Of a DNA stretch of 7,572 bases, positions 1 through 7,572 are shown one piece after another; within the stretch, counting starts at the first letter, position 1, and each line of letters begins with the position of its first letter. The notes under the pieces were generated by a model, which saw nothing but the letters and a program-made list of their open reading frames with translations, had not been told where the DNA came from and did no database searches. Source of the stretch: Thermococci archaeon. Lineage in GTDB: Archaea; Hadarchaeota; B88-G9. The position numbers were made by a program, and so were the translations under genes. The DNA lies in contig QMUK01000063.1 in the NCBI GenBank assembly GCA_003660555.1, positions 1 to 7,572 on the forward strand, given 5' to 3'.

Positions 1-110
1 AGTATGGTTTTGACCATCGTCTCTATTGCCCCGCTTCTCTTTACTTTGGGAATTCCGTATTCCTTCTCCAACAGCTCAATTACCTCTAGTAACTTTTCAT
101 TCTCGGACAT
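1..110 (-). CDS. Endonuclease III-like (HhH-GPD) DNA glycosylase, N-terminal fragment, truncated by window edge
   Basis: Reading the minus strand from ATG at 110-108 gives 36 open codons running off the left edge: MSENEKLLEVIELLEKEYG, then IPKVKRSGAIETMVKTI(L). The pattern of an opening helix, 'LEKEYGIPK', then '(D/S)xxETMVKTIL' matches the N-terminus of archaeal endonuclease III proteins, where 'LVxTILSQNT' follows at this point. These enzymes remove oxidised or mismatched bases and cut at abasic sites in base-excision repair. The catalytic HhH-GPD motif and any Fe-S cluster cysteines would lie outside the window, so the assignment rests on this short stretch alone. GGGGAG lies directly before the ATG, which is too close for a classical ribosome-binding site, so the mRNA may be almost leaderless. 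It is the only gene here with a clear ATG start. It is divergent from the coiled-coil gene at 181, with 70 bp between them. Confidence 0.6.
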   Translation of the reverse strand, partial: MSENEKLLEVIELLEKEYGIPKVKRSGAIETMVKTI

Positions 111-135
111 CTCCCCACGTCCTTGAGCCGACGGA

Positions 136-153
136 CAAGCTTTTTATGACTTG
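136..153. promoter_or_regulatory. Shared TATA-like box in the 70-bp divergent intergenic region
   Basis: The core TTTTTAT at 141-147 sits midway between two divergent starts (ATG at 110 on minus, TTG at 181 on plus). A transcription start about 26 bp from its centre would fall near 118 on minus and near 170 on plus, each about 8-11 bases before its start codon. The box is flanked by a small inverted repeat, CAAG (136-139) and CTTG (150-153). Use in both directions is inferred from spacing only, and the 4-base arms could be chance. Confidence 0.45.
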
Positions 154-180
154 CCCCCATAGGGAAGGAAGGGACACTCA

Positions 181-750
181 TTGGAGAAGGCCAAGCTCTT
201 GGAATTGCTAGAAAAGGACGAAGAATTCAGGTTGGCTGTGGCTGGCCTCATAGGATACAGGGAAATATTGGAGAGACTAGAGGAACACGACAGGAAGTTT
301 GAGGAGATAATGCAAGAAATAAAGAGAATAAACGAGAGACTAGAGGAACTATACGGGATACTAGCAGAACATAACAAGAGATTGGGCAGGGTAGAGGAAA
401 CGGTCGGAACTCTGGTTGAAACGTATCTCTTGGACAGATTCTCCACAGAACTAAGGGAAATTGGACTTGACTTAGACGAAATAAGAGGAGTTGAAATAGA
501 AGGAATGGAAATAGATGGGATTTTCAGGGACGAGGAACTAATTGCAGTGAAAGTAAAGAGTACTCTTAGGAAGAGAGATCTTCTTTCCTTCATGGAGAAA
601 ATTGAGCTTCTCAGGGAGAAATTCCCGAAGAGGAAGGTAAATGGAACAATTCTGTGTATGAGGGCAGATTCTTCCGCAATTGACTTGGCTGATAGGGAGG
701 AAATCAAAGTACTCTCCGTGATAAAGAGGTTTTCCCCATCTCGAGGTTAG
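181..750 (+). CDS. Coiled-coil protein with degenerate PD-(D/E)XK nuclease-like C-terminal domain
   Basis: A 189-aa protein. Residues 1-25 include 'LLEKDEEFRLAVAGLIG', a signature I associate with a multi-copy family in hyperthermophilic archaea, related to the DUF3782-type coiled-coil proteins. Residues about 28-85 are a charged heptad-like coiled coil (ERLEEHDRKFEEIMQEIKRI). Residues about 86-180 resemble the restriction-endonuclease fold: E-I-D112-G-I-F, a short loop, then I-A-V-K124-V-K126-S, the position where the family normally has (V)ExK(S). Here the glutamate is lysine (AAA at 550-552), so metal-dependent cleavage is probably lost; a DNA-binding or structural role is possible. The TTG start is forced: an in-frame TAG lies at 160-162, TTG at 181 is the first start codon after it, and GGAAGGAAGGG precedes it at 163-173. 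No substrate or partner is evident. It stands alone, with the secreted-protein gene following after its own promoter. Confidence 0.75.
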   Translation: MEKAKLLELLEKDEEFRLAVAGLIGYREILERLEEHDRKFEEIMQEIKRINERLEELYGILAEHNKRLGRVEETVGTLVETYLLDRFSTELREIGLDLDEIRGVEIEGMEIDGIFRDEELIAVKVKSTLRKRDLLSFMEKIELLREKFPKRKVNGTILCMRADSSAIDLADREEIKVLSVIKRFSPSRG

Positions 751-756
751 CTCGAT

Positions 757-780
757 CCGAGAAGCTCAACTCTCTCTCGG
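757..780 (+). other. Possible weak hairpin downstream of the coiled-coil gene
   Basis: CCGAGA (757-762) can pair with TCTCGG (775-780) around a 12-base loop, 7 bases after the stop at 748-750. No T-tract follows, so I do not call it a terminator. The rest of 781-840 shows no recognisable element. Confidence 0.25.
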
Positions 781-854
781 CCAAAGCTTACTTGGAATAC
801 ACCCTACAATATCATAGTATGGTATTCAGAGGAAGCTAAGATGGAATTTCTCGA

Positions 855-868
855 AAAATATATATATC
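855..868 (+). promoter_or_regulatory. TATA box for the secreted-protein gene
   Basis: An A-rich run followed by alternating TATATATAT, centred near 862, is the strongest TATA-like element in the window. An archaeal transcription start about 26 bp downstream would be near 888, exactly where the leader hairpin begins and about 28-37 bases before the likely start codons at 916 or 925. This position argues against translation from the in-frame ATG at 841, which lies upstream of the box. Confidence 0.6.
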
Positions 869-887
869 ATATGAGATATGGGAAAGT

Positions 888-909
888 GGGCGAAAGCCCC
901 TCGGAGGGG
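888..909 (+). promoter_or_regulatory. Two mutually exclusive hairpins in the 5' leader of the secreted-protein mRNA
   Basis: GGGC-GAAA-GCCC (888-899) is a perfect 4-bp stem closed by a GNRA tetraloop. CCCCT (897-901) can instead pair with AGGGG (905-909). The stems share bases 897-899, so only one can form. The second would hide the GGAGG at 903-907, the ribosome-binding site for GTG 916, whereas the first leaves it free. The pairing is read directly from the sequence; any regulatory role is inference. Confidence 0.4.
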
Positions 910-915
910 GCGGAG

Positions 916-3546
916 GTGTTGAGCTTGAGTAAGAGGAGAAGGACTTGGTTAGTGGTGCTAGGAGTAAGTTTGCTGGTTGTTTTGTCCCAAAGTCCGCAAA
1001 TGAGTAAAGCAGATGTTTTAGTAGATGAGGACGGGACATTGACTAGCTACTGTGATTACAAGGACTATGAGTTCAGCCTAGTAAATTGCCAAAGCCCACA
1101 GTTGACCATAGAGCTCTCTTGGAACGGTAATGCAGACATAGATCTACTGCTCTTCGCACCAGACGGTACCTACATGGTGGGAGAGGACATAACCAACGGA
1201 TATAATGGAAGACCATGTCTCTCTGGAATAGTCCCAGGCAATGACGGAATTCTCTGCAATGGTAAAGGAAATTGTTCCCCAGTAAATGGGATAACATCAG
1301 CCAGTTACACAGGATACACTAGTAAGCCAGAGAGAATAACTATACAGTTCGCGAGCAATTGGGACCAAGTTGGGAGCCCCACCCTAAAAGGAAAGTGGAA
1401 GGTGAGGGTGGTTAGGTTCTCTCCTCAAAGCGGAGACACGGACTTCCACGTTAAGGTCACAGTGAGTGGATGTGGAGGAGAGGCAGGGGGTTTCTCAGTA
1501 ACTCCTAATGCAATAGTAGCGAACGTCTATCCCTCAGGAGATTGTTCAGGTTGCCAGTGTCCAATGAGTGCTACAACCCACACTCTGAGAATAAATGCCT
1601 CTGGAGTAGCAGGGAATAGGACCTCGATGAAAATGAAACTAATGGATGAGGATATGAGCTGGTGGGTTTCTAATGTCCCATACAACGATGTGATAGAAAT
1701 AGGAACCATACCAGAAGGAGAAGACGTAATAGACTTCAACATGCAAATATGTAACCCAGGAAAGAAGTTCGAGATAACCCAGTTGGCTATGAAGACTCCC
1801 CAAATAACTTCTATGGCATCTGCATCGATACAAGAAGTACTAATGGAGGAGGAAATAAGGATAATAGGAGCCATCGCTGCAGCTTGCGAACCAGGAGTAA
1901 ATAACTGTCCTACAGTATCTGACAACTGCATTGCAAATCCAGCTGAGATATGTTTGGATCCAGTACACGGAAGAACTTTTGATACTGATGCACCCAACAT
2001 AATCTATTGGGGACAAATAGATATAGATGAGGATGGACTGGACTCAGACGATCCTGAGTTCGTTATAATACCATCCGAGGACGGAGTAGCTGGTAGATTT
2101 TCCTATAACCTAGTTATCTTTGACACAGCGACACCATACGGAACTTTCGTAATTGACCCAACCTTGGGAGGAGCACTAACAGACACAGCAATAGCCACTG
2201 TGGACATAGGAGATGGCATAGGAAGGACAATACAGTGGAATAACAAGTACTATCAGCTGATAGACATAGAGGAGTACAGAGGGATACTAGCCCTAGACGA
2301 CGACTCAGAAATGGCTGAGTTTATGATACCTACCCCGGGAGACACGGTGGAATTGTGGCTAGCATGGGAGGATTCAGCACCCCCGAATCCCCTGACAACT
2401 GAGATACTGAGCGGAATATATGCACTCGACCCGTATGTATCAGAGTACGGCTTAGATGCGATACCTACGGATACCGGTTACAAGTACGGAGTGAATTCTA
2501 CTACGAATACGGAGTGGCTAGTTGCAGACATGATGCCGACCCCAGGATTCGACGTAGTTTACCTACACAGGATGTTAGATGACGACTTCTGGGACGATCC
2601 AGTGAACTACATAACTCCTATCGGATATAATCCTAATTTCCAAATGGTACTCAGGGACTGGGACAATGATGGCAGCCTAGATCTATGGGGCTCTTTTGCT
2701 CAGGATCTGAGTTACATAATACCGGGAGCTCAACTCTATGAGATAGACCCCAATGGAGACTTCGTGAGATATGCCACTAGCACGCATACGTTCATATTAC
2801 TAGAGAACATAGCTGGAGTAGTCCCGTATGCAGGACCAATGGTGCAACCTCAGATAATGTATGCTATGTACAACGACGTGGAGTATCTCCTAGTAGACTG
2901 GGACGGAGACGGCGTTTTCGAACCAGAGGATAGAGTATTCTGGCATGACAGAGCAGATAATGATTTCAGAGACGACCAATATATGTACATACTAGCAGTG
3001 GACCAAGATGGAGAATGGTTCTATGGTCTACAGAAGTGTTGTATGTTCAGCTGCGCTAATGGTTCAATATCTCCAGGAAAGGGATGTTTCCCAGAGTTCT
3101 GTGGAGTAGACGGAGACCCGTTCTTCCCCACAGTAGAGAACATAACCGGAATAGACGTAGATACGACCATGAGATATGGTTTCGGACTAATAGACTTTAA
3201 CAGAGACTGGGAGTACGACTACGAGTTCCTGATAACTGACTCAGACGGAGACGGGAAGGCAGACTCCATTAGGTTACACCCAGTGGACGACGACGACTTC
3301 ACGGATGACCCAGTATACCACGTCGGAGACACCTTCGAGGCAATGGGCCTAGAATGGGAGATAGTCAAGCTAGACTGGTGTCCACACTGTGTGGTAATAG
3401 AGCCAAAGGACAAAGAGATAGAGGGATACGTAGTAATATGGCTAGACGACGATGAAAACAACGAGCCAGATAACCAAGAGCAACAGGTGAAAGTCAAAGT
3501 GAAAATAAGGTTTGTGAAGGACTACCCAGGAAGCTCGGGAAGATAG
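916..3546 (+). CDS. Large secreted, Cys-rich, Asp-rich protein with PPC-like domain and putative calcium-binding repeats
   Basis: About 873-876 residues, no close family recognised. The N-terminus is a textbook signal peptide: SKRRR, a hydrophobic core (TWLVVLGVSLLVVL), and a possible cleavage site after S-K-A (about 1009). Bases 1090-1480 resemble a PPC-type beta-sandwich ('ELSWNGNADIDLLLFAPDG', then 'GKWKVRVVRF'). Bases 1490-1850 look like a second beta domain. From 2017 on come acidic D-x-D-x-D-G loops at 2020-2040, 2656-2673, 2896-2913 and 3238-3255, and three copies of a DDDFxDDPVxY-like motif (2575-2610, 2953-2988, 3283-3318), suggesting bound calcium. About 21 cysteines, including SGDCSGCQC and WCPHC, and several N-x-S/T sites fit an extracellular, disulfide-stabilised protein. 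No C-terminal membrane anchor is visible, so it may be secreted or an S-layer or envelope component. Start choice: GTG 916 (GGAGG at 903-907) and TTG 925 (GGAGG at 912-916) have identical 8-base spacing. ATG 841 precedes the TATA box and would put about 25 residues before the signal peptide. Confidence 0.8.
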   Translation: MLSLSKRRRTWLVVLGVSLLVVLSQSPQMSKADVLVDEDGTLTSYCDYKDYEFSLVNCQSPQLTIELSWNGNADIDLLLFAPDGTYMVGEDITNGYNGRPCLSGIVPGNDGILCNGKGNCSPVNGITSASYTGYTSKPERITIQFASNWDQVGSPTLKGKWKVRVVRFSPQSGDTDFHVKVTVSGCGGEAGGFSVTPNAIVANVYPSGDCSGCQCPMSATTHTLRINASGVAGNRTSMKMKLMDEDMSWWVSNVPYNDVIEIGTIPEGEDVIDFNMQICNPGKKFEITQLAMKTPQITSMASASIQEVLMEEEIRIIGAIAAACEPGVNNCPTVSDNCIANPAEICLDPVHGRTFDTDAPNIIYWGQIDIDEDGLDSDDPEFVIIPSEDGVAGRFSYNLVIFDTATPYGTFVIDPTLGGALTDTAIATVDIGDGIGRTIQWNNKYYQLIDIEEYRGILALDDDSEMAEFMIPTPGDTVELWLAWEDSAPPNPLTTEILSGIYALDPYVSEYGLDAIPTDTGYKYGVNSTTNTEWLVADMMPTPGFDVVYLHRMLDDDFWDDPVNYITPIGYNPNFQMVLRDWDNDGSLDLWGSFAQDLSYIIPGAQLYEIDPNGDFVRYATSTHTFILLENIAGVVPYAGPMVQPQIMYAMYNDVEYLLVDWDGDGVFEPEDRVFWHDRADNDFRDDQYMYILAVDQDGEWFYGLQKCCMFSCANGSISPGKGCFPEFCGVDGDPFFPTVENITGIDVDTTMRYGFGLIDFNRDWEYDYEFLITDSDGDGKADSIRLHPVDDDDFTDDPVYHVGDTFEAMGLEWEIVKLDWCPHCVVIEPKDKEIEGYVVIWLDDDENNEPDNQEQQVKVKVKIRFVKDYPGSSGR
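2575..3318 (+). repeat. Three diverged protein repeats with DDDFxDDPVxY-like core inside the secreted protein
   Basis: The cores are LDDDFWDDPVNY (2575-2610), ADNDFRDDQYMY (2953-2988) and VDDDDFTDDPVY (3283-3318). The second and third lie just downstream of D-x-D-G-D-G loops (2896-2913 and 3238-3255), while a similar D-x-D-N-D-G loop (2656-2673) follows the first. The spacing of about 330-380 bases suggests modules of roughly 110-126 residues. The repeats are diverged at DNA level, so they are old duplications and not recent slippage. Calcium binding is inferred from the aspartate pattern. Confidence 0.55.
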
Positions 3547-3582
3547 CTCTTTCTTCCCCGACCTAACTATTTTTTGTTTTTT
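3535..3582 (+). terminator. Hairpin plus T-tract terminator of the secreted-protein gene
   Basis: TCGGGAAGA (3535-3543) pairs with TCTTCCCCGA (3552-3561) in a 9-bp stem with one bulged C and an 8-base loop. Two runs of six T separated by a G follow at 3570-3582. The stop codon TAG (3544-3546) sits in the loop. Archaeal RNA polymerase stops at T-rich tracts, with or without a hairpin; the combination makes this the clearest terminator in the window. Confidence 0.7.
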
Positions 3583-3633
3583 AATTATTCAATATTCTTG
3601 AACAGCTTGTCGATTCTTTCGAACAAAATTATT

Positions 3634-3647
3634 TACTTATTTAACTA
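3634..3647 (+). promoter_or_regulatory. Possible TATA box for the MFS transporter gene
   Basis: CTTATTTAAC centred near 3640, in an AT-rich stretch after the preceding terminator, would place transcription start near 3666 and give a leader of about 35-40 bases that includes the GGAGG at 3693-3697. The surrounding sequence is AT-rich, so a chance match is possible. Confidence 0.4.
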
Positions 3648-3701
3648 CAATAATTAGCAGCACATCACGGGTAAGAATGGGACTAGATAACAGGAGGAGA
3701 T

Positions 3702-4874
3702 GTGTTGAACACATTAAGAACGAGCCTCGTAGTAGTCTTATTTTCTGGGATGGCCTTCTCCCTAATTAGGCCAGCATTAGCATTCAAACTTAGAATGGAC
3801 CTAGGATCAACAGCCCTGGAAGTTACATCCCTCACTACAGGATTCATGTTGGCTAGAGCAGTATCATCCCCGATTGGGGGACTAATTGGGGACAAGTACC
3901 CGAGATTGAGAAATCTAATAGCCTCAACGCTACTATTTCCAACATCCATAGTGTCCCTCCTTTTGTATATGTCCCAGGATTCAAGGATGATAATTTCTCT
4001 TAACTTCCTCCATGGTATGTTTTCTGGAATCTTTTGGCCCACTGTGCAAGTGATAGTTGGATTGACATCTCCCAGAGAAAAAAGAGGTACCTTTCTGGGT
4101 TTATACTTCACAGTCGCTGGAGTAGGTTCGAGCATAGGGTACTCTCTTTATGGAGCTTTACCCTTGAGTAACCAAGAGTTCATTCTGCTAAGTTCAATCC
4201 TTTACTTTATATCTGCGCTTTTTTCAATCTTGTTTCTCTCTAATAGAAATAGAGAAAATAACCCAAGTAGAACACTTAACGAAATTCCAGAGAATGAGAT
4301 AATTAATCCACATTTAATTCTAATTTCAGCATTCCTTTTAGGCGGACTAATGGGTCTAAGCGGTGAGTATCTCTACATCTTCCTGAGAGAAGTTCATAAT
4401 CTCTCGAAGGCAGAACTTGGATATTTACTCACGGCTTCATCAATAGTCGGAGTAGTTAGTGGAATTTCCTCCGGATTTCTATCAGATTTACTGGGAATAA
4501 GGAGATCACTCTTTTTATTAGCAGTGATGGCGTCAGTGAGTCTCTTCCTCATATCTACTCCTTATAGGGTAATAGTAATCCCCTCAGTCTTAGCCATGTT
4601 CTTCTCTGCTTGGGGATCTATGCCACTCACAAGGAACGTCTCTGCATTCAAAAGAGCTAGTGGAACTTTAGTGGGACTTTCCAATACATCTTCCAATCTA
4701 GGTTCTGCTATATTCCCATTGACAGCGGGACACTTTTACGATTATTTCGGAAGCGAGGAAGTGATACTTGGCCTGAGAGGAGCAACAATCTCTTTCCTAA
4801 TTTTATCGATACTACTGTTATTGCTATCTATTCTCCTAGTTAAGGGTATTAGGAATATATCTCCTTCTCACTAG
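3702..4874 (+). CDS. Major facilitator superfamily (MFS) transporter, 12 predicted membrane helices
   Basis: A 389-390-aa membrane protein, the usual length for a 12-helix MFS carrier. Hydrophobic segments fall at roughly residues 8-28, 43-63, 71-90, 96-120, 130-154, 160-180, 203-228, 239-260, 268-286, 291-310, 321-349 and 361-381, with a hydrophilic central loop (about 181-202, NRNRENNPSRTLNE) dividing two halves. Motif A is clear between helices 2 and 3 (GLIGDKYPRLRN, about 60-71) and partly repeated between helices 8 and 9 (GFLSDLLGIRRS). The substrate cannot be read from sequence; drug/metabolite efflux or sugar/organic-acid uptake are all open. An in-frame TAG at 3684-3686 limits the start to GTG 3702 or TTG 3705. 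GGAGG at 3693-3697 gives 4- or 7-base spacing, so TTG 3705 is slightly preferred. The 3' end overlaps serS tail to tail by 26 bp. Codons look somewhat more AT-rich than those of the upstream gene, a possible sign of separate origin. Confidence 0.85.
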   Translation: MLNTLRTSLVVVLFSGMAFSLIRPALAFKLRMDLGSTALEVTSLTTGFMLARAVSSPIGGLIGDKYPRLRNLIASTLLFPTSIVSLLLYMSQDSRMIISLNFLHGMFSGIFWPTVQVIVGLTSPREKRGTFLGLYFTVAGVGSSIGYSLYGALPLSNQEFILLSSILYFISALFSILFLSNRNRENNPSRTLNEIPENEIINPHLILISAFLLGGLMGLSGEYLYIFLREVHNLSKAELGYLLTASSIVGVVSGISSGFLSDLLGIRRSLFLLAVMASVSLFLISTPYRVIVIPSVLAMFFSAWGSMPLTRNVSAFKRASGTLVGLSNTSSNLGSAIFPLTAGHFYDYFGSEEVILGLRGATISFLILSILLLLLSILLVKGIRNISPSH

Positions 4875-6207
4875 GTCTGATCTCCTTGAATCCACAGTAT
4901 TTCCTCAGTGCCTTTGGTATCTCAACTGATCCATCTTCCCTCTGGAAGTTCTCCAATATGGCTACTATTGTCCTAGTGGTGGCTATTGCAGTACTGTTCA
5001 AAGTGTGGACGAACTTCAGCTTCCCATCTCTAGCCCTGTACCTTATTCTGAGCCTCCTAGCCTGCCAATCGGTGCAGTTACTACAAGAGACTACCTCCCT
5101 GTATTTGCCGTGTCCGGGCATCCAAGCTAAGATGTCGTATTGCTTTGCTGCAGCGACTCCGATGTCTCCGGAGCATATGTTCACCACTACGTAGGGAATC
5201 TCCAACTCCCTGTACATCTCTTCAGCGTTCTTTAGAAAGAACTCGTGCTCCTCCCAACTCTGTTCTGGGAGGGTAAAGGAGAACTGCTCCACTTTGTGGA
5301 ACTGATGGACCCTGAATATCCCCTTTGTAGCCTTTCCTGCTGTTCCAGCTTCTTTCCTAAAACAAGGGCTTACCCCTGCATATCTCAATGGCAACTCCTT
5401 TTCCTCCAAGACTTCCTCCATGTGCATCGCTGCTAAGGGATGTTCCGAAGTGGGTATTAAGTAGAGGTCCTCCCCCTCCACTTTGTATAGAACTTCCTCG
5501 AAGGCCGAGAAATCCGTTACTCCTTCTTCAGCTTTTCTCCTGAGCATATACGGAGGTATCACTGGGGTAAATCCCTTCTCTATTAATTTGTCTAGGGCAA
5601 ATCTCATTAGAGCCATGTCCAGTAGTACCAACTCGTTCTTCAGATAGTAAAACCTAGATCCGGAGGCCTTACCAGCTCTTTCAATGTCTGCAACGTCTAA
5701 TTCCAATAGGAGATCCGTGTGTACTTTAGGCTTGAATCCTATAACCTCGGGCTCCACTTCCCCATTAGTCATAGCTAGGAACTGCTCTAATTCCTCCTCA
5801 TAAACTCTAGGCTTTCCCCAATATCTTATGGGGACATTATCCTCTTCTGATTCACCATATGGGACGCTTTCGTGAATCAAATTTGGCAAACTCATCAATA
5901 GGAATTTGATCCTCTCTTCCAATTTCTTCAATTCCCTTTCTTCTTTCTCTATCTCTTTGGATAGATTCCTAGATTTCTCGAGAAGTTTCCTTGGCACTTC
6001 AACACCTTTTTTCTTCATTTCTGATATTTCCATGGAAATCTTATTTCTCTCCCTTCTCATTTCATTTAGATTCGTTAGCTTTCTCCTCCACTTCAAGTCC
6101 AACTCAATTAGTTCATCTAACTGCCGAATCTTTTCTGGTTTACCTCTCCTCTCCAGGTTTTCTCTCACGAATTCTGGGTTCTCCCTTATCAGTTTTATAT
6201 CTAGCAA
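4849..6207 (-). CDS. serS: Seryl-tRNA synthetase (serine--tRNA ligase)
   Basis: A 452-aa class II aminoacyl-tRNA synthetase that charges tRNA-Ser with serine in the cytoplasm. Residues 1-108 form the N-terminal tRNA-binding arm: MLDIKLIRENPEFVRENLERR, then a long charged coiled coil (about 35-105). The catalytic core follows: motif 1 around 195-222 (ALDKLIEKGFTPVIPPYML), the serine-pocket TSE (253-255), motif 2 FRKEAG (283-288) with RVHQFHKVEQF (299-309), and motif 3 around NSTAIATTRTIVAILEN (404-420), with the ATP-binding arginine likely R412. Length and order fit the common bacterial/crenarchaeal type, not the zinc-dependent methanogen type. The TTG start at 6207-6205 is well supported by GGGGTGA (6220-6214) with 6-base spacing. 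The gene begins inside the end of the ASCH gene (7-base overlap), so the two are probably cotranscribed and translationally coupled. Its 3' end overlaps the convergent MFS gene. Confidence 0.97.
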   Translation of the reverse strand: MLDIKLIRENPEFVRENLERRGKPEKIRQLDELIELDLKWRRKLTNLNEMRRERNKISMEISEMKKKGVEVPRKLLEKSRNLSKEIEKEERELKKLEERIKFLLMSLPNLIHESVPYGESEEDNVPIRYWGKPRVYEEELEQFLAMTNGEVEPEVIGFKPKVHTDLLLELDVADIERAGKASGSRFYYLKNELVLLDMALMRFALDKLIEKGFTPVIPPYMLRRKAEEGVTDFSAFEEVLYKVEGEDLYLIPTSEHPLAAMHMEEVLEEKELPLRYAGVSPCFRKEAGTAGKATKGIFRVHQFHKVEQFSFTLPEQSWEEHEFFLKNAEEMYRELEIPYVVVNICSGDIGVAAAKQYDILAWMPGHGKYREVVSCSNCTDWQARRLRIRYRARDGKLKFVHTLNSTAIATTRTIVAILENFQREDGSVEIPKALRKYCGFKEIRPSEKEIYS

Positions 6208-6803
6208 TTCGATTCACCCCTTTCATCCTCACTCCTCTTCAACTCACTCAAGAACCCCTTCTCCTTCAGCAATTTATAAGCGGTCCTGAGTACTTCCCTT
6301 ATAACTTTCCTTTGTTCCATTCCACCCATCCTGATAGCAGCTTTTCTTATGCTTCCCGATTTGAGGAAAAACCTTAAAATAGCTCTTTCTACTCTAGTTA
6401 GCCCAATTTCCTTTTCTAGACTAAGCTTAGCTATTTCTATTGGATTGTATCCGTCGTATGGCATGTCGGAACTGAAAACGGGTTCTTGAAACTTCTCAGT
6501 CATCTCGAACTCTATCAAGTATAGCCCAGAGTCCTTTTCCAAGCCTTTGTAGTATCTCTTGAGGGCTCTAACTAGCTCTTTTTTCGAGGGGAACCCATCC
6601 TTCCTAGCGTCTTCCTCGGTAAGTTCCCCCAGTCTTTTCTTCTCGATCCGCTTTATGATAGCTTTTCCTATCACGTATCCTCCGGAGTGGATGTAGACTA
6701 AGTCTCCTTCCTTGAATCCCCTTGCGCTTCTCCTTATAGTAGCCTTTTTCCTCCCCGACAGTAAAGCATCTATGTACTCCCCATCGAAAGTGAGATGCTT
6801 CAC
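6201..6803 (-). CDS. ASCH-domain protein with C-terminal helical (HTH-like) extension
   Basis: A 200-aa protein. Residues 1-100 are an ASCH domain, a PUA-like beta-barrel fold thought to bind RNA or modified nucleotides: KHLTFDGEYIDALLSGRKKATIRR with the conserved G-x-K-x-x-T-x-R pattern (17-24), 'GDLVYIHSGGYVIGKAII' (33-50), then 'LTEEDARKDGF' (61-71) and YYKGL. Residues about 130-188 form a separate helical part (LTRVERAILRFFLKSG, then RKVIREVLRTAYKLLKEKG) that resembles a helix-turn-helix or small helical bundle; this is inferred from its pattern. Start: GTG at 6803-6801 with GAGGT (6815-6811) and 7-base spacing, giving the expected N-terminus. It is the first gene of a two-gene unit with serS, overlapping it by 7 bases. 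That pairing suggests a translation-related, RNA-binding role. The molecular function is unproven. Confidence 0.85.
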   Translation of the reverse strand: MKHLTFDGEYIDALLSGRKKATIRRSARGFKEGDLVYIHSGGYVIGKAIIKRIEKKRLGELTEEDARKDGFPSKKELVRALKRYYKGLEKDSGLYLIEFEMTEKFQEPVFSSDMPYDGYNPIEIAKLSLEKEIGLTRVERAILRFFLKSGSIRKAAIRMGGMEQRKVIREVLRTAYKLLKEKGFLSELKRSEDERGESNC

Positions 6804-6835
6804 TTCACTGACCTCTGTGTTGGTATCCCAGCAAT

Positions 6836-6846
6836 CCTTTTATCCC
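6836..6846. promoter_or_regulatory. TATA-like box between the ASCH-serS operon and the TrkA gene
   Basis: CCTTTTATCCC on plus (GGGATAAAAGG on minus), core centred near 6840. A start of transcription about 26 bases away would fall near 6815 on minus, just before the ASCH ribosome-binding site and GTG, and near 6867 on plus, just before the conserved TrkA N-terminus. It therefore fits both genes. It lies inside the TrkA frame if translation began at GTG 6817, which argues against that start. Confidence 0.45.
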
Positions 6847-6870
6847 TTAGTCCCAGAGACCCCCCAGAGG

Positions 6871-7530
6871 CTGAGGACTCTGAAGGTCTTAATAGTCGGT
6901 GGAGGAAGGATAGGAAGTAAGCTGGCCGAGGACCTCTCGGAGGAAGGGGTAGACGTTAAAATAGTGGAGAAGGACTTAGAGACATGCAACAAACTGGCAG
7001 CTAGGATTGACGCGTTAGTCATAAAGGGAGACGGAGCCAGCGTGGAGACCCTAGAGGAAGTGATAGAGGACATAGACGTGTTCATAGCAGCTACTGGAGA
7101 GGATCACACAAACATGATGGCATGTCAGTTAGCTAAGCTATTCAAAGTGGACAGAATAATATCCAGAGTAAATAACCCAGAGCACAAGAGAGTGTTCGAG
7201 GAACTCGGATTCAAAGAGCTGGTTTGTCCTACAGACCTAGCGGTAGAGGAATTGAAGAACATGGTCCTAAGGCCGAAAATAACAAGTTTACTTCACACTT
7301 CAGTCGGAGAGGAGAGGATAATGGAAACCAAAGTTTCTAACAAAAAAGTAATAGGGAAAAGAGTAGCAGAGCTAGAGATACCAAGGAACGTGATAATAGC
7401 GGCTCTTTTCAGAGATCACGAAATGGTAGTCCCGAGAGGTGATACAGTTTTAAACAGGGGGGACAGAGCTATAGTCATAGGTAAAAAGGGAGAAATAGAG
7501 GAATTCGCCAACTATTTGGCGAAGGAGTGA
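6871..7530 (+). CDS. trkA: TrkA-type K+ uptake regulatory subunit (RCK_N NAD-binding plus RCK_C domains)
   Basis: About 219 aa from CTG 6871, the usual length of single-unit TrkA/KtrA proteins. These sit on the cytoplasmic side of a TrkH/KtrB channel and gate K+ (or Na+) flux in response to NAD(H) or ATP/ADP. The N-terminal Rossmann domain shows LKVLIVGGGRIG (G-x-G-x-x-G at residues 10-15) and an acidic residue ending strand 2 (KIVEKD, E33), as expected for NAD binding. 'ALVIKGDGASVETL', 'DVFIAATGEDHTNMMACQLAK' and 'RVNNPEH' follow. RCK_C occupies about 130-219 (IMETKVSNKKVIGKRVAEL to RGDRAIVIGKKGEIEEF). The start is problematic: the frame is open back to ATG 6712 inside the divergent ASCH gene, and the nearest standard starts (GTG 6817, TTG 6820) add about 17-18 residues unlike the family and lie upstream of the TATA box. 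CTG 6871 or CTG 6880 would give the canonical N-terminus. The exact start is uncertain. Confidence 0.88.
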   Translation: MRTLKVLIVGGGRIGSKLAEDLSEEGVDVKIVEKDLETCNKLAARIDALVIKGDGASVETLEEVIEDIDVFIAATGEDHTNMMACQLAKLFKVDRIISRVNNPEHKRVFEELGFKELVCPTDLAVEELKNMVLRPKITSLLHTSVGEERIMETKVSNKKVIGKRVAELEIPRNVIIAALFRDHEMVVPRGDTVLNRGDRAIVIGKKGEIEEFANYLAKE

Positions 7531-7531
7531 T

Positions 7532-7572
7532 GTGGAGAATTTAGTATGGGGAGTGAGGGAAATGCTCGTATC
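7532..7572 (+). CDS. Start of a downstream gene, truncated by window edge; possibly the membrane partner of TrkA
   Basis: After the TrkA stop (7528-7530) a frame stays open to the window end: GTG 7532 gives V-E-N-L-V-W-G-V-R-E-M-L-V. GGAG at 7524-7527 is 4 bases before this GTG. An internal ATG at 7562 has GGAG at 7550-7553 with an 8-base spacer and is the better-supported start. Thirteen codons cannot identify a family. A TrkH/KtrB-type K+ channel is suggested only because such genes often follow trkA. Confidence 0.35.
   Translation, partial: MENLVWGVREMLV

Follow-up and report, generated by a model that had tools for sequence, protein, structure and literature searches.

Gene organization and N-terminal domains

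The window analysed here, a stretch of 7,572 bases, is the whole of contig C77 in a 1.3 Mb archaeal genome and encodes a PDDEXK_10 protein, a modular protein, an MFS transporter, a seryl-tRNA synthetase, an ASCH-domain protein, and a TrkA-like protein. The PDDEXK_10 nuclease-superfamily protein (window 181-750), which has a coiled-coil-like N-terminal part, is encoded upstream of the modular-protein gene, and the MFS transporter gene adjoining the latter (window 3702-4874) had no match at E 1e-20 in the phylum's other 27 genomes. The reading frame of the modular protein is open from 841, ends in a stop codon at 3544-3546, and represents one intact gene. Among its candidate start codons (TTG 925, GTG 916, and TTG 919), we favor TTG 925 because GGAGG lies at 912-916. 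A first-pass annotation had given this gene its own promoter and terminator, and sequence reading points to candidate elements of both kinds, with a TATA-like box at about 852-867 and a T-rich end at about 3570-3582; a terminator scan, which was designed for hairpins, found none.

about 852..867, + strand: candidate TATA/BRE-like promoter element (sequence reading)
912..916, + strand: Shine-Dalgarno-like GGAGG, 8 nt upstream of TTG 925 (sequence reading)
925..3546, + strand: gene for the secreted modular protein, 873 aa, stop included
925..1011, + strand: Sec-type signal peptide (residues 1-29) with probable cleavage behind SKA, +1 residue not Cys (hydropathy and sequence reading)
1012..1479, + strand: PPC / subtilase-type beta jelly roll, residues 30-185, containing an internal loop rich in Cys (archaeal subtilase PPC profile)
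1480..1974, + strand: Cys-rich middle region, residues 186-350, which matches nothing
3421..3543, + strand: C-terminal tail, residues 833-873, without an anchor (hydropathy)
3570..3582, + strand: T-rich archaeal terminator-like tract (sequence reading)

The protein read from 925 contains 95 D, 48 E, and 51 K+R and has a pI of about 4.05, and its 21 Cys agree with the earlier count of about 21. Hydropathy across the full protein revealed a single hydrophobic stretch, the N-terminal Sec-type signal ending in SKA, so that both the signal peptide and the lack of a membrane anchor proposed in the first-pass annotation hold. The PPC-like domain proposed there was also recovered: with a PPC profile of archaeal subtilases, residues 30-185 scored 25.3 bits, which none of 5,000 shuffles reached (maximum 10.2). 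The same residues gave 13.7 bits (E 0.12) against PF04151, under the Pfam gathering score of 25.9, and a weak match to the PDB protease 1wmd (E 0.047). On these profile comparisons, we assign the N-terminal part to the subtilase-type PPC jelly rolls (PF04151; KP-43 type), with which it shares the core strands and a D-x-D-L-x-L-x-x-P-x-G motif. In subtilases, however, the PPC domain follows the protease, whereas here it is N-terminal and carries a Cys-rich insertion. No Peptidase_S8 (PF00082) match was found anywhere on contig C77, and no protease gene on the contig adjoins the modular-protein gene.

Searches with the full chain found no full-length relative among 61 relatives, 28 phylum genomes, a collection of genome contigs, viral contigs, plasmids, phages, the PDB, and PHROGs, and no Pfam or NCBIfam family matched it. 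In the 28 phylum genomes, the chain had no match with a meaningful E-value outside its source genome. The protein thus still belongs to no known full-length family, as had been supposed, and we know of no relative with its architecture.

Tandem repeat modules

The remainder of the protein contains three modules (m1, m2, and m3), each with an acidic loop, and possibly a fourth, degenerate one (m0).

2020..2037, + strand: first DxDxDG loop, DIDEDG, residues 366-371, outside the three cores
2080..2304, + strand: m0, possible degenerate fourth module, residues 386-460, acidic loop mostly lost (register in a profile built without the window)
2404..2718, + strand: module m1, residues 494-598
2566..2604, + strand: m1 acidic loop HRMLDDDFWDDPV, residues 548-560
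2656..2673, + strand: DWDNDG loop, residues 578-583
2809..3036, + strand: module m2, residues 629-704, shorter past the acidic loop
2896..2913, + strand: DWDGDG loop, residues 658-663
2944..2982, + strand: m2 acidic loop HDRADNDFRDDQY, residues 674-686
3109..3420, + strand: module m3, residues 729-832, predicted seven-strand all-beta (AF2), best single-module match
3238..3255, + strand: DSDGDG loop, residues 772-777
3277..3315, + strand: m3 acidic loop HPVDDDDFTDDPV, residues 785-797

Four DxDxDG loops (at residues 366, 578, 658, and 772) and three [DN][DN][DN]F.DD cores (at residues 552, 678, and 789, spaced by 126 and 111 residues) were counted, matching the numbers and spacings first reported. 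Local alignment of m3 with m1 gave a z of 9.3 and with m2 a z of 7.0, and in each case none of 300 same-composition shuffles scored as high. The repeats m1-m3 are therefore real, and their common core reads ExLxxDxDGDGxxDxVxLHxxxDDDFxDDPV. DxDxDG and DDDF mark two distinct loops of one module and not a single motif; in m2 and m3 the former comes one strand before the acidic loop, and m1 reads DMMPTPGFD at this position, near the usual subtilase form. The DxDxDG loop at residue 366 sits just ahead of m0. At the end of m3, a WCPHC sequence (residues 818-822, window 3376-3390), absent from the aligned relatives, is a possible metal or disulfide site.

Proteins with Dx[DN]xDG calcium loops have been described (PMC3123361), and four copies of this linear motif are what the window protein shares with them. 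The suggested likeness to EF-hand or thrombospondin type 3 loops stands at this level but does not extend to the families themselves, since no EF-hand, thrombospondin type 3, or dockerin model fits the window protein (Pfam, E 1). Such loops also occur in beta-propellers of FG-GAP/VCBS repeats, and FG-GAP_3 did align with m1 (E 0.012; 16.7 bits, below the cut-off of 26.9). However, the other modules gave no such match, the repeats are spaced by 111-126 residues rather than about 60, and the relatives described below are single small domains, so we regard a propeller as very unlikely.

When folded without an alignment, the mature chain reached a pLDDT of 34.2. AF2 with a 14-row alignment predicted seven strands for m3, at a pLDDT of 72.2 and a pTM of 0.65; this gain would fit a true family, but it partly reflects the shorter query. 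Fold searches with the m3 model, itself of middling confidence, gave a best Foldseek E of 1.1 and a best VIA Z of 3.5, and there was no convincing fold match in the PDB or among viral models.

Relatives of the modules

As a bare DNA pattern, D.DF.D[DE].V was no commoner than its reversed control. Two of its matches (L010 and L011), however, were archaeal subtilases with the motif between the catalytic Asp and His, and these were the source of the lead. A profile of the three repeats alone (A2) found only the window gene across 394 archaea, plus one antisense chance match (L004). For comparison with the modules, we gathered the inserts between the catalytic Asp and His of such subtilases, which we take to be the Thermococcales pyrolysin type from what is generally known of these proteases and from gene content. 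The three-module profile aligned with these inserts at an hhalign score of 32.8 (P 2.1e-5), compared to 20.5 for the best of 600 column shuffles. Single module-insert pairs gave z values of 4.9 (m3), 4.8 (m1), and 4.5 (m2), each the best among some 27 inserts per module, and none of 100 shuffles was as high in any of the three cases.

We then combined the window modules and the subtilase inserts in one profile (A4). At E <=0.05, A4 matched in 54 of the 394 archaeal genomes, with some 20 expected by chance; at E <=1e-3, it matched in about 34, with <1 expected. The matches included subtilases and also protease-free proteins, among them pilin-like proteins (L151 and L153-L155), L150 and L158, and large surface proteins, and no Pfam or NCBIfam model covered the module in those that were scanned. 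The pilin-like proteins carry an N-terminal hydrophobic segment, HSLEAVIAIMILLSYS, and a single copy of the module; L151, the one of them that was scanned, had no Pfam or NCBIfam match. Since the protease-free loci were first fetched by a profile containing window rows, only their recovery by an HMM built from the inserts, without the window sequence, is independent, and this HMM recovered the protease-free pilin-like proteins at E 2e-7 to 7e-7.

Against a family profile built from both groups without the window, the three-module profile scored 34.6 (hhalign, P 8.9e-6), and against the protease-free relatives alone it scored 31.1, where the best of 200 shuffles reached 15.5. With a window-free HMM, m3 scored 13.4 bits, which none of 1,000 shuffles reached, and m1, m2, and m0 aligned in register with it at low scores. 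Taken singly, m1 and m2 matched the family at an hhalign P of 0.013, and m0 was not significant. An early insert-only HMM scored the whole chain within the shuffle range, and with the window-free HMMs 24 to 319 of 5,000 shuffles reached the whole-protein score (24 of 5,000 in round 3). Support for the relationship therefore comes from m3 and the profile comparison rather than from every module individually.

D-rich beta hairpins might merely resemble the subtilase insert by convergence, and column shuffles did score up to 20.5 from composition alone. Yet the observed scores were 32.8-34.6, and the match reaches past the acidic loop into the flanking strands, which makes convergence improbable. 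As judged from these profiles, m1-m3 are divergent copies of the Asp-His insert domain of pyrolysin-type subtilases, a domain also found in protease-free archaeal surface proteins. With the pyrolysin-type insert they share the leading Y-x-x-G, LVVD, and YDxVY strands, a loop ending in F-T-D-[DE], and the downstream VLxxIDxxG strand. Unlike the insert, the modules are protease-free, tandem, and have His for the first loop Asp, and m2 and m3 have an extra DxDGDG loop. The domain of the pilin-like and surface proteins (L150, L151, and L153-L159) has the same strands and loop, and its GDxxxxxGxxxxIxxIDxxG end also occurs in m3; these proteins differ in having mostly one clear copy each, other N-terminal parts, and Asp at loop position 1.

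We found no entry for the domain in Pfam, NCBIfam, or the PDB, and no PDB chain matched the family profile. As the searched protein-family libraries lack such an entry, the protein represents a new combination built from a part that is known but has no name; to our knowledge, the domain was previously known only as an insert of pyrolysin-type proteases. The DDDFxDDPV core had been put forward as unrecognised. It is indeed unnamed in the libraries, but it has relatives in the subtilase insert and in archaeal surface proteins.

Several large secreted subtilases are encoded in the genome (L049 on G000:C118, L050 on G000:C5, and L051 on G000:C69), and none of the genome's own subtilases matched the module by the family profile. 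In the C118 subtilase, the Asp-His insert includes a D-rich stretch of its own, YEYLFVDLDGDNKPD, which the family profile does not recognise. We had first suspected the module in this subtilase and in the genome's own S-layer protein, and rejected both as unsupported by the family profile.

These subtilases and the subtilase-associated character of both recognisable parts raise the alternative that the window protein derives from or works with a secreted subtilase (e.g., as an inhibitor, chaperone, or stabiliser), having kept the PPC domain and the insert but lost the protease. Against this, no protease gene adjoins it, the genome's own subtilases lack the module, and the modules are tandem with a common change absent from the relatives, and we consider this origin quite unlikely.

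The acidic loop and its shared His

In 37 relatives, whose loops were collected with a pattern allowing D, N, E, or H at position 1, the acidic loop reads D-x-[DN]-x-D-x-[DN]-F-x-[DN]-[DE]. Position 1 was Asp in 36 of the 37 and Glu in the other, compared to His in m1, m2, and m3 (residues 548, 674, and 785); the window protein has nine His in total, so these account for three of them. Position 3, Asp or Asn in nearly all relatives, is Met, Arg, or Val in the window modules, and positions 5, 7, 8, 10, and 11 are kept in all three. The DDDFxDDPV core looked unfamiliar because it is a derived form of this common loop. With neither Asp nor Asn at these two loop positions (1 and 3), m1-m3 may have altered or lost metal binding.

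Proposed role

The first-pass annotation had also proposed an S-layer protein, and like archaeal S-layer proteins (PF05123/PF05124, TIGR01564) the window protein is secreted and rich in aspartate loops. Those models, however, do not match it. The genome's canonical S-layer gene lies elsewhere (L065:1283-4318, on G000:C8) and encodes 1,012 aa matching PF05124 at E 2.4e-35 and TIGR01564 at E 5.3e-33. That S-layer protein has many DDDGDGxxDEDP loops, and its gene adjoins a truncated subtilase-like ORF at the contig edge. The label "S-layer protein" is unsupported because no S-layer model matches here and the canonical gene is elsewhere. A second lattice component, or even the main S-layer protein, would fit a secreted, acidic, modular product with its own candidate promoter and T-rich end, but with the canonical gene at another locus and neither an S-layer model match nor an anchor in the window protein, this seems unlikely.

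We instead think that the window protein is probably a Sec-secreted, non-enzymatic structural protein of the envelope or extracellular matrix, composed of a PPC jelly roll, a Cys-rich middle, and tandem, putatively metal-binding modules of the insert type. After Sec export and signal cleavage, the N-terminal PPC jelly roll would fold, followed by a Cys-rich region probably held by disulfides and by the small all-beta pyrolysin-insert domain, repeated three or possibly four times in tandem. The acidic loop between strands in each copy would bind a divalent metal, most likely Ca2+, and the DxDGDG loop of m2 and m3 may bind one as well. Bound metal would lock the strands in place and so stabilise a protein placed in the archaeal envelope or extracellular matrix. 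Pyrolysin inserts reportedly add stability, as the title of a 2017 paper by Gao et al., cited in PMC12838322, has it, and by this analogy the modules would most likely be metal-stabilised structural units.

A more speculative reading, which we consider doubtful, is that this insert-type domain represents a widespread, so far undescribed extracellular unit of archaea, exchanged among proteases, pilin-like proteins, and surface proteins. In this lineage it would have been multiplied and its loops jointly changed from Asp to His at position 1, so as to bind a transition metal (such as zinc, manganese, or iron) in place of calcium, perhaps for envelope assembly or metal scavenging. Because all three tandem copies carry the same change to His, they offer a clear and cheap test of metal switching by such loops. 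Altogether, the relationship places a sequence left blank by annotation in a family, and hence supplies a fold and a testable role; about one in ten of the sampled archaeal genomes carries this domain, which proteases share with pilin-like and surface proteins.
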